This document shows, in pieces, positions 1 through 64,000 of a DNA stretch of 64,000 nt. Origin of the DNA: Candidatus Zixiibacteriota bacterium (GTDB lineage Bacteria > RBG-13-66-14 > B26-G2 > WVWN01); contig JAUWLW010000001.1 in NCBI GenBank assembly GCA_030613505.1, forward strand, positions 68,225-132,224. The letters are read 5' to 3'. A program made the position numbers and the translations under genes. A model generated the notes under the pieces. The model had not been told where the DNA came from, did not search any database, and saw only the letters and a list, made by a program, of their open reading frames with translations. Position 1 is the first letter of the stretch. The number at the start of each line of letters is the position of its first letter.

Positions 1-629
1 GAAGAGGCCCTGGCCCTCCACCCCCAGCGAGATGAAGTTCCCGGCGACCATGCCGCCCACGCACGCGACGATTATTAATATGAGGCCGAGGGCGAAGGTC
101 CACGGCCTACGCCCGGGCGCAACGTCCAGAACGTCCGGGTAGAGGAGGCCGAGCGCCCGCACGCGCTTGTCGAGCGCCTTCAGGAGCAGCGGCCCGAGGA
201 TCGCCGGATAAATAATGTTGTTGGCGACGATGACGTTGCCCAACGCCGCGAAGGGCGCGAGGCCGAGGAGGTCGCCGCCCCAGCCGATGAAGAGGCCGCA
301 GGCCGCCGCGGCCAGGACCACCGTCGCCTCGACGAGCACCAGGCCCCGCCACGACGCGAGGTACTCCTTATCCGAGGCGCGGATGAGCCGATACGGGATG
401 TACGCCAATAGGAAGTTGCCGCCCAGGCCGAAGATGCTGCCCCACCCCAGCGTGCCGAAGAAGTCGCCCAGCAGGTTGCCCAGCGCCGCGCCGACGGCCC
501 CCGCCGGCCCGAACAAGAGCCCCGCGACGAGCGGTATGGCCGCGGCGGGCCGCATCTCCGTCAGGCCCGGGATGAGGACCAGCGGCTTGAAGGGGATGAG
601 CAGCGCGGCGTAGAGGGCCGCGGTGGCCG
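1..629 (-). pseudogene. 5'-truncated second copy of ECF-S-like membrane protein gene
   Basis: This stretch is a near-identical direct copy of 2526..3151, with one 3-bp length difference around 90-112 and scattered substitutions. It covers the membrane-protein gene from about codon 18 onward. Identity stops abruptly at 629 (partner position 3151). Upstream of that point the sequence is unrelated propeller coding sequence, so this copy lacks its start codon and first transmembrane residues. The 3' end lies outside the window. The frame stays open over the visible part, so the copy is either recent or still constrained. A MAG assembly chimera is an alternative explanation. Confidence 0.75.
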
Positions 630-1387
630 CGGGAGGCGGGGGCGACGGCCTCGTGACCAAACCACTCGATGTAATAGATACAATTCGTCGCGGCGTCAAC
701 GACCATCACCCGTGCAAACGGCGGCGGCCCACCGGTTCGAATGCTTGCTTCAACCGCTACCGGCGAAGTTAAGTTCGCTGAGCCCCACTTTGAAAAATAT
801 ACCTTGTGGGTCGACGGGTCGCCCAAAACCGCTTTACCTGGGCCACTAGCTTGGATTCCGGTTAAACGGTTTCCGGGCCCTTGGAAAGAACTTACCACGG
901 AACCGGTCGTAGTAATTTCCAAGGCCAGGTTCTTTTCGGGGATAGCGACGTATTTATCGTAAATCCCCCCACTCAAGTCCGCCGGGTGGTCCCAGGGGCA
1001 CCGGAAAGAGGCGATAACGGAACCCGTAGTCGTTAACCGGTAGATGTAGCTCGTATTGAAGTTGGAAACGACGAGGTCACCGCCCCCTTCCCGCCACTTC
1101 GTTAAACCCCAAGCGCCGGTCGGGACGGCCAAGGAGATATATTCCGAGGGCTTAGTCACGCTATATACGCGGGGGGGCGTGCCGTCGCAGAGTACCGAAA
1201 GGCCGTAAGGCGCGTTGAAAACCACGCCGCGGGCGTTCGACGCCGGCGCGGGATAAGAGCTTATGATTGACCACCCGGTTGCCGCCGCCTCCCCGACAAA
1301 AAACGCGGCCCCGGCGAGCGCCAGAAGGCCGCAAAATATGGCTAATTTTTTCCCGGGCCGACGTTTTTTTCGAAAGCGCCGTTTAAT
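630..1387 (-). pseudogene. Secreted beta-propeller-like protein, 3'-truncated, no ATG/GTG/TTG start
   Basis: Reading upstream in frame from the first GTG (1225) gives a basic N-terminus (KRRFRKKRRPGKK) and a hydrophobic signal segment ending near AGAAFFVGEA. The next residues are WSIISSYPAPASNARGV, typical of a mature exported protein. Two blade-like repeats share the pattern ITTTGSVxxSF. The signal peptide would begin at an ATT codon at 1387, where a lysine-rich 'MKRRF' start is expected, and a stop lies just upstream. No Shine-Dalgarno site is seen. The frame leaves the propeller at about 632, where it runs out of frame into the membrane-protein copy. The gene is therefore truncated and probably dead. 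Function is unknown. Confidence 0.6.
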
Positions 1388-1414
1388 GCGTTAGTTATAG
1401 GATGGTGAATACGG

Positions 1415-2071
1415 TCAGTTAGGTTTAGGAATGACCCGTTTCTTTTCCGCAATTCTCCCGGCCGCGTAGACTAATTCTTCAAACGGCGGTTCCCCGCAGT
1501 GTTCTTCTCTTAATTTAGGTATTAAAGCTTTAAGGTCTTCGAATACCTTGAGTACTTTTTTTGGCGTTGGAAACTTAAAACCTTCTGTTAACGGTTTGAA
1601 CCACTCCACGACTATTTTTATTATCGCCGCCGGCTTATTACTATGTATTCTCGGGTCATGCCCCGCTAAGTCCGATAACGTTTTACTAAGTCTATGTAGT
1701 TTGCTTTCTAACAAAAACCATTGATATTTACCGCGTTTAGTATATTCCATTGCATAAACAATCCCTAATTCGAAGGCCATATTCATACGGGGTAGTTTTT
1801 CTTTTCCCCCGGGCATCCTAGATAAGTCGTTAATCGAATAACCGCAACCGATAATTAGATCCATTATCTTTTCCATTCGCCCAATGCCTGTTTCCCGGAC
1901 TTCCAACGCCGATCTGGGTTGCTTACCTATACACACAATAGAACATACTAAAGCTAAGAGTAAGTCGCGATATTCGTCATCGAAAGGTACGTTAAGAAAT
2001 ACCTGTGTCGGTTCCGGTCGCGGTTTTTTCGGCGTTTTTCTTAATGGCTTCGGTTGCGTTTTTCGTCCCAT
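1415..2071 (-). CDS. TIR-like / nucleoside-2-deoxyribosyltransferase-fold protein
   Basis: 218 aa, preceded by a good ribosome-binding site (GGGAGG). Motifs recall the nucleotide-binding TIR/deoxyribosyltransferase superfamily: VFLNVPFDDEY (residues 24-34), then SINDLSRM (79-86), then PRMNMAFELGIVYAM (94-108), in which Glu101 sits where these families carry the catalytic glutamate. The N-terminus is very basic (K/R/P-rich to residue 22). The gene is clearly more AT-rich than its neighbours. It follows a 59-aa gene and lies between two copies of an ECF-S-like gene, which points to horizontal acquisition. A role in NAD or nucleotide cleavage during defence is an inference from the fold; no substrate can be read from the sequence. 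Confidence 0.65.
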   Translation of the reverse strand: MGRKTQPKPLRKTPKKPRPEPTQVFLNVPFDDEYRDLLLALVCSIVCIGKQPRSALEVRETGIGRMEKIMDLIIGCGYSINDLSRMPGGKEKLPRMNMAFELGIVYAMEYTKRGKYQWFLLESKLHRLSKTLSDLAGHDPRIHSNKPAAIIKIVVEWFKPLTEGFKFPTPKKVLKVFEDLKALIPKLREEHCGEPPFEELVYAAGRIAEKKRVIPKPN

Positions 2072-2132
2072 AGACCTCCCGTTAATGCAATAATTCCTTG
2101 CGTTTTAAATGCCCCAAAGCCTTTTTGGTAAC

Positions 2133-2312
2133 TCACGCTTTTTTCGCGCGCTTTAAGCCTTTTGCGGTTTCGTCACGCAAATCGCCCTGGTTCTCCGAAA
2201 TCATCCGGTCTATACGTTCTTTATCATTTTTCGCTATTTTTAATAGTCGTAATAGCTCATCGATGTCTATAATACGGTCGGTTGTTAAGCCGGCCCTTTT
2301 CTTGTTTGCCAT
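2133..2312 (-). CDS. Small charged helical protein, 59 aa
   Basis: The ORF starts at ATG 2312, five to six bases after an AAGGA site, and encodes MANKKRAGLTTDRIIDIDEL followed by a strongly charged, helix-forming sequence ending KRAKKA. It is too short for a default gene caller. It lies 61 bp upstream of the TIR-like gene on the same strand and shares its AT-rich composition, so the two probably form a transcript. Size, charge and position fit an antitoxin, inhibitor or regulator of the downstream protein, but no family is recognised. Confidence 0.55.
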   Translation of the reverse strand: MANKKRAGLTTDRIIDIDELLRLLKIAKNDKERIDRMISENQGDLRDETAKGLKRAKKA

Positions 2313-2381
2313 ATCACGATTCCTTTATATGGTTCGCGTCATTAAGCCGACGTTTCTATCTTTAACCGTGCTCGTTCTAAC

Positions 2382-2399
2382 ACAAGTCTTGCTACTTGT
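2382..2399. promoter_or_regulatory. Inverted repeat, possible operator
   Basis: ACAAGT and ACTTGT are exact inverted halves separated by six bases. The repeat lies about 70 bp upstream of the 59-aa gene, in AT-rich DNA between it and the end of the ECF-S-like gene. It could bind a regulator of the small-protein/TIR-like pair. No run of T follows, so it does not look like a terminator. Confidence 0.3.
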
Positions 2400-2429
2400 C
2401 TATGATATTAGACTGCTAAACGTTAAGAT

Positions 2430-3203
2430 TTATATCAATAAAACCCCAATAACGAGCAATACAATAAACGGCGCGACGCCGGCGCCCACCGTCCCGGGGT
2501 GGAAGTCCGGGCCGAAGCCGGAGGCGAAGAGGCCCTGGCCCTCCACGCCCAGCGAGATGAAGTTCCCGGCGACCATGCCGCCCACGCACGCGATTACGAT
2601 TAATATCAGGCCGAGGGCGAAGGTGCGGGGGCGCCGCGGCGTAACGTCCAGCACGTCCGGGTAGAGGAGGCCGAGCGCCCGCACGCGCTTGTCGAGCGCC
2701 TTCAGGAGCAGCGGCCCGAGTATCGCCGGATAGATTATGTCGTTGGCGACGATGACGTTGCCCAGCGCCGCGAAGGGCGCGATGCCCAGGAGGTCGCCGC
2801 CCCAGCCGATGAAGAGGCCGCAGGCCGCCGCGGCCAGGACCACCGTCGCCTCGACGAGCACCAGGCCCCGCCACGACGCGAGGTACTCCTTCTCGGAGGC
2901 GCGAATGAGCCGGTAGGGGATATACGCCAAAAGGAAGTTGCCGCCCAGGCCGAAGATGCTGCCCCACCCCAGCGTGCCGAAGAAGTCGCCCAGCAGGTTG
3001 CCCAGTGCCGCGCCCACGGCGCCCGCCGGCCCGAACAAGAGCCCCGCGACGAGCGGTATGGCCGCGGCGGGCCGCATCTCCGTCAGGCCCGGGATGAGGA
3101 CCAGCGGCTTGAAGGGGATGAGCAGCGCGGCGTAGAGGGCCGCGGTGGCCGAGGCCAGCACGACCATCCGCGTGTTCCCCCACATATTGAGGAGCTCGCG
3201 CAC
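2430..3203 (-). CDS. ECF-type transporter S component-like integral membrane protein
   Basis: 257 aa, starting at GTG 3203, 4 bp after the upstream gene's stop and behind a GAGGT site. It has about six hydrophobic segments. The region FGPAGAVGAALGNLLGDFFG, with the following glycine-rich segments, resembles QueT/BioY-type substrate-binding membrane subunits of energy-coupling-factor vitamin transporters. Those proteins work with a shared T subunit and ATPases, none of which is seen here. The substrate cannot be assigned. A nearly identical, 5'-truncated copy lies at 1..629. Confidence 0.65.
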   Translation of the reverse strand: MRELLNMWGNTRMVVLASATAALYAALLIPFKPLVLIPGLTEMRPAAAIPLVAGLLFGPAGAVGAALGNLLGDFFGTLGWGSIFGLGGNFLLAYIPYRLIRASEKEYLASWRGLVLVEATVVLAAAACGLFIGWGGDLLGIAPFAALGNVIVANDIIYPAILGPLLLKALDKRVRALGLLYPDVLDVTPRRPRTFALGLILIVIACVGGMVAGNFISLGVEGQGLFASGFGPDFHPGTVGAGVAPFIVLLVIGVLLI

Positions 3204-3207
3204 GTCG

Positions 3208-3894
3208 CTACCTCGTCAGCTCGTAGATGCGGATTAATACGGAGGTATCCTTCAGGTCGTTGAGCGGCTCGATCTCCACGAAATATTTCCCGGCGAAGGG
3301 TACGTCGTCGAAGATCACGGCCTTGCCGTCGTCGCCCAGTTCCTCGAGCGCGTATCGGACGTCCGCCGGCGGCGTCACTACCCGGGCGTACGCGTCGTAC
3401 GGGTTTACGACGTTGGCCTCCAGGCAGTCACCCCCGCACGATATGACGTACGTCGTCCCCTGCGCGGGCTTGATATCGTACCTGCCCTTCTCCCCCGCCT
3501 TTATCGTGATCTGCGCGGACTCGAGGAGAGTGAGTTTGGGCGGCGGCTCGGTGGATTCGGGCCTCCCGCCCGCCACCGCGCGCTCGAGCGCGGCCGTCGT
3601 CTCCGCGCCGACGACGCCCGTTACCGGCAGGCCCCAGTCCCGCTGGAACGCCTTGACCGCGGCCCCCGTCGCCGGCCCGAACGCGCTCTCCAGCTTGCCC
3701 GACTTGAGAAGGTAGTCGTCATAGCCCAGCTTCGAGAGGTCGGTCTGCAGCATCGTGACGTAGTCGGCGGCGAAGTCGCTGTCGCGCGTGCCGAACTCGA
3801 GCGTGTGGCCGCCGTAGCGGCCGCCCTGGCCTAAAACGACGGCCGGTAACGCCAACGCGACGAGAAGTATCCCCGTTAAATATTTGCCAGCCAT
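3208..3894 (-). CDS. Exported peptidoglycan-binding-domain protein
   Basis: 228 aa with a signal peptide (KYLTGILLVALALPAVVLG). Residues about 35-110 form a PG_binding_1 domain: a paired-helix segment with LQTDLSKLGYD, then AFGPATGAAVKAFQRDWGLP and VGAETTAALE. The C-terminal part (about 120-228) is beta-rich and resembles bacterial pre-peptidase C-terminal-like sandwiches (YFVEIEPLND). No catalytic motif is visible, so it probably anchors to the wall or acts as a periplasmic adaptor. The downstream ECF-S-like gene starts 4 bp after its stop. Confidence 0.7.
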   Translation of the reverse strand: MAGKYLTGILLVALALPAVVLGQGGRYGGHTLEFGTRDSDFAADYVTMLQTDLSKLGYDDYLLKSGKLESAFGPATGAAVKAFQRDWGLPVTGVVGAETTAALERAVAGGRPESTEPPPKLTLLESAQITIKAGEKGRYDIKPAQGTTYVISCGGDCLEANVVNPYDAYARVVTPPADVRYALEELGDDGKAVIFDDVPFAGKYFVEIEPLNDLKDTSVLIRIYELTR

Positions 3895-4035
3895 AGCCGC
3901 GGCGCTCCTTTCCCGGGCGCTTTAAGTATTGGGCTTAATAATGCAGAGGCTCGAAGTATAAAATATTTTAGGTTGAAACGCCACAAAATCGGTGTTAGCT
4001 TTCGGCGCAGGCGCGGTGCGGCCGGAGAAGGAGCT

Positions 4036-4875
4036 ATGCTGCGAACGGCTTTCATGGGTAACTGCAACGCGTTCAACCTGCTGCTGGTCGACTGGCTGGC
4101 GCAGCGGACGGACCTCCGCGTAATAATATGGGGGTCGGCGGATTACTGGTCCCGCACCTGGCGGGGACGGATCCGGTTCTTCCGCCGGCGCCTGAAGAGG
4201 TTTTCGCTATTCAAGGTCGTCGACGAGGTTCTCTTCTATTCTTATTACCGCTTATTTCTGAAAAAGCGCGAGGCCGTCTACAGCGACCGGATGATCGAAA
4301 CCTACCGCCGCGAGCACGGCGTAACTCCCGGCGGCAAACCGGTGAAGGTGTTCAACGTCGCCGACGTCAACGCCCCCGAGATCCGCGAGGCGCTGCTCGC
4401 CGAAGAAGTCGACGCCATGTTCGCCGACTGCCTCAACGCTTACGTTAAACCCGCGACGTTCGAGGCGCCGCGTCTCGGCACCTTCCTCTGGCACGAGGGC
4501 TTCACGCCCGAGTATCGCGGCTTCCACAGCCCCCTCTACACCATAATGAATATGGAGTTGGAAAAGCTGGGCAGCACGCTCTTGAAGATGGACCGCGGTT
4601 TCGATACCGGCCCCATAATCCTCCAGGTGCCCGTGCGCGACGTCGACCCGCTCACGGAGCCGCACCCGTACATCGCCCACAAGGCCATACTCGACAGCCT
4701 GCCGGAGGTGGAGAAGGTTCTCGCGGACCTCGAGGCCGGCCGGCCCCTCCCGACCGTGAACAAGGAGGGCGCGCCCAGCCGCCTCTATACCCGGCCCGGC
4801 ATTACGGACCTGATAAAGTACCGGCGCGCGATAAGCCAACTCCGCGCCAGGGCCCGCGGCGGGAAAACGCGATAA
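4036..4875 (+). CDS. Formyltransferase-fold protein (methionyl-tRNA formyltransferase-like)
   Basis: 279 aa. ATG 4036 is preferred over an upstream in-frame ATG (3973) because GAAGGAG sits just before it and the Rossmann-type start LRTAFMGNCNAFN follows. The core matches the N10-formyl-THF-dependent formyltransferase family: FLWHEGFTPEYRG carries the catalytic-type histidine (N is replaced by WHEG) and GFDTGPIILQ is the hallmark C-terminal motif of that domain. It lacks the Fmt tRNA-binding C-domain, so a sugar- or small-molecule formyltransferase is more likely than Fmt. A methyltransferase gene follows 35 bp later, suggesting a shared modification pathway. Confidence 0.7.
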   Translation: MLRTAFMGNCNAFNLLLVDWLAQRTDLRVIIWGSADYWSRTWRGRIRFFRRRLKRFSLFKVVDEVLFYSYYRLFLKKREAVYSDRMIETYRREHGVTPGGKPVKVFNVADVNAPEIREALLAEEVDAMFADCLNAYVKPATFEAPRLGTFLWHEGFTPEYRGFHSPLYTIMNMELEKLGSTLLKMDRGFDTGPIILQVPVRDVDPLTEPHPYIAHKAILDSLPEVEKVLADLEAGRPLPTVNKEGAPSRLYTRPGITDLIKYRRAISQLRARARGGKTR

Positions 4876-4910
4876 ACCGTTGGCCGGGCGGCGGCGGATA
4901 AGGGGGAACG

Positions 4911-5609
4911 TTGTCCAGGGAATCGCTCGATTACTATCTGGAATGGAAACCGCGTTTCTGGGAGGCGCCTTTTTTATTCGGCCTGTCGCGGGTGGGCCCC
5001 GCCTTCGAGGGAAAGAAGGTCTTGGAAATCGGGTGCGGGCGGGGGCGCATGTGTTCGTGGTTCGCCCAACGGGGCGCCTGGGTCGTCGGCGGCGACCTTT
5101 CTTTTCGTCCTCAGGCCGGCGCGGCCGCGGAGGCGAAGAATAGGGTCCGGCCCACTTTTTACCCGGTCCGGTTTCGCGCCGAAAAGCTGCCGTTCCGAGA
5201 CGCGAGCTTCGACGTCGTATTCACGAAATCGGTTTTCGTCTTACTTCCCAAAAAGAGAATAACGCTGGCGGAGATGTTGCGCGTACTGACCCCGGAGGGA
5301 CACGTATGGCTGTTGGAGAATATGAAACGTAATCCTTTCGCCGCCGTCGTCAGATACCTGCGCTATTCGCACGGCGGGGAGCGGGTCAGGCCCGTCGGCT
5401 ACTTGACGTACCACGAGCTCGAGTCGTACGCGCCCGCGTTTTCGCGATACGAGCACGGCGAGTTCCACCTGTTGACGCCTTTATGTTACCTCTTCCCGGT
5501 GCCCCGGCCCTGGCTGCGGCGCATCGTGGAATGGGAAAGCCGGGTTATAAGGCGCTTCCGCCTCCTGGCCCGGCTGGCGTGGCTGACGTGCGTCGTCGGC
5601 GAGAAATAA
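4911..5609 (+). CDS. Class I SAM-dependent methyltransferase
   Basis: 232 aa, starting at TTG 4911 behind a purine-rich AAGGGGGAA site. Motif I is VLEIGCGRGRMCSWFAQRG (about residues 38-56), with acidic motif II at VVGGDLS. The post-motif LPFRDASFDVVFTKSVFVLL is typical of Methyltransf_11. A basic C-terminus (RRIVEWESRVIRRFRLLARL) may contact membrane or nucleic acid. It follows the formyltransferase-fold gene in the same direction. The substrate is unknown. Confidence 0.8.
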   Translation: MSRESLDYYLEWKPRFWEAPFLFGLSRVGPAFEGKKVLEIGCGRGRMCSWFAQRGAWVVGGDLSFRPQAGAAAEAKNRVRPTFYPVRFRAEKLPFRDASFDVVFTKSVFVLLPKKRITLAEMLRVLTPEGHVWLLENMKRNPFAAVVRYLRYSHGGERVRPVGYLTYHELESYAPAFSRYEHGEFHLLTPLCYLFPVPRPWLRRIVEWESRVIRRFRLLARLAWLTCVVGEK

Positions 5610-5649
5610 ATCCCCCGCCTCCAAATTTTATCTAGAAAACTTTTAAGGG

Positions 5650-6789
5650 TTATCCCCCCGGGATTTCCCTGAAGGCGTCGCGTATCGGCGGCCCCATGGC
5701 CGCGCGCCGGCGCAGGTACCACAGCACGAACGAGAGTGGCACCACCGCCAGGCCGACGAGGCCGAGGAGGCCGAACGCCTGGCCCAGCCCGAACTTCTCG
5801 CCGACATACCCCGCGACGCCGGTGCCGAAAGAGCCCAGGCCGAAAGCCAGGAAGAAGTTGACGCCGAATGCGATACCCTGGCGCCGACTCGACGTCAGCC
5901 GCGATACCAGCGTGTTCGTCACCGGCTGCGTCGAGAAGTGGGCGAAGCCGTACGCCAGCGCCGGCGCGAACAGGAAGGCTCCCTGGAACGTCCCCAACAA
6001 CACCAGCGCCGCGCCCGAGAAGAGGAACGAGCCCGCGAGGACGAGTTCGTAGCGCCAGCGCGAGGCCAACAGGCCGCCGACGTATTGGCCCGCTACCCCC
6101 AACAGCAGCGTCGCCGTAGTCATCACGTTGCCGACGAAGAGGTTCTTGACGGTCGCCAGCCGCGTCGGCAGGAACGTCGTCGCGCCGTGGAAGATGAAGC
6201 CGTTCATCACGGCGATGACGTAGAAGAGGAGAAGGCCGCCCAGCAGCGTCTTCTGCGGAAGGAGGGGCGAAGCGGCCGGGCGGCCGGCCCGGCTCGAGCC
6301 GCGGCGGCCCGCCAACCCCGCGAAGGCCGCGCCCATACCGGCTAACGCGACGGCACAGACCACGTACGGCCAGCGCCACCCTGCGCCGGCCGTTATGGCG
6401 CCCGCGACCACCGGCCCGAGCGCAAGGCCCAGCGTCCCCAATATGCCGTGGTACGACATCGCCTTCTCGACCGAGCCCACGCGGCGCGCGATGAGCGAGA
6501 GCCCCGCCGGATGGTACAGCGCCGCCGCCAGCCCGAGCAGGCCCAGGGCCGCGCCCAGCGTATAGATGTTTCGGGACAGCGCGACGCCGACGCAGGCCGC
6601 GGCCATGCCGAAGCAGCACATCGTCAATACGCGCCGCGACCCTATCCGGTCCGCCAGGAAACCGCTCACGGGCGCCAAGAGGCCGAAGGCGAAGTACGAG
6701 ACGTTGCCGACTACCGAGATGGCGAACAACCCCGCACCCACGCTCTCGCGCATGGGCGTGAGGACCGCGGCGAACGTCACCATCGTCAT
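5650..6789 (-). CDS. Major facilitator superfamily transporter
   Basis: 379 aa from ATG 6789, with 11-12 predicted membrane spans. The segment GFLADRIGSRRVLTM after TM2 is the classic MFS loop 2-3 motif (G-x-x-x-D-R-x-G-x-R). The second half repeats the architecture. In-frame sequence upstream of 6789 (to about 6850) reads RIILGTGAAHGLVHMTMVTF, which looks like the first half of TM1, yet holds no ATG, GTG or TTG. Translation may start at a rare codon (ATT or ATC near an AAGGGG site), or TM1 may be short. The substrate is unknown; an exporter is likely. Confidence 0.85.
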   Translation of the reverse strand: MTMVTFAAVLTPMRESVGAGLFAISVVGNVSYFAFGLLAPVSGFLADRIGSRRVLTMCCFGMAAACVGVALSRNIYTLGAALGLLGLAAALYHPAGLSLIARRVGSVEKAMSYHGILGTLGLALGPVVAGAITAGAGWRWPYVVCAVALAGMGAAFAGLAGRRGSSRAGRPAASPLLPQKTLLGGLLLFYVIAVMNGFIFHGATTFLPTRLATVKNLFVGNVMTTATLLLGVAGQYVGGLLASRWRYELVLAGSFLFSGAALVLLGTFQGAFLFAPALAYGFAHFSTQPVTNTLVSRLTSSRRQGIAFGVNFFLAFGLGSFGTGVAGYVGEKFGLGQAFGLLGLVGLAVVPLSFVLWYLRRRAAMGPPIRDAFREIPGG

Positions 6790-6874
6790 GTGGACGAGGC
6801 CGTGGGCCGCGCCGGTCCCCAGGATTATTCTCTTCTCTTCGCCGGTGATAATTGCCCCTTAATAAATTTAACCG

Positions 6875-8878
6875 CTACGGGTAGTTGCGGTCGTAGTCTT
6901 CTTCCGTATAGTCGGGCGGCTCGCCTTCGTACGAGAGTACCGCGATGCCCGAGGCGGTGCCGAAGGCCAGGCGCTTGCGGCCCTCGCGCGGCGGGAGGAC
7001 CGCGATCGACTTGCAGTACTCATCCCCCAGGCCGTAGCGCGCGTAATATCGCCGGACCTCGCCCGTTTCCAGGTGGTACGCGTTCACGCCGACGCCGCGG
7101 ATGGCGAGCCAGAGCCAGGGCGGGTCGGCCGCCGCAGCCCAGATGTCGGTATGGCTCAGGCCGTCGCCCCAACTTATGTTCTTTTCGAAATTCAACGCCG
7201 CGCCCAGCACGTCGACGCCTTTGTCGTACGTACCGACGTAAATGTGCTCGTCGTCAGCGGCGAGCGAGAACAGCGCATCCGAAGATATACCGTCGCCGCT
7301 CGTTATCACGCTAACGTCGCCCGCGTCGAGGTCAATAGAGGCCAGGCCGCCGCTCTGCGTAGCGCACAGCAGCGCGCGCCCGAAAGGCAGCAGCGCCCGA
7401 ACCGGATGCGCCGGGAAACCCGCCGCGACGCCGTACGTCTCGACCAACCCGAAATCTTCATTCAGCTCGATGACGCCCTCCGTCGTCCCGAGGAAATATC
7501 GCGCGTCGACCTTGACGGCGCACAATCCCTCGGCGTCGAAGCCCGCGTCGCGAAGGTCGAACGTCTTCCGGCCGCCGCTACGGTCGGCCGCGGCCGCGCC
7601 GGCCCGCGACGTCATTAGCAACTCGTCGTCGAAGAACGCTACGTCGCGGACGTCGTTCCACGGACCCGGTAGCTCGAATTTTTCGACGGCGAAATCCGCC
7701 TCGTCCACGGCGACCGGGCCGTTCGGCGTAGCGGCCCATATCCTGCCGTCGCCGTACGCTACGGCGTAGACGCCGCCCGGCGGCAAACCCTTCGCGAGCG
7801 GCAAAGGACGGACCTGGCCCGACGTCGGTTCCAATACGCAAGCGCCGTTCTCGGTCCCTATTATTATCGACTCCCCCCAACTCGCGAGGGCCGTGCACCG
7901 CGGCGACGGTAAGCCGTCGGCCGCGCCGAGCCGCCAGGCGGGCGATTTTTTACGGGCGGCGTCCTTCAACTTCTTCCAGCTCGAGCCAGCGCCGGCGGCG
8001 AACTTGAACGGCCGACCGTCCGCCCTCCTCACGAACAACCCCTCCGCGGTGGCGTAGTACTCCAGGCCGGCGAAGGCGAACGCGTCGCGCGCGTCGACGC
8101 GGCCCGGCGGCCCGGGCGCCCGCGTCGTTCTCGAGCCGTCGTATTCGAAGATACCCTCGTCCGTCGCGACGACCAACGTCGCGCCGCGGGTGAGGACGCG
8201 CCGCACGGCGGCCATAACGGGCAGCTCTACGGCGACCTCGCGCCAACTCTCGGCCCCCCGCGCGGAGGCGAACAGCCGCCCCCGGCCTCCCCAATACAGG
8301 CCCTCCTCCGCCGGCGTCACCGAGTAGAGGTCGTCGAGCACGACGCCGTCGGCCGTGACGAAGACCTTCCACCCGTCCTCCACCTGTGGGCTGAGTCGCG
8401 ACGCCGGCCCGACCTCCGGCGGAATCGGCTCGAACTCCTTCCCCGGCCACGTCTTGTCGTAGCGGCGCGCCCCCTCCAGCGTCGACACGTAGACGTACCT
8501 CTCGTCCGCGGCCACGCCGGTGCAGTCGTTGTGGGCAAACCCCCACATCCGTACGGTGCGTTCGACCGCGCCGCCCGCCCGCGAGAGCGCCGCCAGGCCG
8601 TTGCGGCTCGCGAAGTATAATTCATTCTTATCGGCGGCCGCCGCGGTCACGTAGTTGTGTATAAGGCCGTCGGCCGCCGTATAATACGTCGCTTTGCCGG
8701 TGCGCGGCTCGTAGCGCGCGACGCCGCCGCCGAGGTAGCTCAGCCAGACGGCGTCGCCGTCCACCAGGACGTCGGATACGTACGTTCTGTTTACGGCGTT
8801 GCGCCACTCGGCCGCGCCGAACGCCGCGGCCGCGCCGACGGCGAACCACAGCAGCAGCGATAGGGTCCGTCGCCTCAT
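6875..8878 (-). CDS. Large secreted beta-propeller protein (sensor-propeller-like repeats)
   Basis: 667 aa. ATG 8878 overlaps the upstream stop (ATGA) and begins a signal peptide (RRRTLSLLLWFAVGAAAAFG). The body consists of repeated 40-45-residue blades with patterns such as VWLSYLGGGVARYEPRTGK, TYYTAADGLIHNYV and LPLAKGLPPGGVYAVAYGDG. These resemble two-component-regulator propeller and YvrE/NHL blades that sense or bind ligands. No enzymatic or kinase domain follows. It lies downstream of an M23 peptidase, so a cell-envelope function is plausible. Confidence 0.7.
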   Translation of the reverse strand: MRRRTLSLLLWFAVGAAAAFGAAEWRNAVNRTYVSDVLVDGDAVWLSYLGGGVARYEPRTGKATYYTAADGLIHNYVTAAAADKNELYFASRNGLAALSRAGGAVERTVRMWGFAHNDCTGVAADERYVYVSTLEGARRYDKTWPGKEFEPIPPEVGPASRLSPQVEDGWKVFVTADGVVLDDLYSVTPAEEGLYWGGRGRLFASARGAESWREVAVELPVMAAVRRVLTRGATLVVATDEGIFEYDGSRTTRAPGPPGRVDARDAFAFAGLEYYATAEGLFVRRADGRPFKFAAGAGSSWKKLKDAARKKSPAWRLGAADGLPSPRCTALASWGESIIIGTENGACVLEPTSGQVRPLPLAKGLPPGGVYAVAYGDGRIWAATPNGPVAVDEADFAVEKFELPGPWNDVRDVAFFDDELLMTSRAGAAAADRSGGRKTFDLRDAGFDAEGLCAVKVDARYFLGTTEGVIELNEDFGLVETYGVAAGFPAHPVRALLPFGRALLCATQSGGLASIDLDAGDVSVITSGDGISSDALFSLAADDEHIYVGTYDKGVDVLGAALNFEKNISWGDGLSHTDIWAAAADPPWLWLAIRGVGVNAYHLETGEVRRYYARYGLGDEYCKSIAVLPPREGRKRLAFGTASGIAVLSYEGEPPDYTEEDYDRNYP

Positions 8879-9603
8879 AACCGGGCGAGAGGCCGCGGGT
8901 CGCGCAGACGGGGGGCGTGTTTGCACACGTACGCCAACGGTTCCACGCTGCGCAGCGACGATACGCCGGCTCGAGGTTCGTTGACGTATTCCACGAACCA
9001 GGCCGGCTTGTCCTGTGTCTCGACGGCGACGTCTATCTCGAAGTGGAGGTGGGGCGGCGTGCCGCGGGCGTTGCCGGTGGCGCCCACCGCCGCTATGACG
9101 TCTCCGGCGCGGACTTGTTGCCCCTCGGCGCATTCGACCGCGGACATGTGGAGGTAGTACGTGTAGACGCCGCGGCCGTGATATATAGCCACCTTGGCGC
9201 CCGGGCCGCTCTTGGGCGTGAACGTCGCCACGACGACGCCGCCGTCGGCCGCGGCCAGCACCGGCCTCCCCTCGGGCGCGAAGATGTCGGTCCCCATGTG
9301 GTTGCGGCGCCACCGGTTGCGGAAATCGGTAAGGCCCGTTCGCTCGGTGTACTCGATGGATTGGAAGCGGCCCTCCGCAACCGGGAAGATGAACGATATC
9401 CCCCGAAACTCGCCGCGGGTGGGGAGGCGCCGGCCGGCGGGCGTATCGGGCAGGACCAGCTTGCCGTCGGCCGGGTCGACGTAACCGGTAATCCAGTCGC
9501 CCGCCGCGGCGTCGCCCTCGGTCGCGACCGCCGCCGAGCCGAAAGTCAACAAGAGCGCGGCGACACAGGCCGCGCCGTAACGTTTGGCGATAATTTTCTG
9601 CAA
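8875..9603 (-). CDS. M23-family metallopeptidase (LytM-like), exported
   Basis: 242 aa. The chosen start is TTG 9603, three nucleotides after the upstream TGA. It gives a signal peptide (KRYGAACVAALLLTFGSAAVA). The zinc site is present: HMGTDIFAPEG carries H-x3-D and HLHFEID carries the H-x-H pair. PVLAAADGGVV and GDVIAAVGATGNARG are the conserved lysostaphin-fold beta strands. It probably cleaves peptidoglycan cross-links or acts as an envelope regulator. It is translationally coupled both upstream and downstream. Confidence 0.8.
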   Translation of the reverse strand: MQKIIAKRYGAACVAALLLTFGSAAVATEGDAAAGDWITGYVDPADGKLVLPDTPAGRRLPTRGEFRGISFIFPVAEGRFQSIEYTERTGLTDFRNRWRRNHMGTDIFAPEGRPVLAAADGGVVVATFTPKSGPGAKVAIYHGRGVYTYYLHMSAVECAEGQQVRAGDVIAAVGATGNARGTPPHLHFEIDVAVETQDKPAWFVEYVNEPRAGVSSLRSVEPLAYVCKHAPRLRDPRPLARL

Positions 9604-9605
9604 TT

Positions 9606-10010
9606 TCAGCGGGTCAGGCTGGTGGCTAACTTCCACTCGCCTTCCTGGTTGACGAGGGCGTGGGTATGCTTGACGCCGCCCAGCTCGTACGTGACCTCGG
9701 CCGTCAGCAGCCGGCTCTCCAGGTTCGTTACCTCGTCTTTGGCGTACGGCTCCCGGCTGGCCTCCAGGCTCTTGAGGAAGAGGTTGCGTATTTCGTGTTC
9801 CGAGAGGCCCTCGACGCCGACGGCCTCGCTCGACAACGCCGCGTCGTCGTAGCAGTCCAGCGCCGCAGCGAAGTCGCCTTCTTTCATGGCCTTGGCAAAA
9901 ACCTGTACCGTGGCCTCGGGCGTGGCGTACGGATTCTCCGCTTCCTCTTTCGCGCAGCCGACGGCCAACAGAACGAGCGCGAGGCCCGCTACGGTGAGAC
10001 ATTTGCGCAT
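9606..10010 (-). CDS. Small lipoprotein, NTF2/DUF4878-like
   Basis: 134 aa. The N-terminus RKCLTVAGLALVLLAVGCAK holds a lipobox (LAVGC), so the mature protein should be lipidated at Cys19. The remainder, TVQVFAKAMKEGDFAAALDC and a following beta-rich half ending VNQEGEWKLATSLTR, fits the cone-shaped NTF2-like fold common in DUF4878 lipoproteins. It lies between FolE2 and the M23 peptidase in one transcript direction. No catalytic role is evident. Confidence 0.65.
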   Translation of the reverse strand: MRKCLTVAGLALVLLAVGCAKEEAENPYATPEATVQVFAKAMKEGDFAAALDCYDDAALSSEAVGVEGLSEHEIRNLFLKSLEASREPYAKDEVTNLESRLLTAEVTYELGGVKHTHALVNQEGEWKLATSLTR

Positions 10011-10029
10011 ATCGTTAACCTCCGAAAGG

Positions 10030-10836
10030 TTACTTCTTGTCTCGTTCGCGTTTATCGCGGGCGATGGCCGCGTACGCGTCGTGCTGGTGGATGGATTCGT
10101 AGTTGGTGCACTCTACGCGGTACGAGCGAACGCGCTTGTCGCGCTCGAGCTTTTCGGCGACGTTGCGGACGACGTCCTCGACGAAGCGCGGCCGCCCGTA
10201 CGCCAGCTCCGTTACGGCCTTCTCGTCCTCGCGCTTGAGCAGCGCGAACAGCGGCGCCGACGCGGCCTCCTCCGCCCACGCCACCACTTCCTCGATCCAG
10301 ACGATGTGCCGCGACTCGAGCTCGACGTAGACGTCGCCGCGTTGGCTGTGGGCGCCGGCGTCCGATATGTCTTTGGAACAGGGACAGAGGTTGGCCACCG
10401 GCACCGTCACGCCCAGCGAGAAACTGTACCGGTCGACGAAGTCGCCGATGAAGCGCGCGCGGACCTCCAGGAAAGACTTCTCCGCGGAGGCCGGCGCGGC
10501 CTTGTATATGAAATATGGAAAGCCGATGACGAGGTGGGCCCGGGCGGCGTCGAAGCGCCCTACCATCTCGCGCAGGATGTACGCCATCGTCCGGTAGTTG
10601 ACGTTGTCGCGGTAGCCGTAGAGGACCTCGACGAAGCGGCTCATATGGGTGCCGCGGAACCGGGCCGGGAGGTCGACGGACATGTCGACGGTGGCGATGG
10701 TGTCCTGGTGTTCGCGTTCGCGGTCCAGGACGCGCACCGGCAGCCGCACGCCCTTGACGCCGACGCGGTCTATCGGTATCTCCGCGGCGGGGCGCTCGTT
10801 CGCGACGTCGCTCTGCGGTTTGCCTTTAGCGGCCAT
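10030..10836 (-). CDS. folE2: GTP cyclohydrolase FolE2 (type IB)
   Basis: 268 aa, full length for the family. It converts GTP to 7,8-dihydroneopterin triphosphate, the first step towards folate or queuosine. Diagnostic motifs are RGTHMSRFVEVL (residues about 62-73) and NLCPCSKDISDAGAHSQRGD, which holds the metal-ligating cysteine and the conserved His. VAELDRDKRVRSY-like C-terminal helices follow. FolE2 is the metal-flexible alternative to FolE. FolC is encoded further along (25.5 kb), so folate synthesis is represented twice here. Its start overlaps the end of the upstream nucleotidyltransferase gene by 11 bp. Confidence 0.9.
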   Translation of the reverse strand: MAAKGKPQSDVANERPAAEIPIDRVGVKGVRLPVRVLDREREHQDTIATVDMSVDLPARFRGTHMSRFVEVLYGYRDNVNYRTMAYILREMVGRFDAARAHLVIGFPYFIYKAAPASAEKSFLEVRARFIGDFVDRYSFSLGVTVPVANLCPCSKDISDAGAHSQRGDVYVELESRHIVWIEEVVAWAEEAASAPLFALLKREDEKAVTELAYGRPRFVEDVVRNVAEKLERDKRVRSYRVECTNYESIHQHDAYAAIARDKRERDKK

Positions 10837-11404
10837 TATCTATAGACCTATCCTGCGTTTTAATAACGGCGAGCAAGTCCGACACCGACAACCGCTCGGC
10901 CCATTTCCGCAAGTAACTTTCGTCCAACGTCGTCCCCTGTACTTCGTATACGCCGCGGGCGTCGCGCACGTGCCTCTCGCCGTCGCCGGTAACGCGCGCC
11001 CACCGCAGCTTCGAGAGGATCGCGTCCTCGGCCGAGGGGAACCATACGTCGACGCCGCCGTAAAGGACCTTTCGCCGTCGGTCAAAGAACGAACGCTCGA
11101 ACGGTTCGGCTTTGAGAGGATGGAAATCCACTTTCTTCGCTATGTCGGTATCGATCAGGTTACAAATTAAACCCTTACTTAAGGATTCGTTTACATCTTG
11201 CGCGTCGACGTAATAGCGCGGCGGCTCGAAAGCGCGCGCTAAAACCTCGCCCAATCGGGGGTCGGCGGCCACGACTACGTCCGCGTCCTGCGTATAGCGC
11301 GGCTCGCCGTACACGCTGGTCACGACGGACCCCGTTACGACGTAATCGATTCCCGCGTCGTTCAGAACAGCGGCGACTTGCGCAAGGAGTTTTTCTTGAA
11401 GCAT
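10826..11404 (-). CDS. Nucleotidyltransferase-fold protein (MNT/AbiEii-like)
   Basis: 192 aa. A minimal nucleotidyltransferase core is visible: YVVTGSVVTSVYGEPRYTQD holds the G-S motif and TQDADVVV supplies the D-x-D metal ligands (about residues 39-43). KKVDFHP offers the third acidic residue. The downstream region IDTDIAKKVDFH followed by FPSAEDAILSKLRWA is typical of the AbiEii/DUF6036-type proteins often found as toxins. The start lies inside the upstream 89-aa gene (43-bp overlap), the tight coupling seen in toxin-antitoxin pairs. Toxin activity is inferred. Confidence 0.7.
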   Translation of the reverse strand: MLQEKLLAQVAAVLNDAGIDYVVTGSVVTSVYGEPRYTQDADVVVAADPRLGEVLARAFEPPRYYVDAQDVNESLSKGLICNLIDTDIAKKVDFHPLKAEPFERSFFDRRRKVLYGGVDVWFPSAEDAILSKLRWARVTGDGERHVRDARGVYEVQGTTLDESYLRKWAERLSVSDLLAVIKTQDRSIDNGR

Positions 11405-11631
11405 GCTATGGCTTCTTCTTTCGCACGCCGGACCGCCTCGGCCGCGGTCATTTCCGGAAAACGAAGTTGGACGCCCAGGACGCGGAGCTCGAAGCCCTCG
11501 TCCATAAGGTCCATCACTATTTCCAGCTTCCGCTCAAGCGAAAGCCGCCGCAGCGTCTCGAGCCAGACCGCGTCGGCCTTCCGGGCCGCGGGGCGCTCGC
11601 TCCCACCGTCGGTTTGGGATTGAGGGAGCAT
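11362..11631 (-). CDS. Small protein paired with nucleotidyltransferase
   Basis: 89 aa, mostly helical. The pattern RRLSLERKLEIVMDLMDEGF then LRVLGVQLRFPEMTAAEAVR matches a common class of short proteins encoded immediately before nucleotidyltransferase genes (the R-x-L-S-x-E-R-K-L-E-I motif followed by L-R-F/H-P). It overlaps the nucleotidyltransferase gene by 43 bp and follows the restriction-modification gene's stop on the same strand by 1 bp. It is a likely antitoxin or partner; no biochemical role can be read from sequence. Confidence 0.55.
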   Translation of the reverse strand: MLPQSQTDGGSERPAARKADAVWLETLRRLSLERKLEIVMDLMDEGFELRVLGVQLRFPEMTAAEAVRRAKEEAIACFKKNSLRKSPLF

Positions 11632-11632
11632 A

Positions 11633-14600
11633 TTACCCTATCCTTACCCTTTCCCAAAGGGCGGCTACGATCCGCGCGCGTAGCCTTTGGTCTATGATGC
11701 CGCGAGTATAATCGTCTATTACGGCCGCGATACGTTCTTTTAACTTAATAAAATTAGGTAAAATACTTTCGAGGTAGTACAAATCCTCCGGCACGAGCGC
11801 GGCCTCCGCGCCGGTCTCGGCCCACGTGGCAAGGTAACGGGCTTCGGCCTCGGACCCGCATTCTATGCGGCCTTTAACCATATCTTTGCCGACGACGACG
11901 AACCAACCGTATAGGTCTTTATCTATGGAAACAGCCTCCGCCGGTTTCCACCCGTGCCCCGTGAGGTGGTCGCGGCCGCTAAGCTTATCGCGCACGAACG
12001 AAGCCAACGTATCTCCCCCCAACGCCGCAAGGACGTTCTTGGCGAGTTGCTCGGTGTCAATGCCGCCGGGTTTCTTTTTCTTAAGTTTAACGCTGGCCGA
12101 TTTATTTATTCGGGTGTTTACTAAATCTATTATAGCCCGGTAAACTTCTATTTGTTCCGCTTCTGATAAATTTAAGACCTCTCCCATAATAAAAGTATCT
12201 AATTCTCTAAGGTCTCTTTTTATACTTTTTAACGTAACATCGTTAACGTTTTTAGCGCCCAGCTCTTCAAATATCGAAACTATAGGCCTTGCCCCTATCT
12301 TTTCGACCAATTTTTCGCAACGTCGTTTATTACGTACTCTATTCGGGTTTAGCACGGTTAATTTCTTAGCCAGTTTCGCATTAAGTTCTACAACCGTATA
12401 AGAGCCTGTTAATTCGTACCCCGAAGTTTCGTAAAAAAACCTTCCCAGGGAAGAGTTTAAATAACATACCAAAGGAGCTTCGTATAAAGGGTTAATGAAA
12501 TTAATCCCATGGAAATTCTGGGAAGCGTAATAACCCCCTTCATTCAAATATACTATATATTTCTCGCCTATTCTTTTCGGGATTAATACGCGGTATATCT
12601 CGGCTCTTTTATTTTTATACCAAAAACTCCCGCGAGGTTCCCCTTTTTCTTTTTTATTAAAGCCCTTTAATTCGCCCGCTTTTATGTAACCCCGCAAATT
12701 AGGGCTTTTCATCGCTTTCTTTTCTTCTTCGATAAACAAGACTACCGGTAAACCGCTCAAATCTTTAAGAACGATTGAATCTACCCCTTTATGCGTTGTT
12801 AATATCCTATTGGGGGTTAATTTACCGCTGTCATCCTTATGTTTCCAATACGCCCTTTCGATACCAGCCTTTTTAATATCTTCGGGATTTTGAATAAAAA
12901 AATCATCTATCCCGGTACGTATCCCGCTCTTTACTTCGCCAATAGCTGGCGACAGCGGCACAAAGAAATCCGAGCATTTGCTTAATATCTTAAAATATAC
13001 CGCAGGAGCCCTTAAGTACTTACCCCACTTCGCGCCCGTATATACGCCCCTTTCCTCGTTATATCCCTCCCGCCATAGTTCTCTTTGCTTAATAGGGTTT
13101 ACCCGGAGTTCCTCGTTCTCGTATGGTTCGTCGTGACCGAGGACCGTTTCCACTATCGCCGTTACGGCCCGGCGCCTCGCGATTTGGCCTTCCCACGCGT
13201 CGGCGGCCGGCGGGATCAACGCGCTTAGCGGCATTTTAAGGTAGACGAACCGGGTTGCGTTGTCGTCACGCATCTCCTCGACGGAGCATTTCTCCAATAC
13301 TACGAGGCACGTGTTAACGTCGGCACCCTCGAACCACCGCTCGACCTTAGATTCAACGATAGCGAGTATTTTGTAGTTTTTAAGGAAGAACTCCTGCAAG
13401 CCCGCCCCGTAGTCTTTGTCGTCCAACCATGCGTTAAAAACTACGAACCCAAAACGCCCTTTTTCTTTTAAGAATTTATAACCATGTATGAAAAAATAAG
13501 CGTAAATACCCGCCTTTTCAGATATATTAGCTATTTTGATACTGTCTTCGTATAAAGCCGATTTTAAAACCGCCTTTTTATATTCCGGGTCGCCGGTTAT
13601 GCGGGCCATTTCCTCCTGGCGTGTGTAGGGCGGGTTGCCGACTACGGCATCCACTAGGCCGGGCTTGGGAATGTGGACCGGGCCGGCTTCTAATGCCGCC
13701 GCCGCGGCTTTATCTCCCGCCGCCGGCTTTTCCTTGAAGAAGTCGGTATGGAAAACCCGCGGGTAATTCTCGGTTACGCCCAGATTGCGAATGGCTAAAT
13801 TGATCGTGGAAAGATGTGCGGGGAACTTGGCGATATCGAAACCGTACAACGTATCTAAAATACGCTCGTGCTCCTCGCGCAACATAGGGTTCATGAGCGT
13901 TTTCTGCCGATAAGCTCGTACGAGGAACGTTCCGGCGCCGCATCCGGGGTCGAGTACGTCGTCGTTTTCGTCGCGAAGGCAAAAGCCAAGGATCAAATCG
14001 ACGACGTTAGCGGGCGTAAAGTACTGGCCGAGTTCATGCCGGCGTTCGGGGGGAATTAGGTTTTCAAATATCCTCCCTAAAATTTCAAAGTCGACTTTCG
14101 AGAAGTCGTATCCCCGTAGGTAATCGACAAGATCGACTATTTCGCCGATTACCGTGGTATCGTCGGGGAACGCGGCTTCGTCTATGAAGTCCGTCGTATA
14201 AATCGTTTCGTAGTCGATCCCCAATACCTCGTCGAAGTAATTCTGGAGGTTTTTACGTAGCGTTTCTCCGCGTACAATTCCTTTACTTAGCTCTAGTTGG
14301 CTGATCCGCTGTTTGGTTTGAAGAACGTTATAAAATAATATTTTATTTACTAGGAGGTGCCCCGCCTGACGCCCCGCTTTCGCGAAGTCGTCGTCGCTGG
14401 CGGTGAAGTTCCAACTTTGGTCCGCAAACCAATACCGTAACCGCTCTTCGAATTTTTTATCTTCGCCGAAACGCTTTTGGATTATCGTCTTATAGAACGC
14501 GCTAAGGCGGTCGATTTTTTCGTCGAGCCGCCAGACGAGAACGTCGTCTATAGGGTGTTTCGGTTCGGCGCGTTTTCCCGCGGCGACCTCGTACAACGCC

Positions 14601-15088
14601 GTTAGAAAACGGCCTAGCGCGTTTTTTATAACGATCTGGTTAACCGGCTCTCTAATTTCCTCGAGGTCGTTTATCGCCGAGAGGTCGAATTGGTCGATAA
14701 CCTGTTCTTCCTCTCGCATGTCCGCGGCGGTACGTTCGGTGCTATACCAAATCAGTTTCCGGAAGTTGCACGTCGCATAGTATGGGGCCCGCCGCTTTCC
14801 AGCTTTTTCGTACGCGGGTTTTTTAAGTTCGTCGTAGTTGTATACGTCGAACTCCGGCCTTTTACATTCGATTAACATTAATACTGTTTCACTGCGCGGC
14901 TTTTCGTAGATCAGTATGTCCGGTTGTTTTACGTCGTCCGCCGTCGTTTCTACGAAAGCCTCGCCTAAGTCGAGCTGCTTCTCGCTCGTTACTTCGTTAA
15001 TCCACTCGCATAACTTAGCCGCGGCCGAACGCTCAGTTAGACGCGTTAACCCCGTAGGCATCCGTTTCCTTTTTCGCGCGGGGGACAT
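11633..15088 (-). CDS. Single-polypeptide restriction-modification enzyme (type IIG / Eco57I-like)
   Basis: 1151 aa in three parts. An N-terminal PD-(D/E)xK nuclease-like segment has Asp57 (QPDILIY) and E-C-K at 74-76 (VLMLIECKRPEFD). A central N6-adenine methylase has LGQYFTPANVVDLIL (353-367), motif I DPGCGAGTF (380-388) and motif IV NPPY (485-488). A C-terminal region of about 450 residues should hold the target-recognition domain. Type IIG enzymes cut and methylate from one chain. The gene is markedly AT-rich, most of all at 12.1-13.0 kb (C-terminal half), which suggests recent transfer. A RadC N-domain gene lies immediately upstream and a toxin-like pair downstream. Confidence 0.85.
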   Translation of the reverse strand: MSPARKRKRMPTGLTRLTERSAAAKLCEWINEVTSEKQLDLGEAFVETTADDVKQPDILIYEKPRSETVLMLIECKRPEFDVYNYDELKKPAYEKAGKRRAPYYATCNFRKLIWYSTERTAADMREEEQVIDQFDLSAINDLEEIREPVNQIVIKNALGRFLTALYEVAAGKRAEPKHPIDDVLVWRLDEKIDRLSAFYKTIIQKRFGEDKKFEERLRYWFADQSWNFTASDDDFAKAGRQAGHLLVNKILFYNVLQTKQRISQLELSKGIVRGETLRKNLQNYFDEVLGIDYETIYTTDFIDEAAFPDDTTVIGEIVDLVDYLRGYDFSKVDFEILGRIFENLIPPERRHELGQYFTPANVVDLILGFCLRDENDDVLDPGCGAGTFLVRAYRQKTLMNPMLREEHERILDTLYGFDIAKFPAHLSTINLAIRNLGVTENYPRVFHTDFFKEKPAAGDKAAAAALEAGPVHIPKPGLVDAVVGNPPYTRQEEMARITGDPEYKKAVLKSALYEDSIKIANISEKAGIYAYFFIHGYKFLKEKGRFGFVVFNAWLDDKDYGAGLQEFFLKNYKILAIVESKVERWFEGADVNTCLVVLEKCSVEEMRDDNATRFVYLKMPLSALIPPAADAWEGQIARRRAVTAIVETVLGHDEPYENEELRVNPIKQRELWREGYNEERGVYTGAKWGKYLRAPAVYFKILSKCSDFFVPLSPAIGEVKSGIRTGIDDFFIQNPEDIKKAGIERAYWKHKDDSGKLTPNRILTTHKGVDSIVLKDLSGLPVVLFIEEEKKAMKSPNLRGYIKAGELKGFNKKEKGEPRGSFWYKNKRAEIYRVLIPKRIGEKYIVYLNEGGYYASQNFHGINFINPLYEAPLVCYLNSSLGRFFYETSGYELTGSYTVVELNAKLAKKLTVLNPNRVRNKRRCEKLVEKIGARPIVSIFEELGAKNVNDVTLKSIKRDLRELDTFIMGEVLNLSEAEQIEVYRAIIDLVNTRINKSASVKLKKKKPGGIDTEQLAKNVLAALGGDTLASFVRDKLSGRDHLTGHGWKPAEAVSIDKDLYGWFVVVGKDMVKGRIECGSEAEARYLATWAETGAEAALVPEDLYYLESILPNFIKLKERIAAVIDDYTRGIIDQRLRARIVAALWERVRIG

Positions 15089-15091
15089 AAT

Positions 15092-15403
15092 TTATTCGAC
15101 AGCTCTTAAAACGCGTCGGGCGATCTCAAGCGTGGCCGCGATGCGGTGTATCTTTACGTCACCCAAACCTTTGATAGTTTCGAATTCTTCGAATCGGCGG
15201 CCTGCCATACCGAGGAACGAACCGAATTTGGCTAGTATCTCCTCGGCTATTTTTATAGCGGGTCTCTCCGCTGTTCCCGTCCCGATAATTATCGCCAGGA
15301 GCTCGGCATCCGAGAGCTCTTCGGCGCCCAGCTCGCGTAACTTCCCGCCGGGATGGGAGTAACCACCGATTTCTTCTTCGTTTAAGTTCAATTCTTCTTG
15401 CAT
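15092..15403 (-). CDS. RadC N-terminal (UPF0758) domain-only protein
   Basis: 103 aa from ATG 15403, with AAGGGTGA upstream. The sequence GAEELSDAELLAIIIGTGT and FETIKGLGDVKIHRIAATLE are the helix-hairpin-helix hallmarks of RadC/UPF0758. RadC proteins are normally about 220 aa and end in a JAB/MPN metalloprotease-like domain, which is absent here. The ORF ends cleanly 3 bp before the restriction-modification gene, so this looks like a stable short form coupled to that gene rather than a frameshift. It may help the enzyme bind DNA; that is inference. Confidence 0.75.
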   Translation of the reverse strand: MQEELNLNEEEIGGYSHPGGKLRELGAEELSDAELLAIIIGTGTAERPAIKIAEEILAKFGSFLGMAGRRFEEFETIKGLGDVKIHRIAATLEIARRVLRAVE

Positions 15404-15426
15404 AAAATCACCCTTAAGCAGCCTTA

Positions 15427-16965
15427 TTACTCCCACTCCACCGTGGCGGGCGGCTTGGAGGTTACGTCGTAGACGACGCGGTTGACGCCGGCCACCTCGT
15501 TCGTGATGCGGCTCGAGATCTTGGCCATAAGTTTGTGGCACATGCGGTACCAGTCCGCGGTCATGAAGTCCGCCGTCGTCACGCAGCGCAGCGCGCACAC
15601 GTGCTCGTACGTCCGCTCGTCGCCCATCACGCCCACCGACTTCACCGACAACAGCACCGCCAGCGCCTGGGCGATCTCGTCGTAGACGCCGGCCTCGCTT
15701 ATCTCCTCCCGCAATACGGCGTCCGCCCGCCGGAGCATGGCGAGCTTCTCGGGGGTCACCTCGCCTATGCACCTTACCGCGAGGCCCGGCCCCGGGAACG
15801 GGTGGCGCCCCACGATCTTCTCGGGCAGGCCGAGCTCGCGGCCCACCGCGCGGACCTCGTCCTTGAAGAGCTCCGCCAGCGGCTCCAGCAGCTCGAAGGG
15901 CAGCTCCTCCGGCAGGCCGCCGACGTTGTGGTGCGTCTTGATGGTGTCCGACGGCCCCTTCACGGAGCGCGACTCGATGCGGTCCGGGTAGAGCGTTCCC
16001 TGCGCCAGGAATTTTACCCGGCCGCCGACCTTCTCCGCCTCGGCGACGAATACGTCGATGAAGGTGTGGCCTATGACGCGGCGCTTCTCCTCCGGGTCCG
16101 CCACGCCCTCGAGTTTATTTAAAAACAGCTCGCCGGCGCGGGCGACGGCGAGCGGTATCCCGAGCTCGCCCTGGAAGACGCGCTCGATCTCGTCGACCTC
16201 GCCCTCGCGCATCAGGCCGTTGTCGACGAAGATGGCGTGGACGCGGTCGCCGACGGCGCGGTGCAAGAGCGACACCAGCACGCTCGAGTCCACCCCGCCC
16301 GAGAGCCCAAGCACGACGTGCTCGTCGCCGACGCGCTCCTCTATTTCGGCCGCCTTCTCGGTTATGAAAGACGCCGGCGTCCAGGTGGACTCGAGGCCGG
16401 CGACGCCGAAGAGGAAGTTGGCCAGGATGCTCGAGCCGTGCTCGGTATGGGTAACCTCGGGGTGAAACTGAAGGCCGTAGATGCGCCGCGCGTCGTCCCC
16501 CACCGCGGCGTAGGGCGAATTGTCGGAGGTGGCGAGGGCGCGGAAGGCCGGCGGCAGTTTCTCGAGGCGGTCGCCGTGGCTCATCCAGACGGCGAAACTC
16601 TCCGGGACGCCGTCGAAGAGGGCGTGCGGCGACGGGACGTGCAATGTGGCCGGGCCGTACTCGCGCGCCGCGGCCCGCGCCACCTCGCCCCCCAGCGTGG
16701 CGGCCAGGTATTGCAGGCCGTAGCAAATGCCGAGGACCGGGACGCCCAGCTCGAGCACCCGCGCGTCGGCGCGGGGCGCCCCCTCGGCGTATATCGAGGC
16801 CGGCCCGCCGGATAAGATGAGGGCCCCGACGCCCCGCTCCGCCAGCGCCTCCGGGTCGACGTCGTAGGGCTCGATCGTGGCGTAGACGCGCTGCTCGCGC
16901 ACCTTGCGCGCGATGAGCTGCGTGTACTGGCTGCCTAAGTCGAGGACTACTACTTGAGGTCGCAC
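15427..16965 (-). CDS. guaA: GMP synthase (glutamine-hydrolysing)
   Basis: 512 aa, full length. It converts XMP, glutamine and ATP to GMP. The class I amidotransferase domain has LSGGPASIY, the nucleophile elbow GICYGLQYLA (Cys near residue 80) and HPEVTHTEHG. The ATP pyrophosphatase domain begins with GLSGGVDSSVLVSLLHRAVG. The C-terminal dimerisation domain ends TSKPPATVEWE, the canonical end of GuaA. It lies 23 bp upstream of the RadC-like gene on the same strand, with no clear terminator between, so the defence genes may be read from its transcript. Confidence 0.96.
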   Translation of the reverse strand: MRPQVVVLDLGSQYTQLIARKVREQRVYATIEPYDVDPEALAERGVGALILSGGPASIYAEGAPRADARVLELGVPVLGICYGLQYLAATLGGEVARAAAREYGPATLHVPSPHALFDGVPESFAVWMSHGDRLEKLPPAFRALATSDNSPYAAVGDDARRIYGLQFHPEVTHTEHGSSILANFLFGVAGLESTWTPASFITEKAAEIEERVGDEHVVLGLSGGVDSSVLVSLLHRAVGDRVHAIFVDNGLMREGEVDEIERVFQGELGIPLAVARAGELFLNKLEGVADPEEKRRVIGHTFIDVFVAEAEKVGGRVKFLAQGTLYPDRIESRSVKGPSDTIKTHHNVGGLPEELPFELLEPLAELFKDEVRAVGRELGLPEKIVGRHPFPGPGLAVRCIGEVTPEKLAMLRRADAVLREEISEAGVYDEIAQALAVLLSVKSVGVMGDERTYEHVCALRCVTTADFMTADWYRMCHKLMAKISSRITNEVAGVNRVVYDVTSKPPATVEWE

Positions 16966-18606
16966 TTACACTCCCGCGACGTCCCGGCCCTTGGGGAACT
17001 CGACGTCGTAGTTGAAGGTTATCTTTTTCTTCTCGCCCTCTTTGAGGGTGAGGTGCCACTCCAGCAGGCCGTCGTCGTCCTTTTCCGCGGGCTTGGGCTT
17101 GGCCTCAGTCATCTTGACCTTGATGTCCTTGTTCAGCGGCACCGGGAGGCGCTGCTTGACGACGACGTCGGCGGCGCCGCCGGTGTGGTTCTCGAGCTCG
17201 GTCTCGGCCTTGAACGTTATCTTCCGGTTGGAGCCGGTTAGGCCCGACGACTCGTCCGTAATCCGCTGGCAGTCGTGCTCCACTTTAAGGCGGTCGTCGG
17301 CGCCGAGGTAATACTCGAGCTCCGCGCCCGGGACGGTGAGCTCGAGCTCGGCGCGACCCACGTACTCGTCGCCGCGGAAGACGTTCGCTACGCCGGCCAG
17401 GAACGTGAGCTCGGTCCCGTTGGTCACCTTCGCACGTAAATACGCGACGTCGCCGTGCTCGGGTACGACTACGTGGGCGAGCTCGCCGCGGAAGCGGTGG
17501 TTGCTGACGGCGACGACGTGCGGCTCGCCGTCGGCGGGTACGGAGGGCAGGCCGGGCACGACGTACGTCACCGCGGGCCCCCGCGTCTCGACCGCGGCCT
17601 CGGCCTCGCCGGCTTCGTAATAGGCCGCCGGCTCGAGGTCAACCTCGTCCTCCAACAGCTCTTGTGGTTCCTCTTCGGCGGCAGCTTCGGCGCGCATAAC
17701 GGCCTTGGCCTGGGCGGGCGCGGGCGCCGCGACGTAGGGCTGGTAGAAGTCGACGTACTTGGGTTCGAGCTCGGGGGGCGCCGCGCCGGCCTGAGGCCGC
17801 GCCGTCGACAATTTGAGGTTAACGTCGACCCAGCCCTCGCCCGTGCTCTGGTAAACGGCGGCGCGGTATTGGACCTCGGTTTCGTTTAGAGCTTCGTTGA
17901 AGCGGAGGTCGTACATCGGCTCCCAGTGGGCGCTGGGCATTACGTAACTCAGCGCCAGGTCGAACTCGCCGCCCACGGAGCACTCGTACGCTACGGCGGC
18001 GGTTTTCTCCTCGCGCGGCCGCGGCGCCTTGTGCTTCTCGTACTCGAACCTGAGCTTCTCGAGCTCGCGCTCCTTATCGCGCAGCGCCTTGTCGAGTTTC
18101 AGCATTTGCGCGTTGGACTTGCCGAGGTCGTCGTAGAAAAACGAGACCACGCCCTCGGCTTCGGCCAGGTCTATGCGCCGGCGGGCGATGGTCTTCGCCA
18201 GGTCGCCGGTGGCGGCCTCGCTCAGAGCCTGTACGCCCCGCCGCCGCTCGGCGGCCACTTCCCGCTTATCGGCCAGCGCGCGGCGCTCGTCTTCGGCCCT
18301 CTCCAGCGCCAGGCGGAGCTTCTCGGCCTGGGCGGCCGAGGAGCGGCCGGGGAATTCGCGGCCTATCTTCACGCCCATTATCCGCACCTTGGCCGGGCCG
18401 GAGCCGGCGACGCGCAGCGAGTACTCGTCCAGCGCCGCGGGCAAACCCCGCACGACTATCGCACCTTCGCCGACGTCGAGCGCCAGGTGGGCGGTTCGCG
18501 TAATCATGGCGCAGTCGGCGTACGCGGTGACGGCCGATATCGCGGAGTCGGCGCGGTGGGTGCGCGGCCCTTCCCGCCCCGCCTTCTTGCGTCTTTTCGT
18601 CGCCAT
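16966..18606 (-). CDS. DUF4140/DUF4139 (mucoidy-inhibitor MuiA-like) family protein
   Basis: 546 aa. An N-terminal DUF4140-like segment (VTAYADCAMITRTAHLALD, GLPAALDEYSLRVAG) is followed by a coiled-coil region (about 90-190). The C-terminal DUF4139 beta-rich domain has ALSYVMPSAHWEPMYDLRFN and ends in LLEWHLTLKEGEKKKITFNY. This domain layout is typical of MuiA-like proteins of unknown biochemical function. There is no obvious signal peptide; the basic N-terminus KRRKKAGREGPRTHR suggests a cytoplasmic location. Its stop abuts guaA directly. Confidence 0.75.
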   Translation of the reverse strand: MATKRRKKAGREGPRTHRADSAISAVTAYADCAMITRTAHLALDVGEGAIVVRGLPAALDEYSLRVAGSGPAKVRIMGVKIGREFPGRSSAAQAEKLRLALERAEDERRALADKREVAAERRRGVQALSEAATGDLAKTIARRRIDLAEAEGVVSFFYDDLGKSNAQMLKLDKALRDKERELEKLRFEYEKHKAPRPREEKTAAVAYECSVGGEFDLALSYVMPSAHWEPMYDLRFNEALNETEVQYRAAVYQSTGEGWVDVNLKLSTARPQAGAAPPELEPKYVDFYQPYVAAPAPAQAKAVMRAEAAAEEEPQELLEDEVDLEPAAYYEAGEAEAAVETRGPAVTYVVPGLPSVPADGEPHVVAVSNHRFRGELAHVVVPEHGDVAYLRAKVTNGTELTFLAGVANVFRGDEYVGRAELELTVPGAELEYYLGADDRLKVEHDCQRITDESSGLTGSNRKITFKAETELENHTGGAADVVVKQRLPVPLNKDIKVKMTEAKPKPAEKDDDGLLEWHLTLKEGEKKKITFNYDVEFPKGRDVAGV

Positions 18607-18607
18607 A

Positions 18608-19030
18608 TTACCTCGCTTCGACTTTGCCCAGAATAAGGCCGACCAGCGTCCCGGCGAGCGGACACCATACCAACGAATCGAGTATCCAGGCCCAGACCGT
18701 GGCCGCGGGCATATTCACCCAGAGGACGACCGACAGCGTCGAGGCCAGCACCACGCCGAACCAAACGAGGGCGCCGAAGATAAACCCGCGCAGAGCGGCC
18801 GCGCCGGGCAACGCGCGACTCAGCGTCCAATACAGCAGCGCGAAGAGCAGCCCCGCGGCCACCGAGAGCAACGCCATGTGGGTCATCATCGCCGGGTAAT
18901 GCCGCCAAACGCCGAGGTGCCCGGGGTCCGCGTACGACGCGCCGAATATGGCGTCGTGGAAGAGGAAGCCCGTCCCTATTTTAAGTATTCCCGCGACGAC
19001 GCCGGCGACGATCCATCTTAAAAACCTCAC
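18608..19030 (-). CDS. Small integral membrane protein, four predicted spans
   Basis: 140 aa with hydrophobic segments at about 7-25, 50-70, 80-105 and 115-137 (WIVAGVVAGILKIGTGFLFH at the start, VWCPLAGTLVGLILGKVEAR at the end). The glycine-rich first and last helices resemble DUF-type membrane proteins often seen as unlinked singletons. Its stop lies 1 bp from the DUF4139 gene start. No family or function is recognised. Confidence 0.55.
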   Translation of the reverse strand: MRFLRWIVAGVVAGILKIGTGFLFHDAIFGASYADPGHLGVWRHYPAMMTHMALLSVAAGLLFALLYWTLSRALPGAAALRGFIFGALVWFGVVLASTLSVVLWVNMPAATVWAWILDSLVWCPLAGTLVGLILGKVEAR

Positions 19031-19043
19031 GCCGATACCCCCT

Positions 19044-19877
19044 TCAACTTCCGTTTGTATTTACGATGCCGGCCGCTTCGTCCATGCTGCCGGTACGGTA
19101 ACCGTCGAGGTCGAGCGTTACGAACTTGAAGCCCAACGCGCGCAACCCGGCCGCAATGCGTTGCCGGATTTCCCGCCTGGTAGCGCGCGGCAATTCCTTG
19201 GCGTCGAGCTCTATCCGCACCGTAGGGCCGTAGTAACGGCAACGCATCTGCTGGAACCCCAGGTCCGCCAGAACTTCCTCCGCGTCCTCTATGAGTTTCA
19301 ACTTTTCGAGCGTTATCTCTTCGCCGTACGGGAAACGCGAAGCCAGGCACGCCGACCGCGGCCGTTCGAAGTTGGGAACGCCGTTCTCGCGCGCCAGCCA
19401 CTTCACTTCCTCCTTGGTCAAACCGACCTCGGCCAGGGGCGAGATTATTCCCAGCTCGCGCGCGGCCCGCGCGCCCGGGCGGTGACCCTCGAGCTCGTCG
19501 GCCGTGGTGCCGTCGGCCACGGCTTCGAGGCCGTTCTCGGCGGCGAACTTCTTCAATTCCCCGAAGAGCGAGTGCTTGCAATAATAACACCGATCCGGCG
19601 GGTTGGCGCGGAAAGTGGGGTCCTCGGCCTCGTGCGAATCCACCAACGCGTGTTCGGCGTCGAGGATGCGAACCGTCGCCTGGGCGTGTTCGAGTTCGCG
19701 GGAGGGATACGCGGGCGAGCGGGCGGTCACCGCCAACACGCGGCCGCGGACGGCCTTCTGCGCCGTGGCGAGGAGGAACGTCGAGTCGGCGCCCCCCGAG
19801 AAGGCGACGAGCAACGACGGCAACTCCCCGAGTCGCGCCAGGAGCCGATTATATTTTTTCTCGGCCGCGGTCGGCAT
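19044..19877 (-). CDS. larE: LarE-family ATP-dependent sacrificial sulfur transferase
   Basis: 277 aa. ATG 19877 overlaps the mnmA stop by one base (TAATG). The PP-loop AFSGGADSTFLL (about residues 23-34) binds ATP; CYYCK and SACLASRFPYGEEI carry the conserved cysteines, the latter including the sulfur-donating Cys of LarE. LarE converts P2CMN into the thiolated pincer precursor of the nickel cofactor of lactate racemase. LarB and LarC are not in the window, so the partners lie elsewhere or the enzyme serves another thiolation. It adjoins mnmA, another PP-loop sulfur enzyme. Confidence 0.85.
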   Translation of the reverse strand: MPTAAEKKYNRLLARLGELPSLLVAFSGGADSTFLLATAQKAVRGRVLAVTARSPAYPSRELEHAQATVRILDAEHALVDSHEAEDPTFRANPPDRCYYCKHSLFGELKKFAAENGLEAVADGTTADELEGHRPGARAARELGIISPLAEVGLTKEEVKWLARENGVPNFERPRSACLASRFPYGEEITLEKLKLIEDAEEVLADLGFQQMRCRYYGPTVRIELDAKELPRATRREIRQRIAAGLRALGFKFVTLDLDGYRTGSMDEAAGIVNTNGS

Positions 19878-20950
19878 TACGGAGAAACCTCGTCGATAAC
19901 GCCGCCGCCGAGCAGGGCGTCGCCGTCGTAGAAGGCCGCGGATTGGCCGGGCGCTATAGCGCGCCGCGGCTCGTCGAACGTCACGGCCCAGGTCGCTTCG
20001 GCCAGCCGGCGCAAGGTCGCGGCCGCGCCCGGGTCCCGGTAGCGCACCATAACGGTGGCGCGTATTTCGTCCCCGTCGGGGGGGAGCAGCCAATTCACGT
20101 CCCCGACGCGGAACCGGCTCGAGACGAGCGCCGGCCCCTCGGCCAGCACGACGGTGTTCGCGGCGGCGTCGATTTCTTTCACGTATAAACGCGTTCCGCC
20201 GGCGACGCCCAGCCCCCGCCGCTGGCCCACGGTATAGCGGGCGATGCCGGCGTGCTCACCCAAGACGTTGCCTCTTTCGTCCACGATGGGGCCGGTTTCG
20301 CCGCCAACGTCGCTCGCTCCCGCGACGAGGTCGGCGTACGAGCCGTCCTCGACGAAGCAGATGTCCTGGCTTTCGGGTTTATCGGCCGCGGCCTCCGTCA
20401 CTTCCGCCAGAAGGGCGCGGACTTCGGCCTTCGTAAGCCCCCCTACGGGGAATAGAATTGCCGGCAAGCACTCGCGCGGCGTGCCCCATAGGAAGTACGA
20501 CTGGTCCTTGGCGGCGTCCGCGGCGCGACGGAGAAAGTACCGGGGCGCCGTCTCGTCGTACTCGCGGCGGACGTAGTGGCCGGTCGCGACGGCGTCGAAT
20601 CCCATCGCCCGCGCGCGGCCCAGCAAGTAATCGAACTTTACGACGCTGTTGCAGCGGACGCACGGGTTGGGGGTGCGGCCCCGGCCGTACTCCCGGACGA
20701 AGTCGTCCACTACGGCCCGCCGGAACTCCTCGCGAAAGTCGAAGACGTAGTGGGGAATGCCTATATCCTTCGCCAGGGCCGCGGCCTCCCTGACGGCCGC
20801 GGGCGAGCAACACGAGCGGCCGGAACGCGCCCGGGCGTCGTAAAGGCGCAACGTCACGCCGACGACGTCGTAACCCTGGCGCTTGAGCGTCAACGCCGCC
20901 GCGCCGCTGTCTACGCCGCCGGACATCGCAACCAGTACTTTTTCAACCAT
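19877..20950 (-). CDS. mnmA: tRNA-specific 2-thiouridylase MnmA
   Basis: 357 aa, full length. It thiolates U34 in tRNA Lys, Glu and Gln. The PP-loop is AMSGGVDSGAAAL at residues 7-19. TPNPCVRCNSVVKFDYLL holds the first catalytic cysteine and ESQDICFVEDGSY the second. The C-terminal beta domain has VGQRRGLGVAGG and GQSAAFYDGDALLGGGVI. A TTGACT-17-TATTTT promoter lies immediately upstream. The larE gene is translationally coupled behind it. Confidence 0.95.
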   Translation of the reverse strand: MVEKVLVAMSGGVDSGAAALTLKRQGYDVVGVTLRLYDARARSGRSCCSPAAVREAAALAKDIGIPHYVFDFREEFRRAVVDDFVREYGRGRTPNPCVRCNSVVKFDYLLGRARAMGFDAVATGHYVRREYDETAPRYFLRRAADAAKDQSYFLWGTPRECLPAILFPVGGLTKAEVRALLAEVTEAAADKPESQDICFVEDGSYADLVAGASDVGGETGPIVDERGNVLGEHAGIARYTVGQRRGLGVAGGTRLYVKEIDAAANTVVLAEGPALVSSRFRVGDVNWLLPPDGDEIRATVMVRYRDPGAAATLRRLAEATWAVTFDEPRRAIAPGQSAAFYDGDALLGGGVIDEVSP

Positions 20951-20972
20951 CGCGGAATATCCTCGAACTTAA

Positions 20973-21001
20973 AAAATACCACACCGCGAACGCGAAGTCA
21001 A
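20973..21001 (-). promoter_or_regulatory. Sigma-70-type promoter of mnmA-larE
   Basis: On the minus strand TTGACT (21001-20996) and TATTTT (20978-20973) are separated by 17 bp. The expected start site falls about 15 bp before the mnmA ATG at 20950, leaving a short leader. Confidence 0.6.
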
Positions 21002-21058
21002 CGCCGGCCATTTTGATAGATATTACCACGCGGCCGCCGCCCCTCGCGCCGCAAACCG

Positions 21059-21081
21059 AAAAATCCCCGCGTTGCCCGGGG
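21059..21081 (-). terminator. Intrinsic terminator behind the TPR operon
   Basis: Read on the minus strand, CCCCG and CGGGG form a stem with a 7-base loop followed by ATTTTT. It lies 30 bp after the stop of the last TPR gene (21112), just upstream of the mnmA promoter, separating the two transcription units. Confidence 0.6.
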
Positions 21082-21111
21082 ACCCGGCGGCTTTCGGACT
21101 TCTGGTCGACG

Positions 21112-21996
21112 TTATTTGAAACGGCGTCGGTACTCTTCCAACTTCTGGGCGGCGACCAGCGGGTCGACGTACTCGTACGCCTTGGCGAGAAGGTAAAACG
21201 CGCGCTCTTCGCCGGGGTCGAGGCCGACGACGTCGCCATAGCGGCGTATGGCTTCGCCGTAGTCGCCCCTCGCCGCCGCGACGGTCGCCATGTCGAAGAG
21301 GGCACGTTTGTTGCGGCGGTCGAGCGCCAGGACTTCGGCTAGTTCCTCCGCGGCGCGCTCGTTTTCGCCGCGGCGGAGGTAGATCTCGGCTCGAGCGCAT
21401 CTGGCCTGGGCAACGTACGGGAATACGTCGAGGAATTCGTCCAGATAGAGCTCGGCTTCGTCGTAGTGGCCCGTTTCGATTAGGGCCTCGGCCAGGTAGT
21501 AAGGCGCCGCGGCGTCGCCGGCGGCCCTCGCTTTCTTGAATCCCTTTATCGCCCCCGGCAGTTCGCCCCGGGCGAGATTTATTCGACCCCGCACGAGGTA
21601 GTAACGGCCGGTTCCTTCTTGGGCCTCCGACGCCAACAACTTTTGGGCTTTCTCGGTCGCCCCCCGCCTAGCCCAGCCGTCGGCGAGGACGGTCAAAGCC
21701 GGGACCGGTAGAGCGGTCTCGGGTTCGCCCAAGGCCTCCGCGAGTACCGCCAGCGCCCACGCCTCGTCGAGCGCCTCGAGCGAGGCCGCGGCGCCGGCCC
21801 AGGCCGCCGGCGACGCCGGGTCCTCCGCCAGGACTTGCTCGTAATACGCGAGCGCTTCCTCGTGCGCGCCCCGCAACCTGAGCTCGTCGGCTCGCGATAA
21901 GAGGTCACCGCCGGGGCGGTCCGCGGCGGCCAGTGCTACCGAAATAACGAGCGGGATTAGGAGGATGCCCGTCTTCTTAAGGTTTTTTACCGGCAC
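21112..21996 (-). CDS. Exported TPR-repeat protein (fourth gene of TPR operon)
   Basis: 294 aa. The hydrophobic N-terminus KKTGILLIPLVISVALAAAD is a signal peptide or anchor. At least five TPR motifs follow, for example GAHEEALAYYEQVLAEDPAS and GDYGEAIRRYGDVVGLDPGE. The C-terminus reads EYVDPLVAAQKLEEYRRRFK, the 'x-x-P-x-x-A-A-x-x-L/W-x-x-Y' ending shared with the other TPR proteins here. It starts inside the preceding gene (20-bp overlap). Probably a periplasmic scaffold; partners unknown. Confidence 0.75.
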   Translation of the reverse strand: MPVKNLKKTGILLIPLVISVALAAADRPGGDLLSRADELRLRGAHEEALAYYEQVLAEDPASPAAWAGAAASLEALDEAWALAVLAEALGEPETALPVPALTVLADGWARRGATEKAQKLLASEAQEGTGRYYLVRGRINLARGELPGAIKGFKKARAAGDAAAPYYLAEALIETGHYDEAELYLDEFLDVFPYVAQARCARAEIYLRRGENERAAEELAEVLALDRRNKRALFDMATVAAARGDYGEAIRRYGDVVGLDPGEERAFYLLAKAYEYVDPLVAAQKLEEYRRRFK

Positions 21997-22639
21997 GGAG
22001 GGCGGAAATGTGGTCGCGCGCCGATTTCACGTACGGCGCCTCGGCGGCCACGTTGACGGCTTGATTGACGTAATCTTCCCATATCGAAAGCGCTACGCGT
22101 CGGTCCATCTCTTCGTACGCCAACGCGAGCCAATATAGTACCGTTATATCCTCGGGCGCCAGGGCGCAAGCTTCGCGGTAGAATTTTATGGCCTGCACCG
22201 GTTCGTGGGCGTAGTAGTGCGAAAGGCCGCAATTAAAATTGGCGGCGACGAGGCCGGGGTCCAGCAGCAGCGCCTCCTCGTACGCCCGCGCCGCGGCTTG
22301 ATACTGGCCCATCTCGTTCAATATCACGCCCAGGTTGTAGTGGATTTCGGGGCGGTCGGGGTCGCGGCGGGCGCATATCTCGTATTCGGCGCGCGCTTCC
22401 TCCAGCCTCCCGGCGACGCCGTAGCAGTAAGCCAGATAGAAACGGGGCGCGAGGTCTTCGCCGCGCTCGCAGCACGCCGCCTCCAATACGGCTATGGCGT
22501 CCTCCCCGCGGCCCGCCTCGATCAATATCTTCGCCCGGGCGACGTCGCCGGCGGGCGCGGCGCCGGCCGAGGCCGCACAAACGACCGCTGCCCATACTAC
22601 GGCGCAGGCGGCAAAGCGGGCGATGAGGGGTTTACTCAT
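21977..22639 (-). CDS. Exported TPR-repeat protein (third gene of TPR operon)
   Basis: 220 aa. A signal peptide (RFAACAVVWAAVVCAASAGA) precedes four TPR-like repeats, such as GRLEEARAEYEICARRDPDR and GQYQAAARAYEEALLLDPGL. The last helix reads MDRRVALSIWEDYVNQAV, again the terminal motif shared by the set. The start overlaps the end of the upstream gene by 8 bp, showing an operon with coupled translation. Confidence 0.75.
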   Translation of the reverse strand: MSKPLIARFAACAVVWAAVVCAASAGAAPAGDVARAKILIEAGRGEDAIAVLEAACCERGEDLAPRFYLAYCYGVAGRLEEARAEYEICARRDPDRPEIHYNLGVILNEMGQYQAAARAYEEALLLDPGLVAANFNCGLSHYYAHEPVQAIKFYREACALAPEDITVLYWLALAYEEMDRRVALSIWEDYVNQAVNVAAEAPYVKSARDHISALRAGKKP

Positions 22640-23240
22640 TTTCGTCTTCCGACGTTCCCCCTGAAATGCTCTTGAGCGTCGCCATGTACTCCTTGGCGCG
22701 TTCCACCCATTTGGCCTCTTCCGGGAGCTGGTCGGCTATGGTCAGGTAGCGGTCCCAGGCCTCGACGGCGTCTTCTACGCGGCCGCCTTCCATAAGCGCG
22801 TGGGCGTAGTTGTACAAGAGGTCGGGGCCGTACGGGTCCCCGGCGAGGGCCTTCTCGTAGTATACGACGGCTTGGACGAAGTCCTTGCGGAGGTGGTATA
22901 TGCGGCCCATATTGAAGTAGGCGTGGTGGTAAAGGGGGTCGACGGCGAGCGTCACGCGGTAAGCCTCGAGGGCTTTCTCGGGCTCGCCGAGGTCGGTGTA
23001 GCAAACGCCGACGTTGAACTGGGCGTCGGCGTTTTCGGGGTCCTTGGCCAAGCACTTTTCGAATTTTTCTATAGCCGCCTCGAAGTCTTCTTTCTCATAC
23101 TCAGCCTCGCCCTGCTTAAAAAGCTCGTTGGCCTCTTGCAGGAGCTTCATCTTGTCCTTGGCGCCGTGGGCCGGCGCCGCCAAAGCGAGGGCGGCCAACG
23201 AGAACAACGCGACTTTCGATAGACGACTAAATATCGGCAT
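22632..23240 (-). CDS. Exported TPR-repeat protein (second gene of TPR operon)
   Basis: 202 aa with signal peptide LSKVALFSLAALALAAPAHG. Four TPRs are readable: EKEDFEAAIEKFEKCLAKDP, EPEKALEAYRVTLAVDPLYH, KDFVQAVVYYEKALAGDPYG and GGRVEDAVEAWDRYL. The C-terminus KSISGGTSEDENE is acidic. It lies 7 bp behind the first TPR gene. Function is unknown beyond protein-protein scaffolding. Confidence 0.75.
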   Translation of the reverse strand: MPIFSRLSKVALFSLAALALAAPAHGAKDKMKLLQEANELFKQGEAEYEKEDFEAAIEKFEKCLAKDPENADAQFNVGVCYTDLGEPEKALEAYRVTLAVDPLYHHAYFNMGRIYHLRKDFVQAVVYYEKALAGDPYGPDLLYNYAHALMEGGRVEDAVEAWDRYLTIADQLPEEAKWVERAKEYMATLKSISGGTSEDENE

Positions 23241-23247
23241 AACGGCT

Positions 23248-24297
23248 TTACAGGCCTTCCAGGAGCTCGAGCCGCTGCGAGGCTTTGGCGCGACTCTCGG
23301 CCAGGTCGTCCCGGCCGGCGGAGTAGCTTAAAAATCCGCGGTAATACGAGGCCGCCGCGTCGGCATCTTCGTCGACGTCGGCCAGCGCCGCGAGGTTGTA
23401 GTAAGGTTCGGCGAAATCCGGCTTTAAGCGCACGACCTCCATGTACCCCGCCCGCGCCTCCTCCACCCGGCCCACCTGCTGCTTGACGAAGGAGAGGCCG
23501 AAGAGGTAGTGCGCGTTCTCCGGAAACCTGTCCACCAACCGTTGGTATATCTCGAGGGCTTGCTCGAACTCGGCCGCGGCCGCATAGTCGGCGGCGTACT
23601 CCGCCAGTACGTCCGCGCTCGCCGCGCCTTCGACAACGGCCTCGAAGTAGTAATCGACGGCGCTTTGCCGGTCCCCCGCCGCCTCGTACGTCGCGGCCAA
23701 CTCGGCCAGCGTCGGGCCGTCGCGGCCGTACTTCAACGCCTCCTCGTAGTAGACGATGGCCTTATCCACGTCACCCGCCGCCCGCGACCACTCCGCCAGC
23801 GCCAGGTAAATTTCCCGCGTGCCCGGTCGCCGCGTCAGGTAGTACTCCAGCGTATCGCGCGCCTCCCCCCCCCGGCCCAAGTGATCCAGCAGCTTGGCCT
23901 TCAAAAGATGGGCGTTGTCTCTATCCAGCCCCCGGGCAAAAGCCTCGTCGAGGTAGTGCAGGCCGTTGCGGTAATCGCCGCGGCGCTCCCCGATAACGGC
24001 CAGATTGTATAGGACCGCGATGTCGTCGGGGTACGCCTCCCGCGCCGCCAGCAAGTCCCTTTCCGCCGCCCCGAACTCCCCCCGGGCCATCAGCGCGAGC
24101 CCCCGGATGAGGCGGGTGGCCGCGTCGTCGGGCCACGTCGCCAGGATGTCGTCCGCGAGCTCAAACGCCCGCTCGTAGTCGCCCACGAGCAACGCGGCCT
24201 GGGCAAGGTTCCGCCCCGCCGCCAAATCCCCCGCGGCGCCGACAATACCCGCCAGCGCGCCAGCCAACAACGCAACTTTGGTAAGCGAAAACCTCAC
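23248..24297 (-). CDS. Exported TPR-repeat protein (first gene of TPR operon), probably leaderless
   Basis: 349 aa from GTG 24297, which gives a signal peptide (RFSLTKVALLAGALAGIVGA). An ATG at 24363 is in frame, but the DNA from there to 24297 contains a full TTGACG-17-TAGACT promoter, so the longer reading is not likely. About eight TPRs follow, for example DYERAFELADDILATWPDD, KAIVYYEEALKYGRDGPT and EFEQALEIYQRLVDRFPENA. It resembles scaffold proteins of envelope complexes. It heads the four-gene operon. Confidence 0.7.
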   Translation of the reverse strand: MRFSLTKVALLAGALAGIVGAAGDLAAGRNLAQAALLVGDYERAFELADDILATWPDDAATRLIRGLALMARGEFGAAERDLLAAREAYPDDIAVLYNLAVIGERRGDYRNGLHYLDEAFARGLDRDNAHLLKAKLLDHLGRGGEARDTLEYYLTRRPGTREIYLALAEWSRAAGDVDKAIVYYEEALKYGRDGPTLAELAATYEAAGDRQSAVDYYFEAVVEGAASADVLAEYAADYAAAAEFEQALEIYQRLVDRFPENAHYLFGLSFVKQQVGRVEEARAGYMEVVRLKPDFAEPYYNLAALADVDEDADAAASYYRGFLSYSAGRDDLAESRAKASQRLELLEGL

Positions 24298-24307
24298 TTT
24301 TAGCCAA

Positions 24308-24336
24308 AGTCTAACAGAATACAACGGCATCGTCAA
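24308..24336 (-). promoter_or_regulatory. Sigma-70-type promoter of TPR operon
   Basis: On the minus strand TTGACG (24336-24331) and TAGACT (24313-24308) are spaced by 17 bp. Only ten bases separate the -10 element from the GTG at 24297, so the mRNA would have a leader of about 2-5 nt and no Shine-Dalgarno site. Confidence 0.6.
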
Positions 24337-24370
24337 GCTAAATGGCTTTAATTTAAAGGCCATTTTACCC

Positions 24371-24399
24371 TTGACGGGATATTTGCTCTATGCTATAAT
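24371..24399 (+). promoter_or_regulatory. Strong sigma-70-type promoter, divergent from TPR operon
   Basis: TTGACG (24371-24376) and the consensus TATAAT (24394-24399) are spaced by 17 bp on the plus strand. Transcription should begin near 24406. It faces away from the TPR promoter at 24308-24336; the two -35 boxes are 35 bp apart. Confidence 0.8.
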
Positions 24400-24427
24400 G
24401 AAATATAACTTGGTGCTGGGACAACCG

Positions 24428-24460
24428 GGCCCCCCGAACGCGTTTCGGCGGGGCCTTTTT
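24428..24460 (+). terminator. Terminator-like hairpin in a leader (possible attenuator)
   Basis: GGCCCC pairs with GGGGCC, extended inside by CCGAA/TTCGG around a CGCGT loop, and followed directly by TTTTT. It lies 20-50 nt after the predicted start of the strong promoter at 24371-24399 and ends 17 bp before the ATG at 24478. An AAGGAGG site sits between it and the ATG. It could end a short RNA or act as an attenuator for the downstream gene. Confidence 0.75.
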
Positions 24461-24477
24461 ATTTAAGGAGGGCTTTT

Positions 24478-25086
24478 ATGGATCGCCTCGAGGTCTTATG
24501 GTCCGAACTCTTCGGAGACGAGGACGTCGACGCCGAGTACGACCACACTCAACGCGGCGAGCCGCCGTGGTTCGGCTTCGTGCCGAGGGTCCTGGCGGTG
24601 GACGCGACTTGTCCCGCCAAGCCGGCTTTCGCGCTGTGGCGAAGCGGCGAGGTAGCGGAGGCCGGCGTTTTCAACGTCGACCGAAAGGAGGCGCCCGGAA
24701 AGCTCCGGGCGCTGCTTATGTTGGCGGAGACGTTCGCCGACTTCTGCCGGGAGCGCAACCTCTTCGGCGCGTACCTGGCGACGTTCGACCTGTTGGAGGA
24801 TGCGGCGCGCGCCGCGGCCACCGCGGCCCTGGCCCGGGAGGCGGATTGGTGCGGGATGTTGATACTCGAGCCGCTGCCGTACCCGCCGGACCCGGCGCTC
24901 GAGGCCGCGGCCTGGCTGGCGGAAGTCGCCGCCGTCAGGCTGGACGCCGGCATCCTCAAACCGCCTCAGCTGGTGGCGCGCCGCCTGCGCCCGGATAAGC
25001 CGCGAGGTTTAAACCTCACCCTGGAAGGCGCCGGCGTACCCGTCGGCCAAAGGCGCGGGGAGCTTGAGGAAGACGAGCTGGATTAG
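24478..25086 (+). CDS. Hypothetical protein, possibly RNase H-fold-like
   Basis: 202 aa with an excellent ribosome-binding site (AAGGAGG, 8 bp). The second strand reads VLAVDATCPAKPAFALWRSG, followed by EVAEAGVFNVD. This recalls the first beta strands of RuvC-like RNase H folds (acidic residue in strand 1, then a beta hairpin), but the other catalytic acids are not clear. A helical middle and a cysteine-poor C-terminus follow. The last 78 bp overlap the 3' end of the convergent dUTPase gene. No confident family; expression seems controlled by the leader hairpin. Confidence 0.6.
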   Translation: MDRLEVLWSELFGDEDVDAEYDHTQRGEPPWFGFVPRVLAVDATCPAKPAFALWRSGEVAEAGVFNVDRKEAPGKLRALLMLAETFADFCRERNLFGAYLATFDLLEDAARAAATAALAREADWCGMLILEPLPYPPDPALEAAAWLAEVAAVRLDAGILKPPQLVARRLRPDKPRGLNLTLEGAGVPVGQRRGELEEDELD

Positions 25087-25515
25087 GCGGGCGCCGCGCC
25101 GCAACCGCACCCCCGCCGGCGACGCCACCAAAAGGAGCGCGCGGCTGCGCCCCCGATACCCGGTATCCCAAAGGGCGGTCGCGACCGTGGCGCCCATCCG
25201 CAACAGGCTCGAGCGCGGCCGGGCGAAGGCGCACAAGTCGTCGTGGATGTTGACCGTCTCGCGGAACGTTACGGCGTAGCCGCCAGCATCGAGGGTAATC
25301 CATCCGTCGTCGTCGAACGCCAGGGCCTCGGCCTCGGGTATGACACGGTCGTCGTTGTCGAAGCCGAGGCGGCCCGCGCCGCGCCACACGCCCACCTCCG
25401 CCAGCGTGAGCTCGACGCCGTTGGGTTGGAGCTGCTCTTCGGCGCAGGGCGCGACCAACGGCGGCGTCCACTTCAAGACGCGCCGGCGCAACTCTTCGCC
25501 CGCGAGTATCGCCAT
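25009..25515 (-). CDS. dUTPase / dCTP-deaminase superfamily protein, probably dUTP diphosphatase
   Basis: 168 aa. Family motifs are FARPRSSLLRMG (about residues 96-107), ALWDTGYRGRSRALL with the catalytic-type aspartate and YRG motif, RRGARLIQLVFLKL, and a C-terminal GAFQGE. The ALLLVASPAG stretch lacks the glutamate of bifunctional dCTP deaminases, so a dUTPase is favoured. It would keep dUTP low and supply dUMP. The 3' end overlaps the convergent gene at 24478-25086 by 78 bp. It sits 1 bp downstream of folC. Confidence 0.75.
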   Translation of the reverse strand: MAILAGEELRRRVLKWTPPLVAPCAEEQLQPNGVELTLAEVGVWRGAGRLGFDNDDRVIPEAEALAFDDDGWITLDAGGYAVTFRETVNIHDDLCAFARPRSSLLRMGATVATALWDTGYRGRSRALLLVASPAGVRLRRGARLIQLVFLKLPAPLADGYAGAFQGEV

Positions 25516-26814
25516 TTAATCCAGCGGCCCTTCCAGGAGAGTGAGTATCTCGCCCGCGAGGTAGAACGAGCCGGCGACGGCCACCAGGCCGCCCTCGCCC
25601 GCGACGGCGAGGCCGCGCGCGAAGGCCGCGCCGGCCGGCGTCACGGCTTCGACGCCCCGGAATGTCCCCCGCGTCTCGTCGGCCAGCTCCGCGGCGTCGT
25701 ATGCCCGCGGCGTGGCCGCGGCGGTCGCGATCGCGTGGCCCACGTGCGGCGCCAGCTCGCCCGCGAAGGCGGCGGCGTCCTTCTCCGCCGACATCCCCCA
25801 CACGAGGACCTTCTTGTCGGCCGGTATGCCGTTTACGACCGCGGCCAGCTCGCGCGCCGAGGCCGCGGTGTGGGCGACGTCCAGCACGACGGCGGGAGAA
25901 CCGGGAAGGACCTCGAGCCGCGCCCGCGCCCTTCCGCCTTCCACCCCCCGCCGCGCCGCTGCCGCGGCGACGTCGAACGGGCCGAAGTTCTCCAGCGCCG
26001 CGAGCGCGACGGCGGCGTTCGTCCGCTGCGCCGCGCCCCCCATCGCGGCCTTTACCCCCCGGAGCTCGTACCGCGGGCCGCGGTAGTCGAAGGTCCCGTC
26101 GCCGTTCACGGAGAAATGGACGTCATCGCCCACGAACGCGACGGGCGCGCCGACGCCGCGGCCGGCCTCGCGGAGTATCCCGGCCGCGGCCTCCTCCTGC
26201 GGCGCGCTGACGGCCGGGACCGCGGCCTTGAAGACGCCCGCCTTCTGGGCCGCTATTTTCTCGAGGGAGTCGCCCAGGATTTGCGTGTGGTCCAGGTCCA
26301 GCGTCGTCACCGCTACCACCGCCGGCCGCACGCCGTTGGTGGCGTCGAGGCGGCCGCCCAGGCCGGCCTCCAGTATCGCGACGTCTACGCGCCGCTCGCG
26401 GAAGTGCAGCAGCGCCGCGGCGAGCAGCGTCTCGAAGTACGTCCGGTAGTTAGCCGCTTCCTCCCCCGTCATCGCCGCCTTCACCTCGGCGACGAACCGG
26501 CCAAAGTCCTCCTTGGATATCATCTCGTCGGCGACAGTAATCCGTTCGCGCGCCGCGCGCAGGTGGGGAGACGTAAACGTTCCCGCGCGCCGGCCCGCGG
26601 CCGCGAACGCCGCGGCCAGCATCGCGACCACCGAACCCTTGCCCTTGGTCCCGACGACGTGAATAACGGGAAAGGCATCTTGAGGAGTGCCCAGGCGCGC
26701 GAGCAACTCGGCGAAGTTCTCAAGGTCGAAGACGCGCGTGTCGTAGCGGCGCGGCACGTCGCGCTCGTAGTTGACGAGCGAGTCCAGGAAGGCTTTGGCG
26801 TCGTCGTAGTTCAT
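25516..26814 (-). CDS. folC: Folylpolyglutamate / dihydrofolate synthase
   Basis: 432 aa, of usual length. The Mur-ligase-like P-loop is VVGTKGKGSVVAMLAAAFA (about residues 51-69). TFTSPHLRAARERI is the conserved FolC segment and EAGLGGRLDATN the signature motif. The C-terminal domain has LDVAHTAASAREL (DVAHN-type). It adds glutamate to folates and perhaps to dihydropteroate. It fits with FolE2 at 10.0 kb. It starts 7 bp after the tatC stop. Confidence 0.93.
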   Translation of the reverse strand: MNYDDAKAFLDSLVNYERDVPRRYDTRVFDLENFAELLARLGTPQDAFPVIHVVGTKGKGSVVAMLAAAFAAAGRRAGTFTSPHLRAARERITVADEMISKEDFGRFVAEVKAAMTGEEAANYRTYFETLLAAALLHFRERRVDVAILEAGLGGRLDATNGVRPAVVAVTTLDLDHTQILGDSLEKIAAQKAGVFKAAVPAVSAPQEEAAAGILREAGRGVGAPVAFVGDDVHFSVNGDGTFDYRGPRYELRGVKAAMGGAAQRTNAAVALAALENFGPFDVAAAAARRGVEGGRARARLEVLPGSPAVVLDVAHTAASARELAAVVNGIPADKKVLVWGMSAEKDAAAFAGELAPHVGHAIATAAATPRAYDAAELADETRGTFRGVEAVTPAGAAFARGLAVAGEGGLVAVAGSFYLAGEILTLLEGPLD

Positions 26815-26820
26815 ATATGA

Positions 26821-27612
26821 CTAGCCGGCGTGGGGCGACGGCTCCCGGGGCTCCTCCTCCCCCTCCTCCTCCTCCTCGGCCGGCGGCTCTTCTTCCTCCG
26901 GCTCGCGTTTGGGGTACGCGAGCCACGCCACGCCGATGGAAATAACGTACAGCAGGAGAAGCGGGACGGCGAGAATGGATTGCGTGAAGACGTCCGGCCC
27001 GGGCGTGAGCGCCGCGGCCAGGATGAAGACGAAGAGGATTACGTACTTCCATTTAGCCGTCAATAATTTGGCCGAGACGATGCGTAGGCGGGCGAGGAAG
27101 AAGATGACAACCGGCGCCTCGAAGACAAGGCCGGTCGCGAGCATGAGCCGCAGCGCGAGCGACGCGTAACTTCCCAGCGTCCAGTCGGCGGTCAGGGTTT
27201 CGGTCTCGAAGGAGCGGAAGAACCGCATCGCCGGGAACAGCATATAGTAGCCGAAGACGACGCCCCCGACGAAGCAGGCCGACGTGGCGACGACGAAGGG
27301 GAAGGCGTAGCGCTTCTCCTTCCGCAGGAGGCCCGGCGCGACGAAGCGCCATATCTGGTAGAAGATGAAGGGGGACGTGACGACGAGGCCGGCGATGAAC
27401 GCGACGGCGATGTGGACGATGAAGGCCTCCGCGGGCTTGATGTACTGGAACTTGCCGGCGCCGGGCGCGAGCAACAGGTCCACCAGCCGGGGCGAGAAGT
27501 AGAACGCCGCGGCGGTCCCGGCGGCGGCGGCGCCCAGGATCCAGAGGATGCGCCCGCGCAGCTCCTCCAGGTGCTCCAGGAAGTTCATCTCGTCCGGCTT
27601 TTTTCGCGGCAT
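26821..27612 (-). CDS. tatC: Twin-arginine translocase subunit TatC
   Basis: 263 aa from ATG 27612. The N-terminus PDEMNFLEHLEELRGRILW is the classic TatC cytoplasmic start (FLEHLxELR). Six transmembrane spans follow, with FGYYMLFPAMRFFRSF and the P-loop-like FEAPVVIFFLARL region conserved. The C-terminal tail is acidic, rich in E, and ends in PSPHAG. It forms the receptor of the Tat protein export path; TatA/B are not in the window. The 5' end is repeated as a fragment at 28646-28702. Confidence 0.95.
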   Translation of the reverse strand: MPRKKPDEMNFLEHLEELRGRILWILGAAAAGTAAAFYFSPRLVDLLLAPGAGKFQYIKPAEAFIVHIAVAFIAGLVVTSPFIFYQIWRFVAPGLLRKEKRYAFPFVVATSACFVGGVVFGYYMLFPAMRFFRSFETETLTADWTLGSYASLALRLMLATGLVFEAPVVIFFLARLRIVSAKLLTAKWKYVILFVFILAAALTPGPDVFTQSILAVPLLLLYVISIGVAWLAYPKREPEEEEPPAEEEEEGEEEPREPSPHAG

Positions 27613-27622
27613 AATGACGGGT

Positions 27623-27651
27623 AAAAAACTCCGGCCTTTCGGTAGCCGGAG
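27623..27651 (-). terminator. Terminator between beta-helix gene A and tatC
   Basis: On the minus strand CTCCGGC and GCCGGAG form a stem around a 9-base loop, followed by a run of six T. It lies 40 bp after the stop of the gene at 27691 and 11 bp before the tatC ATG, so it partly isolates tatC. A sister terminator sits at 28713-28737. Confidence 0.8.
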
Positions 27652-27690
27652 TATAACTTTATCGAAAACTATCTGCAAGGGTTTACGGTT

Positions 27691-28530
27691 TCAGAACGGA
27701 GGCGTAAAGTCGGGGTGCTCTTTGAGCCATTTGTTTTGGGCGCGGCGGGCGCCCCAGTCGGTATCGATAACATTACCGCCCAGGTAACCTAATGCGAATA
27801 CGGGGATCGGTACAAACCATCTTAGATTAACTATGAATTCACTCGTCTTGATATGAACGTCAATATCCCCCAGACTCGCGAAGAACACGAATACTAGAGA
27901 TAAAAAGGCCGCAGAGGGCGCGATGATCCACCGCGAGTAGCCGCGGTTGGCCTTGATTACCTCTTTCGGGATGAGCGTCCCGTCGGCGTAGAAGTACGTA
28001 CCCTTACCCGTTCCGTCGCGACCCCGGTACGGGAGGTACGCGGAGGCCGATTTACGCGTGTCGACGACTGTGTAAACGTCTTCCGATAAAGCGGCGGCCG
28101 ACGGTAAAGGCCAACGCGCGCCGACTAACCAGGCCCCGTTGGCTTCAAGCGAGCCGCCCTTTTTCAATTCGAATCCGGACCACGTCTCGTCTGGCGAGCC
28201 GTCCGACTCGGGGATAAATATTACCGGCGCTTCCCGAGCGCCGCTTATCTTGAGGGCGCCCGCTACGACGACCTCGACGTCGTAGTTCGCCCCGTGCTTC
28301 ACGAACGTTCGGGACAACGCGTCCTCTCTGCTAACCGTAACGCGCGTCCCGGCCTCGACGGTCAGCGTCGCCCCGGGCGCTATTAGTAGGTCGCCGGCGA
28401 GGTACACGTCGCCGGCCCACGTGGTATCCTCTGCTATGGTTCCGGCCACGCCCGGGCCGTCGTAGTCGGCGGCCCCGGCGGCCCCCCACGCGCAAACGCA
28501 AACTGTAACCGCGTACTTAAATATTTTCAT
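27691..28530 (-). CDS. Exported beta-helix protein with two C-terminal membrane spans, copy A
   Basis: 279 aa. A signal peptide (KYAVTVCVCAWGAAGA) is followed by right-handed beta-helix-like repeats: TWAGDVYLAGDLLIAPGATL then VEAGTRVTV. After about residue 200 two hydrophobic spans appear (APSAAFLSLVFVFFASLGDI, PIPVFALGYLGGNVI). It is a paralogue of the gene at 28777-29622, conserved in the exported part and less so in the membrane part. The ATG follows directly after a tRNA terminator-like T run, with no Shine-Dalgarno site. Function is unknown; a cell-surface or membrane role is likely. Confidence 0.65.
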   Translation of the reverse strand: MKIFKYAVTVCVCAWGAAGAADYDGPGVAGTIAEDTTWAGDVYLAGDLLIAPGATLTVEAGTRVTVSREDALSRTFVKHGANYDVEVVVAGALKISGAREAPVIFIPESDGSPDETWSGFELKKGGSLEANGAWLVGARWPLPSAAALSEDVYTVVDTRKSASAYLPYRGRDGTGKGTYFYADGTLIPKEVIKANRGYSRWIIAPSAAFLSLVFVFFASLGDIDVHIKTSEFIVNLRWFVPIPVFALGYLGGNVIDTDWGARRAQNKWLKEHPDFTPPF

Positions 28531-28555
28531 AAAAAACCCAGCCCCACCCCGCTGG
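28531..28555 (-). terminator. tRNA-Val A terminator-like hairpin abutting the next ATG
   Basis: On the minus strand CCAGC and GCTGG form a short stem, followed by GTTTTTT, whose last T is directly before the ATG of the beta-helix gene A. It lies about 19 bp after the tRNA 3' end. The same structure occurs at 29623-29647 in the other duplicate, with a different loop, so the stem is conserved. Confidence 0.6.
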
Positions 28556-28573
28556 AGCGAGTCGCGGCGTTTT

Positions 28574-28645
28574 GGGCGCTACAGGACTCGAACCTGTGAC
28601 TTCTGCTCTGTGAAAGCAGCGCTCTGCCAACTGAGCTAAGCGCCC
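28574..28645 (-). tRNA. tRNA-Val (CAC), copy A
   Basis: A 72-nt cloverleaf reads from GGGCGCT (acceptor) through GCTC...GAGC (D stem) to a CTGCT/AGCAG anticodon stem with loop TTCACAG (anticodon CAC, valine codon GUG). The T arm is CAGGTTCGAGTCCTG. No CCA is encoded. It is identical to copy B at 29666-29737. Its upstream DNA holds a tatC fragment rather than a promoter, so its expression may depend on read-through from copy B. Confidence 0.93.
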
Positions 28646-28702
28646 GCGCAGCTCCTCCAGGTGCTCCAGGAAGTTCATCTCATCCGGCTTTTTTCGGGGC
28701 AT
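28646..28702 (-). pseudogene. tatC 5' fragment left by tandem duplication
   Basis: ATG 28702 begins the first 19 or so TatC residues (PRKKPDEMNFLEHLEELRGR). Coding then runs into the tRNA-Val gene sequence. The DNA is nearly identical to 27555-27612 of tatC, so this is the edge of the tandem duplication. A terminator precedes it (28713-28737). It is not expected to yield a functional product. Confidence 0.85.
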
Positions 28703-28712
28703 AGTTAAGGGT

Positions 28713-28737
28713 AAAAAACTCCGGCCTTTCGCCGGAG
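28713..28737 (-). terminator. Terminator after beta-helix gene B
   Basis: CTCCGGC and GCCGGAG close a short loop, followed on the minus strand by six T. It is the duplicate of the terminator at 27623-27651, and lies 40 bp after the stop of gene B. Confidence 0.75.
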
Positions 28738-28776
28738 TATAACTTTATCGAAAGCGGCCCGCAAGGATTTACGGGT

Positions 28777-29622
28777 TCAGAACGGCGGCGTGAAGTCGGC
28801 GCGCTCTTTGAGCCACTTATCCTGGGCGCGGCGGGCGCCCCAGCGGGTGTCGATACCGAAGCCCGCGAGGTATCCAATCCCAAAGCACAAGGGCGGTATG
28901 AGTAACGGCCAGTACGCTTCGGCCGCTGACGGCGAAGGTCCGTGTTCTTGGAAGGCAATACTCATACCTATAAAAAACGCCGCTACGCTACCGGCCGCCG
29001 TAAGACAAGGCGCGATTATCCACCGAGAGTAGCCGCGGTTGGCCTTTATTACCTCTTTAGGAACGAGCGTGCCGTCGGGGTAGAAGTACGCGCCCTTACC
29101 GGTTCCGTCGCGACCCCGGTACGGAAGGTACGCCGAGCCCGATTTACGCGTTTCGTCCACCGTGTAAACATCGTCCGACAAAGCTGCCGCGGACGGTAAA
29201 GGCCAGCGCGCGCCGACGAACCAAGCGTCGCCCGCGGTGAGCGTACCGCCTTTTTTCAATTCGAATCCCGACCACGTTTTGTCCGGCGAGCCGTCGGCCT
29301 CGGGGACAAATATCACCGGCGCGTCGCGCGCGCCGCGTATTTTAAGGCCGCCGGCGACGACGACCTCGACGTCGTAGTCCGTTCCGTGCTTTACGAACGT
29401 TCGGGACAGCGCGTCTTCGCGGGCTACCGTTACCCGCGTCCCGGCCTCGACGGTCAGCGTCGCCCCGTCCGCTATTAGTAGGTCGCCGGCGAGATAAACC
29501 TCCCCCGCCCACGTCGTATCCTCGGCGATTACGCGGGCGACGCCCGGGCCGTCATAGTCGGCGGCGCCGGCGGCCCCCCACGCGCAAACGCAAACTGTAA
29601 CCGCGTACTTAAATATTTTCAT
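28777..29622 (-). CDS. Exported beta-helix protein with C-terminal membrane spans, copy B
   Basis: 281 aa. Almost the same first 200 residues as copy A: signal peptide KYAVTVCVCAWGAAGA, then WAGEVYLAGDLLIADGATLT. The C-terminal membrane part differs (AAGSVAAFFIGMSIAF, then LLIPPLCFGIGYLAGFGIDT), showing divergence after duplication. The C-terminal ends WGARRAQDKWLKERADFTPPF-like in both. It starts directly after the terminator-like hairpin at 29623-29647 and lacks a ribosome-binding site. It is therefore likely to be made from tRNA read-through or a leaderless message. Confidence 0.65.
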   Translation of the reverse strand: MKIFKYAVTVCVCAWGAAGAADYDGPGVARVIAEDTTWAGEVYLAGDLLIADGATLTVEAGTRVTVAREDALSRTFVKHGTDYDVEVVVAGGLKIRGARDAPVIFVPEADGSPDKTWSGFELKKGGTLTAGDAWFVGARWPLPSAAALSDDVYTVDETRKSGSAYLPYRGRDGTGKGAYFYPDGTLVPKEVIKANRGYSRWIIAPCLTAAGSVAAFFIGMSIAFQEHGPSPSAAEAYWPLLIPPLCFGIGYLAGFGIDTRWGARRAQDKWLKERADFTPPF

Positions 29623-29647
29623 AAAAAACCCAGCCCCAACCCGCTGG
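29623..29647 (-). terminator. tRNA-Val B terminator-like hairpin abutting the next ATG
   Basis: CCAGC and GCTGG flank an 8-base loop and are followed by GTTTTTT on the minus strand. The ATG of beta-helix gene B (29622) is the base after the last T. The same arrangement exists in copy A. Confidence 0.6.
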
Positions 29648-29665
29648 AGCGAGTCGCGGCTTTTT

Positions 29666-29737
29666 GGGCGCTACAGGACTCGAACCTGTGACTTCTGCTC
29701 TGTGAAAGCAGCGCTCTGCCAACTGAGCTAAGCGCCC
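29666..29737 (-). tRNA. tRNA-Val (CAC), copy B
   Basis: A 72-nt gene identical to copy A, with anticodon loop TTCACAG (CAC). Acceptor stem GGGCGCT pairs with AGCGCCC; no CCA is encoded. A consensus promoter lies 30 bp upstream (29767-29795), so this is the normally expressed copy. It heads the tandem duplication. Confidence 0.94.
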
Positions 29738-29766
29738 GCGCCAGCGTCTTTCCTCCTTCACCTTTC

Positions 29767-29795
29767 ATTATACTCCCCGCCGATGCGTATGTCAA
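29767..29795 (-). promoter_or_regulatory. Consensus promoter of tRNA-Val B
   Basis: On the minus strand TTGACA (29795-29790) and TATAAT (29772-29767) are exact consensus elements with a 17-bp spacer. Transcription should start near 29760, about 23 bp before the tRNA. It lies 20 bp after the stop of the 2Fe-2S protein gene. Confidence 0.85.
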
Positions 29796-29815
29796 CCGCG
29801 TTCGCCGACTCGGCG

Positions 29816-30181
29816 TTAAGGGAGCTCGCCGGCGTCGAGCGTGTAGGCCCCGACCGGCTCGTCGCGGCCTACGTGGGAGGCGACGACCTCCCGCGCGCGT
29901 TCGGGCGTCATGTCGGCGTAGACCAGCTCCTCGCCGTCGGCGGCGGTCACGGCTACCAGCGGCTCGCGCTCGCACAGGCCGCGGCAGCCGCACTGCGTTA
30001 CGATGACGTCCGTTATGCCGAGCCCTTCGAGCTCGTCGATTATCGCGGCCAGGACCTCCCGCGCGCCGGCGGCGATGCCGCACGTCCCCATGCCGACGAC
30101 GACGGTGTAACGCGCGCCGCCCTCCGGCAACTCCTCGCCGGGCATCTTCTCGACCATCTTGCGTAAGTCTTCGAGTTTCAT
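29816..30181 (-). CDS. [2Fe-2S] thioredoxin-like ferredoxin (NuoE-C/HydC-like)
   Basis: 121 aa. Thioredoxin-like ferredoxin pattern: VVVGMGTCGIAAGAREVL gives the first cysteine and VIVTQCGCRGLCEREP the C-G-C-x3-C cluster. These ligate a [2Fe-2S] centre, as in the NuoE C-domain and in bifurcating hydrogenase HydC. It ends the hydrogenase-like operon and could pass electrons from the iron-sulfur protein at 31831-33237 to the signalling part. No NuoE N-domain is present. Confidence 0.85.
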   Translation of the reverse strand: MKLEDLRKMVEKMPGEELPEGGARYTVVVGMGTCGIAAGAREVLAAIIDELEGLGITDVIVTQCGCRGLCEREPLVAVTAADGEELVYADMTPERAREVVASHVGRDEPVGAYTLDAGELP

Positions 30182-30208
30182 CGCGCTGCCTTCCCCTCGC
30201 GGGCCCGG

Positions 30209-30766
30209 CTACGAAGCGTCGCGGCCTTCCGCCAGCCTTCGCTCGCGTTCCCGGAGGTATTTTAGAAGCGCTCCCGCCACGCGGGGCTTCCCCAGGGACC
30301 TCGTGGCCAACGTCTGTTTGAGCTCGGCGGTACCCACCTCAAAGCACGCGCCGTCTATCGTATGCCGGTATTCGAATTCCACGTCGGCGTTAGTCACCAC
30401 CAGCGTCCACACCGTCGCCGCTATGTCGCCGAGCGGCGGTCGGTCGACGTGGTCGAGCTCGAAGCGCGCCTCGACCGCCGTCCCCTGCCCGGGCGACGAC
30501 GTTACGGCTAAGCCGCCGCCGGCCTGTTCCGCCGTTTGCTTGAGCAGCGGGATGCCGAGCCCCACCCGGCGCGTGTCGCGGGTGGTGAAGAACGGGTCGT
30601 GGATTTGGGCGAGCTGTTCCTCGGTCATGCCGCAGCCGTTGTCGCGCACGGCGAACGCCAGCAGGTTCCGGGCGCGGTCCTCGGTAACCTCGACCGCGAT
30701 TTCCGTCGCGCCCGCCCGGATGGAGTTCATGGCGATGTCGAGGATATGTAGGGATAGTTCTTCCAC
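30209..30766 (-). CDS. GHKL ATPase-domain protein (anti-sigma/histidine-kinase-like)
   Basis: 185 aa. The GHKL nucleotide-binding boxes are readable: N box HILDIAMNSIRAGATEI, G1 box VRDNGCGM, F-box-like DPFFTTRDTRRVGLGIPL and G2 GQGTAVEARF. There is no phospho-acceptor histidine or sensor domain. Such stand-alone ATPases occur with PHP, DRTGG and hydrogenase-like proteins. It may act as a kinase or anti-sigma regulator responding to redox state. A C-terminal acidic-basic tail is unassigned. Confidence 0.75.
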   Translation of the reverse strand: MEELSLHILDIAMNSIRAGATEIAVEVTEDRARNLLAFAVRDNGCGMTEEQLAQIHDPFFTTRDTRRVGLGIPLLKQTAEQAGGGLAVTSSPGQGTAVEARFELDHVDRPPLGDIAATVWTLVVTNADVEFEYRHTIDGACFEVGTAELKQTLATRSLGKPRVAGALLKYLRERERRLAEGRDAS

Positions 30767-30777
30767 GTCCGATGAAT

Positions 30778-31512
30778 TCAGTTGTAGCCGGCGATACGCC
30801 GGCCTCCTTCGCCGCGGAGAGCCATTTTTATTTCTTGAAGCGTCGGCGCGGCGAGCTCGAAGACGGTGTACCCCTTCCCTATATCCGCAGACTGGTGCGC
30901 GTCGGAGGAACGGATAATGGGGTAGCCCGAGCCGGCGAAATCCTCCTCCTTGCCGAAGGGCGAGAGCTCGAGGGCGTCGAAGAGGTCGGGGGGGATAAAG
31001 CCGAGCTGGCTCGTCATGCTGAAAGCCGGCCGGTCGACGTGGCAGGCGACGGCCAGGCCGGCGTATCGATGAATGTAGTCCACGGTCGTGGCGACGTCCA
31101 TATCCGTCGCGCCCAATAGCATCCGCCGGTTTATGCCGAGGACGTTTTCGTCTTCGTCCACGATGACCTGGTAGCCGAAGCGTTTCGGGTCGTTCTCGCC
31201 CGCTTGGAGCCGTTGATATACTTTGCCCTGCATCTCGCCGACGTCGGCCGGCGTCGCGAAGAGCGCGAGGACGTGGACTTCCTCCGCGGTGGTAACTTCT
31301 ATCCCGGGGATTACGGCGACGCCGGCTTTTTCGCCCAGCCGAATCGTCGGCAGCGCGTTTTCGGAGGCGTTGTGGTCGGTGAGGCCGATTATGGCGAGGC
31401 CGCGCCTTCGAGCGGTTTGGACGATGCGTCGCGGCGATTGCTCGAGGTCGGCGCAGGGGGAGAGAACGGAATGGACGTGCAGGTCGGCGCGGAAGGTACG
31501 CAGACTGCTCAG
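30778..31512 (-). CDS. PHP-domain phosphoesterase
   Basis: About 244 aa. The four-motif PHP metal site is visible: DLHVHSVLSPCAD (motif I), LTDHN (motif II), HVDRPAFS (motif III) and SSDAHQ (motif IV). The segment VIPGIEVTTAEEVHVLALF is typical of the TrpH/YciV-like family. No ATG, GTG or TTG fits the homologous start. A CTG at 31512, eight bases after AGGGGG and overlapping the upstream TGA, is the best choice. It probably acts on a nucleotide or phosphoester signal in the hydrogenase-linked system. Confidence 0.75.
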   Translation of the reverse strand: MSSLRTFRADLHVHSVLSPCADLEQSPRRIVQTARRRGLAIIGLTDHNASENALPTIRLGEKAGVAVIPGIEVTTAEEVHVLALFATPADVGEMQGKVYQRLQAGENDPKRFGYQVIVDEDENVLGINRRMLLGATDMDVATTVDYIHRYAGLAVACHVDRPAFSMTSQLGFIPPDLFDALELSPFGKEEDFAGSGYPIIRSSDAHQSADIGKGYTVFELAAPTLQEIKMALRGEGGRRIAGYN

Positions 31513-31868
31513 CGTTCTATCCCCCTGACGCCCATTTTGTAGAGTCGGCCTGCGAGGTCGAAGCTGCTTTCGTCGGAGAGTAGGACGTTTACGCCTTCCT
31601 CTCCCGCCTTGGCGAGCGTATCTTCCGAGGGCTTTCTCCCGTTGGCGATGACTACGCCCGCGAGGTCGTTGAGCGAGCATACGGCGGCGATGTTGGCGTG
31701 GGTCTGGATCGTGATCCAGAGCGCGCCGGCGCCGGCGTTCGCCATCACGTCGGACAACAGGTCCGACACGTAGCTGCCTTTGACGTCACGGTCGAGCGCC
31801 CCGGCTTCGACCGCTACCTCGAGGCCCAGCTTATCGACTATCTTCTTCAGTTCCATGTTTACCTGCAT
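31509..31868 (-). CDS. DRTGG-domain protein
   Basis: 119 aa. The DRTGG fold pattern is visible from VAVEAGALDRDVKGSYVSDL (which contains the family's G-D-L/S-D-V region) to ITIQTHANIAAVCSLNDLAG and a nucleotide-binding-like IVIANGRKPSEDTL. This family is a CBS-associated regulatory domain found with hydrogenase-like genes in anaerobes. It overlaps its neighbours on both sides (38 bp with the hydrogenase-like gene), so translation is coupled. Ligand unknown. Confidence 0.75.
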   Translation of the reverse strand: MQVNMELKKIVDKLGLEVAVEAGALDRDVKGSYVSDLLSDVMANAGAGALWITIQTHANIAAVCSLNDLAGVVIANGRKPSEDTLAKAGEEGVNVLLSDESSFDLAGRLYKMGVRGIER

Positions 31869-33237
31869 TTCCCCTCGTCTTGAGGGTTGGCGGTAATAGT
31901 TCGGCCAGGCTGCTCATCTCCTTGGCCAATCTTTGGAGTTGTTCCCCCAACTTAAAGGTGCAATCGGTGACGTGCGCTTTATTCAAAACGACGTCCTCCG
32001 CGAAGGCTCGGCAGGTGGGTGCGCCGCACGAGCCGCAATCAATACCCGGCAGCGTAGTTATTATCTTCTCAAGCTCCTTCATGCGCGCGATGGTCTCGGC
32101 GATGTCGGTTCCCAGGCCGAGGGTGGGGCGGGGTTGGACCGGCGCCTTGAGGTTGAACTCCCGCCGCTCCACCATCCCCAGGATCTCGTCGTAGGAGAGG
32201 TCCGGCGACCGGCTCTCCGCGATGCCGAATTCCTCGCCTTTGGCTTCCCGCAGGAGGTCGATGCGGTGCTTCGCCACGAAGGGCTCCTGGGTCGTCAAGG
32301 GCCCGCCGACGCATCCCCCGGTACACGCCCGGAGCTCGAGGTAGTCGTAGCCGTGGTGATACTCGTCGCTCTCGATGAGCTCCAGAACCCGGACGACGTT
32401 GTCGATGCCGTCCACCGCCAAGCGACGTCCCTGGCCCAGGAGTCTATTCTCGCCGCCGGCGGCGCCCCACCCTATGCCTAAGCCCGAGGCACGCGCGATG
32501 CCGGGGACTACCTCGATTTTTTCCAGGTTGCTCATTATGCGGTTGTATACGTCGGAGATGGCGAGGGCGCCGTCCAGAAAGTTGTCGCGGGCCGCTACCG
32601 GCTGCTTGACGGCGGTTACTTTAGCCGGGCACGGCGTGATGAAGAAAGTACCTATCTCCTCCGGCGCGACGCCGAGGTGGCGGCTCCGGCTCATTTTGAC
32701 CACGCGGGCGGCGGCGTCCATCGGCGCTTCGATCGGGACTATGTGGCCCACCAGCGACGGAAAGCGAACCTGGATCAGACGGACGACGGCCGGACACAGC
32801 GACGAGATCGTGGGCTTTACGCGGTTTTCGTCCTTGAGGTATTCGCGGAGCGCGAGGGTGATTATTTCGCCCCCCAGCGCCCCCTCGTATACCTCGTCGA
32901 AACCCAAGTGGATCAGGCCTGAGAATACCTTTTCCGGCGGGATGGACGTTTTAAATTGGCCCAGGAACGCGGACGAGGGAATCGCGACGTTGTACCGAAA
33001 GCGCTTTAACTCGTCGAGCGTATCGGTCAGCGCGTACCTGGCGTCGGTAGGGCAAACCCGGATGCACTCGCCGCAGTCGACGCACCGCAGCGGGTTTATC
33101 CGGGCCTTGCCGTAGTGTACCCGTATCGCCTCGGTCGGGCATTCGCGGACGCAGTGGGTGCATCCTATGCACCGGTCCGCGGCCAAAAGTACCGAGTGAT
33201 AGTAACTCCGCGTCTCCGCTCTGCGTTTTTCGGCCAT
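31831..33237 (-). CDS. [FeFe]-hydrogenase-like iron-sulfur sensor protein
   Basis: 468 aa. An N-terminal 2x[4Fe-4S] ferredoxin domain has CIGCTHCVREC (C23, C26, C29, C33) and CVDCGECIRVC (C52, C55, C58, C62). The H-cluster region has SSLCPAVV (Cys148), ITPCPAK (Cys203) and RACTGGCVGG (two Cys). The proton-relay cysteine of true hydrogenases is replaced by Leu147. A C-terminal PF04060-type Fe-S motif reads GIDCGSCGAPTCRAF. This profile fits the sensory group C/D [FeFe]-hydrogenases. It starts the operon behind a TATAAT promoter. Confidence 0.85.
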   Translation of the reverse strand: MAEKRRAETRSYYHSVLLAADRCIGCTHCVRECPTEAIRVHYGKARINPLRCVDCGECIRVCPTDARYALTDTLDELKRFRYNVAIPSSAFLGQFKTSIPPEKVFSGLIHLGFDEVYEGALGGEIITLALREYLKDENRVKPTISSLCPAVVRLIQVRFPSLVGHIVPIEAPMDAAARVVKMSRSRHLGVAPEEIGTFFITPCPAKVTAVKQPVAARDNFLDGALAISDVYNRIMSNLEKIEVVPGIARASGLGIGWGAAGGENRLLGQGRRLAVDGIDNVVRVLELIESDEYHHGYDYLELRACTGGCVGGPLTTQEPFVAKHRIDLLREAKGEEFGIAESRSPDLSYDEILGMVERREFNLKAPVQPRPTLGLGTDIAETIARMKELEKIITTLPGIDCGSCGAPTCRAFAEDVVLNKAHVTDCTFKLGEQLQRLAKEMSSLAELLPPTLKTRGNAGKHGTEEDSR

Positions 33238-33298
33238 ATCGAAGCCTTGGGACGACCCGCCGCCGTTCTCACCGCGATTGTAGAATTAATTTTTTGCG

Positions 33299-33327
33299 AT
33301 TATATTACGGCTCCTCCGCAAGGGCAA
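33299..33327 (-). promoter_or_regulatory. Promoter of hydrogenase-like operon
   Basis: On the minus strand TTGCCC (33327-33322) and TATAAT (33304-33299) are spaced by 17 bp. The ATG of the first gene (33237) lies about 55 nt after the expected start site. The other 135 bp between 33238 and 33372 show nothing more. Confidence 0.65.
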
Positions 33328-33372
33328 GATATTTCTGACGCTCCGAGGATCGAAGGGCGAGCTATTTTTTTA

Positions 33373-34404
33373 CTACTCCCTCTTGTTTGACGGGAGGCCG
33401 AATATTTTTCGCGCGTACGCCCCCATAGCCCAACACCCGACTCGCAGCGGGTGGTCCAGAATAGCCGTCCGGGCGGTACATACCATCCAGCATTGTACCG
33501 GGCACGCCCGGCCGGTCGTCGGCAGAAGCGCCCGACGCGCGCCGCCCTCCCAGATTTCGTCGAAGCTCTCGCGGCCGAGATTGCCCACCTTCTCGGCGCG
33601 CATGTTACACAGGTATACGTCCGCCGCCGGGTCGAGGTAGAAGAACTTGTCGCCGGCGCGGCACGGTATGGGGCGCCGACCGCGTATTACGATGTCCCGC
33701 AGGCCCGCGGCGAAGTAGGCGCGCGCCGCGCCGCCCGGCGTGAACCGGCGGAGGTAATACCGCGTCGCGGCGTCCACGGCGCGCAACGCAGCTTCCCGCC
33801 CCGGGACGGCCCCCTCTCGGGGCTTGAAATAATGCTCGGAGATATGCGTGAGGGCGAGGCTCAGCGGTAAGCGGTATTCCGCGGCCAGCCTGGCCACGCC
33901 GTCGAACTCGTCCGCGTTGGCGGCCGATATGGTGAACGCGAGGTGGAGGTCGGGACCCAACAACGGCGCGAGGCGGCCGACGGTCTCCAGGGCTTTTTTG
34001 AACGAGCCGGGCGCCTGGCGGACGTGGTCGTGCGTGGCCTCGAGGCCGTCGACCGAGACGGCCACGTGTAGGCCGGGGACGTCGCGCCGTAGTTCGCGCA
34101 CGACCTCCTCGGCCCGCTCGGGCAACGCACCGTTGGTGGATATGGTTATTTGGGCGCCGGTCGCGTCGTGGACGGCGCGCACCCACGGCACGAGGTCCGC
34201 CAGCAGAAGCGGCTCGCCGCCGGTGAGGTTGACGAATTTAAGCGACGGCGGCAATTTCCGTAACGTCTCGGCCGTCAACAGCTCGTCGGTCTCGCGGTCG
34301 GCGAGATCGCACGTCAGGCAGCGGAGGTTGCAGCGGTAGGTCAACGCGACCACCGCGTCGACCGGCCCTTTATCGGTCGTCGGCGACATCGGCTTTATTT
34401 TCAC
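33373..34404 (-). CDS. Radical SAM protein with C-terminal SPASM-like cluster
   Basis: 343 aa from GTG 34404, with an alternative ATG at 34389. The radical SAM motif is CNLRCLTC (CX3CX2C) in a TYRCNLRCLTCDLAD context, and NLTGGEPLL is the GGEP SAM-binding motif. Residues about 255-320 hold IPCRAGDKFFYLDPAADVYL and CPVQCWMVC, a SPASM-like auxiliary cluster region. Family members modify peptides or make sugar cofactors. It lies at the end of a glycosyltransferase gene pair (overlap 35 bp), so surface glycan modification is a guess. Confidence 0.85.
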   Translation of the reverse strand: MKIKPMSPTTDKGPVDAVVALTYRCNLRCLTCDLADRETDELLTAETLRKLPPSLKFVNLTGGEPLLLADLVPWVRAVHDATGAQITISTNGALPERAEEVVRELRRDVPGLHVAVSVDGLEATHDHVRQAPGSFKKALETVGRLAPLLGPDLHLAFTISAANADEFDGVARLAAEYRLPLSLALTHISEHYFKPREGAVPGREAALRAVDAATRYYLRRFTPGGAARAYFAAGLRDIVIRGRRPIPCRAGDKFFYLDPAADVYLCNMRAEKVGNLGRESFDEIWEGGARRALLPTTGRACPVQCWMVCTARTAILDHPLRVGCWAMGAYARKIFGLPSNKRE

Positions 34405-35467
34405 CTAATAGCTCGGCAAAAAGCGCGTCGTATTCGTCGAGCATGCGGCCTACGTCGTACCGTCGCGCCACCGCGGCCCGCGCGGCCGCGCCCATCTCCA
34501 GCCTTTTCGCCGGTTCGGCGGCCAACTCGATTATGGCGCGCCCCAGCTCTTCGCTCGAGCCCGGCGCAAAGGTGACGCCGGCGCCCCCCGACAACATCGC
34601 CGGGACGTCGCCGACGGCGGCCGCGACGGCGGCCAAGCCGTGGGCCATAGCCTCGAGCAGCGCCAGCGGCGCCGACTCCCGCCGCGACGGCAGCACGAAA
34701 AGGTCCGCCGCCCGGTAGACGGGCGAGACGTCGTCGAGCTCGCCCAGGAAAGCGAACCGGCCGCCGAGTTTGGCGCGCGCGAACCGTTCCAGGCGGGGCC
34801 GCTCCGGGCCGGCGCCCGCGACCGCCAGGAACGGCCGGCGGCCTTCAGCCGCCGAGGCCAGCGCTTCCAAAAGGACGTCGACGCCTTTTTCGGGCGAAAG
34901 GCGGGAGACGGCCGCGGCCACGACGGCATCCGCCGGAAGGCCGAGGCCCTCGCGGGCAAGGCGACGGTCCGCGGGCGTCGCGGCCGGCGGAACGGCGACG
35001 CCGTTGGCGACGACTCGAGCCGAGCCTACGCCCGCCTCCCGAAGCAGTGCGAGCTGCGATTCCGCGACCGCTACTACCGCGGCGGCGCCCCCCAGCGCCC
35101 GGAGCCAACCGCCGGGAGGTTTGCCCTGAAGGTGGTAGAGGACGACGTACGGCGGCAGCCACCGGCTGAAGGCCGGCAAGAGCCTCAGCACGTTGTTGTG
35201 GTCCAGCGCGACTACCATGTGATAGTCGCGCAGTTCGCCGACGACGCCCAGCCACCGCGCCGGCCGGTTCATAATTTTAACGTCGACGTCGAAGCCGTCG
35301 CCGCGGAGCTCCTTCCCCACGGCCCCCGCGCCGCGCAACAGGAAGAACGAAAACCGGTAACCGCGGTTCCGCAGGCCGCGCGCCAGCGCCGCGAGTTGGC
35401 GCTCCGCGCCGCCCAGCGCCAGCGTCGACGCCAGCGCGGCGACCTTAATCTCTCGCGAGCTCCTCAT
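34370..35467 (-). CDS. Glycosyltransferase, GT4/GT1 fold
   Basis: 365 aa. N-terminal segment KVAALASTLALGGAERQLAAL is typical of GT4 acceptors. The C-domain has VSRLSPEKGVDVLLEALAS (donor-binding start), AADLFVLPSRRESAPLALLE (E-x7-E motif) and MAHGLAAVAAAVGDVP. It is probably a lipopolysaccharide or surface-glycan synthesis enzyme. It overlaps the next glycosyltransferase gene by 23 bp. The donor and acceptor are unknown. Confidence 0.85.
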   Translation of the reverse strand: MRSSREIKVAALASTLALGGAERQLAALARGLRNRGYRFSFFLLRGAGAVGKELRGDGFDVDVKIMNRPARWLGVVGELRDYHMVVALDHNNVLRLLPAFSRWLPPYVVLYHLQGKPPGGWLRALGGAAAVVAVAESQLALLREAGVGSARVVANGVAVPPAATPADRRLAREGLGLPADAVVAAAVSRLSPEKGVDVLLEALASAAEGRRPFLAVAGAGPERPRLERFARAKLGGRFAFLGELDDVSPVYRAADLFVLPSRRESAPLALLEAMAHGLAAVAAAVGDVPAMLSGGAGVTFAPGSSEELGRAIIELAAEPAKRLEMGAAARAAVARRYDVGRMLDEYDALFAELLGENKADVADDR

Positions 35468-36653
35468 AGAGTTCGGCTATCTCGGCGTCGCGCGCCGCGG
35501 GGGACAACTCGCGTTCGGCGAAGCGCCGGCCCCCCGCCGACAGCTCGCGCCACCGCTCGCCGTCGGTGAGAAGTTGCACTACGGCGTCGGCGAAGCTCTC
35601 GGCCTTCTCGGCGACGATAACTTCGGCGCCGTCTCGAGCCGGGATCCCCTCGGCCCCCACCGGCGTCGTAACCACCGGGAGGCCGTACGCGAGCGCGGTC
35701 AAGATTTTTATCTTGATGCCGGAGCCCACCCACAACGGCACGACTGCTACCGAGGCCCGGGTCAACTCGGCGCCCAGGTCGGGCGAGGCGGGCTCGAGCG
35801 TTATCGACGGGTCCCGCGCCGCAAGGCGCCGCAGGCCGCGCGGCGGCGGCTCGCCGCGAACGGTGAACGTCGCGTCCGGGACGGCTTCCTTCACGCGGGG
35901 GTAAATGTCCTTCAGGAAAACCTCCAGCCCCTGTCGGTTCGCGGGCCGCCTCGTCCCGCCGAAGTATATCAACGCGGCGTTACCTTGACCCTTGCACAAC
36001 TCGTCCGCCGGCGGGAGGTCGACCACCGGGAAGACGACGCGCGGCGGCCTTCGCGCGTACGGCGCGACGAGCTCGGCGTCGGCCGGGCTCAAGCAGAGAA
36101 CGTCGTCGAACTTGCGGCACGCGGCCTGCTCGTACCCCCGCCGCCGGAGATATCGTAAAAAGAGCGGAAATTTTTTCAGCGGGTTCCTGACGGTCGCGAG
36201 CAGGCGGCGGTTGGCGTTGAACTCGGCGTCGTGTTTGAGCAGGACCTTCCTAACGCCTCGAGCCGCGCCCGCCGTCGGGTAGAGGAACCAGTATTCGCAC
36301 TGCAGGAGGTCCGCGCCGGCGGCGGCCTCTCTGACGGCGCGGCGGAAAGCCGGCGGGTTGTAATACCACAGGTCGCGCGGAGACGCGCTGAGCCAGGAGG
36401 CGCCGGCGTAAATCAATTTATAGAAGGCTCGAGCGAACAAGCTCTTCTTGTTGGGCATCATTACCGGGACCAGGCGAACGCCGACGCGCTCGAAAGCGGC
36501 GGCATACGCGCGCTGTTTTTCGGATACGACGAGCGAGACGAGCGTCACGTCGTGGCGCGACGCCAACGCGCGCAGCAAGTTGAACGTCACGACGTCGGTG
36601 CCGGTGACGGCGGGATACGGCAAACGATGTTTAGCTACGACCAGGCGCGCCAT
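35445..36653 (-). CDS. Glycosyltransferase, GT4/GT1 fold
   Basis: 402 aa. The start RLVVAKHRLPYPAVTGTDVV fits the GT-B N-domain, with the G-rich loop. LIYFGGTRRPANRQGLEVFL opens the donor domain and AVVPLWVGSGIKIKILTALA with GLPVVTTPVGAEGI carries the nucleotide-sugar-binding segment. It resembles exopolysaccharide/LPS glycosyltransferases. Its start codon lies 6 bp downstream of the neighbouring TPR-like gene's end. Product unknown. Confidence 0.85.
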   Translation of the reverse strand: MARLVVAKHRLPYPAVTGTDVVTFNLLRALASRHDVTLVSLVVSEKQRAYAAAFERVGVRLVPVMMPNKKSLFARAFYKLIYAGASWLSASPRDLWYYNPPAFRRAVREAAAGADLLQCEYWFLYPTAGAARGVRKVLLKHDAEFNANRRLLATVRNPLKKFPLFLRYLRRRGYEQAACRKFDDVLCLSPADAELVAPYARRPPRVVFPVVDLPPADELCKGQGNAALIYFGGTRRPANRQGLEVFLKDIYPRVKEAVPDATFTVRGEPPPRGLRRLAARDPSITLEPASPDLGAELTRASVAVVPLWVGSGIKIKILTALAYGLPVVTTPVGAEGIPARDGAEVIVAEKAESFADAVVQLLTDGERWRELSAGGRRFAERELSPAARDAEIAELYEELARD

Positions 36654-36659
36654 TAAGCG

Positions 36660-37244
36660 TCATCCCGTAAAGAGCTCGAGAAACGCCGCGGCCTCTTTGC
36701 CGTAAGGACCTACGGGGTCGGCGGCGAAGGCCTCGGCCCAGAGCCTGAGGGCCGTCTCGAGGTCCCCCTCGTTCTTCGCCATAAGGCCGAGGATTAGTTT
36801 ACAACGGGACTTTTGGTCCGGCAAGGAGGGATCGTCGCGGCAAAGCTCACACGCGAGGCGGATGTCCTCGCGCGCGCTCGCGACGCTCCACAATACGAAG
36901 TCCGTCTCGAAGGCCGAGGCTCCTCGCCAAACGTGCGGTAAGGGGTCGCCGCGGTGGCCCTTTACGTACGCATTGAGGGCGGCAAAGCCCTTTTCCATCT
37001 CGAGGAATCTAAGGCCGGAGAACGCTATCCGGTGGCTCTTGAGGACGCGGAGGCGGCCCAGCGCGGCCCCGGCCAACGGCGCACCCGGCGCGGCGGAAAC
37101 GAGCGCGAACGCCTCGTCCGCCGTCATCTCCCCCGCCTCCGCCAGCGCCACGATTGCCGCGACTTCGGCGTACGTCGACGGCGGCTCGGCCGCCGAAGCA
37201 ACGAGCGGGAGCGCCAACGACGCGATTGTGAATACCGTACGCAT
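36660..37244 (-). CDS. Exported helical-repeat protein
   Basis: 194 aa. Signal peptide RTVFTIASLALPLVASA, then alpha-helical repeats without the full TPR signature, e.g. AGEMTADEAFALVSAAPGAP and EGDLETALRLWAEAFAADPV, the latter TPR-like. Cysteines at ACELC and SRCKL could form a bond in the periplasm. It starts directly at the stop of the Omp85-like gene. No known function. Confidence 0.6.
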   Translation of the reverse strand: MRTVFTIASLALPLVASAAEPPSTYAEVAAIVALAEAGEMTADEAFALVSAAPGAPLAGAALGRLRVLKSHRIAFSGLRFLEMEKGFAALNAYVKGHRGDPLPHVWRGASAFETDFVLWSVASAREDIRLACELCRDDPSLPDQKSRCKLILGLMAKNEGDLETALRLWAEAFAADPVGPYGKEAAAFLELFTG

Positions 37245-38570
37245 TTAGAAGGCCCGACGCGCCGTCGCGTAGAACGCGGGTTTATCGTAAAGGTTGAGCT
37301 CCGCCCGCCAGTCGAAGAAAAACGGCTTGCGCATGTGGACGCGTATCCCCGGGCCGAAGGCGTAGGAGAAATCCCCGAACGCGAAATCGACCGGGTCCCA
37401 GGCGCGGCCGACGTCGACGAACGCCACGCCCTCGAACCACGCGTCGAATATGGGCGAGCGGAAGAGCCGCCGGCGGATCTCGGCCGTGAAGAGCAAAGCC
37501 CGCGTCCCGATAGCGCGATTCGACTCCGGGTTGCGTAGGCCGTCGGAGCCCCGAATAGAGATGCGGCGGATGTACGGCGTCGTATCAGACATCGCCCCCG
37601 CCTTGACGCGCGCCGCCAATACGAACTCACGCCACGGCGATACGTACCCTCGCACGTCGCTCTCCGCGCCCGCATAGTCGTAGTCGCCGACGGCGGGCGA
37701 CGATAATTCGCCTACGATTTTGGCGTAGACCCCCTCAGTCGGGTAGACGTCGTCGTCGCGGCCGTCCCACTCGGCGTAAGGGCGCGCCGCAAAGAGGTCG
37801 GCCGCCGACATAACGCCGAACCTTCGCCACGGGTCCTCCTTGAACCGACCGTCGTAATAATTTATATACTCTCCCAGGAAAGCCGAGCCCACCTGAAACC
37901 GTTGCTTGATTACGTAACCCAACAGACCCTCGACCCCGGCCGCCTCGTGGGAAAACCACTCGCCGGTATACCCGACGTCGCTCTCGATCTGGGTCTCACG
38001 GCCGCTCTCGTAAAAACCCGCGGCGCCCACGGCGAACCGCGAGCCGAAGACCCAGGGTTGTTCGTAAAACAAGCGCTGCCGATCGAAGCCGAACTCAACT
38101 CCCAACGTAACGGCCACGCCGCCGACGTTCTCTTTGCTCAGCCGCACCTGCCAGGTGGAGGCCGAGAGGTGCCAGTCCGAACCCTCCGCGACGTCGAGCA
38201 TGATCACCGCCTCGCCCGGGTTGCTCCGGGGCAAGTCGAAGACGTTCACGCGCTCGAAATACTGAGTCTTGAGTAGATTGCGCTTCGTCCTTTTTATTTT
38301 GCGGGCCAGCTCGGCCTGGGTTAGCTCGTCCCCCACCTCGAATTCGCAATAGTGAAGCAAAACTCCCCGCGCGGTCTTTTGGTTGCCGTACGTCCGGATT
38401 TCTTTGATAACTACTCGCCCTTCGCCGGCGGCGGCCATCGCGTACGATGGGTTCGTAGCCGAGAGCAGGGCCGCGGCGCACAACGCCGCGGAAAAGCCGC
38501 GCCCGGGCGCCGCGCTTCTCGCAAAACGGCCACGGCGCGGGCCGTGGCGGGGGCGGGGGCGGGAGCGCAC
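37245..38570 (-). CDS. Omp85/BamA-like outer-membrane barrel with POTRA domain
   Basis: 441 aa from GTG 38570. A long basic N-terminus precedes the signal peptide (SAALCAAALLSATNPSYAMA). One POTRA domain is visible: VVIKEIRTYGNQKTARGVLL, then AELARKIKRTKRNLLKTQYF, then VIMLDVAEG. The rest is an amphipathic beta barrel whose features include GVYAKIVGELSSPAVG and the conserved end AFYATARRAF (aromatic C-terminus). With a single POTRA it resembles TamA/Omp85 accessory barrels rather than BamA itself. The M16 peptidase gene's stop is 1 bp upstream. Confidence 0.8.
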   Translation of the reverse strand: MRSRPRPRHGPRRGRFARSAAPGRGFSAALCAAALLSATNPSYAMAAAGEGRVVIKEIRTYGNQKTARGVLLHYCEFEVGDELTQAELARKIKRTKRNLLKTQYFERVNVFDLPRSNPGEAVIMLDVAEGSDWHLSASTWQVRLSKENVGGVAVTLGVEFGFDRQRLFYEQPWVFGSRFAVGAAGFYESGRETQIESDVGYTGEWFSHEAAGVEGLLGYVIKQRFQVGSAFLGEYINYYDGRFKEDPWRRFGVMSAADLFAARPYAEWDGRDDDVYPTEGVYAKIVGELSSPAVGDYDYAGAESDVRGYVSPWREFVLAARVKAGAMSDTTPYIRRISIRGSDGLRNPESNRAIGTRALLFTAEIRRRLFRSPIFDAWFEGVAFVDVGRAWDPVDFAFGDFSYAFGPGIRVHMRKPFFFDWRAELNLYDKPAFYATARRAF

Positions 38571-38571
38571 G

Positions 38572-39834
38572 TTACAGGTTCACGACGTCTTCCGCGTTAG
38601 GTCCGATGGCTACTATCGCGGGTTTACGGGTAAAGAGTTCGCCGGCCAGGCGGAGGACGTCGTCGACGGTGACGGCGTCCACGCCGGCCAACGTCTCCTC
38701 CAGCGAGACGTGCCTTCCCATGTAAACCTCGTGGCGGACGTTGCGGCCCATACGCGCGGCCGTAGACTCCAGCGACAGCATCAACGTACCCTTCAGGTAC
38801 TCGCGAGTCCGGCTCAACTCTTCGGCGTCTATGCCGCACGTCGCCAACTCGTCGTATTGCTTTAATATAATATCACGCGTCTCGACGGCCGCGGCGGGAT
38901 TTGTCCCGGCGTAAGCGACCAGCGCGCCCGTCTCGTGGAAGCCCCGGCTGTACGCGTACACCGAGTACGCCAGGCCGCGCTCCTCGCGCACTTTCTGAAA
39001 CAACCGGCTCGAGGCGTTCCCGCCGAAGACGGCGGTCAGCGTCGCCAACGCGTACCGATCGGGGTGGCCGTACGGGAGCCCGGGGACGCCCAGGCAGAAG
39101 TGGGTCTGTTCGGTATCCTTGACGTAGGCGGCTGGAGGCGCCGGCGGGAAGCTCGGTGCGCGGTCGGCGGGTCGGCGCGACCCCGGCACGGCGCCGAAGT
39201 ACTTCTCTACCTCGGCGATGAATTCTTCCGGCTCGACGAAGCCCGCGGCCGCCACCACGATGCGGTCGGCGGTGAACGTCTCGTCCCGATACGCCACCCC
39301 GTCTTCCCGGTCGACGGCCGCCAGCGTATCGAAGGAGCCGAGGATGGGCATGCCGATGGCTTGCCCGGGCAGAACGAGCCCTATGATGAGGTCGTGGATC
39401 TTCTCGTCCGGCGAGTCCTCGTACAACCGAATCTCTTCGGCTACGACGTTCTTTTCCTTGGCGAATTCTTCCGGCGGGAAGGTCGAGTTAAGCAAGATGT
39501 CGGACAGAAGGTCGAGCGCGAGCGGCAGGTGTTCGTACAGGACGTGGGCGAAGAAGGAGATGTTCTCCTTTTCGGTGAAGGCGTCGAGCGCGCCGCCCAC
39601 GCCGTCGATTTCGGCGGCGATCTGGGCCGCGGTTCGCCGCGTCGTGCCCTTGAAGAACATGTGTTCGATGAGGTGGGAGATGCCGTTGAGGCCCGGAGGC
39701 TCGTCCGCGACGCCGGCGCGGCACCAAACGCCGGCGGCGACGGAGCGAACCGTCGGGATTCGTTCGCAGATTACGCGTAGGCCGTTAGCGGCCGTCTTTT
39801 TTGTGACCGCGGTCGCCGGAGGGGCGTCGGTCAT
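38572..39834 (-). CDS. M16-family zinc peptidase (pitrilysin / MPP-like)
   Basis: 420 aa. The inverted zinc motif HLIEHMFFKGTTRR (H-x2-E-H, about residues 52-65) and the distal Glu region (NVVAEEIRLYEDSPDE) mark an active M16B peptidase. The C-terminal half is the structurally similar inactive domain. The family degrades small unfolded peptides, including signal-type sequences. Its start overlaps the end of pnp by 50 bp, a pairing often seen between these genes. Confidence 0.9.
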   Translation of the reverse strand: MTDAPPATAVTKKTAANGLRVICERIPTVRSVAAGVWCRAGVADEPPGLNGISHLIEHMFFKGTTRRTAAQIAAEIDGVGGALDAFTEKENISFFAHVLYEHLPLALDLLSDILLNSTFPPEEFAKEKNVVAEEIRLYEDSPDEKIHDLIIGLVLPGQAIGMPILGSFDTLAAVDREDGVAYRDETFTADRIVVAAAGFVEPEEFIAEVEKYFGAVPGSRRPADRAPSFPPAPPAAYVKDTEQTHFCLGVPGLPYGHPDRYALATLTAVFGGNASSRLFQKVREERGLAYSVYAYSRGFHETGALVAYAGTNPAAAVETRDIILKQYDELATCGIDAEELSRTREYLKGTLMLSLESTAARMGRNVRHEVYMGRHVSLEETLAGVDAVTVDDVLRLAGELFTRKPAIVAIGPNAEDVVNL

Positions 39835-41962
39835 CTCGCCTCCGCGGAGGTCGGCCTTCGCGGGACGGACGGTCCCCGCCCGGAAGGCAGGCTTTCCTGC
39901 TCAGGTTTACGCGGCCCATTTCGTCTATTTGGATTACCTTGACCTCGACCTCGTCGCCGACGTGCACGGCGTCCTCCACCCGGTTCACGCGTTTGTTATC
40001 CAGGTCCGAGATATGGATCATACCCTCCACGCCGGGGAGTAATTCGACGAAAGCGCCGAACTTCATCAGGCGCGTAACTTTGCCCTTAAACACGGCGCCA
40101 ATCTCGGGGTCGGTGGCGAGGCTTTTCACCGTCTCCATAGCTTTGCGGGCCGCCTCTTCGTCGGGCGAGGCGATGGTCACTTTGCCGTCGTCCTCGATGT
40201 CGATCTTGACGCCGGTATCCGCGATGATGCGGCGCACCATCTTACCGCCCGGGCCTATCACGGTACCGATCTTCTCGATGTCGATGTAGGTTATCAGTAT
40301 CCGCGGCGCGTACGGCGAGAGCTCGGGCCGCCGCTCGGCCAGGACGCCGTTCATCTGCTCGAGGATGGCGTAGCGGGCGTCGCGGGCGCGGGCCAGGCCG
40401 TCCCGGACGACTTCCAAGGGCAGGCCGCGGACCTTCATGTCGAGCTGCACCGCCGTCACGCCGTCCGCCGTCCCGGCTACCTTGAAGTCCATGTCGCCGT
40501 AATGGTCTTCCAACCCCTGGATATCGGTGAGCAAGACGTAGCGGTCGTCGCCCGCGATAAGGCCCACGGAAATACCGGCCACCGCCTTCTTCAGCGGGAC
40601 GCCGGCGTCCATCAGCGAGAGGCTGGCGCCGCACACCGACGCCATGGAGGAAGAGCCGTTGGACTCGAGTATATCGGCGACGACGCGGATGGTGTAGGGA
40701 AACTCGTCTTCCGACGGTAGGAGGCCGTGGATGGCGCTCTCGGCCAGCTGGCCGTGGCCTATCTCCCGTCGGCCCGTGCCGCGGATGGGGCGGACCTCGC
40801 CCACCGAGAACGGCGGGAAATTATAGTGGAGCATGAAGGCCTTGGTGCGCTCCCCCAACAGGTCTTCGATGCGCTGTTCGTCGGACACGGTTCCCAGCGT
40901 CGTGACCGCGAGGGCCTGCGTCTGGCCGCGCGTAAAGATGGCGGAGCCGTGGGCCCGGGGGAGAACGGACACCTCGGCGTCTATGGAGCGGAGCTCGTCG
41001 AAGGCGCGGCCGTCCTGGCGGACGCCGTCTTCGAGGGCCATGCGCCGGACCTCCGCTCCCTCCAGCTCCTGAAGAAGTTTCCCGATGAAGACTCGCCGTG
41101 CGGCCTCTTCCTCGCCGCCGTTCGCGCCGGCGAACTTGGCGTAAGCCTGCTCCAGAAGCGCGTTGCGGGCCAGGTGCCGAGCGCCCTTCTCCTGCGTCTC
41201 GATCAAAGGCTTCAATTGCCCCGCGAAGAAGTCTTTGACCTCTCGCTCGAGGGCCTCGTCGCGCTCCGGCGGGGGGATGGATATCTTCGGCACGTGCGCC
41301 GTAAAGTCGCGGATTGCGTCCGCCACCTTACGCGCTCCGGCGAACCCCACGTCCACCGCCGCCAACAGCTCGTCCTCGGTGACCTCGGCCCCGGAGCCGG
41401 CCAGCATTATTATATTGTCGGGAGTGGCGACCACGACCAGGTCCAAAAGGCTTGCCTCGGTTTCGGCGATGGTGGGGTGGATAACGTAACGGCCGTCGAC
41501 CTGGGCCACGCGCACGGCGCCGATGGGGCCGTGCCAGGGCATGGCGGAGAGCGCCGTGGCCAGCGAGGCGCCGTTGAGGGCGAGGAGGTCGGTGTCGTTC
41601 TCCTGGTCGGCGGAGAGCACGGTGGCGATAATTTGGAGGTCGTGGCGGATGTAGTCGTCGAACAGCGGCCTGATGGGGCGGTCGATAAGCCGCGCGGTTA
41701 CGACCTCCTTCTCGTACGGCCGGCCCTCCCGTTTGAAGAAGCCGCCCGGGATTTTGCCCGCGGCGTACGTCTTCTCGCGGTACTCGACCATGAGGGGAAG
41801 GTAGTCCATCCCCGGCCGCGGTTCTTCGGTGTGGCAGAAAGTCGCGAGGACGACGGAGCCGCCGCAAGTTACGGTGCACGCGCCGTCCGCCAATTTGGCT
41901 ACTTTGCCGGTCTCGAACTGTAGGTTTTTGCCGCCTACTTCGAGCTCGAATCCTGATGTCAT
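39785..41962 (-). CDS. pnp: Polyribonucleotide nucleotidyltransferase (PNPase)
   Basis: 725 aa, full length. Two RNase PH-like halves are seen ([40 protein letters not shown], then [20 protein letters not shown]). The KH domain follows with [20 protein letters not shown], then an S1 domain ([29 protein letters not shown]). The tail is very basic ([20 protein letters not shown]), likely for RNA contact. It phosphorolyses RNA 3' to 5' and could interact with an RNase E/Y-type degradosome. rpsO is not adjacent, unlike the usual order. Confidence 0.96.
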
Positions 41963-41995
41963 ATCTCTGTTTACCTCAACTTACTTTAATAAGGA

Positions 41996-42853
41996 TTAAA
42001 AAATCGAAATGTGGATGTATCGGCCCGGGCGTTCGCGGACGTCCCTGATGAGGTTTTTGGCCTCGGCGGTGGTGTCCACCAGGTCGTTGTAAAGTTGGTC
42101 GTCTTTGAGGAGCTTGCCGACCGAGCCCTCGCCCTGCTCCAGCCCTTCGGCTACGCCGCGCAGCGACGTCGCGGTATAGCGTAGGTCCCCCGACATCAAC
42201 GAAAGGTTGTCCATCGTGACGTCGAAGTTGCCTTCGTTGCGGGCGACCATGCCGTCCAGGCGGTAACTCATGGACCGTAGGTTGTCGAGCGTGACGTTGA
42301 TGTCGTCGCGGCTCTCGTTTAGGATGAACGCCAGGTCGGAGGACATCACCTCGACGTTGGCGACGGTGTGTTTGAACGATTTCACCGTGGGCTCGTCCAG
42401 CATCTCGGTTATGGAGCCCAGGCCGTCCTGGACCATCTTGAACATTTCGTCGAAGCCGACGACGTCGGCGCCTTCCACCGTAGATCCCGGTTTAATAACC
42501 GCCGCCTTGGAGGGCCCCGGGTCGATCTCGACGTAGTTTTCGCCCAAGAAGCCTATCATGGTTATCTTGAACCGGTCCTTCTCGTGCAGGACGAGGTCCT
42601 GCCGGACGAGCACCGTGACCATGACGCGGCGCTTCCCCTTGTAGTCGACGAAATCTACGTTGCTGACCGAGCCGACTTTGACGCCGCCCATCCGGACGTG
42701 GGCCCCCTTGTTGAGGCCCGCGGACGTGTCGAAGATCACGTCGTAGCGATGGCCGCGTTCGAACAGGCGGATCTCGCCGACGCCGAAGATGAGGATGGAC
42801 AACAGCACCAGCGAGGTGAAGACCGTAATGCCTACTTTTATCTCGTTGGACAT
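41996..42853 (-). CDS. MlaD-like MCE-domain protein
   Basis: 285 aa. One N-terminal transmembrane span (VGITVFTSLVLLSILIFGVG) leads into a single MCE domain (FDTSAGLNKGAHVRMGGVKV, then KDRFKITMIGFLGENYVEID). A helical C-terminus follows (to residue 285), longer than E. coli MlaD. It carries lipid between membranes with an ATPase (the mlaF-like gene next to it) and a permease that is not in the window. Start 9 bp after the ABC gene's stop. Confidence 0.9.
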   Translation of the reverse strand: MSNEIKVGITVFTSLVLLSILIFGVGEIRLFERGHRYDVIFDTSAGLNKGAHVRMGGVKVGSVSNVDFVDYKGKRRVMVTVLVRQDLVLHEKDRFKITMIGFLGENYVEIDPGPSKAAVIKPGSTVEGADVVGFDEMFKMVQDGLGSITEMLDEPTVKSFKHTVANVEVMSSDLAFILNESRDDINVTLDNLRSMSYRLDGMVARNEGNFDVTMDNLSLMSGDLRYTATSLRGVAEGLEQGEGSVGKLLKDDQLYNDLVDTTAEAKNLIRDVRERPGRYIHISIF

Positions 42854-42862
42854 CTTCTCCCT

Positions 42863-43648
42863 TTACGCACCGCCTATGACGTCTATGGGCCCTTGCGCAC
42901 TGCCGTTTATAAATTGCTGCACGTACTCGTCGGGGGATTCCTTTATCTCGTCCGGCGCCCCGAGGGCGATTATCTTGCCGCCGTACATCATGGCTATGCG
43001 GTCGGCGATCTTGTACGCGCTCGCCAAATCGTGCGTGACGACTATACTCGTGACGTCCAATTCCTCGTCCATCTTGATTATGAGATCGTTTATGACGTCC
43101 GCCATTATGGGGTCGAGGCCCGTAGTGGGCTCGTCGTACAGCACGATCTTTGGGTCGTGGGCCAGCGCCCGAGCGAGGCTCACCCGCTTCTTCATCCCGC
43201 CGGAAAGCTCGGCCGGGTTCATCGCGGATATATTTTCCAGGCCCACGAGGCGGAGCTTCTGCTCAACCACGTCGGCGATCTCCTCCGGCGAAAGATCGGA
43301 GTACTCGTAGAGAAAGAAGCCCACGTTCTCCCCCACCGTCAACGAGTCGAACAACGCCGCGCTCTGGAATACCATCCCGAACTTCCGGCGGATATCGTTG
43401 AGCTCCCGCCTTTTCATCTCGGTGATGTCGCGGCCGTCGACGACTATCGTCCCGGAATCGGGCTTCATAAGGCCGATTATATGCTTCAAGAAGACCGACT
43501 TCCCGCAGCCGGACCGCCCTATGACGACGATCGTCTCGGCCTCGTGCACCGCAAGGTTGATGCCGTTCAGAACGACGTTTTCCCCGAACGACTTGTGGAT
43601 GTCTTCGGCTACTATGGCCTCTTTACTATTCTGCGTTTCGTCGGTCAT
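42863..43648 (-). CDS. MlaF-like ABC transporter ATP-binding protein
   Basis: 261 aa. Walker A GRSGCGKSV (about residues 38-46), the signature LSGGMKKRVSLARALAHDPK, Walker B VLYDEPTTGLDP and the switch histidine TSIVVTHDLASAYKIAD are all present. Together with the MCE protein downstream, this is the phospholipid-transport (Mla) arrangement. MlaE permease would be expected but is missing from this cluster; MurE lies upstream instead. Confidence 0.92.
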   Translation of the reverse strand: MTDETQNSKEAIVAEDIHKSFGENVVLNGINLAVHEAETIVVIGRSGCGKSVFLKHIIGLMKPDSGTIVVDGRDITEMKRRELNDIRRKFGMVFQSAALFDSLTVGENVGFFLYEYSDLSPEEIADVVEQKLRLVGLENISAMNPAELSGGMKKRVSLARALAHDPKIVLYDEPTTGLDPIMADVINDLIIKMDEELDVTSIVVTHDLASAYKIADRIAMMYGGKIIALGAPDEIKESPDEYVQQFINGSAQGPIDVIGGA

Positions 43649-43661
43649 GGCGAACGGTTCA

Positions 43662-45188
43662 CTACCGGCTCCGGCCCCGGGGGGCGGCCGGCGCCGCCGC
43701 GGCCGCGAGGCCGAGCTCCGATACTATCTCCTCTACCGTTTGACGGTCGCTGTAGGGTATTTCGCTCCCCTTTACCTTTTGGACCTCTTCGTGGCCTTTG
43801 CCCAGTACGGCGATTACGGTCGCCTCTTCGGCCCGGGCGGACGAGAGGGCGAAGCGGATCGCCTGGGCGCGGTCCAGGATTACGCGGTAGTCGTCCGGTT
43901 CGGCGCCGCCCTCCCCGATTATGCCCGCGGCCACGTCGCGCGCTATGGCCGCCGGCTCCTCGTAGTACGGGTCGTCGGTGGTGACGACGGCGTAGTCCGC
44001 GTACCGCCGCGCCAGCGCGCCCATCGTCGGCCTCTTCTCGACGTCGCGGTCGCCGGTGCAGCCAAAGACGGCGACGACGCGGTCGGCGCCCAGGCCGCGG
44101 ATTTCGGCCAGCGCTTTCTCCACGCTGTCGGGCGAGTGGGCGTAATCTATTACCACCCGCAGCTTGTCGTTTACGTTTACCAGCTCCAGGCGCCCGGGGA
44201 CCGGCGGCGTCTCGGCTATACCCTTTCGGGCGACGTCGGCGGCCACGCCCAGCTCGCGCGCGACGGCGAAAGCGGCCGCGCAGTTCAACACGTCGAAAGA
44301 CCCCGGAAGCGGCGAGGCGATCTCGACCGCGGCGCCGTCCGGGCACGCGAGGGTGAAGCTCAGCCCGCCCCAGCCGGACGACGCGTTAACGACGCGATAA
44401 TCGCTTTCCGTTTCGCGTACGCCGTACGTGACGACGCGCCCCGACAGCGACGCCGCAAGCTTCCGGCCGTACGCGTCGTCGACGTTCACCACCGCCGGCG
44501 CGCTCTCCGCCAATTGCTCGAGCAGCGACGCCTTGACGGCGAAGTACGAATCCATGTCGCCGTGGAAGTCGAGGTGGTCGTGGCTGAGGTTGGTGAACGC
44601 CGCCGCGGCGAACGGCGTCCCGGCCACCCGCGACAGCGCCAGCGCGTGGGAGGAGACCTCGACTACCGCGACGCCGCAGCCGGCATCGGCCGCTTCCCGC
44701 AACAGCGCCTGCAGCTCCGGCGCCTCGGCCGTCGTAAGGCGGGCCGGCCGCTCCTCGCCGGCGACGACGTTCTTCACGGTCGACGCCAGCGCGGTCTTAT
44801 AACCCGCGGCGCGAAATATGCCGTCCAGCACGAAGGCGACGGTCGTTTTGCCGTTGGTCCCGGTAACGCCGACAACGGCCAACTCCCGACCCGGGTGGCG
44901 GTAAAACGCCGCGGCCGCGGCCGCCAGCGCCCGGCGAGCGTCGTCGACGATTACCTGGGAAACGGCGGCCGCGTCGGCGGATACCCTCTCTACGACGACG
45001 GCCGCGGCCCCCCGGCCGACGGCGTCGGCAAGGAAATCGTGGCCGTCATGCCGTTTCCCCTTAACGGCTACGAACAAAGCGCCGGGGATAACCCGCCGGG
45101 AGTCGTACGTAACGGCTGTGATATCGGGATTAGCGGCGCCCTTTACCTCCCGGTAAGGGAGCTCTTCCAGTATTTCCTTTAGTTTCAA
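43662..45188 (-). CDS. murE: UDP-N-acetylmuramoyl-tripeptide synthetase MurE
   Basis: 508 aa, full length. The central P-loop is VGVTGTNGKTTVAFVLDGIF (about residues 106-125), then LTTAEAPELQALLREAADAG, EVSSHALALSRV and VIDYAHSPDSVEKALAEI. In the amino-acid-binding region the sequence is TTDDPYYEEP instead of the meso-diaminopimelate motif DNPR. MurE adds the third residue of the peptidoglycan stem peptide; which residue (DAP, lysine, other) is uncertain here. It starts the minus-strand envelope operon facing the XRE-STAND regulator's promoter region. Confidence 0.94.
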   Translation of the reverse strand: MKLKEILEELPYREVKGAANPDITAVTYDSRRVIPGALFVAVKGKRHDGHDFLADAVGRGAAAVVVERVSADAAAVSQVIVDDARRALAAAAAAFYRHPGRELAVVGVTGTNGKTTVAFVLDGIFRAAGYKTALASTVKNVVAGEERPARLTTAEAPELQALLREAADAGCGVAVVEVSSHALALSRVAGTPFAAAAFTNLSHDHLDFHGDMDSYFAVKASLLEQLAESAPAVVNVDDAYGRKLAASLSGRVVTYGVRETESDYRVVNASSGWGGLSFTLACPDGAAVEIASPLPGSFDVLNCAAAFAVARELGVAADVARKGIAETPPVPGRLELVNVNDKLRVVIDYAHSPDSVEKALAEIRGLGADRVVAVFGCTGDRDVEKRPTMGALARRYADYAVVTTDDPYYEEPAAIARDVAAGIIGEGGAEPDDYRVILDRAQAIRFALSSARAEEATVIAVLGKGHEEVQKVKGSEIPYSDRQTVEEIVSELGLAAAAAPAAPRGRSR

Positions 45189-45214
45189 AGGTTTACAGAG
45201 CCTAAAATTTAGGC

Positions 45215-45243
45215 TTGACTTACAGTAAATATTATGCTATCTT
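45215..45243 (+). promoter_or_regulatory. Promoter of the XRE-STAND/glmS unit
   Basis: TTGACT (45215-45220) and TATCTT (45238-45243) with 17-bp spacing. A repeated CTTAC/GTAAG element sits over both boxes, pointing to repression by a dimeric regulator, perhaps the XRE protein encoded 140 bp downstream. Confidence 0.6.
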
Positions 45244-45255
45244 ACTAATAGTAAG
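45241..45255. promoter_or_regulatory. Perfect palindromic operator over the -10 box
   Basis: CTTACTA-A-TAGTAAG is a perfect 7+1+7 inverted repeat overlapping TATCTT of the promoter. A shorter copy, TTAC-A-GTAA (45220-45228), lies between -35 and -10, and another half-site GTAAG at 45271-45275. Spacing of the centres (24 bp) is close to two helical turns. Autoregulation by the downstream XRE-family protein is inferred. Confidence 0.55.
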
Positions 45256-45381
45256 AACGTTGCTTCCTCAGTAAGGTTGAGCGTTTACATAAAACATTAA
45301 CGCAAATACTATCACAACCGGCTTTTATAATCAACCGTTAATTAGACTCGCAAGTTTAACCACCCTCTGTAGCGCCTCCGG

Positions 45382-47592
45382 ATGAACGGTAGAAACATAA
45401 CGTTCGGCAAGGTCCTCCGCGAGAAGCGGATAGGCCGCGGCCTGACCCAACGGGAGCTGGCCGAGCGGGCCAACGTCGACGATTCGTACATATCCCAGCT
45501 CGAGCGCGATTACAAGTTTCCCTCCGCCCGCACGATTGAGGGCCTGGCGGGCGGCCTCGGCGTCGAGGTGGCGGAGTTGCTGGCGATGTACTTTCCGCCG
45601 GCGGAGGTGAAGGAGCAGACGGCGTTCGTGGGCCGCGGCGACGAGGCCGGGGCGTTCGAACGGTGTTTGGCGGGGCCCGAGGGCCTGTTGGTGGTCGCGG
45701 GTAAGGCGGGGTCCGGGAAGACGGCGCTGGTCAACGAGCGTTTTATCCCGGCGTGCCGGCGCGAGAGGACGCCCTACATATATATCGAGAGCCGGCGCCT
45801 TACGTCGTACCGCGGCTTTTTGAAGGACCTGCGCGACACGTTCGCCTCGCGCAAGGGCGCGTACCGCGCCTTCGACGAGATATTCGACCAGTGTGAATCG
45901 GTGGAGAGGCGACTGCGAGGCCGGTTCAAAGACCCGTTCAGCGTCCAGGTCACGGGGGGCGTCGCCGAGGCTGCGCCGGAAGGGGACGAAGAGCTGACGT
46001 ACGCCGAAAAGTACATGTACCGGGAGGCCGAGAGGCTCCTTACGGAGGAGTTCCTGGCCGGGTGGCGGGCGTCGTCGTCGAAGGACGCCGGCAAAGCGGC
46101 CATTTTTTTGGACGACTTCCACGACGTCGGCGCGACGGTGGGCTATTGGATATGGCGATTCGTCGAGCGGCTGAGCGAAGTCGGCGTTTTAGGGCGGAAG
46201 TTGCTGGTCGTCATGACGGCCGCGCCGCCGCGGATGCCGGCGGTACCGGAGGGCATACGGAGCGTCAGGACGCTCGAGCTGAAGCCGTTCTCGCCCGCCG
46301 AGGTGGAGGAATACGTCCACGCCCGCGGCCTGAAGCCGACCGACGACGAGTGGGCGTTGATTACGTCGCTCGGGGGCGACGTCCGCTCGTTGAAGTTCTG
46401 GGGAGACTACCTCGAGGCGGCCGCGGACTACGCCGAAAACCGTCTGGGCGTGGCGGAGGAAGCGCTGCGCCGGTTGGACGAGGGTTTGTCGCCGCACCTG
46501 GCGGACGAGTCCTTGCATAAGGCGCCGCTGCTCCTGGTAAAAACGCGCCGCCTTTTGGGCCACCTGACGAGGTTGCAGGGCCGGTTGGCGGAAGCGGCCG
46601 ATTATTACGGCTCGGCCGCGGCCTTGGTGGAGAGCTCGACCGAGGGCCGGCCCGCGGACATGGGTCACCTGTATCTGGACCTGGGCCACGTGAGTCGTCA
46701 CCGCGGCCGGTGGGACGAAGCGATAGCGTTCTATACCCGCGCCTGCGACGAATTCGCCGCCGCGGCCGAGGCCATAGGCGAGGGCATAGCGCATTCCAGC
46801 CTGGGCACGGCATTCAGGCTCAAGCGTAAATACTCGCGAGCCAAGCAGGAGTATCGCCAGGCGTCGACGATACTGGCCGGCTTAAAGGACCGGGCCGACG
46901 CGGGCCCGGAGGCGCGCCGTTGGCTGGCGAGCACGTTATCCAACAACGCGATAGCGCTTCGCCTCGAGGCGGAGGAGCTGATGCGCTCGGGCGAGGAAGC
47001 GGCGGCGTGGAAGGCGCTCGAGCGCGCCAAGGCGACGTGCCAGGAGGCCGTAACGGTCAGCGACGACGCCGCGGAGACCGCGGTCGCCGAAAACCGCTAC
47101 GGGTTGTGCCTCTTTACGGAGAGCCGTTGGCCTCGCGCCGCCGGCGCCGCGGCGGAGGCGGCGGAACTGCTGGCCGAGGCGACGACGCGCCACAGGCGGG
47201 CGTTGGCCGTCTTCGAGGACCTGGGCGACCAATATCGGGTGGGGCAGGTCCTGGCGGACCTGGGCGTCGCCGCCGCGCAACAGGGCCTGGTTCACGACGC
47301 GATTATAAATTTGAAAAACAGCGTGGCCGTATTCCAGCAGATGGGGAGCCGGTACCACCGGGCGAAGGTCCTCGTCGAGCTGGGTTTGTTGTCCGAGGCA
47401 GGCGAGCAATTGTCTTATTTTGCCGAGGCGCTGGCGGCGGCCCGCGACCACAACGACGAATCGCTGGCCGAGATCGCCGCGGCGGTGAAGGGCACGCTGG
47501 AGGCCGGCGACAGCCGGCGAGCCCGGCAATTCATCGACGCGCAAACGGCGGCCGACGCCAAGCTCGGGCCGTTTTTCGAGGATGCGGTTTAG
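45382..47592 (+). CDS. XRE-family STAND ATPase with TPR repeats (regulator)
   Basis: 736 aa. An N-terminal helix-turn-helix (RGLTQRELAERANVDDSYIS, residues 19-38) is followed by an AAA/STAND NTPase with Walker A GKAGSGKT (107-114) and Walker B KAAIFLDDFHD (239-249). The C-terminal half (from about 390) consists of TPR-like repeats such as GRWDEAIAFYTRACDEFAAA. This layout matches signal-transduction ATPases that switch DNA binding. The upstream palindromes may be its own target. It lies 36 bp before glmS in the same direction, so amino-sugar synthesis may be its output. Confidence 0.8.
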   Translation: MNGRNITFGKVLREKRIGRGLTQRELAERANVDDSYISQLERDYKFPSARTIEGLAGGLGVEVAELLAMYFPPAEVKEQTAFVGRGDEAGAFERCLAGPEGLLVVAGKAGSGKTALVNERFIPACRRERTPYIYIESRRLTSYRGFLKDLRDTFASRKGAYRAFDEIFDQCESVERRLRGRFKDPFSVQVTGGVAEAAPEGDEELTYAEKYMYREAERLLTEEFLAGWRASSSKDAGKAAIFLDDFHDVGATVGYWIWRFVERLSEVGVLGRKLLVVMTAAPPRMPAVPEGIRSVRTLELKPFSPAEVEEYVHARGLKPTDDEWALITSLGGDVRSLKFWGDYLEAAADYAENRLGVAEEALRRLDEGLSPHLADESLHKAPLLLVKTRRLLGHLTRLQGRLAEAADYYGSAAALVESSTEGRPADMGHLYLDLGHVSRHRGRWDEAIAFYTRACDEFAAAAEAIGEGIAHSSLGTAFRLKRKYSRAKQEYRQASTILAGLKDRADAGPEARRWLASTLSNNAIALRLEAEELMRSGEEAAAWKALERAKATCQEAVTVSDDAAETAVAENRYGLCLFTESRWPRAAGAAAEAAELLAEATTRHRRALAVFEDLGDQYRVGQVLADLGVAAAQQGLVHDAIINLKNSVAVFQQMGSRYHRAKVLVELGLLSEAGEQLSYFAEALAAARDHNDESLAEIAAAVKGTLEAGDSRRARQFIDAQTAADAKLGPFFEDAV

Positions 47593-47627
47593 AGCGTAAG
47601 GGCGCGTAGAGAGAGAGCGAGGAAGGT

Positions 47628-49463
47628 ATGTGCGGCATAGTGGGATACGTGGGCAAGCGAGCGGCGGCGCCTATTCTGGTGGACCGCCTAGACGACCTCT
47701 CCTACCGCGGATACGATTCGGCGGGCATAGCGGTCGCGAACGACGGCGTGGTCGTCGTCGAGAAGTTGCCCGGTAAGATAGAAAACTTGAGGAAGGCGCT
47801 GACCGGCAACGAGCCCCCCGGCACCATCGGCGTGGGGCACACCCGCTGGGCCACCCACGGCGCGCCCACCCAGGTCAACGCCCACCCCCACGCCGATTGC
47901 GCCGGCAAGTTGTTCGTGGTCCAGAACGGCATAATCGAGAACTTCCCGGCGCTGAAGCGGGAGCTTCTGGCGCGTGGGCACGAGTTCCGCTCCCAGACCG
48001 ACACCGAGGTCGTTATCCATTTATTGGAGGAGTACTACGACGGCGACTTGATGGATGCCGCCAAAAAGACCGCGGCCCGGCTCGAGGGCTCGTTCGCGCT
48101 GGTATTCCTGGCGGCGGACGAAAGACGGCTGGTCGCCGTCCGCTACCACGCGCCGCTCATCGTGGGCGTGGGGGGCGGCGAGAACTTCGTGGCCTCGGAC
48201 ATCACCGCGGTCCTCCAGGACACCAACAAAGTATACGTCCTCGAGAACGGCGACGTGGTATCGGTGGAGGCCCACCGAGTCGACGTCGACACCTTCCTGC
48301 CCCAGCGTGCCAAGGCGCCCACCGAGCGCCGGCTCACCATCGTCGACTGGCGCGCCGAGGACGTCTCCAAGAACGATTACCCGCATTATATGTTGAAGGA
48401 GATATACGAGCAACCGCGCGCGGTGGAGCGGACGCTGCAGGGCCGCATCAAGGACGGCGAAATCGTCCTGCGCGAGATGGACCTCTCGCCCGAGCGCATC
48501 AGGCGCGTCGACTCCTTCCACATCGTCGCCTGCGGGACCGCGTACCACGCCGCCCTCTTCGGCAAGTACCTGCTGGAGCGCGTGCTGCGCGTCCCGGTAT
48601 CCGCAGACATCGCCTCCGAGTTCCGCTACCGCGCCCCCATCCTGGGCCCGAAGTCTCTCGTGATACTGATAAGCCAGTCGGGCGAGACCGCGGACACCAT
48701 CGCGTCGATGGAGGAGGCCCAAAGCCGCGGCGCGAAGACGCTGGCCGTCGTCAACGTTCGGGGGAGCACGCTGGCCCGCGAGGCCGACGCCGTGGTATAT
48801 ACGCGCGCCGGCCCGGAAATAGCCGTCGCCTCCACCAAGGCCTTCACGGCCCAACTCACGGCGCTGATGCTGCTGGCGTGCTACGTCGCGGACCAGCGCA
48901 AGGTGGAGTTGCCGTACGGCCGCGAGGAGCTGTTGCGCCACTTGCTCGAGCTCCCCGCCCACCTCGAGCGGACGCTGGAGGTCGCGGCGCCCACCGCCAA
49001 GGCGTGGGGCGAGATTATCGCCGGCGAACGCGACTGCTACTTCCTGGGGCGCAACGTCGACGAGCCGCTGGCGCGCGAGGCCGCGCTCAAGCTCAAAGAG
49101 ATATCGTACGTCCACGCCGAGGCGTACGCCGCGGGGGAGCTGAAGCACGGCACCATCGCGCTCATAACGGAGGGGACGCCGGTCGTATCGTTCATGACGC
49201 AAAAGGACGTGTGGGACAAAATGATATCGAACATCCACGAGGTCCGGGCGCGCGGCGCGCGCACGTTCGCCGTGGTGTGCGAGGGCGGCTACGGCCTGGA
49301 GGACCTGGTGGAAGACGTACTTACGCTGCCGGCGGTACCGGAGCTGTTCACGCCGGTGCTGGCGGCTATCCCGGCGCAACTCATCGCGTACGAGGCCGCC
49401 GCGGCGCTCGGCCGCGACGTGGACCAGCCGCGCAACCTCGCCAAGAGCGTTACGGTGGAATAA
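47628..49463 (+). CDS. glmS: Glutamine-fructose-6-phosphate aminotransferase GlmS
   Basis: 611 aa, full length. Mature nucleophile is Cys2 (MCGIVGYVGKR). The Ntn amidotransferase domain has GVGHTRWATHGAPT; the isomerase half has two SIS domains (CGTAYHAALFGKYLLERVLR, GETADTIASMEEAQSRGAK and LGRNVDEPLAREAALKLKEI). It makes glucosamine-6-phosphate, the first step to UDP-GlcNAc. No glmS ribozyme is apparent in the 35-bp gap upstream. The following genes are linked to the same pathway. Confidence 0.97.
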   Translation: MCGIVGYVGKRAAAPILVDRLDDLSYRGYDSAGIAVANDGVVVVEKLPGKIENLRKALTGNEPPGTIGVGHTRWATHGAPTQVNAHPHADCAGKLFVVQNGIIENFPALKRELLARGHEFRSQTDTEVVIHLLEEYYDGDLMDAAKKTAARLEGSFALVFLAADERRLVAVRYHAPLIVGVGGGENFVASDITAVLQDTNKVYVLENGDVVSVEAHRVDVDTFLPQRAKAPTERRLTIVDWRAEDVSKNDYPHYMLKEIYEQPRAVERTLQGRIKDGEIVLREMDLSPERIRRVDSFHIVACGTAYHAALFGKYLLERVLRVPVSADIASEFRYRAPILGPKSLVILISQSGETADTIASMEEAQSRGAKTLAVVNVRGSTLAREADAVVYTRAGPEIAVASTKAFTAQLTALMLLACYVADQRKVELPYGREELLRHLLELPAHLERTLEVAAPTAKAWGEIIAGERDCYFLGRNVDEPLAREAALKLKEISYVHAEAYAAGELKHGTIALITEGTPVVSFMTQKDVWDKMISNIHEVRARGARTFAVVCEGGYGLEDLVEDVLTLPAVPELFTPVLAAIPAQLIAYEAAAALGRDVDQPRNLAKSVTVE

Positions 49464-49488
49464 GCGGCGGCGACAGAGGTGAAGGCAA

Positions 49489-50628
49489 ATGGCGCTATCT
49501 CTGAATAAACTTCGGCTCGTGGCCGTCGGCGGCGGCACGGGCCTGGCCACACTGTTGCGGGGCATCAAAGGCTACGTACGGCGGCACGACGAAGACGAGG
49601 AGGCCCCGCTCGACCTCTCGAGCCTCACGGCCGTCGTCACCGTCTCCGACGACGCCGGCGCCGCCGGCAAGTTGATAGACGAGTTCGGCATCCTCCCGCC
49701 GGGCGACATCCGCGCCTGCCTGGCGGCCCTCGCCGACGAGGAGGAGCTGCTGTCGAAGTTGTTCCTGCACCGCTTCGTGGGGGGCGGCGCCTTCGGCGGC
49801 CAGGCCTTCGGCAACCTCTTCCTCACCGCGCTCGTCCAGATGAACGAGGGCGACTACCTGAACGCCATCAAGGACGCGAGCCGCGTCCTCCGCGCGGACG
49901 GGACCATCCTGCCGGCCACGCTGGAACACGTGCGGCTGTGCGCCGAAGTCGAGGGCGGCCGCGTCCTGGTGGGCGAGGACGAGCTGAACCGCAACGGCGG
50001 CCGCATAAGCCGCGTCTACCTCGCCCGACGCGAGAACGGCGACGGCGACGGCCCGCCCGAAGAGATCGCCTGCGAGCCCATGCCCGACGCGGTCGAGGCC
50101 ATACTCGACGCGGACGTAGTAATCCTGGGCCCGGGCGGCCTGTACACCTCCATCATCCCCAACCTGCTAGTCGGCGGTATATCGGACAGCATCAAGCAGG
50201 CCAACTGCCGGACGATATACATCGCCAACGTCATGACGCAACGGGGGAAGACCGACGGCTTCTCCCTCTCCGACCACATCCGCGAGATAAAGAAGTACGG
50301 CGACTTTCCCGTCGACTACGTCCTCGTCAACGACCGCGAGGTATCGCCGGCGGTGCTCGCGACGTACGCCCAGGAAGGCGCGACCCAGATATTGTTCGAC
50401 CCGGACGAGTCGGACGAGGTGTCGGCGGTGTCGTTCGGCGGCGGCCGCGAGCTGTTGGTGGTCGAGGGAAGCATCATCCATACCGCCGACGTCATCGCCG
50501 AGGTCGAGGAGCAATCTATCCGCCAGGAGGCCGGCGCGGGCGACGTCGAGACCAAGACGGTCCTGCGCCACGACCCGGCCAAATTGACGGCGGCGTTGAT
50601 AGAGGTTCTGAAAGCAACCCAGAGTTAA
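49489..50628 (+). CDS. YvcK/CofD-like (gluconeogenesis-factor) family protein
   Basis: 379 aa. The start LRLVAVGGGTGLATLLRGIK and the following TAVVTVSDDAGAAGKL are the conserved CofD/YvcK nucleotide-binding motifs. GPGGLYTSIIPNLLV and IYIANVMTQRGKTDGFS match the YvcK subgroup. In Bacillus the protein binds UDP-GlcNAc and adjusts cell-wall precursor synthesis, including GlmS, so its place right behind glmS fits. It lacks clear catalytic residues. Start codon ATG 49489 with AGGTGAAG upstream. Confidence 0.85.
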   Translation: MALSLNKLRLVAVGGGTGLATLLRGIKGYVRRHDEDEEAPLDLSSLTAVVTVSDDAGAAGKLIDEFGILPPGDIRACLAALADEEELLSKLFLHRFVGGGAFGGQAFGNLFLTALVQMNEGDYLNAIKDASRVLRADGTILPATLEHVRLCAEVEGGRVLVGEDELNRNGGRISRVYLARRENGDGDGPPEEIACEPMPDAVEAILDADVVILGPGGLYTSIIPNLLVGGISDSIKQANCRTIYIANVMTQRGKTDGFSLSDHIREIKKYGDFPVDYVLVNDREVSPAVLATYAQEGATQILFDPDESDEVSAVSFGGGRELLVVEGSIIHTADVIAEVEEQSIRQEAGAGDVETKTVLRHDPAKLTAALIEVLKATQS

Positions 50629-50647
50629 ATAGCCGAGGCGGTTCCCG

Positions 50648-51736
50648 ATGAGCGAAGAGATTAAGACGGCGGCGCTTTTCGACCTCAAGGCCACGGCCTA
50701 CGGCGACTTCCTCGCCTCGCTCGAGTGGCCGTGGGACGCCCTCAAAGAGATCGCGGCGCTGGTCCGCGAACGCTTGCGCGGCGTCCGCGAGGGCGAGATT
50801 ATGCCCGGCGCTCATATACTGGGGGACGACGTGGATATAGGCCCGGGCACGGTGGTGGAGCCGGGCGCCGTCGTCAAGGGCCCCACGGTAATCGGCGCCG
50901 ACTGCGAGATCCGCGCCGGAGCGTACATCCGCGGCAACGCCGTCGTCGCGGACCGCTGCGTCGTCGGCAACTCCACCGAGCTCAAGAACGCGCTCATGCT
51001 CGAGGGCGCCCACGCGCCCCACTTCAACTACGTCGGCGACAGCGTCCTGGGCCTGCGCGCCAATCTGGGCGCCGGCGTCAAGCTCTCCAACTGGAAGGTG
51101 GCCGCCGACAAGAAAATTAAAATCGCCGTCGGCGGCCGCGTCATCGACACCGGCCTCGATAAGTTCGGCGCCATCCTCGGCGACGACGTCGAGATAGGCT
51201 GCAACGCGGTGACGAACCCGGGGACCGTCGTCGGGCCGCGCACCATAATATACGCCAACAGCAACGTGCGCGGTTTCGTCTCCCCCGACTCGGTGTTAAA
51301 ATTACGCCAACCCCAGGACATCGTGCCGCGGCGCGATATAACGGCTTATCGCCAATGGGATCGTGAACAAATAATTTCAGCTATCCGAAGAATGAACCTA
51401 AATACTGACTTGTTCGGTAAAATAACGGAGGAAAAATTAAGCATCTATTCGAAGGCATACAAGGTTTTCGGAAATTGGCAAAATGCTTTAGTAGCGGCAG
51501 GTATACCCGATGCGGAAATAGAAGCTTTTAATAAAAAACGAAAATGGACGCCCGATGCTATCATTGAAGAAATAATTAAGAGAAATCGAAAAGGAGAAAA
51601 CCTTACGCAACGCGTAATTCGAAAAAGTTACCCCGAATTGTTTAGAGCCGCAAATCGTTATTTCGAGTCGTGGATGTCAGCGGTATACGCCGCTGGTTTA
51701 GAGCTTGACGAAAACCGTCCTCGTAAACGGCATTAA
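50648..51736 (+). CDS. GlmU-type left-handed beta-helix protein fused to homing-endonuclease-associated-like repeats
   Basis: 362 aa. Residues 51-215 are a hexapeptide beta helix (GAHILGDDVDIGPGTVVEPG; FNYVGDSVLGLRANLGAGVK), the GlmU/LpxA acyltransferase fold. The C-terminal part (about 231-352) is different: two repeats, REQIISAIRRMN...FGNWQNALVAAGI and PDAIIEEIIKRN...YFESWMSAVYAAGL. These match the 'homing endonuclease associated' repeat type, normally found with DNA endonucleases. The DNA from 51338 is AT-rich, in sharp contrast to the first 690 bp. Nucleotidylation of GlcNAc-1-P (N-domain of GlmU) is absent. The fusion seems an acquired tail. Confidence 0.75.
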   Translation: MSEEIKTAALFDLKATAYGDFLASLEWPWDALKEIAALVRERLRGVREGEIMPGAHILGDDVDIGPGTVVEPGAVVKGPTVIGADCEIRAGAYIRGNAVVADRCVVGNSTELKNALMLEGAHAPHFNYVGDSVLGLRANLGAGVKLSNWKVAADKKIKIAVGGRVIDTGLDKFGAILGDDVEIGCNAVTNPGTVVGPRTIIYANSNVRGFVSPDSVLKLRQPQDIVPRRDITAYRQWDREQIISAIRRMNLNTDLFGKITEEKLSIYSKAYKVFGNWQNALVAAGIPDAEIEAFNKKRKWTPDAIIEEIIKRNRKGENLTQRVIRKSYPELFRAANRYFESWMSAVYAAGLELDENRPRKRH

Positions 51737-51818
51737 TAACCTTGTTTAAGATTAACCCCCTTTGTTAACGAAACGCCGCAATTTTTCGGTGATCCGTTTC
51801 GGATATCAATAATAAATA

Positions 51819-53774
51819 ATGGACAGGATACAGGGGACCGACGGCATCCGGCGCGACGTTCGGCGGCAGGACGACCCGTCGCTCGCCGGCCTCTCGCCGT
51901 GGGAGGCCTTCGTCGAACGCGGCGTAATTACGGACGCCTTCCTGGAGGGGTACGCGTACGCCTTCGCGCGGCTTCGCCTCGAGGAGTCCCCCGCTTCGGC
52001 CGAGGTTGTCGTCGGCTGGGACCCGCGCGACCCGTCGGGCGATTTTACCGGCGCCGTCGTGCGCGGCCTGCGGAAGGCGTACGCGGCGGCGGCCGTAATG
52101 GGCGTGGCGCCCACGCCGGCGGTGCCTATGTATATGGCCTACCGCGGCGCCGCCGCGGGCCTGATGGTCACCGCCTCCCACAACCCCGCGGGCCAGAACG
52201 GCGTTAAAATATTCCTCGCGCCGGCGGGTCTAAAGTTATTGCCGGCCGACGACCGGCGTTTGACGGCGGCGGTGGCGGCGCTGGACTGGGAGGAAGTCGC
52301 CGCGGCCGAGCCGCGCGGCGAAGAAGTCGACGTCTCGCGCGAGTGGCGGGAAGTATTCGCCGTCTCTCACCTCGCCGAGTGCAACTCGTGGCTCAGGGCC
52401 GGGGAAAGGCCGCTGGCCGACTTCGTCCTGGTGGTGGACCCGGCGCGCGGGTCATATTCCGGTGCAGCGGCGGAGATTCTGCGCGCCTACGGCGCCGACG
52501 TCGTCGAGGTCAACGCCGACGAGGGCGACGGCCGCGTCAACTGGCGCTCCGGCGTAGCGGACCTGGAGGGCGTCGCGTCGATATCGTTCGAAGACGTCTC
52601 GCCCGGCGGCCGGTTCGGCGAATATCCGGCGCTCGTGGCGCTGGACAAACTCGCCGGCGAGTACGACGCCGCGTTGGCGACGGGCGAATCGTTCCTGGCC
52701 GGCGCCATCTTCGACGCCGACGGCGACCGCCTCTTCCTCGTCGTCTACGACCCTACCGCCGGCGAATTCGTCGTGTTGAGCGGCGACGAGGTCGCGATAT
52801 TGCAAGCGGCGGAGCTGGCCCGGCGCCTCGGCGGCGCCGGCGGCGGCCGGGCTTTCGTAAACACCGTGGAGAGCGACCTGGCGGTGGCGGGCGCCGCGAC
52901 GTCGCTCGGCTTCGACGCCATATTGAAACCCGTCGGCGACAAGTGGATATTGACGGAGGCGTGGCGGCTGGCCGCCACCGCGGGAGAAGCGCGCGAGGAC
53001 GCGGTTTCGTTCTCGGCGGAGCTCGAGCCGCTTCTCGCGGCCGGCGCCGCGCCGCTCGCCCGGGAAATCCCTTACGGCGTCGGCTGCGAGGAGACGGGCC
53101 ACGCCATTACCTTCGGCGAGCTGACGCGGGCCGACGGCGCCCTCATGCCGTTCGCCGCCGGCAACGGCCTGAAGTCGGCGTTAAACACCCTCGCCGCCAT
53201 AGCGACGCTGCGGGGAAAACTCGGCCCGGACGGGTTATACCGCGAGCTGAAAGCGCCGTTCGAGCGGGGCCACAAGAGCAACAACTACGTCTTCTTCACG
53301 CACAAGGAACAGCTCCTCCGGGGCGGCGCGGCGTACGAGTTTATGGACGAGGAGCTAGAGGCCGCGCTCGCGAAGCACGCGCCGTCGCTTGCGTTGGAAC
53401 GGCTCGACTTTCCCGAGGAGCCGGATTTGTTGCACTGGGCCGGCTACGACGGCGGCCGGCAAGTCGTCGGCGTCTTCTGCCGCAACTCCGGCACCGAGGA
53501 CAAGAGCGCGCTGTACGTGCGGGCGGCGAAGCCGTGGGCGGAGGCCGCGGCGGCGCTCGAGCGAGAACTCTTCCCCAAGTTCTACGCCGCGGTCAAAGAC
53601 GTTAGCGACCGGCGCAGCGTAGCGGAGCTCGCCTGGTTGGCGGGGGGCGCGCGACCCGAAGAAGCGGAACTGCGGTGGGTGGCGGAGGGGCTTGAGCGCG
53701 TTATGGGCCCCGCGGGCTCCACGGCGCGCGGCGACGCGGTTTTGGCCGAATTGCACCGGGCGAAAAAGTTGTGA
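51819..53774 (+). CDS. Phosphohexomutase (phosphoglucomutase/phosphomannomutase family)
   Basis: 651 aa. The start RIQGTDGIRRDV is the family's first loop. The catalytic-serine loop is VTASHNPAGQNGVKIF (about residues 115-130), the metal loop is DADGDRLFL and the sugar-binding loop is GCEETGHAITFG. The phosphate-binding end is CRNSGTEDKSALYVRA. At 651 aa it is about 200 residues longer than GlmM, so a bifunctional or divergent phosphoglucosamine/phosphomannomutase is possible. No ribosome-binding site precedes ATG 51819. In this operon order it would give glucosamine-1-phosphate. Confidence 0.85.
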   Translation: MDRIQGTDGIRRDVRRQDDPSLAGLSPWEAFVERGVITDAFLEGYAYAFARLRLEESPASAEVVVGWDPRDPSGDFTGAVVRGLRKAYAAAAVMGVAPTPAVPMYMAYRGAAAGLMVTASHNPAGQNGVKIFLAPAGLKLLPADDRRLTAAVAALDWEEVAAAEPRGEEVDVSREWREVFAVSHLAECNSWLRAGERPLADFVLVVDPARGSYSGAAAEILRAYGADVVEVNADEGDGRVNWRSGVADLEGVASISFEDVSPGGRFGEYPALVALDKLAGEYDAALATGESFLAGAIFDADGDRLFLVVYDPTAGEFVVLSGDEVAILQAAELARRLGGAGGGRAFVNTVESDLAVAGAATSLGFDAILKPVGDKWILTEAWRLAATAGEAREDAVSFSAELEPLLAAGAAPLAREIPYGVGCEETGHAITFGELTRADGALMPFAAGNGLKSALNTLAAIATLRGKLGPDGLYRELKAPFERGHKSNNYVFFTHKEQLLRGGAAYEFMDEELEAALAKHAPSLALERLDFPEEPDLLHWAGYDGGRQVVGVFCRNSGTEDKSALYVRAAKPWAEAAAALERELFPKFYAAVKDVSDRRSVAELAWLAGGARPEEAELRWVAEGLERVMGPAGSTARGDAVLAELHRAKKL

Positions 53775-53798
53775 CGCCGGCGCCGAATGTGGTATAAA
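53769..53798 (+). promoter_or_regulatory. Promoter overlapping the end of the mutase gene
   Basis: TTGTGA (53769-53774) overlaps the mutase stop codon, and TATAAA (53793-53798) follows at 18 bp. It would drive the HAD phosphatase and TPR genes, whose GAGGTGG ribosome-binding site is 12 bp further on. Confidence 0.5.
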
Positions 53799-53818
53799 AT
53801 CTACCTTGAGGTGGTAAT

Positions 53819-54547
53819 TTGCCTATAGCGTTCGTATATTTCGACCTGGACGACACGTTGATAGACACGACGAACGCGGTCGTCGACGCGTACGTTGCGG
53901 CGTTGGCCGAGATCAGGCCGGTCGTCGTCGACGCCGGTTACGAGGTTCCTTCCAAGGCCGTCGAGGAAGAGTTACTCGGGACCTTCGGCTCGACGATGCC
54001 GGACGAGTACCTGGGCGCATGGCTGTACGAGGCGGGCGTGGACGCGGACCTGAGACGGGAGCTGGCCGCGCGGGGAACGGCGATATTCACGCGATTGACC
54101 AGCGAAATAGCGCCTTTTCCGGACGCCAAGCCGGTTTTAGAGTGGCTCGCCGGGGAGGGCATAGGCCGCGGCGTCATATCGGACGGCCGGCTCGAGGAGC
54201 AACACGCGAAGCTCGAGCAAGCCGGCCTGGCGCAACTCATCGGCCCCGCGTTCATATCCGAGGATTACCCGGTATTCAAAGGTAAGCCCAGCCTGGCAAT
54301 GTTCGAGGACGCGCTCGTCGCGGCGAAGGCGCCGGCGGCGGCGGTAATGTACGTCGGCGACCGGGCCAAGGACGTTATCGGCGCCAACCTCGCCGGCATG
54401 GTGTCGGCGCGGATACTACAGGGTTGGGCCAACCGGCGGCCCGGCGGGGTTAAGCATTTCGCCGCGGCGCAGCCGGATTACGTTATACGAAACCTGGGCG
54501 AGCTCCCGGACGTAGTACGCGGCCACGACGGCCCGGAGGTAGCGTAG
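53819..54547 (+). CDS. HAD-superfamily hydrolase
   Basis: 242 aa, starting at TTG 53819 behind GAGGTGG. Motif I is FDLDDTLID (residues 8-16), motif II is VISDGRLE, motif III the lysine in FKGKPSLAMFEDAL and motif IV YVGDRAKDVIGANLAGM. The cap is inserted between motifs I and II (C1 type). Such enzymes remove phosphate from small metabolites (phosphoglycolate phosphatase-like or Neu5Ac-9-P-type). Substrate unknown; it follows the sugar-phosphate mutase. The following TPR gene begins at the next base. Confidence 0.88.
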   Translation: MPIAFVYFDLDDTLIDTTNAVVDAYVAALAEIRPVVVDAGYEVPSKAVEEELLGTFGSTMPDEYLGAWLYEAGVDADLRRELAARGTAIFTRLTSEIAPFPDAKPVLEWLAGEGIGRGVISDGRLEEQHAKLEQAGLAQLIGPAFISEDYPVFKGKPSLAMFEDALVAAKAPAAAVMYVGDRAKDVIGANLAGMVSARILQGWANRRPGGVKHFAAAQPDYVIRNLGELPDVVRGHDGPEVA

Positions 54548-55297
54548 ATGGGCCTCGAGATCGCGTTCGGCAAAGGCCGCTGGATGTACTGGTCGATATT
54601 GCTCGCGGCCCTCGTCGCGGCCGGTATAATTGTCGGGCGACGCAAGTCGCCGGAGGAGTTTGCGCGCACGAGGCTTGTATGGGGCGACGCGGCGTTGGCC
54701 TCGGGGAAATACGACCAGGCGATCGTGTTCTACAAGACCGCTGTCGACAAGGACCCCACCCTGTGGAGCGCGTACTTCAACCTGGCGCTGGCGTACGAGT
54801 ACGAGGACGAGGAGAAGGCGCTCGCGACGTGGGAGAAATATCTCGAGGCGGCGGAAGGGGAACCCTCCCAGGAGGAGTGGCTGGTTCAGGCGCGCGACCA
54901 CCGCGCCCGGCTCCTCGCGGCGCCCCACTTCGCCCGGGCGCTGGAGTTGACCGAGGCGGCCGACTACGAGCGCGCCCGGCGGGAGTACGAGGCGGCGTTG
55001 GGGGCGAGGCCGGAAGACCTGGACGTCTTGAAGGGCGCGGCCGCCAACGAGGAGGCGGCGCGCGACTACGCCGCCGCGGCCCGGTACTACGAACAGGCGC
55101 TCGAGGTGGCGCCCTATTCCATGAATATCCGGTACGACCTGGCCCTGGTCTACGAAAACTTCGACAAGGGCAAAGCGGCGACGTTGTACCGAGAACTATT
55201 GGAGATGTCCAAGACAAACACCGGCATAACGATGGAAAAATTAAAAGATGCGCAGCGGCGACACGCCGCGTTGGCGCGGGAGGGTTACCGCGGTTAG
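54548..55297 (+). CDS. TPR protein with N-terminal membrane anchor
   Basis: 249 aa. One membrane span (YWSILLAALVAAGIIVG) near the start, then TPR-type repeats: KYDQAIVFYKTAVDKDPTL, DEEKALATWEKYLEAAEGE and ARRYYEQALEVAP-type. The arrangement matches the 21-24 kb TPR proteins. The gene starts at the base after the HAD stop codon, so translation is coupled. The C-terminus KDAQRRHAALAREGYRG is basic. Confidence 0.75.
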   Translation: MGLEIAFGKGRWMYWSILLAALVAAGIIVGRRKSPEEFARTRLVWGDAALASGKYDQAIVFYKTAVDKDPTLWSAYFNLALAYEYEDEEKALATWEKYLEAAEGEPSQEEWLVQARDHRARLLAAPHFARALELTEAADYERARREYEAALGARPEDLDVLKGAAANEEAARDYAAAARYYEQALEVAPYSMNIRYDLALVYENFDKGKAATLYRELLEMSKTNTGITMEKLKDAQRRHAALAREGYRG

Positions 55298-56579
55298 GCG
55301 GCTGAGCTGGGCGTTTACCGCTATTTGCGCGGCCGCGGCTTGCGCCGGCGCCGCGCCGCCGGTCGGCGACGAAAGCGCCGTGGAAGCGAGACTGCTCGCG
55401 GGCGAAGTCGCGTTCTGGGCGGGCGACTACGTAGCGGCGGAGCTGGCCTTTTTCGAAACGCTGATAGCCCGGCCCGACGACGGCCGGGCTCATTACTACC
55501 TGGGAAGGATTTATCAATCGCGAACCTCGAGGGGCAAAGCGGCCGAGCATTACGAGGCGGCGGCGGGGCCGGCGTACCCCGAGACCTATTTCTTTTTGGG
55601 TTTACTCTACCACGGCGAGAAGCGGTTCGACGACGCCGCGGCGCGGTACCGCCGGTATTTGGAATTTTACCCGGACGACGCCGCGGCCTGGTTCAACCTC
55701 GGCGTCACCTTCGCCGCCGCGGGACGACCGGCGGAGGCCGAGGAGGCGTACCTGAAAGTACTGACCGAGGCCCCCCGCAGCGTCGCCGCGCTCCACAACC
55801 TCGCCGTTCTGTACCACCGGCGCGGCGACTTCCGCCGAGCGGCGTTCTTTTGGCAGCGCCTGTTGGAGGTGGCGCCGGCCGACGCCGACGCTTATTACGG
55901 CCTCGGCCTGGCGAACTACTACGCCGGCGATTACGCGGAGGCGGCCGCGGCCTTCAACCAGGGAACCCGCCTGGCGCCGCTGGAGAGCCGGTTTTTCTAC
56001 CAATCGGGGCGGGTCTATTTCGAGTTGAAGAAGTACGACCTGGCGGTGGGGCTTTACAAGCGGGCGTTCGAGCTCGGTTACGACGAGGGAGAAGTCGCGG
56101 AGGGTATGGGCCTGGCGTACGAGGGTTGGCGCCGATACGACCAGTCGACGCCGCTTTTGCGGAAGGCCGCGGAGCTAAAGGGCGACGAGGCGGGCCGAGT
56201 TTACGCGGCGTTGGGTCGGATAGAGCGCGAGACGGGGCGGCCCGGCGCGGCGCTGGCGGATTTTTACGAAGCTGCCGCCAGGCTGGAGGACGCCCCCGAG
56301 GTGCACAATCAAATCGGCGAGCTTTACCTGGAGGCGGACCTGGCGTCGTGGGCGGCGGAGGCTTTCGAGCGGGCGTTGGCGCTGGAGCCGTCCAACCTGG
56401 ATTTCAACTACAACCTGGCCGTAGCGCGCGAGCGCTCCGAACCGTCCCGGGCGCCGGAGCAGTGGCGCCGGTACTTAGGGTTAGCCGAGGGCGTCCCGGG
56501 CGAGAAGCGTCGCGCCGCGGAGGCGCGCGAGCGACTCGAGCGCTTGCTCGAGGAAAAAAACCGAAAGGCGACGCCGTGA
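55248..56579 (+). CDS. Exported TPR-repeat protein
   Basis: 443 aa. ATG 55248 overlaps the upstream gene by 50 bp; no later ATG or GTG precedes the signal peptide (LSWAFTAICAAAACAGAAP). About nine TPRs follow, for example DYVAAELAFFETLIARPDD, RPAEAEEAYLKVLTEAPRS and DYAEAAAAFNQGTRLAPLE. The end has the shared motif SRAPEQWRRYLGLAEGVPGE. It is probably a periplasmic scaffold. Partner unknown. Confidence 0.72.
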   Translation: MRSGDTPRWRGRVTAVRRLSWAFTAICAAAACAGAAPPVGDESAVEARLLAGEVAFWAGDYVAAELAFFETLIARPDDGRAHYYLGRIYQSRTSRGKAAEHYEAAAGPAYPETYFFLGLLYHGEKRFDDAAARYRRYLEFYPDDAAAWFNLGVTFAAAGRPAEAEEAYLKVLTEAPRSVAALHNLAVLYHRRGDFRRAAFFWQRLLEVAPADADAYYGLGLANYYAGDYAEAAAAFNQGTRLAPLESRFFYQSGRVYFELKKYDLAVGLYKRAFELGYDEGEVAEGMGLAYEGWRRYDQSTPLLRKAAELKGDEAGRVYAALGRIERETGRPGAALADFYEAAARLEDAPEVHNQIGELYLEADLASWAAEAFERALALEPSNLDFNYNLAVARERSEPSRAPEQWRRYLGLAEGVPGEKRRAAEARERLERLLEEKNRKATP

Positions 56580-57247
56580 ATTTAAAACTGTTGGCTACAA
56601 AAATATTGGCGTGCGGCGCCGTCGCGGCCGCCGGCGGTTGTTACTGGCTCATCGGCGGCGAGGAGCACCGCCGCAAGCAGAGCATAGCCAAGTACACGAA
56701 CATGGCCGAAATACACGAAACGGCCGGAAACTACGCCGGCGCGGCCGACGAGTACCGCGCCATAATCGAGCTCGCGCCGCAGCTGGCGGAGGCGTACCTC
56801 GGCCTGGGCAACAACCTAAACAAGTTGGGCCGGTTCGCAGAAGCCGCGGAAGCGTACCGCAAGGCGGCCGCGCTCGAGCCCGAAAACTACAACTTCAGGT
56901 TTAACCTCGGCGTAACGTTGGCCCGGGCGAAGAAGTACGAGGAGGCCGCGGCCGAGCTGGAGGTCGCGGCGTCGCTGGAGCCCGACAAAGCGGAGCCGTA
57001 CATATATTGGGGTTCCGCCTTGCGCGAGGCCGGCGATTACGAGAACGCCGCGGCGGCGCTGGCCCGGGCCCTCGTCATCGACCCGGCGAATACGCTCGCC
57101 CACCTGAACCTGGCGTTGACCCTGGACGAAGTCGACCCGGCCCGGGCCGCGGACGAGTGGCGGAAGGTGCGCGCCGCCCCCGACGCCCTTCCCGAGTGGC
57201 GCGCTATGGCCGAAGAACGGCTTTCCCCCGGCGGCGAGGGGGATTGA
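56576..57247 (+). CDS. TPR protein with lipoprotein-like N-terminus
   Basis: 223 aa from GTG 56576, overlapping the previous TGA (GTGA). The N-terminus NLKLLATKILACGAVAAAGGCYW looks like a signal segment with AAGGC as a possible lipobox. Four TPRs follow, e.g. NYAGAADEYRAIIELAPQLA and RFAEAAEAYRKAAALEPEN. The last helix, DPARAADEWRKVRAAPDALP, repeats the motif of the other TPR proteins. The third TPR in a coupled set, mirroring the 21-24 kb operon. Confidence 0.75.
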   Translation: MNLKLLATKILACGAVAAAGGCYWLIGGEEHRRKQSIAKYTNMAEIHETAGNYAGAADEYRAIIELAPQLAEAYLGLGNNLNKLGRFAEAAEAYRKAAALEPENYNFRFNLGVTLARAKKYEEAAAELEVAASLEPDKAEPYIYWGSALREAGDYENAAAALARALVIDPANTLAHLNLALTLDEVDPARAADEWRKVRAAPDALPEWRAMAEERLSPGGEGD

Positions 57248-57295
57248 CCGAAAAAATAGTTGTAAAAAAACCTATATGTGGTATGCATATTTTGA

Positions 57296-57324
57296 TTGAC
57301 ACGGCGGGCGCGGTGTGTTAGCGT
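57296..57324 (+). promoter_or_regulatory. Promoter of the HU gene
   Basis: TTGACA (57296-57301) and TAGCGT (57319-57324) with a 17-bp spacer. The HU ATG (57358) follows about 27 nt after the expected start site, behind an AAGGAGG ribosome-binding site. Confidence 0.55.
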
Positions 57325-57357
57325 CGATCAGAGACTTTTAAGAAAGGAGGTCGTGAA

Positions 57358-57636
57358 ATGGCGGTAAGCAAATCGGATATCGCCCAAGTGGTGGCGCAGA
57401 AGGCCGGCATGCCCAAGAGCCGAGCGGACGACGTCGTATCCATGGTTTTCGACACTATCCAGGGCAGCCTCCAAAAGGGCGAGCGGGTTTCGATAGTTTC
57501 GTTCGGGACGTTCGAAGTACGCACCAACAAAGGTCGCATGGGTCGGAACCCGAAGACGGGCGAAACGATATACATCCCGGAGAAGCGTTCGGTAAAGTTT
57601 AAGGCCGGGAAAGGATTGAAGGAAACGGTTCGATAG
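57358..57636 (+). CDS. HU-family DNA-binding protein
   Basis: 92 aa. The sequence VSKSDIAQVVAQKAGMPKSR opens it, with GTFEVRTNKGRMGRNPKTGE as the HU arm (R-x-G-R-N-P motif) and SVKFKAGKGLKETV as the end. HU bends DNA and compacts the nucleoid. The single copy has its own promoter and terminator. AAGGAGG precedes the start by 7 bp. Confidence 0.95.
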   Translation: MAVSKSDIAQVVAQKAGMPKSRADDVVSMVFDTIQGSLQKGERVSIVSFGTFEVRTNKGRMGRNPKTGETIYIPEKRSVKFKAGKGLKETVR

Positions 57637-57664
57637 CGGTTTTATTCGTAATATGGGAAAAAAC

Positions 57665-57688
57665 GGGCCCCCATGCGGGGCCTTTTTT
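57665..57688 (+). terminator. Terminator of the HU gene
   Basis: GGCCCC and GGGGCC pair around a CATGC-type loop, followed by TTTTTT. It lies 29 bp after the HU stop codon. Confidence 0.85.
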
Positions 57689-57765
57689 CATAGGCCGACG
57701 GGGATACCGGAACGGCCGGGAAATCGAGGCCGCCCGCCCGCGCGAAAAATAGGTTTTCCGGGTGC

Positions 57766-57793
57766 TTGACATATCTCGGCTTTATGTTAATAT
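57766..57793 (+). promoter_or_regulatory. Promoter of the small exported protein gene
   Basis: TTGACA (57766-57771) and TAATAT (57788-57793) with a 16-bp spacer. The leader to ATG 57957 is about 155 nt, longer than usual here, but no riboswitch-like structure was recognised. Confidence 0.6.
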
Positions 57794-57956
57794 CGGTCGC
57801 GTCCACCCCGGTAATATGAAGGCACGGCGGCCACACCAAAAAAGGGCTGTTTCGTATAACCGGCCGAAATTTCAAGTAGTAATTTAGTTGACGGCGCCGT
57901 GGGGGTTAAAGTATATTAAGGCGAGCGTGATGGCGAACCCCACAGGAGGATTTATT

Positions 57957-58478
57957 ATGAAGAAAACGATAAGTTTTTTATGCGTAGCCGGCCTTTGCGC
58001 CGCCGCGGCCGCCGTCGCGGAAGAGGTCATTTGCCGCGACGCGAAGGTGGCGTTCGAGGTACCGAGCGGCAATTGGACCGTAAACACGGCCTTCACGACG
58101 CTCGTCGCCGCCAGCCTTGAGAATAAAAAACTAAACGGCCGTATAACTATAACTTACGCCGACTACGACATTTACGGTTTCAAAGTCGACTATAAATTCC
58201 TGAAAGGCTTGTTGGAGAAAAACGAGAAAAACACCTATAAGGTTACGAAGCTGAATTACGACCGGGTCTCGTTCGGCGACAAACACTTCAGCTTCGGCCG
58301 GGCGGCCCGACTCGAGTTCACCACCTTCGACGAGCTCGGTTACCATCATACCGTGGTGTACTCCATCGCGAACGGGACCACCGTGTACTTCTGCTCCGCG
58401 GAGAGCCTCGAGCGCGAGTGGCCTTTGGTGGAGAAGGATTTCGAGTCGTTGGTCGCGTCGCTAAGGTTCACGCCTTGA
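57957..58478 (+). CDS. Small exported protein of unknown function
   Basis: 173 aa with signal peptide KKTISFLCVAGLCAAAAAVA and an excellent ribosome-binding site (AGGAGGA). The mature part is an alpha/beta mix: VICRDAKVAFEVPSGNWTVN, ITITYADYDIYGFKVDYKFL and LEREWPLVEKDFESLVASL. The layout resembles PsbP/Mog1-like proteins (small periplasmic fold ending in a fall-through 'FESLVASLRF' helix). No active site is evident. It has its own promoter and terminator. Confidence 0.7.
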   Translation: MKKTISFLCVAGLCAAAAAVAEEVICRDAKVAFEVPSGNWTVNTAFTTLVAASLENKKLNGRITITYADYDIYGFKVDYKFLKGLLEKNEKNTYKVTKLNYDRVSFGDKHFSFGRAARLEFTTFDELGYHHTVVYSIANGTTVYFCSAESLEREWPLVEKDFESLVASLRFTP

Positions 58479-58511
58479 CGTAACGGGAAAATTTCGCGCC
58501 GAGAAAATCGG

Positions 58512-58536
58512 GCCCGGTTTTTAGCCGGGCTTTTTT
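58512..58536 (+). terminator. Terminator after the small exported protein gene
   Basis: GCCCGG and CCGGGC pair around a 7-base loop (TTTTTAG), followed by six T. It lies 33 bp after the stop and ends 57 bp before the TTG start at 58594. Confidence 0.85.
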
Positions 58537-58593
58537 ATTGCGACGTGAGAACCCGACAAGTTGTAGGTAGGTAAAAAATAAGGAGGTGCGGAG

Positions 58594-59004
58594 TTGACAG
58601 CTCTAACCGCTAATCACGACGCCGAGCGTAAGGACGGCATCCTCGTCGCGTACAAGGTGGCCGCGCGCACGGTGATATACAAGGGAGCGTTGGTGTGCCT
58701 GAACGCCGCGGGGTACGCGGTCCCCGCGGCGGACGAGGCCGGCTTGACGTTCGTCGGCGTGGCGTACGAGCGCGGCGACAACGCCGCGGGGGAAGACGGC
58801 GACGTCTCGGCGCGGGTGTGGAAGGACGGTTCGTTCCGCGTCGCGATGCGCTCACCGCGTTTGGAAGACCTCGGCGCGCCGGCCTACGTCGTCGACGACA
58901 ACACGGTAGCCCTGTCCGCGGCACACGCGGTCTCGGCCGGAACGATAGTAGAAATCCCGGCCGACGACGTCGTCCGCGTGTTGATCCGAAACGCGGTGAA
59001 GTAA
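58594..59004 (+). CDS. Phage capsid-decoration (cement)-like protein
   Basis: 136 aa, TTG start behind AGGAGGTG. The beta-rich sequence with GLTFVGVAYERGDNA, RVWKDGSFRVAMRS and ALSAAHAVSAGTIVEIPADD follows the pattern of DUF2190/cement proteins that decorate phage heads. It is followed 1 bp later by two genes of virion-like size and lies apart from the core genes, so a remnant of a phage or of a gene-transfer or tailocin-like island is likely. Assignment by pattern only. Confidence 0.5.
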   Translation: MTALTANHDAERKDGILVAYKVAARTVIYKGALVCLNAAGYAVPAADEAGLTFVGVAYERGDNAAGEDGDVSARVWKDGSFRVAMRSPRLEDLGAPAYVVDDNTVALSAAHAVSAGTIVEIPADDVVRVLIRNAVK

Positions 59005-59005
59005 G

Positions 59006-59458
59006 GTGCGACGCGACGCGACGAACTACGTACGAGAGGTCAAAGAGCGGGTTCGCGCGCTCGTCGAACGCGAGCTGGCGGGCGCCGTCGTATACCAGGC
59101 CGACCCGGAGCACGTCCCGGCCTTCGGCGCCGGCGGCACGTTCTGCGTCGAGGCCGCGTCGTCCGGCGTCGAAGCCGCGGCCGGGGACTACGGCCGCGTC
59201 GTCGTGACGCTCCGTATCTGGACCTACGTCGACGGCGACGGGCCGGAAGCGGAGGAAGCCGTAACGGCGCTGGCGCAGCGGCTCGAGGCGGCCCTATTCG
59301 CGGCCGGAATACCTTCGGCCGGCGCCGGCTCGCTCGGCCTCGAGACGGAGTATTTACGCACCGACTATTTGAAACGGGAGAAAGGCCGGGCGTTCCGGCG
59401 GCGACGCGTCCGGGCGGGGCGCACCGAGTGGCGTGTGCGCCTGGCCGCGCGCCGCTAA
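59006..59458 (+). CDS. Phage-tail-like small protein (unassigned)
   Basis: 150 aa from GTG 59006, with AAGG next to the start. It has an alpha/beta layout: a helical start (NYVREVKERVRALVERELAG), then a beta pair (VVVTLRIWTYVDGDG) and a helix (EAVTALAQRLEAALFAAGI). This is the size and pattern of tail terminator/completion proteins (gpU/gp10-type). The C-terminus is very basic (KGRAFRRRRVRAGRTEWRVR). Overlap-free spacing within an operon with its neighbours supports a virion-gene block; the exact role is not certain. Confidence 0.45.
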   Translation: MRRDATNYVREVKERVRALVERELAGAVVYQADPEHVPAFGAGGTFCVEAASSGVEAAAGDYGRVVVTLRIWTYVDGDGPEAEEAVTALAQRLEAALFAAGIPSAGAGSLGLETEYLRTDYLKREKGRAFRRRRVRAGRTEWRVRLAARR

Positions 59459-59481
59459 CGCGCGCTACGCGGGAGTTGCGT

Positions 59482-60189
59482 ATGAAGCTCATAGGAAGAG
59501 GTCTGGTAATAGACGCCGAGCGGGGCGAGAATTTCCCCGACTACGGCGACGTGGAGATAGATTTCGGCCTGGCGGTGGCGCTGCCGTCGCCGGCGGGCTT
59601 CGTCTCGCCCAACGACGCCGCCATAACCGGCAAAATAGCGTGGTACGACCTGAACGCCGAGTTGCTGGCCGCGGTCACCGGCGACGCGCTCTCGGCCGGC
59701 ACGGGGGCGCGGGCCGAGGCGGAGCCGCACCAGGTCCCGACGGAGCCGCCCCACGAGGTCGAACTGGTCGAGACTACGGTCGTCCCGCTTTCGGAGATAG
59801 TAATCGGCGACGACAACTGGCGGCTGCGGCGCGTGGACGGGACGCCGGGCCCCGACGAGTACGCCGTCGACGGGACGGCGCTGACGTTCCACGCCGCCCG
59901 GGCCGGCCTTTACGTCTACGTGGACTATTTCTATTCCGACGCCGGCGGCGGCAAAACGGTCGTCGTCAGCCCGTTCAGCTCGCCAACGGCGTTCAAGCTG
60001 CTCGCCACGCTGAGGTTGTACGACGGCGACGACGGCCTGTACGAGCGCGAGCTCGTCCTGGCCGCGGAGCGCTGCCGCCGCACCGGGCCGTTGGCGGCGG
60101 AGTCGCCCGCCGCGGAGCCGGGGTCCTTCGGCTTCGCGTTCGCGGTGGAGAACCGCGTTCCCGGCGACGTCGTCGTTCACTTTCCCTAA
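59482..60189 (+). CDS. Virion-structural-like protein (unassigned)
   Basis: 235 aa; ATG 59482 follows GGGAG. The sequence is beta-rich with GRGLVIDAERGENFPDYGDV at the start and long stretches such as VYVDYFYSDAGGGKTVVVSP and KLLATLRLYDGDDGLYEREL. It may be a tail-tube or other virion-surface protein by size, position and composition; no motif proves it. It ends 4 bp from the convergent radical SAM gene. Confidence 0.4.
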   Translation: MKLIGRGLVIDAERGENFPDYGDVEIDFGLAVALPSPAGFVSPNDAAITGKIAWYDLNAELLAAVTGDALSAGTGARAEAEPHQVPTEPPHEVELVETTVVPLSEIVIGDDNWRLRRVDGTPGPDEYAVDGTALTFHAARAGLYVYVDYFYSDAGGGKTVVVSPFSSPTAFKLLATLRLYDGDDGLYERELVLAAERCRRTGPLAAESPAAEPGSFGFAFAVENRVPGDVVVHFP

Positions 60190-60193
60190 GGAT

Positions 60194-61081
60194 TTAAAGC
60201 GTGCAGTTGCAAACGACGTTTTTAATCCCCAACGCGCGGTAGCAAGCGTCCGTCTCTTTGCATAGGCCGAATTCCATCCCCGCGGGAACCAGGTCAATTA
60301 AATGTTTATAGATATGCAAACGCCGCGCCGTTGGGATTCGCCGCCGGCCGTCGGCGGGTGTGTGTTCGGAGGCGTAGTCGAAGGCCGAGGTGTCGCGGCC
60401 CAATTTGCGGGCGTACGTCTTGACGTTTGGGTAATAACGCAGCGAACCGAACGTGATGCGTTCGGGAAGGGTTACTTCCAAAACATGCGCGAGCAACGAA
60501 CGGTACGAGTTCTCCCACCCCGGAATGGGGATGATAGGGTCGACGCGGAAGCGGATCCGGTATCCCGCCGCCGCGGCCCGGCGGGCCGCCTCCACCCGTT
60601 CGCGAGGGGGCGGCGACCCGATCTCATATTTCGCGGCCACGTCGGCGGCGTTTACGGAGAAAGAGACTACCGTCCGCCCGTTGTGTTCCAGCGCGAGAAG
60701 GTTGTCGACGTTGGCGGATTTCGTGAGCAGAACCAGCAAGTGCCGATCCTGGGAGGCGAAGCGGGGGACGAGCTCCTTCGTAAGGCCCGTGCGGTCGTCG
60801 ACGGCCAGCGCGTCCGAGAGCTCGCCGGCGTTGAGGACCGACGGCTCCTCCCGGGTGAGGAATTGGTCCACCTCGCGCAGCATGTCGTCGGTATTCGTGA
60901 AGATCGTCTGGTGCACCTTGCCGCGGAAAGTGAGTTGGAGGTAGCAGTACGCGCACCGGAAGACGCAGCCGTTGCCGTGCGCCAGGATGTGGAAATGGGG
61001 ACAGACGATCCCGGGCGGCGTCTTATCGAAATACCGAATGAACTTCGACCGCCGCGGCCTCTCTATTATTTCCGCCGTCAC
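60194..61081 (-). CDS. Spore-photoproduct-lyase-like radical SAM protein
   Basis: 295 aa. The SAM motif is GCVFRCAYCYLQLTFRG (C39, C43, C46). SPL-like context: LAHGNGCVFRCAYCYLQL, then TNTDDMLREVDQFL and VSFSVNAADVAAKYEIGSPP. The YLQ motif follows the third cysteine as in SplB. Many such proteins exist outside spore formers and may repair thymine lesions or modify other bases. No spore genes are seen here. Its start is 78 bp from the divergent Dam-like gene. Confidence 0.8.
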   Translation of the reverse strand: MTAEIIERPRRSKFIRYFDKTPPGIVCPHFHILAHGNGCVFRCAYCYLQLTFRGKVHQTIFTNTDDMLREVDQFLTREEPSVLNAGELSDALAVDDRTGLTKELVPRFASQDRHLLVLLTKSANVDNLLALEHNGRTVVSFSVNAADVAAKYEIGSPPPRERVEAARRAAAAGYRIRFRVDPIIPIPGWENSYRSLLAHVLEVTLPERITFGSLRYYPNVKTYARKLGRDTSAFDYASEHTPADGRRRIPTARRLHIYKHLIDLVPAGMEFGLCKETDACYRALGIKNVVCNCTL

Positions 61082-61159
61082 GCTACGCGCACCTCACCTC
61101 GGGAAGTTAGTCTATGTTAAACGACCCCGAATATCAAGGCGCCCTTTCCCTCGAGGGCG

Positions 61160-61933
61160 ATGTCGACCATTATTATGAGGTCTTTTCTTAATTACATCGG
61201 CGGCAAGTCCCGCCTCGCCCGCGTCGTCGCGGATAAGTTGCCGGCGTCGCGCTGCTACTGCGAAGTCTTCGGCGGCGCGGGGTGGGTCCTCTTCGCCCGG
61301 GAGCCGTCGTACGTCGAGGTGTTGAACGACGTCAACGGCCGCCTCGTCAACCTCTACCGCGTCGTGCGGGACGCGCCCGACGAGCTGGCCGAGGCGCTCG
61401 AGCTCCTGCCGCGCTCGCGGAGGCTGTACGGCGAACTCCGTAAGGGCGTCCGGGCGGGAGACGCGGTCGCCGCCGCGGCGATCTATTATTACCTGGTGAA
61501 GAACGCGTTCTCGGGGCAGGTGGGGTGCGGCTTCAGCTCGAGCAAGAAGTACCCCGGCAAATATTCCATGCTGGCCGACTTCAAGCTCTGGGCGCGGCGG
61601 CTCAACAAGGTAACGATAGAGAACCTCGGCTACGCGGATTGCCTGGGGCGGTACGACGCGGCCGATACCACCTTCTACCTCGACCCGCCGTACGTCGGGA
61701 CCGAGCGCTACTACGGCGGCGACTTCACGCCGCCGGACCACGAGCGCCTCCACGGCATCCTTACGGGCCTTAAAGGTCGGTGGCTGGTGAGCTACAAAGA
61801 TTGCGGCGCGGTGCGGGCGCTGTATGACGGCTTCAACGTCGAAGAGGTAAGGCCGCGGTATTGCGCCGATAAAGTACCGCCGCGCGGGACGCGCCGCGCG
61901 GACGGGCGGGAGTTATTAATTACCAATTACTAA
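61160..61933 (+). CDS. DNA adenine methylase (Dam/D12 class)
   Basis: 257 aa from ATG 61160, with alternative ATG 61175. Motif X FLNYIGGKSRLARVVADKLP, motif I VFGGAGWVLF and motif IV LDPPYVGTERYY mark a D12-type N6-adenine methylase. IYYYLVKNAFSGQVGCGF matches the conserved middle. No nuclease lies next to it, so it is a solitary enzyme, as often found in phages. With the virion-like genes nearby, a phage origin is plausible. It ends 10 bp from the convergent ABM-fold gene. Confidence 0.88.
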   Translation: MSTIIMRSFLNYIGGKSRLARVVADKLPASRCYCEVFGGAGWVLFAREPSYVEVLNDVNGRLVNLYRVVRDAPDELAEALELLPRSRRLYGELRKGVRAGDAVAAAAIYYYLVKNAFSGQVGCGFSSSKKYPGKYSMLADFKLWARRLNKVTIENLGYADCLGRYDAADTTFYLDPPYVGTERYYGGDFTPPDHERLHGILTGLKGRWLVSYKDCGAVRALYDGFNVEEVRPRYCADKVPPRGTRRADGRELLITNY

Positions 61934-61942
61934 GGCCGGCGC

Positions 61943-62251
61943 CTACTCGAAGACGCCGACCATAGGCGGCGCGGCGGTCAAGCCGGTGAGGGCGGCCTTG
62001 CCGGCTTTCTTCTCGTCCTCGGCGACGAGGTCCCGGTGCGCGGCGTAGGCCGCGGCGTCGTCGAACTCGGCCAGGGTGAGGATAAGCTCGGGGTCGGTGG
62101 AGGGGCTGGCGACGGAGCGCGACGCGGAGAGGACGCGGGCGTCGCGGCAGCCTTCCTGACGGCGCTTGGCGGCGGCCTGCTCCTCCAGTATCCCCAGCGC
62201 CTGCGGCTCCTTGCCGGGGACTATTTTGTATATAGCGAATTCAACGAGCAT
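61943..62251 (-). CDS. Antibiotic-biosynthesis-monooxygenase-fold protein (dimeric alpha/beta barrel)
   Basis: 102 aa from ATG 62251, with AGGAGG ten bases ahead. The pattern VEFAIYKIVPGKEPQALGIL, then DARVLSASRSVASPSTDPEL and DAAAYAAHRDLVAEDEKKA fits the ABM/ferredoxin-like dimer fold, in which small monooxygenases and heme-degrading enzymes occur. There are no ligand residues to assign a substrate. A TTGCTT-17-TATTAT promoter lies upstream. Confidence 0.6.
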   Translation of the reverse strand: MLVEFAIYKIVPGKEPQALGILEEQAAAKRRQEGCRDARVLSASRSVASPSTDPELILTLAEFDDAAAYAAHRDLVAEDEKKAGKAALTGLTAAPPMVGVFE

Positions 62252-62284
62252 CTCGGCCTCCTTTTGCCGTTCGCTTTTTTGCTT

Positions 62285-62313
62285 ATAATAAACCTCGGCG
62301 GGTTGCGAAGCAA
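62285..62313 (-). promoter_or_regulatory. Promoter of the ABM-fold gene
   Basis: On the minus strand TTGCTT (62313-62308) and TATTAT (62290-62285) are spaced by 17 bp; the ATG at 62251 lies about 27 nt after the expected start. Confidence 0.6.
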
Positions 62314-62344
62314 GGGGAATTTGCAAAGGGGCCCGGGCCGCCAT

Positions 62345-62373
62345 TTGACCGAGGCGCCGCAATCGGCTAAACT
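62345..62373 (+). promoter_or_regulatory. Promoter of the DUF4349 lipoprotein gene
   Basis: TTGACC (62345-62350) and TAAACT (62368-62373) with a 17-bp spacer. It is divergent from the ABM promoter. The ATG (62414) follows an AAAGGAGGAG ribosome-binding site. Confidence 0.55.
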
Positions 62374-62413
62374 TAAAGGTGCGTACGGGTCAAAATAAAC
62401 GAAAGGAGGAGAC

Positions 62414-63553
62414 ATGAGGCCGATATATAAGATGGCGTCATCCGTACGCCAAGTCCGGCTACGGCCGCTGCAATTTGCCAGCGCGCTCCTGGCCGGTTTT
62501 TTCCTTTTCGGCGCATTAGGAGGGTGCGGCGGGAAGGAGAAGACGGCCGAAGAGAAAGCGATAGAGGAATTAGGCCTGGACGAGGAGCGCTTGGGCGACC
62601 GCGACAAAAAGTCGACGAGAGTTGAGGTCGACGAACGCCATTACGGCGAAGGCGGAGGCGGCGGAGGGCGTATGGGCCTGGGCGGCGGCACCGGCCTGGG
62701 GGGCGGCATGGAAGGAATAGCCGGCCTTAGCAGCCGCGGCGGCGTCGCGGGTAGAACGGGCGCCGGCGGCGACCTTGACGCTATAGCGGAGCGCATAGCC
62801 GGCGCCGGGCGCGCCGCAGACGCGTTCACCAAGCGCACCGTAATAAAAACCGGCATGCTCCTCATCCACGTCGACGACGTCGACGAAGGTTTGAGCAGCG
62901 TCCAAGAAGTAGTCGCGGCGCACGGCGGCGAGTTGGTCAAGGTCGAGCGCCGCAGGTACGAGGACGAAGATACCTGCGTCGTCGCGGTAAGAGTTCCGGC
63001 GGACCGCTTCGACGCCGCAATCGCTTCGACCCAGAAGATAGGCGACGTGGTCGAGCTCGTAGTCGAAGCCGAGGACGTAACCGAGGAGTACGTCGACCTC
63101 CAGATGCGCCTCGACAACCAGATCGAGGCGCGGGACCGGTTCATCGAGATATTGAGGACGAGGACCGGCAAACTCGAGGACGTCGTCGCGCTACAGCGGG
63201 AGATAAACGGCACGACCGAGGAAATCGAGCGGCTGGCCGGGAAGATCCTCTACCTGAAGAACCGTGCCGCGTTCAGCTCGATATACATAACGCTCAAGAA
63301 GCCCGTAGATATCCCCGCGGCCCCGGAGGCAGGTGAGCCCTCCACGCTGGAGCAAGTCTTAGCCGCGTTGGCCGGGGCGGTCGGGGCGCTGTTTGGGATA
63401 ATCCTCTTCTTGGCGCAGGTGGCGATCGTAGCCGTCCCGCTGGCGCTCGTCGCGCTTCTCGCCTTGTTGGGGGCGCGGCGCTTTTACCTCTGGGCGCGCC
63501 GCAAGAACGTCGCGGCTAGGTTGCTCGGCCGCGCCGACGAAAGCAAAGAGTAG
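62414..63553 (+). CDS. DUF4349 lipoprotein
   Basis: 379 aa. The N-terminus contains a lipobox (LFGALGGCGGKEK), then a glycine-rich linker (GEGGGGGGRMGLGGG). The DUF4349 domain (about 135-300) begins TVIKTGMLLIHVDDVDEGLS and has VAVRVPADRFDAAIASTQKI plus a coiled coil (VALQREINGTTEEIERLAGK). Two C-terminal membrane spans (GAVGALFGIILFLAQVAIVA, VPLALVALLALLGARRFYLW) follow. The family is linked to envelope stress but has no assigned enzyme activity. Terminator follows at 63602-63632. Confidence 0.85.
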   Translation: MRPIYKMASSVRQVRLRPLQFASALLAGFFLFGALGGCGGKEKTAEEKAIEELGLDEERLGDRDKKSTRVEVDERHYGEGGGGGGRMGLGGGTGLGGGMEGIAGLSSRGGVAGRTGAGGDLDAIAERIAGAGRAADAFTKRTVIKTGMLLIHVDDVDEGLSSVQEVVAAHGGELVKVERRRYEDEDTCVVAVRVPADRFDAAIASTQKIGDVVELVVEAEDVTEEYVDLQMRLDNQIEARDRFIEILRTRTGKLEDVVALQREINGTTEEIERLAGKILYLKNRAAFSSIYITLKKPVDIPAAPEAGEPSTLEQVLAALAGAVGALFGIILFLAQVAIVAVPLALVALLALLGARRFYLWARRKNVAARLLGRADESKE

Positions 63554-63601
63554 CAACCGACTAAAACCCCTCCCCACTTAAGACAACGCGACCCGTACGC
63601 A

Positions 63602-63632
63602 AACCCCGCCTTGCGAAAGGCGGGGTTTTTTT
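63602..63632 (+). terminator. Terminator after the DUF4349 gene
   Basis: AACCCCGCC and GGCGGGGTT pair around an 8-base loop and are followed by TTTTT on the plus strand. It separates the convergent gene at 63652 from the DUF4349 gene. The rest of 63554-63651 holds nothing else evident. Confidence 0.85.
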
Positions 63633-63651
63633 ATCGCTACATATTCCGGGG

Positions 63652-64000
63652 TTAGTCGCCGACCAGCTTTTTATACCCCTCGGCGCCGCCGCGCCGCTCC
63701 TCGTAGAGGATGACCGTGAACGGCAGCCGGGCGTACGGGCCGCCGCGCACCTCCATATCTATGCGGCTCGCGTCGCCCGAAATCAGGCAACGCACGCGCG
63801 TATCCTCCACGCTCCCCGCGAAAGCCGCGATCGCGACCTTGCTCGTCTTCCCGTCGCGTCTATAGACAGGGTGGAAGAGGCGAAGCGCGCCGGCCGCGTC
63901 GAACCACGCCTTCCATATCGTGTAGGACTTGCCGTGGCTTTGGCCTAACGCTCCGACCGCGGCGATCGTGCCGCCCTCGCGGAAGAACACGCGGTAGTAG
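63652..64000 (-). CDS. Unknown protein, cut by the window end
   Basis: At least 116 aa are visible on the minus strand. The frame is open to the window edge (the first GTG is at 63990), so the N-terminus probably lies outside. The visible sequence is beta-rich with LFHPVYRRDGKTSKVAIAAF and GGPYARLPFTVILYEERRGG. No family was recognised. Confidence 0.5.
   Translation of the reverse strand, partial: YYRVFFREGGTIAAVGALGQSHGKSYTIWKAWFDAAGALRLFHPVYRRDGKTSKVAIAAFAGSVEDTRVRCLISGDASRIDMEVRGGPYARLPFTVILYEERRGGAEGYKKLVGD

What the first reader, a model, noticed from the sequence alone, without database searches (positions are those of the whole stretch)
1..3151. AT-rich, defence-like cargo bounded by direct copies of a membrane-protein gene
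A >=629-bp direct repeat of the ECF-S-like gene encloses a TIR-like gene, a 59-aa gene and a propeller gene that is cut off at position 630. One repeat copy lacks its 5' end. This looks like an insertion that used the host gene as a recombination site, carrying a candidate defence pair.
Basis: partly seen in the sequence, partly recalled or inferred. Interest (0 to 1): 0.72.

Follow-up and report, generated by a model that had tools for sequence, protein, structure and literature searches.

The report
Imported TIR gene beside duplicated transporter
A small AT-rich gene pair, one gene a likely NAD-cutting immune-type enzyme, sits just past a vitamin-precursor transporter gene whose partial second copy looks like a scar of one-sided DNA import, not the end of a mobile element.

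Summary
The repeat is real. A full QueT-type ECF-S gene (2430-3203, -) and a 5'-truncated copy (window -95..629) are 93% identical and flank 1.8 kb. Only 1361-2429 (42% GC against 64%) is foreign-looking. The propeller remnant X (630-1360) belongs to the native gene cluster next to QueT in related genomes. X lacks its start codon and its last ~9 codons. The 629/630 junction is non-homologous. No integrase, tRNA or convincing terminal repeat was found. The two copies are nearly identical at the 5' end but differ as much as separate species at the 3' end. The best fit is one-sided homologous import of a related allele, with an illegitimate joint at the other end. A relative (G003) has an unrelated AT-rich orphan gene at the same QueT 3' spacer with no duplication, so the spacer, not the repeat, is the cargo site. 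The 218-aa protein has a confidently predicted TIR/N-glycosidase fold with an invariant Glu. It belongs to a widespread, patchy family that Pfam, NCBIfam and PADLOC models do not recognise, usually preceded by a small basic gene. A defensive NADase role is plausible but untested.

The parts
1..629 (-). QueT copy A, 5'-truncated (codons ~17-257; its 3' end continues 95 bases left of the window, C7:68130)
   Evidence: 93% to copy B; open frame kept; first ~16 codons replaced by X sequence
624..634 (.). Non-homologous junction between the end of propeller X and codon ~17 of QueT copy A (at most ~1-2 bp overlap)
   Evidence: X read against its relatives and QueT of copy B/G001
630..1360 (-). Propeller gene remnant X: start codon region and last ~9 codons (LGRVKALFR tail) missing
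   Evidence: Nearest relatives lie in the QueT-side propeller clusters of G003 (63%) and G002 (54%); 59% GC
1361..2429 (.). AT-rich (42% GC) two-gene module sitting in the QueT-propeller spacer
   Evidence: GC profile; unique in the genome; spacer empty (~50 bp) at copy A and in G002
1415..2071 (-). TIR-like protein, 218 aa, invariant Glu101
   Evidence: AlphaFold2 pLDDT 91.5, pTM 0.87; best matches SPARTA TIR Z 14.5, DNPH1 Z 14.2, AbTir Z 14.2
2133..2312 (-). Small basic 59-aa ORF upstream of the TIR-like gene, in the position of the family's usual small partner
   Evidence: Position typical for the family (53/76 loci against 145/781 controls); sequence homology to other partners not shown
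2430..3203 (-). QueT copy B, complete, with the ancestral upstream neighbour
   Evidence: PF06177; collinear with G001 and G003
3208..3894 (-). Peptidoglycan-binding-domain gene, ancestral upstream neighbour of QueT
   Evidence: PF01471 E 3.4e-16; same order in G001, G003

Best explanation
The locus is a recombination scar plus a small acquired module. In the ancestor the order was PG-binding gene - QueT - propeller cluster. A related genome had an AT-rich two-gene module (59-aa gene + TIR-like gene) between QueT and propeller X. DNA from such a genome recombined homologously within QueT on one side and was joined without homology on the other (end of X to QueT codon ~17). This left a complete chimeric QueT (copy B), the imported 3' part with the module and X, and a beheaded resident QueT (copy A) with its old downstream neighbours. 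The TIR-like protein most likely hydrolyses NAD+ (or another N-glycoside) when triggered by phage infection, held in check by, or working with, the small basic partner. Shown: anatomy, mosaic identity, junction, empty and alternatively filled sites, predicted fold. Inferred: donor, order of events, enzyme activity, defence role, partner's role.
For: (1) Divergence of the two copies rises from 5' to 3': dS by 60-codon block 0.06, 0.14, 0.24, 0.45, while dS of A to G001 is 0.29-0.45 throughout; in the last 49 bp A and B differ by 28.6%, A and species G002 by 14.3%. (2) Differences are clustered, with a 128-bp identical run at the 5' end (random placement on variable sites: 95th percentile 98), as in mosaic transformation tracts (PMC13344027). 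(3) Changes on the truncated copy are mostly synonymous (5 of 18 nonsynonymous; about 0.6-0.7 expected if unconstrained, p 0.0001-0.006), so they mostly predate truncation or the copy is still constrained. (4) The flanks are ancestral on both sides: copy B's right side is collinear with G001/G003, copy A's left side with G003. (5) The junction has almost no homology, as expected when homologous recombination at one end is coupled to illegitimate joining at the other (PMC3240628, PMC5361080). (6) The genome encodes ComEC. (7) TIR fold with invariant Glu101.
Against: No donor genome with QueT-59aa-TIR-X was found. The identity change is patchy and graded, not one clean step. An older duplication with later gene conversion could give a similar pattern. 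The gradient rests on one gene pair and three same-genus genomes, one with an N gap in QueT and one with a contig end there. No enzymatic or phage data exist.
Confidence: 0.5

Rival explanations
1. Local tandem duplication of the QueT...X segment within the genome, followed by insertion of the AT-rich module (with deletion of the genes between QueT and X) and partial gene conversion between the QueT copies.
For: X belongs to the same cluster that lies downstream of QueT in G002/G003, so the order X|QueT is what a tandem duplication gives; the region is deletion-prone: the gene left of copy A looks like a signal peptide fused to the tail of a C25-type peptidase that is complete in G001.
Against: No second X or second module is found left of copy A; the 3' ends of the copies are as diverged as different species, so the duplication would have to be old and converted only at one end; needs more steps.
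Confidence: 0.28
2. Mobile element or integrase-type island that targets the QueT gene.
For: AT-rich cargo bounded by direct copies of a gene; related TIR-like genes occur on plasmids, once beside a TniB/TniQ transposon.
Against: No recombinase or transposase among the ORFs of the 1.8 kb; no tRNA; no convincing inverted or direct terminal repeats at the module's ends; the flanking repeat is 725 bp and diverged; G003 has different cargo at the same spot without the repeat.
Confidence: 0.05
3. Assembly artefact joining two strain haplotypes.
For: The genome is a fragmented draft (100 contigs); G001 breaks at QueT and G002 has an N gap there.
Against: The junction at 629/630 shares almost no sequence, which a k-mer assembler cannot bridge without reads; the copies differ by 7%.
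Confidence: 0.1
4. The TIR-like protein is a DNPH1-like nucleoside monophosphate hydrolase or deoxyribosyltransferase with a housekeeping role and not a defence effector (a rival for function only; compatible with any history of the locus).
For: DNPH1 scores nearly as high as TIR domains (Z 14.2 against 14.5).
Against: Very patchy distribution, absent from all other sampled members of its phylum; AT-rich foreign context; frequent small partner and sometimes a second TIR/SEFIR-like upstream gene.
Confidence: 0.25

Closest known systems
Homology-facilitated illegitimate recombination (e.g. proposed for V. cholerae T6SS effector-immunity arrays, PMC5361080; shown in E. coli conjugation, PMC3240628)
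   Same: Homologous anchor in a conserved gene on one side, non-homologous joint on the other, displaced remnant of the old allele left behind
   Different: Anchor is a QueT transporter gene and the passenger a TIR-like module; no donor or live transfer observed
TIR-domain NADase immune effectors (SPARTA TIR-APAZ, CBASS TIR, AbTir)
   Same: Predicted fold (Z 14.5 to the SPARTA TIR domain, 14.2 to AbTir), invariant Glu in the helix after the third strand
   Different: Stand-alone ~200-aa protein with its own C-terminal helices, ~10-15% identity, no Argonaute, CD-NTase or SAVED partner next to it; small basic gene upstream instead
Swarozyc / DUF4062 TIR-like NADases (PMC13174449)
   Same: Divergent TIR-like/NDT-like family with patchy phylogeny and a conserved Glu
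   Different: No DUF4062 Pfam match; lacks the long auxiliary domain; different N-terminal motif (VFLNVPFD)
QueT (PF06177) ECF-S transporters
   Same: Copy B matches above the curated cut-off
   Different: Copy A lacks the N-terminal ~16 residues, probably non-functional

Membership tests
TIR-domain NADase | TIR alpha/beta fold | tested here: met
   pLDDT 91.5; Z 14.5 to SPARTA TIR, 14.2 to AbTir; N-glycosidase DNPH1 scores alike, so the wider superfamily is well supported, the branch less so
TIR-domain NADase | Conserved catalytic Glu | tested here: inconclusive
   Glu101 invariant in 66 aligned members, in the helix after the third strand, where TIR NADases carry theirs; no residue-level overlay with a TIR active site was possible
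TIR-domain NADase | NAD+ cleavage | not testable with these tools
   needs an enzyme assay
Known anti-phage system (PADLOC-DB) | Match to a described defence gene model | tested here: not met
   No match for the window protein; only 1-3 of 66 relatives match individual TIR effector models weakly (best 7e-4)
Swarozyc / DUF4062 | DUF4062 domain | tested here: not met
   Not among Pfam matches
Homology-facilitated illegitimate recombination product | Homologous join on one side | tested here: met
   copies A and B identical over the 5'-most 128 coding bp compared, mosaic beyond
Homology-facilitated illegitimate recombination product | Non-homologous joint on the other side | tested here: met
   629/630 junction with at most 1-2 bp overlap
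Homology-facilitated illegitimate recombination product | Donor allele with the same order | tested here: inconclusive
   only three same-genus genomes available; none carries the module
Integrative element / genomic island | Recombinase, terminal repeats or tRNA target | tested here: not met
QueT ECF-S component | PF06177 above cut-off | tested here: met
   55.6 bits against cut-off 33.7 for copy B

The most novel reading that the evidence does not exclude
The module belongs to an undescribed, widespread two-gene immune or toxin-antitoxin system: a stand-alone TIR-like NADase with a small basic helix-turn-helix-like partner encoded just upstream, spread by homologous capture at conserved gene borders.
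Probability: 0.3. Interest if true: 0.6.

Novelty: new variant of a known kind. Interest (0 to 1): 0.36.

Why it matters
It shows how immune-type genes may enter a genome without a mobile element, by one-sided recombination in a conserved neighbour, leaving a legible scar with a built-in empty site. It also points to a TIR-like family present in hundreds of sampled genomes (at least 547 matching stretches, search truncated) that Pfam, NCBIfam and PADLOC models do not recognise, usually paired with a small upstream gene, which is ready for a simple phage or toxicity test.

Tried and rejected
G002's apparently truncated QueT, first taken as a parallel case, is an N scaffold gap. A plain local tandem duplication was favoured until the left flank of copy A proved to keep the ancestral order. 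The 15-bp imperfect direct repeat at 1357/2346 was rejected as a target-site duplication (87% alike, one of 12 such chance-level families). Homology of the 59-aa ORF to other partners: a weak pairwise match to one (E 0.003 in 67 sequences), but it ranks 106th of 2857 scored sequences (its own shuffles) against the partner profile while true partners rank first, so it is not claimed. Sequence search of solved structures gave only chance matches. No relative in 50,697 phage records (queried with a relative from L058); 10 in IMG/VR contigs, not examined further. The first genome-contig scan with the single protein found nothing; the alignment found at least 547.

Full report
What is there. The window is G000:C7:68225-132224. 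Reading the minus strand, the order is: peptidoglycan-binding gene (3894-3208), complete QueT-type ECF-S gene B (3203-2430), 59-aa ORF (2312-2133), TIR-like gene (2071-1415), propeller remnant X (1360-630), 5'-truncated QueT copy A (629 to C7:68130), then a small signal-peptide fusion gene Y, propellers P2 and P3 and a gene that looks like a B12-binding radical-SAM enzyme (the last by eye). Copies A and B share 675 of 727 aligned positions. Pfam names the gene QueT, a queuosine-precursor transporter component.

Which part is foreign. GC is 0.69 in QueT, 0.59 in X, 0.56-0.58 in the left propellers, 0.64 over the rest of the window, but 0.42 in 1361-2429. The module occurs once in the genome and the TIR-like gene in none of the other sampled genomes of its genus, order, class or phylum; four of 145 sampled genomes carry a distant relative. 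X is different: it has 18 further matches in this genome, and its best relatives in G003 and G002 lie in the propeller cluster beside QueT. So X is part of the local landscape, not cargo.

Both ends of X are broken. At its 5' end homology to other family members stops within the signal peptide and no ATG, GTG or TTG start remains; at its 3' end the family's closing motif (ASLGRVKALFR) is cut after AS, and the sequence passes directly into codon ~17 of QueT copy A. The two parent sequences share at most one or two bases at that point, so the joint was not made by homologous recombination.

Related genomes. G003 (same genus) has a single QueT with the same upstream neighbours; downstream it keeps P2 and P3 in the same order as the left side of copy A, plus a remnant of Y's tail. 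Between that remnant and QueT it carries an unrelated AT-rich (~36% GC) 374-aa orphan gene with no family match and no relative in 145 genomes. G002 has propellers directly after QueT with a spacer of about 50 bp; its QueT is interrupted by an N gap. G001's contig ends inside the 3' end of QueT. The spacer 3' of QueT is therefore empty at copy A and in G002, filled with the TIR module at copy B and with another AT-rich gene in G003. The cargo site is this spacer, and filling it does not require duplicating QueT. Two filled cases are few; the hotspot reading is suggestive only.

How the two copies arose. Synonymous divergence between A and B climbs from 0.06 to 0.45 along the gene while divergence of A to G001 stays at 0.29-0.45. 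In the last 49 bp A is closer to species G002 (14%) than to B (29%). Differences are clumped, with identical runs of 128 and 104 bp. A copy that lost its start and first ~16 codons should drift freely, yet only 5 of its 18 private changes are nonsynonymous; B has 7 of 23. The simplest account is that A and B are two lineages' alleles brought together recently: homologous recombination inside QueT on one side (mosaic, as seen in natural transformation, PMC13344027) and an illegitimate joint on the other, as described for homology-facilitated illegitimate recombination (PMC3240628) and proposed for V. cholerae effector arrays (PMC5361080). The genome has a ComEC homologue. A local duplication with one-sided gene conversion remains possible and is scored as the main rival.

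The TIR-like protein. A 66-member alignment has invariant F25, N27, P29, R65, D82, R95, N97, M98, E101, L102, G103, D134, D139 (window numbering). The model is confident (pLDDT 91.5, pTM 0.87). Foldseek's best hits are SPARTA TIR-APAZ chains (E 2e-4); VIA-align gives Z 14.5 for the SPARTA TIR domain, 14.2 for AbTir and 14.2 for DNPH1. By sequence only 6 of 66 members touch the CAP12/Pycsar TIR model of Pfam, best E 0.011, and a few touch PADLOC TIR effector models. At least 547 stretches in the GTDB species genomes encode relatives, in bacteria of many phyla, some on plasmids.

The partner. In 53 of 76 family loci a 45-125-aa ORF ends within -65..+45 bases of the TIR-like start, against 145 of 781 control ORFs (p 8e-20). 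Over two dozen of these share a helix-turn-helix-like motif (TTPFPTxEExAxxLGVSxxR...); five tested by leaving each out were all recognised. Others have a DUF2188-like or a second TIR/SEFIR-like gene there (my reading, not tested against a family library). The window's 59-aa ORF holds the position but its homology is not demonstrated.

Function. By analogy with TIR NADases, the likely job is NAD+ depletion on a phage cue, with the small basic protein as inhibitor, sensor or adaptor. This is inference. About 9 kb away the window carries a Type IIG restriction-modification gene missing from the collinear stretch of G003, so another defence gene varies in the neighbourhood.

Limits. No reads, no donor, three same-genus genomes, unnamed organism, no biochemistry.

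Noticed in passing
window 11633-15088 (-): 1151-aa Type IIG restriction-modification enzyme (PADLOC E 1e-42; Pfam N6_Mtase, Eco57I) within a stretch (about 10.8-15.4 kb) absent from the collinear region of G003; AT-rich part 11.85-13.65 kb.
   Followed up: partly
window 10826-11404 (-): 192-aa nucleotidyltransferase-like protein (DUF6036) next to the Type IIG gene, in or at the edge of the same variable stretch.
   Followed up: partly
window 15092-15448 (-): 118-aa ORF with only the N-terminal RadC-type domain (UPF0758_N), apparently a fragment without the C-terminal part.
   Followed up: partly
L016 7340-8464 (-): AT-rich orphan 374-aa gene of G003 at the same QueT 3' spacer, no family match and no relative in 145 genomes.
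   Followed up: partly
L003 15929-17702 (-) and the L015, L016 clusters: Tandem secreted propeller genes ending in a shared C-terminal motif (SLGRVKALFR or SVGRIKALFR), many copies per genome; the motif might be a sorting or anchoring signal.
   Followed up: no
L003 ~17720-18083 (-): Gene Y looks like a signal peptide of a propeller fused to the tail of a C25-type peptidase that is complete in G001 (L168 5379-7793): a deletion scar.
   Followed up: partly
L059, L060, L078, L081, L098, L101, L118, L124, L125, upstream of the TIR-like gene: Some TIR-like relatives have a larger gene resembling a TIR/SEFIR domain protein directly upstream in place of the small partner.
   Followed up: no
L077, L093, L104, L112, L121, upstream of the TIR-like gene: Some relatives are paired with a small DUF2188-like protein.
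   Followed up: no
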